From: Bacteroidales bacterium H10
GTDB lineage: Bacteria > Bacteroidota > Bacteroidia > Bacteroidales > Muribaculaceae
Direction: 5' to 3'
Assembly: GCA_001701295.1 (NCBI GenBank)
Contig: DAAV01000051.1
Span: 10,721-17,450 of the forward strand
Length of the DNA stretch: 6,730 nucleotides
Below are positions 1-6,730 of this stretch, piece after piece. The position numbers and the translations under genes were made by a program. Within the stretch, counting starts at the first letter, position 1. Each line of letters begins with the position of its first letter. The notes beneath the pieces are model-generated. The model was not told where the DNA came from and did no database searches. It saw nothing but the letters and a program-made list of their open reading frames with translations.

Positions 1-11
1 GCAAAACAGCT

Positions 12-81
12 ACTACACACACTACTACACGATAAATTTGTGAACTACACATATATTACACCATGATGTTTGCCGTTACAC
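12..81. repeat. Five ACTACAC-like heptamers downstream of the AlbA_2 gene
   Basis: ACTACAC begins at 12, 24 and 44, and the related ATTACAC and GTTACAC at 55 and 75. Spacings are 12, 20, 11 and 20 bases, close to alternating one and two helical turns. No gene is seen in these 83 bases. The role is unknown; chance in AC-rich sequence is a real alternative. Confidence 0.4.
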
Positions 82-83
82 GT

Positions 84-1484
84 TTAATCCGGCAATTTTG
101 ATAAATACCATAATTTATTTTTAGATACAATTATATTTTCTTGCCCCATCTCTCTAAGTATGTTACGAATCAAATCAGAATTCTGCTCTTTTGTATTACG
201 ACCGGGAAGGGTGCCCTGAAGATATTCAAGGATTGCATCCCGTTTTGCCCCGTCAGCACCTGCATTCTGAATGTATTGCAAAATCATGTGCTTGATTTTA
301 TCACGTTCAAGACCTCTAACTTTCGTATATTGCGGGAGCTGTCTTGAGGCTTTGGCTACACCAAGGGATATGGTGTAGTTGGGGGCCTCTCCCTCAATCA
401 GACCGCGTTTTAGGAGATCTTGTGCTATCTCATCATCAATCCGATGTCCTTTCTGAATGGCATCGAGAGAAATGCAGTCGTGTAGAGTCAGAGTGTCGTT
501 GTTCTTGAGTAGTTTGGTATACCGTTCATTTATGGCATTGCCATAGATGCGGACAGCAACTTCTTTCTTCTCATTGTCAATCTCATAGTCCGGCATCGGG
601 AATCTACGCTCCATCTGTTCGGTAAACATCTTCTTGATTCCTCTGCTCACCGTATCGATCATGTTGAAATGCACCATAGCCTTGCATAGACAGGCGTTGC
701 GGAAGAATCGCTGCGGGCCATTGGTGGCAAGCGCATTTTCCAATGTGCCGGGAATAAATGAGCCACCATTGGCATAATAAAGGAATCTCGGATTCTCAAC
801 AAAGTTTATGCGCTGACGCAGAGTGTAGTCTTGATGGGCTATGCAGTTATGAAGTGCCTCACGGATAGTGTAGTCATCATACTGCTTCATCGTGTCGGGG
901 AACAATGTGCCGCCCGGCATCTCACGCAAGGTCAGATTATGTATCTTGGCAAGAATTTCATCAACAGTCAGGATAAACGGCACGGAGAAATGTTCATAAT
1001 CCACTACATCCTGTTTTTCATCGCGAAGAGTCCATGTAACTTCCGCGACTGCCGGTCGCAGTTTGCTGTCCGAGAACATTTTGCCAAGCAGAATAATGGC
1101 TGCACGAGTAAGCTTGCCATCAACCATCAGCTCGCATTTGTTCAGGAACTCTTCGTCAGACCAGCGGTTTACCTCTTCCGCCGGAATGCGGCTATGCACC
1201 TTCTTGAACATCTTGCGGGCTTTTGCAATCGCAACTTCGTCAAGGTCATCGAGGGTGGCATTGGGGACTATCTCAGCAGACCAGTCAGGAGCCGGAGTCT
1301 GCCGACGGATTTCATCCTGCTTCGACTGGTTGAGCGGTTTGAGGCTTTCTCCATCGCGACCGTATGCAATCCCTTTCCACTTCATCACGATATTTCGCGG
1401 CGAAGCCGGAATCTTGAACATCAGGATGCGTTTGCCGTCAACTTCGACAGGAATAATCTCACGAAATGTCTGACCGTCACTCAT
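84..1484 (-). CDS. AlbA_2 (Schlafen-type) / HATPase_c_4 protein, N-terminally truncated
   Basis: Putative ATP-binding regulator of the widespread AlbA_2-HATPase family, often annotated 'ATP-binding protein' or 'putative transcriptional regulator'. Residues 1-50 match only the second half of an AlbA_2 domain (VDGKRILMFKIPAS, then a G-x-AYGRDGES segment). Residues about 205-290 look like the GHKL-type HATPase_c_4 domain: an N-box-like REALHNCIAHQDY (208-220), a glycine turn ANGGSF (238-243) and an RN motif (262-263) before a helix ending in SRGIKKM. The C-terminus (about 395-460) resembles a winged-helix DNA-binding region. Full-length relatives start some 75 residues earlier with the E-F-K and GG-x-x-x-IG parts of AlbA_2. 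Here the frame is open for 24 more codons (reading SIIGTSYKDGEGALNK and on) and then meets TGA at 1557-1559, with no ATG, GTG or TTG upstream of 1484. No promoter match is visible in the 220 bases upstream. It is probably a remnant, although 466 codons remain intact. Family call is confident; function of the remnant is unknown. Confidence 0.82.
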   Translation of the reverse strand: MSDGQTFREIIPVEVDGKRILMFKIPASPRNIVMKWKGIAYGRDGESLKPLNQSKQDEIRRQTPAPDWSAEIVPNATLDDLDEVAIAKARKMFKKVHSRIPAEEVNRWSDEEFLNKCELMVDGKLTRAAIILLGKMFSDSKLRPAVAEVTWTLRDEKQDVVDYEHFSVPFILTVDEILAKIHNLTLREMPGGTLFPDTMKQYDDYTIREALHNCIAHQDYTLRQRINFVENPRFLYYANGGSFIPGTLENALATNGPQRFFRNACLCKAMVHFNMIDTVSRGIKKMFTEQMERRFPMPDYEIDNEKKEVAVRIYGNAINERYTKLLKNNDTLTLHDCISLDAIQKGHRIDDEIAQDLLKRGLIEGEAPNYTISLGVAKASRQLPQYTKVRGLERDKIKHMILQYIQNAGADGAKRDAILEYLQGTLPGRNTKEQNSDLIRNILREMGQENIIVSKNKLWYLSKLPD

Positions 1485-1707
1485 GTTATTGGAAAGGTCA
1501 TGCTTCAGTTTGTTCAGCGCACCTTCGCCATCCTTGTAAGAAGTGCCTATGATGCTTCACCGAAAATGATTATAAGGACAACGACATGATTCGGTATTAG
1601 CTGGCTGTGGTAAACTACGAGTATCTACCTTTATATTCAGTATAGAGTTTACTGATTCAGGTCAATAAGCTTGATGATCGTTTTCTAACTATTGAGAGGT
1701 ATTGTGG
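1485..1707. other. Junction region between truncated AlbA_2 gene and toxin candidate
   Basis: These 223 bases hold no complete gene. On the minus strand, 1485-1556 continue the AlbA_2 reading frame as plausible protein sequence up to a TGA at 1557-1559. Beyond that (1560-1707) all minus-strand frames I read are interrupted and none gives the missing AlbA_2 front half. No Bacteroidetes-type -7 box (TAnnTTTG) on the minus strand and no strong terminator hairpin were seen. The likely breakpoint of the AlbA_2 gene lies close to 1550-1560. Confidence 0.55.
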
Positions 1708-2064
1708 TTAGTGGCGTTTGGGGAATAGATGATTCAAAATTATTGTTGGTAATGCTACAATATTAGCGGTTGCGGAAGTCCATAGAGCTATAATAACCGC
1801 ATCAGACAATTGCCTTACTTTTGTTGCATCGGGATTTAATAATTCCCATGAATAGCTAATTACGAAATACTCCCACCATAAAAGCACCCCCAATATTACT
1901 AACCCATAAATCCATTTTAGATTTATGTCAGTAGCTTTTTCTCTACGCGCAATTTTCTCCTGTTTCCGTTTAGATTCGCTGTCGATATCATTAAGTGTAG
2001 GCGCAAGCGGTTCGTCAGCATCTGTAACGCCCCATTGTGCTATAGGTGCATCATTTTCGCTCAT
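1708..2064 (-). CDS. Small two-TM membrane protein, candidate toxin of a Panacea-type TA pair
   Basis: 118-residue protein of no recognised family. An acidic N-terminal tail (1-30) leads to a lysine/arginine-rich stretch (KRKQEKIARREK, 32-43), then a first hydrophobic segment at about 51-72 (WIYGLVILGVLLWWEYFVIS), a short polar loop, and a second at about 87-114 (AVIIALWTSATANIVALP) ending in PKRH. The basic residues before the first and after the second segment predict both termini in the cytoplasm. The start ATG shares one base with the TAA of the upstream antitoxin-like gene (TAATG), so translation is probably coupled. Panacea antitoxins are known to pair with very diverse toxins, including small membrane-acting ones; on that precedent and on position I infer that this is the toxin, acting on the inner membrane. 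The sequence alone does not prove toxicity; it could be an accessory membrane partner. Confidence 0.7.
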   Translation of the reverse strand: MSENDAPIAQWGVTDADEPLAPTLNDIDSESKRKQEKIARREKATDINLKWIYGLVILGVLLWWEYFVISYSWELLNPDATKVRQLSDAVIIALWTSATANIVALPTIILNHLFPKRH

Positions 2065-2570
2065 TACGCTTGTTGTGTTACGTTAATCATTTGGGAGAAA
2101 TACTCATAGATATATGCGTCTGGGATTTCGTTGCCCCACTTAAAATTAGGCATATGAGTGGTTTCTTCCCAAGCAGAATTGGGACGATGAGACCATGCGG
2201 TAAGTTGTCCAGCGGTCTTGTCTCCAAACCCCTCAAACACAAACTGAATAATGCTTTTAAGATATTCGTCATCCTTTACTTCTGACAGCAATGGATAATC
2301 CATTGTTATGTTGGGAATATCTGCTTTAAGCAATTTATTGCGTGTTGTGGGGAATACAGGACCATACGGCCATGCTTGTGGATGCTCACCGCAGAGACGG
2401 TTTTTGCCAATAACAAGGTTAGCTCCATATGCAATGTATAGGAGCTTTTGCGCCTTCGTAAGATTGATTGAAAACTTGTGCAAGTTCGCCCAAGCTACTA
2501 TGAAGAACGCAACCACAACACTATTATAGCGGTAGGTGTCGCTGAACATATCGTTGGAATTTACAGTCAT
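2064..2570 (-). CDS. Panacea-domain (SocA-like, DUF4065) antitoxin candidate
   Basis: 168 residues, almost entirely one Panacea/DUF4065 domain, the family that includes the SocA antitoxin and GepA-like phage-encoded proteins. Visible hallmarks are LTKAQKLLYIAYGANL (37-52), matching the family's L-x-K-x-QKLLY helix, then CGEHPQAWPYGPVFP (60-74), matching its 'AW-x-YGPV' motif, and further on GFGDKTAGQLTAWSH (114-128) before a W-E pair, corresponding to the 'L-x-x-x-TH-x-x-x-x-W' part. In characterised Panacea systems this domain neutralises a toxin encoded next door. Here the gene comes first and overlaps the membrane-protein gene by one base, the usual antitoxin-toxin order. A Bacteroidetes promoter (TTTG-N20-TAATTTTG) ends 38 bases upstream of the ATG and a perfect palindrome covers its -33 element, which fits autorepression, although no separate DNA-binding domain is obvious. 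Family confident; antitoxin role inferred. Confidence 0.86.
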   Translation of the reverse strand: MTVNSNDMFSDTYRYNSVVVAFFIVAWANLHKFSINLTKAQKLLYIAYGANLVIGKNRLCGEHPQAWPYGPVFPTTRNKLLKADIPNITMDYPLLSEVKDDEYLKSIIQFVFEGFGDKTAGQLTAWSHRPNSAWEETTHMPNFKWGNEIPDAYIYEYFSQMINVTQQA

Positions 2571-2607
2571 AACGCTTTTGCGATGTTACAAGTTTACCTT
2601 TCAAATG

Positions 2608-2639
2608 CAAAATTAGCTCAAAAAGTTGGCATATCCAAA
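2608..2639 (-). promoter_or_regulatory. Bacteroidetes-type promoter of the Panacea TA pair
   Basis: Read on the minus strand, TTTG (2639-2636) is followed after 20 nt by TAATTTTG (2615-2608). This matches the Bacteroidetes primary sigma consensus (TTTG at about -33, TAnnTTTG at about -7). Transcription would begin near 2601, leaving a leader of about 30 nt before the ATG at 2570. No Shine-Dalgarno sequence is present, as is usual in this phylum. Confidence 0.7.
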
Positions 2640-2650
2640 CGTTTGGCATA
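2626..2650. promoter_or_regulatory. Operator-like palindrome over the TA promoter
   Basis: A perfect 12-bp palindrome, CCAAACGTTTGG, occupies 2635-2646 and overlaps the -33 TTTG element. It lies within two direct copies of TTGGCATA (2626-2633 and 2643-2650), and TTGG (2626-2629) also pairs with CCAA (2635-2638) across CATAT. Overlapping dyads on a promoter core are typical of autoregulated toxin-antitoxin operons. The regulator is unknown; the upstream antitoxin-like protein is the obvious candidate. Confidence 0.55.
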
Positions 2651-2693
2651 CTGAAATATTACTGAAATGTTAGTGCCTACTCTCCCTACTCTC
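2650..2693. repeat. Two adjacent short tandem repeats upstream of the TA promoter
   Basis: ACTGAAATATT (2650-2660) is followed directly by ACTGAAATGTT (2661-2671), 10 of 11 bases identical. Five bases later CCTACTCTC occurs twice in perfect tandem (2676-2684 and 2685-2693). The first pair has a period of about one helical turn and lies just upstream of the -33 element, so a protein-binding role is possible. Simple slippage duplications are the alternative. Confidence 0.6.
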
Positions 2694-2762
2694 AACAAGC
2701 AAAAAATATTCTCGAAAACAATTCGCTTTTTGATGCGTTCTACTCAGGGTTACAATCAAAAA

Positions 2763-2853
2763 CGGTCGGATTACGCCTAATCAACACACATTCGACCGCA
2801 ATTTCGGTCGGATGCGATAAAACCGGTCGGATTATGGCTATTTTCGGTCGGAT
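2763..2853. repeat. Four copies of CGGTCGGAT in an A-B-A-B arrangement
   Basis: CGGTCGGAT begins at 2763, 2805, 2824 and 2845. Copies 1 and 3 share a longer form (CGGTCGGATTAyGsCTA), and copies 2 and 4 share another (TTTCGGTCGGATGsG). One inverted partner, CGACCG at 2793-2798, faces copy 2 and could form a 6-8 bp hairpin around CAATTT. Spacings of 42, 19 and 21 bases are too irregular for CRISPR. The role is unknown. Confidence 0.75.
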
Positions 2854-2877
2854 GGGCTTGAAAACAACTCCAAGCCC
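2854..2877. repeat. Inverted repeat GGGCTTG / CAAGCCC
   Basis: Perfect 7-bp arms (2854-2860 and 2871-2877) flank a 10-base loop and directly follow the last CGGTCGGAT copy. No T-run follows on either strand, so it is not a standard intrinsic terminator. It could be a structural part of the surrounding repeat element. Confidence 0.55.
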
Positions 2878-2988
2878 GATTCGTCTAATAGAGCCGGTTC
2901 CAGTAAAAAGTTGGTGCCGAAATTCGCTGTATGAGGTAGGGATTGAAGCCGGATGGTCGAAACAAAAGGCTCGATTTACGAAAGCCCG

Positions 2989-3001
2989 GCGGCAGAGCCG
3001 C
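2989..3001. repeat. Small GC-rich hairpin just downstream of the 3009-3872 gene
   Basis: GCGGC (2989-2993) and GCCGC (2997-3001) form a 5-bp stem with a 3-base loop, eight bases beyond the stop codon of the minus-strand gene. The only T-rich stretch follows some 20 bases later on the minus strand. It might end or stabilise that transcript, but as a terminator it is weak. Confidence 0.3.
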
Positions 3002-3008
3002 AACGCCC

Positions 3009-3872
3009 TCAATCGTTTATAATCTCGTTCCCATCGGCTCTTTCATCTTCAATTATAGCGTTTCTGTGATAACCATGCCGCACAAATGGGTCTACAAAAA
3101 TAAGCTCCTTGTACCATTCTCCAAACTCATTTTTCTTATTTTGCATACGCCAAAAACCACGGACATAAATATCATTGTCATTGACTATCGTTCTAAACCA
3201 TCGAGAATCCATGACAATTATCTCTTGGCCTAATAGGTTGATTACTTTTTTCTTTTCAACGTATTCAAGTGGAGTACCGTCAATCTCTGTGAATTTTCCT
3301 TGCGGAACAACTACTGTTTCGACTTTAACATACTTCTTGACGGCTACATAAGAAGATATGAAATTAGCATAAGATGCGATAAATTGTTGACGTTGTTCTA
3401 ATGTCCCACTGAAAAGGCTATTGTCAGCTATTAGGGATTGAGGCATACCAACGCCTATTTCTTTAGTGCTGACATTGCAAGAATAAAAATTGAAAATGCT
3501 TTTACCGTCATGTTCGGTAAAGCACCAAAGGTGCAATTCATTACCACCAAAGCCATAAACTATCGTTTCATTCTTCCTAATAAGGAGTATCCCACATTCC
3601 TCGGATTTGCTAAATTCTTCATATAGGTCAGGCATTATCTTGTCAAAGGATTTATGGCTCTTAAACATAATATCCGCAAATGAGGGCATAACCATTTCAG
3701 GCAATCCCCAATTAGGACATTGTAAGCGTATATCGTTCAAATGACCGAGATAAGAGAATAGCAAATCTCTGTTAATCGGAATTGAGACATTTGGCAACAA
3801 AATATTCTTGGCCCTCTTAGTATCTTTAGGATTAAGCAGCCAAGTAATAATAGGACGTTCCTTAATAATCAT
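3009..3872 (-). CDS. Hypothetical protein with aromatic C-terminal 'RGFWRMQ ... RHGYHR' region
   Basis: I do not recognise this 287-residue protein. It has no signal peptide and no membrane segment. The N-terminal half is rich in hydrophobic and aromatic residues (for example PNWGLPEMVMPSFADIMF, 53-70). A central part (95-125) reads like alternating beta strands (GILLIRKNETIVYGFGG, then LHLWCF). The C-terminal region is the most distinctive: DSRWFRTIV (222-230), RGFWRMQ (238-244) and LIFVDPFVRHGYHR (257-270), a W/H/R-rich pattern that I have the impression recurs in uncharacterised Bacteroidales and phage-associated proteins. ATG at 3872 leaves 11 nt after the stop of the preceding gene. An earlier ATG at 3929 would give 306 residues and a 46-base overlap and cannot be excluded. 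It is the last gene of the run that starts at 4494, and its codons are visibly more AT-rich than those of the methyltransferase. Confidence 0.75.
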   Translation of the reverse strand: MIIKERPIITWLLNPKDTKRAKNILLPNVSIPINRDLLFSYLGHLNDIRLQCPNWGLPEMVMPSFADIMFKSHKSFDKIMPDLYEEFSKSEECGILLIRKNETIVYGFGGNELHLWCFTEHDGKSIFNFYSCNVSTKEIGVGMPQSLIADNSLFSGTLEQRQQFIASYANFISSYVAVKKYVKVETVVVPQGKFTEIDGTPLEYVEKKKVINLLGQEIIVMDSRWFRTIVNDNDIYVRGFWRMQNKKNEFGEWYKELIFVDPFVRHGYHRNAIIEDERADGNEIIND

Positions 3873-3883
3873 AAAATCAGGGG

Positions 3884-4327
3884 TTAATAAATCTGTCTTA
3901 TCCACATTTCGGAAGACTGTGTACCCCATTGTACATGCCAATTCCTTCCGGTAGCTTTATCCAATAATATAAATTGATACATGTTCTTAGTCGGATATAA
4001 TTCAAAAGAATTAAGCCCATTGTACCAAGAAAGATCTGTGTCATTCAAGGTCGCAGAAAATTCATCCTTAGATTTGAGTGACCATTGTATTAACTCAAGT
4101 TTCCCTGTTTGTGTATCTAATTTAATTAAAATATATATATTTTCAGTTGGATATATCTTGTAACGTTCAGATATGTTTTGTTTCATCTTCATAGTTACAA
4201 GTTCTCTCATAAGTTCAGCGGTACGAACTGAGATGGAATCATTAGGAGAACTGGGGATGGAATCAGTCTGTGCTTTACCTGTCATGAATAGCGGTAAAAG
4301 TAAAAGGATTAGAATAAGGCGTCTCAT
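3884..4327 (-). CDS. Secreted protein with two YPT-x-N / LD-x-x-TG / QW repeats
   Basis: 147 residues. A classic signal peptide (RR followed by LILILLLLPLFMTGKAQ) predicts cleavage after Ala19, just before Gln20, a common Bacteroidetes site; there is no lipobox cysteine, so a soluble periplasmic or secreted protein is expected. Two 28-residue repeats follow: 55-82 (RYKIYPTENIYILIKLD, ending in QW) and 107-134 (SFELYPTKNMYQFILLD, ending in QW), with the shared pattern YPT-x-N-x-Y-x-x-I-x-LD-x-x-TG ending in QW. I associate this pattern with small secreted proteins of gut Bacteroidales, whose function is not known to me. The gene begins 14 nt after the acidic small protein and ends 11 nt before the next, so the three are probably co-transcribed. 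An exported protein beside an R-M system is unexpected and argues for a separate role. Confidence 0.85.
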   Translation of the reverse strand: MRRLILILLLLPLFMTGKAQTDSIPSSPNDSISVRTAELMRELVTMKMKQNISERYKIYPTENIYILIKLDTQTGKLELIQWSLKSKDEFSATLNDTDLSWYNGLNSFELYPTKNMYQFILLDKATGRNWHVQWGTQSSEMWIRQIY

Positions 4328-4341
4328 AATTAATAATTATA

Positions 4342-4494
4342 TTAGTCCCAATCGTTAAGGTTGTCTATATATTCATCGAGGTTGTCTCCGTCGAAAACAT
4401 CGGGGGAGCCGGTGTTTTCGTAATTGTCGAAGTCAACCCACATATCATGTTCGGTATTGCCGTTGTATGTTCCTAATTCGTTGTACACGTCCAT
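4342..4494 (-). CDS. Very acidic 50-residue protein
   Basis: A small protein starting at ATG 4494 (MDVYNELGTYNGNTEHDMWV and on). By my count 15 of its 50 residues are Asp or Glu, and there is no Lys or Arg, with many Asn and aromatic residues; its C-terminus repeats a D-N-L pattern (GDNLDEYIDNLNDWD). There is no signal peptide or membrane segment. A TTG ten codons upstream would extend it to 60 residues, but it lies inside the -7 box of the promoter described here, so ATG 4494 is preferred. It is placed 32 nt after the endonuclease gene and 14 nt before the secreted-protein gene. Strong negative charge next to DNA-acting enzymes recalls DNA-mimic anti-restriction proteins, but this is only an analogy, and a partner or chaperone for the neighbouring genes is equally possible. 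Reality of the gene rests on spacing, promoter and uniform composition. Confidence 0.6.
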   Translation of the reverse strand: MDVYNELGTYNGNTEHDMWVDFDNYENTGSPDVFDGDNLDEYIDNLNDWD

Positions 4495-4521
4495 TATGAA
4501 TAATGAGATTGAGGATCGTAG

Positions 4522-4554
4522 CAAACTTATTCCTGATAACGTTCCGGGTACAAA
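4522..4554 (-). promoter_or_regulatory. Bacteroidetes-type promoter at the end of the endonuclease gene
   Basis: On the minus strand TTTG (4554-4551) is followed after 21 nt by TAAGTTTG (4529-4522), a full match to TTTG-N19..21-TAnnTTTG. The -7 box includes the TAA stop codon of the endonuclease gene. Initiation near 4515 would give a leader of about 20 nt before ATG 4494. It would drive the acidic protein, the secreted protein and the 287-residue protein separately from the R-M genes. Confidence 0.6.
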
Positions 4555-5447
4555 GTCCGTGAAATTGCTTCTTTATATACATTCCCTTCGGGAAGATTGA
4601 GAGAAGAAAAAGCCTCTTGAACCTTGTACACTGTTGTACAATGTTCCTCAACAATACCCAATGGGGTGATCTCGCCATCTCTTTGCTCCTTGATAGCATC
4701 ATAGGCTATGAAGTTTATAGATGCCGGTTGACTTGGGAATTTAGGCAACTTCTCCGTTCCACCAAGCCTATCAAGTATTCTTTGGTATACAGGTTTGGGA
4801 CAAACGAGATATAGACCGCTTCTACAAAGGTCTTCGCGCTGTAATACTTGGCCTTTGTATATGATTTGTGGGATAATCCTCTTTGACACGTTTTCCCAGT
4901 TAAGACCTGCTGTATCGCTAACGACTTCGCGACTTTCAGCAAGTATCTGCTGAGCTTTGCCATAGCTTCCCGTGGTGTCAATAGTTTGTACTTCGATTGC
5001 TGTAAGTTCGGCAAGTTCACCATTACCATCCAAACGAGCAAGCACCCAATCGACAAAATAAGATCCCATTCCTTTCCTTTGGGGAAGTCTCAATTCGCCG
5101 CCCCAGCCTTTACCGAAAACTGCGATAGCTCCGCCTTCTTTTTTAGCTTTCTCTACAGCAACGCGGCCGGCATATAGGTTGAGTTGTTGGTGGAAAGCCT
5201 TTTGCGCAATGAGATGTAGCATTTTATAGTTATCGGCATATAGTCTGATGGGGCAACAGATCACATTGGGAGAGCCTTCCGTTTTCTGTCTAATCGCGCA
5301 TACGCCGGATATTATCTTTTCTCTTGCCAGTGTTTTAACACAGAAACTGCCAAGGAAAGGACAATTTTTCCTCGATGCAGTCGTAAGTGCTGCCTTAGAT
5401 TTATCAGAGGCCGCATATCCAAAAAATTCTGCTATATATCCTGCCAT
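4527..5447 (-). CDS. NotI-family type II restriction endonuclease
   Basis: 306 residues, matching the NotI restriction endonuclease family (PF12183). It opens with YIAEFFGY, nearly the FIAEFFGH of NotI. Four cysteines in the family's metal-binding arrangement follow: Cys29 (NCPFL), Cys36 (CVK), Cys50 (SGVC) and Cys65 (CCPIR), which in NotI hold a structural iron. The PD-(D/E)xK-type core is intact: GGELRLP (116-122), Asp133 in VDW, then Glu152 and Gln154 in AIEVQTID, followed by GSY, equivalent to NotI's Asp160, Glu182 and Gln184. It is shorter than NotI (383 residues as I recall), mostly in the C-terminal half, so its target may differ. The ATG lies one nucleotide after the methyltransferase stop, giving tight coupling in the protective order of methylase first. 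It should cut unmethylated incoming DNA in the cytoplasm. No residue required for catalysis appears to be missing. Confidence 0.92.
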   Translation of the reverse strand: MAGYIAEFFGYAASDKSKAALTTASRKNCPFLGSFCVKTLAREKIISGVCAIRQKTEGSPNVICCPIRLYADNYKMLHLIAQKAFHQQLNLYAGRVAVEKAKKEGGAIAVFGKGWGGELRLPQRKGMGSYFVDWVLARLDGNGELAELTAIEVQTIDTTGSYGKAQQILAESREVVSDTAGLNWENVSKRIIPQIIYKGQVLQREDLCRSGLYLVCPKPVYQRILDRLGGTEKLPKFPSQPASINFIAYDAIKEQRDGEITPLGIVEEHCTTVYKVQEAFSSLNLPEGNVYKEAISRTLYPERYQE

Positions 5448-5448
5448 A

Positions 5449-6636
5449 TCAGTAATTTTCTACAATGTTATGAAGACATTCCCCTATTGCTTTAGCAAGC
5501 AAAGGAGGCACAGCGTTGCCAACTTGTGCAAACTGTTCGGCTAAAGAGCCGTTAAAAATATAATGGTCGGGGAACGACTGTATGCGTGCAGCCTCACGAA
5601 CAGTAAATGAACGATCTTGGTCGTAGTGTATGAAAGCGCCCCAGTGAGGGTCACATTTAGTTAAAATCGTGGATGCTAAACCATCCTTAGTAACGCGGCC
5701 ATAACGCTTGGTATGGTCAGAGTGTCGTGCCTTTTGCATTCCTTTGGGAAGCATATCAAACGGGATGTCAGTCCAGTTACCCCCCGGTCGAATATAAGTC
5801 ATGCGCTCAATGTTTTGTTTTGAAAGAGCTGGCGATTCATGGTTATATACACCGGGCGAACCTTGTCGTAGTGAGCGTTGGTAATCACAGAAAGGCTCAC
5901 ATCGATATTCTTTTACTGTTTCTCCGCGTTCGCCACATTTTAAGACTGGTAAATCACCTATTGCCTCGTGCACGGTAGTGAACCGTGCATTTACATTTGT
6001 GGACGGAGTACAGACGAGATTTCTGCCATCAAACGTAGAGGTGAAATTAGGCCGAATTGGCGCATGAAAAACAGGAGTTGGAAAAGCACAGTCAGGCAAC
6101 TCTGCACCTCTGAAACCTATTATTATCGTTCTCCATCTCATTTGTGGAACGCCATAGTAGGCCGCGCCTAAAATGCGTACATCTGCACCATATCCAAGAT
6201 TAGCAAGCGCCTCTAATATGGCGTGAAGTGTTGCACCGTGCTCGAACGAGACAAGACCGGGAACGTTTTCAATAAGAACGACTTTCGGCATAAAAGCAGA
6301 TACAAACCGCAAATAATCCTTGAAAAGGTGGTTGCGGTGATCCTCGTTACTACGAACTGGGGCATTAATAGAAAAACCTTGACAAGGAGGTCCACCAGCA
6401 AGGAGGTCAAGTTCGCCTTTAATGAGTCCAAGGCCATCTCTGACTATATCTGCGTCTATCGAGCGAATGTCATTTGTGACGACTTTAGCGCCAATATGAT
6501 TACGAGCGTAAGTACTTGCATAAACAGGCACGACCTCATTAGCAAAAAGACTATGAAATCCCGCCTCAGATAAACCCTCTGAGAGTCCTCCGGCACCTGC
6601 GAACAGGTCAATATGCGTAAAGAGTTTATCGCTCAT
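5449..6636 (-). CDS. DNA (cytosine-5-)-methyltransferase of the R-M pair
   Basis: 395 residues with all main motifs of a C5-cytosine methyltransferase (Dcm/HhaI type), transferring a methyl group from S-adenosylmethionine to cytosine. Motif I is DLFAGAGG (10-17), motif IV GGPPCQGFS with catalytic Cys85, motif VI ENV (123-125), motif VIII QMRWR (165-169), motif IX around REAARIQSFPD (347-357) and motif X QVGNAVPP (371-378). The target-recognition region lies between motifs VIII and IX (about 170-343). There is no extra N-terminal helix-turn-helix domain, so any autoregulation would have to act through the catalytic protein. ATG 6636 starts directly before the catalytic fold; a TTG at 6651 would add five residues and is less likely. 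The gene is followed after 1 nt by the NotI-like endonuclease, whose sites it is expected to protect. No clear TTTG/TAnnTTTG promoter is visible in the 94 bases upstream, so the promoter may be atypical or beyond the window. Confidence 0.97.
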   Translation of the reverse strand: MSDKLFTHIDLFAGAGGLSEGLSEAGFHSLFANEVVPVYASTYARNHIGAKVVTNDIRSIDADIVRDGLGLIKGELDLLAGGPPCQGFSINAPVRSNEDHRNHLFKDYLRFVSAFMPKVVLIENVPGLVSFEHGATLHAILEALANLGYGADVRILGAAYYGVPQMRWRTIIIGFRGAELPDCAFPTPVFHAPIRPNFTSTFDGRNLVCTPSTNVNARFTTVHEAIGDLPVLKCGERGETVKEYRCEPFCDYQRSLRQGSPGVYNHESPALSKQNIERMTYIRPGGNWTDIPFDMLPKGMQKARHSDHTKRYGRVTKDGLASTILTKCDPHWGAFIHYDQDRSFTVREAARIQSFPDHYIFNGSLAEQFAQVGNAVPPLLAKAIGECLHNIVENY

Positions 6637-6648
6637 GCCTTTATAACG

Positions 6649-6663
6649 CAAAGAACTTCTTTG
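6649..6663. promoter_or_regulatory. 15-bp palindrome in the methyltransferase leader
   Basis: CAAAGAA (6649-6655) and TTCTTTG (6657-6663) form a perfect dyad around one central base, 13-27 bases upstream of the methyltransferase ATG. The position fits an operator that controls methyltransferase expression, a common need in R-M systems. The binding protein is unknown. Confidence 0.45.
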
Positions 6664-6708
6664 TAGGCTGACAGGCGACCAAACCTTTATGCGGCTACAA
6701 GGAAGTTC
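6653..6708. repeat. Long inverted repeat upstream of the methyltransferase gene
   Basis: GAACTTCTTTGTAG (6653-6666) is complementary to CTACAAGGAAGTTC (6695-6708) at 13 of 14 positions, the exception being a T-G pair; the intervening loop is 28 bases. The left arm overlaps the CAAAGAA/TTCTTTG palindrome and the right arm includes its own small dyad (GGAAGTTCC, 6701-6709). It may be a double operator, a leader hairpin or a terminator of a gene beyond the window. There is no strong T-run. Confidence 0.6.
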
Positions 6709-6730
6709 CGTAATATATTGTATAAGAAAG

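Follow-up and report, generated by a model that had tools for sequence, protein, structure and literature searches.

A probable mosaic membrane toxin encoded beside a Panacea antitoxin in a Muribaculaceae genome

A small membrane protein encoded beside a Panacea gene in Bacteroidales bacterium H10 (Muribaculaceae) is likely, judging from sequence comparisons, a mosaic toxin: its first 32 residues (the leader) and its two-helix membrane part (the hairpin) appear to derive from different toxin lineages. The pair lies in a stretch of 6,730 nucleotides (contig DAAV01000051.1, positions 10,721 to 17,450), which was analysed as a whole and is here termed the window. We consider it somewhat more probable than the contrary that the two genes form a toxin-antitoxin pair in which the Panacea protein restrains a small, mosaic membrane toxin, gripping it by the leader and the adjoining basic stretch while the hairpin can be exchanged. 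In the course of evolution, Panacea has taken dozens of different toxins as partners. Such variety of partners is already published, and the probable mosaic toxin is the new result. Panacea partners are reported to swap often, with driving and enabling forces called unclear and recombination near transposons or prophages suggested (PMC8832971). The locus offers a putative natural splice inside the toxin itself.

Both reading frames lie on the minus strand, the Panacea gene at 2064-2570 (168 amino acids) and the small gene at 1708-2064 (118 amino acids). A preliminary description of this DNA had reported that they overlap by one base, and this is borne out: at the junction, GCGTAATGAGCGAA, the TAA stop codon of the Panacea gene and the ATG start codon of the small gene have one A in common. 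The upstream product is a standalone Panacea (DUF4065/SocA-like) domain, the identity of which is certain from its match to Pfam PF13274 (E 8.7e-11; 43.2 bits against a cut-off of 25.7). SocA itself is ruled out, as the NF047745 equivalog model scored 65.1 bits against the NCBIfam cut-off of 190. A GPV motif at residues 70-72 (2355-2363, minus strand) is invariant in 15/15 rows of alignment A6, and a double substitution in the GPV motif of the Vibrio harveyi PanA is reported to abolish neutralisation (PMC8832971). The best AlphaFold2 model of the window Panacea shows a standalone domain with high confidence (pLDDT 89); the remaining four models reach 42-55. PDB sequences gave no match to this protein, and a PDB fold search with its model returned nothing usable (lowest E 3.5).

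The same stretch carries further genes. A C5 DNA methyltransferase gene (5449-6651) and an adjoining gene for a NotI-like restriction enzyme (4527-5447), both on the minus strand and recognised by family search, likely constitute a type II restriction-modification pair (4527-6651). Three small reading frames without an assigned family are also on the minus strand, and for the overlapping frames of 310 (3009-3941) and 147 amino acids (3884-4327) searches of Pfam, PADLOC and NCBIfam gave no passing match. Ahead of the Panacea gene, CGGTCGGA occurs four times inside 90 bases (2763-2852), a copy number seen in 0/200 shuffles of the window; among 52 loci checked, it recurs only in L039 and L046, with one copy each. 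Promoter-like and terminator-like sites at the locus were found in numbers at chance level, and an Rfam search gave nothing at gathering score. A minus-strand gene with an HATPase_c_4 domain (84-1484, in the region 84-1556) has a 5' part that looks shortened: in comparison with PHROG 12156, some 90 N-terminal positions are absent, near the end of the toxin gene, and a weak match to an AlbA_2 tail falls under the cut-off.

The small protein begins with an acidic leader (residues 1-32; 1969-2064, minus strand; 8 D/E, 1 K/R) that is mostly without predicted structure. A basic juxtamembrane stretch follows (residues 33-53, 7 K/R; 1906-1968), and then hydrophobic segment 1 (residues 54-75; 1840-1905), recognised by hydropathy, and hydrophobic segment 2 (residues 90-113; 1726-1797), recognised by hydropathy and alignment A3 and lying inside the conserved SDAVIIALWTSATANIVALP, all on the minus strand. 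Hydrophobic stretches of the protein fall within residues 44-73 and 86-111. In the AlphaFold2 model, which has low confidence (mean pLDDT 65), residues 24-76 and 88-113 are helical and residues 1-23 are devoid of structure, with pLDDT below 50 for residues 1-3 and 5-26. The two hydrophobic segments and the basic stretch ahead of them are thus as first described, based on composition and hydropathy, the helical state of the basic stretch coming from the low-confidence model.

Close relatives of this protein are few (10 proteins in a single-sequence search), and a search with a ten-sequence profile yielded at least 140 related proteins at E ≤0.001. In genome contigs, the named relatives found belong to Alistipes, Muribaculaceae and Dyadobacter. 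The conserved core of the family comprises DI.LK..YG near helix 1 and SDxVxIAL.TSATANI.ALP.II..YLFP in helix 2. None of the family models in Pfam, NCBIfam or PADLOC gave a passing match to the small protein. A weak hit to Pfam DUF3611 (E 0.01, 16 of 27 bits) was set aside, as were matches to PHROGs (best 0.059) and PDB sequences (best 0.06). Searches of plasmid and phage records by tblastn (E 0.01) and an initial viral scan, both with the window toxin, gave no match, and comparison of the low-confidence toxin model with viral models returned nothing usable (lowest E 0.12, for A0A8S5MQV7; probability 0.96, 26% identity).

A connection to a known toxin emerged through Escherichia coli. The E. 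coli prophage PhiR47_1, from a phage collection, has genes annotated as PanA and PanT, and DNA 95-100% identical to them is carried by 79 of the 5426 E. coli genomes searched. The copy with full identity encodes the PanA WP_000287252.1, the E. coli PanA listed as tested in Table 1 of PMC8832971, and the same protein is the PanA in 7 of the nine E. coli regions examined. The toxins beside it are WP_000019187.1, WP_000019186.1, WP_021563277.1, WP_000089360.1 and WP_370602600.1; the exact tested toxin, WP_000019185.1, was absent from the nine regions, which hold only other alleles beside the tested PanA. A sister profile, built from nine hairpins linked to Panacea and free of E. coli sequences, scored 43.3 bits against the E. 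coli PanT (best of 3000 block shuffles, 17.1), and the window-family profile scored 23.8 bits (best of 3000, 11.0), so that for each profile 0/3000 block shuffles of the E. coli protein reached the real score. The two hairpin profiles match each other with an hhalign probability of 99.4%. The neighbour of a Panacea from a Pseudomonas phage (P0243), also considered, gave no match to the hairpin.

This profile homology places the 118-residue protein, at a distance, in the E. coli PanT lineage. It supersedes the earlier statement that the toxin matches no known family, and through it a family of gut Bacteroidota proteins without previous assignment is connected with a membrane-toxin lineage that has been tested. 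Among the tested toxins, those of E. coli and Bartonella are reported to cause membrane depolarisation and large-pore or pore formation, and that of Helicobacter depolarisation only (PMC8832971). Because its hairpin is homologous to that of the depolarising, pore-opening E. coli lineage, the window toxin would likely act by damaging the inner membrane. Its relatives and their neighbours thus lend good support to the preliminary proposal of a Panacea pair with a membrane-acting toxin, a proposal that missed the mosaic nature of the toxin. A different role would be that of a non-toxic membrane anchor or effector partner through which Panacea senses infection, with toxicity weak or nil. The restriction-modification pair in the window and the presence of relatives on phage contigs fit such a role, and among 25 selected PanAT pairs, 8 had toxins that did not prove toxic in E. 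coli, 3 resisted cloning and 5 were toxic without rescue (PMC8832971). Against it stands the distant relative adjoining the tested E. coli PanA, which is likely an allele of the depolarising and perforating toxin of that study, and we regard the anchor or effector role as unlikely.

Linkage was examined by searching with toxin profiles only and then checking the upstream gene for Panacea. A Panacea lay directly upstream in 3/3 such loci on genome contigs and in the single locus (1/1) on viral contigs. An order-level scan of 393 genomes gave five matches, one of them L002 again (L004), and the other four all have a Panacea upstream. From 395 Bacteroidota genomes came 22 matches, and 18/18 with a readable upstream side have Panacea directly upstream, one of these being L003 again (L055). 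L063 was excluded from the count because its contig starts about 225 bases upstream, which makes that side unreadable, and L068-L070 were dropped as spurious (E 2e-4 to 6e-4; frames of 671, 557 and 43 amino acids, without Panacea). In total, Panacea is directly upstream in 25/25 distinct toxin-first loci with a readable upstream side, the opposite of the scarcity of Panacea neighbours that the preliminary description had named as counting against the pair. Together with the number of relatives, this linkage indicates that the small gene is more than a chance reading frame.

Starting from Panacea, a hairpin protein adjoins 11 of 25 places (the Panacea of L024 being unconfirmed by Panacea profiles). 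The hairpin thus goes with Panacea, yet Panacea has other partners, as published. Every hairpin-profile match among 2597 reading-frame pieces adjoins a Panacea; nearly all the loci in this check had been chosen for a toxin or a Panacea, the unrelated DNA amounting to 50 kb of L039, with 0 matches, and L004 and L028-L031, being copies of other loci, were skipped. When 121 toxin clusters were compared with 120 Panacea clusters, their longest contigs were equal in exact length 38 times (36 toxins), against 0-6 coincidences at each offset from 1 to 10.

Several further features of these loci were seen. A second Panacea-linked family of about 140 amino acids, ending in ...FIETNFGDIYDH or nearly so, is encoded in L022 (1875-2309), L023 (925-1341) and L027 (downstream of Panacea); it has no match to the hairpin profiles and is a candidate for another Panacea partner. 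L032 (1917-2615) and L033 (1923-2498) encode hairpin toxins of about 190-230 amino acids with long extra N-terminal parts, adjoining Panaceas of the wider clade of the window. Some genomes hold several such places, with four Panacea matches in G1174 and three hairpin matches in G1001.

The mosaic became apparent when the two parts of the toxin were compared separately. A search of viral contigs with the window Panacea identified two phage contigs, L010 and L011 (IMGVR_UViG_3300035327_000216), on which Panaceas 76-77% identical to the query (76% in L011) lie near portal and head genes. L011 carries a toxin gene with the same one-base overlap, and its junction has the same 14 bases as the window. 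Its toxin shares 24/32 leader residues with that of the window and 14/73 hairpin residues. The toxins of the L001 and L002 loci show the opposite pattern, with 5/32 and 6/32 identical residues in the leader and 51/73 and 48/73 in the hairpin. The L001 Panacea is 22% identical to that of the window (149 columns), and for L002 a local alignment spans 31 columns only. Identity to L011 drops and identity to L001 and L002 climbs across residues 33-44 (1933-1968, minus strand), which we infer to be the zone of the ancestry switch.

When the leaders of all 44 remaining pairs were compared with that of the window, only L011 and P0003 stood out, their scores being reached by 0/1000 shuffles each; the next-best leader, that of L060, was reached by 15/1000, the shuffles having been run on the 12 best rows, window included. 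The Panacea next closest to that of the window belongs to L008 (40% identical), and the leader of its toxin falls outside the 12 most window-like. A leader-pattern scan of viral contigs recovered only L010 and L011, both already known. In L010, the corresponding region (4513-4862) differs in length by one base from that of L011, and its hairpin frame is open from 4557 and discontinuous with the leader.

The same combination of leader and hairpin recurs in P0001, P0002 and P0003, which argues against the window protein being an assembly accident. P0003, closely related to the window toxin, and a Panacea 77% identical to that of the window (P0187) are on contigs of equal size (54,994 bases); for contigs of at least 10 kb, 10 exact size matches between toxins and Panaceas were seen against 0.03 expected. 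P0002, with the same type of leader and hairpin, shares its contig size of 1356 bases with a Panacea of the other lineage (P0155), in a size class with 7 exact matches seen and about 1.0 expected by chance, and this pair may be a true counter-example to the co-inheritance of leader and Panacea.

Trees of Panaceas and hairpins were built from 45 pairs, namely the window, 28 loci and 16 pairs matched by equal contig size. The latter represent 16 of the 19 size-matched toxins whose contigs reach 3000 bases or more, with P0022, P0084 and P0086 left out; size-matched pairs on contigs below 3000 bases, and hence P0002-P0155, were not included, nor were L010, L063 and L073. The Panacea tree unites the window with P0003 and L011 (98/93) and leaves L008, L007, L032 and L033 outside this clade. 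In the hairpin tree, L011 groups with these same four (96/89), and the window and P0003 sit within the L001/L002 clade (100/99). For the other rows, agreement between the trees is partial, with several groups found in both.

These topologies bear on the simplest alternative, in which leader, Panacea and hairpin share one vertical history and the hairpins of the L011 lineage merely diverged fast. The distant homology of the hairpins detected by hhalign would permit such divergence in principle, but the nesting of the window hairpin within the L001/L002 clade speaks against it. Constraining the 19 hairpin-clade members to one group in the Panacea tree cost 38.0 log units (AU p 0.00028), and constraining the hairpin tree to unite the window, P0003 and L011 cost 66.5 log units (AU p 0.00013). 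Both single-history readings are accordingly rejected under the model used, with the caveat that several rows have long branches and that the groups to be tested were named after pairwise identities and the hairpin tree had been seen. We consider vertical descent highly improbable.

Across all 45 rows, Panacea and hairpin distances correlate at 0.48, a value reached by 0/1000 permutations, and at 0.58 once the window and P0003 are removed. Discordance is strongest in the two rows so removed (about -0.2 each), followed by L057 (-0.05) and L009 (0.08). By these comparisons, hairpins tend to move with their Panaceas; the window lineage departs from this most clearly, its switch being placed between toxin residues 33 and 44.

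Published work on Panacea pairs bears on the mechanism. Tested PanAs protect against their own toxin only (PMC8832971). In the PanT-PanA pair of B. choladocola, Panacea is predicted to contact the unstructured N-terminus and the pre-membrane helix of the toxin, a prediction backed by two substitutions (PMC10440598). The simplest joint reading of this specificity, the swapping of partners, the predicted interface and the mosaic is that the leader and basic stretch would serve as the grip of the antitoxin and the hairpin as the exchangeable, damaging part. Free toxin would insert its two helices into the inner membrane, leading to depolarisation or perforation, and Panacea would prevent this by binding the acidic leader and the basic stretch ahead of the membrane part. 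Since recognition would depend on the leader, the hairpin behind it could be replaced by a new one with no adjustment of the antitoxin. From the nesting in the hairpin tree, a lineage with the window-type Panacea and leader would have acquired its hairpin from the L001/L002 lineage, perhaps via phages, given that relatives of the window Panacea and leader occur on two phage contigs. In its strongest form, this reading makes the leader a portable neutralisation tag, with membrane hairpins exchangeable behind a fixed tag, a proposal that we hold tentatively and rate just short of evenly balanced.

Alternatively, the pair and the mosaic may both be real and the leader have no docking role, having stayed with Panacea through adjacency, with the toxin gene by chance the site of the crossover. 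The leader starts within the Panacea stop codon, in a junction conserved between the window and L011, and any crossover within the toxin gene would leave it in place; the P0002-P0155 match, moreover, may combine a leader and a Panacea of different lineages. Mere adjacency accords less well with the retention of 24/32 residues in a region mostly without predicted structure, which suggests constraint, and with the interface predicted in the equivalent part of the B. choladocola toxin (PMC10440598). We judge a passive leader unlikely, if well worth considering. Should the portable tag hold true, it would provide a concrete route for the swapping of Panacea partners, with phages bearing the same tag as vehicles. 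The window, L011 and L001 constitute a ready-made natural trio for asking which part of the toxin the antitoxin reads.

No report of a mosaic PanT was found among the listed titles and abstract openings on Panacea toxin-antitoxin systems, DUF4065/SocA (since 2022), chimeric or swapped toxins, or prophage PanAT. The main texts of PMC8832971 and PMC10440598 contain no word beginning with 'chimer', though the supplements of these two papers may list a Bacteroidota cluster with this hairpin.

Among known systems, the E. coli PanAT (PanA WP_000287252.1, toxin cluster T3; PMC8832971) resembles the window pair in having Panacea first, followed by a small toxin with a charged N-terminal part and a C-terminal hydrophobic hairpin; the hairpin is homologous to that of the window by profile, and the similarity is only distant. 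It differs in the length of its toxin (182 amino acids), the longer N-terminal part of which has no significant likeness to the window leader, and in its gene arrangement, the genes being non-overlapping and 22 bases apart in L034. The PanT-D11:PanA pair of B. choladocola (B. apis), as described in PMC10440598, likewise combines a standalone Panacea with a toxin consisting of an unstructured N-terminus, a short helix and a membrane part. Closer in sequence are the pairs between which the window toxin appears to be divided: those of L001 (Alistipes) and L002 (Muribaculaceae) have the hairpin type of the window behind a different leader, with a distant Panacea in L001, whereas the phage-borne pair of L011 has a close Panacea, the same leader and the same one-base overlap, followed by a different hairpin.
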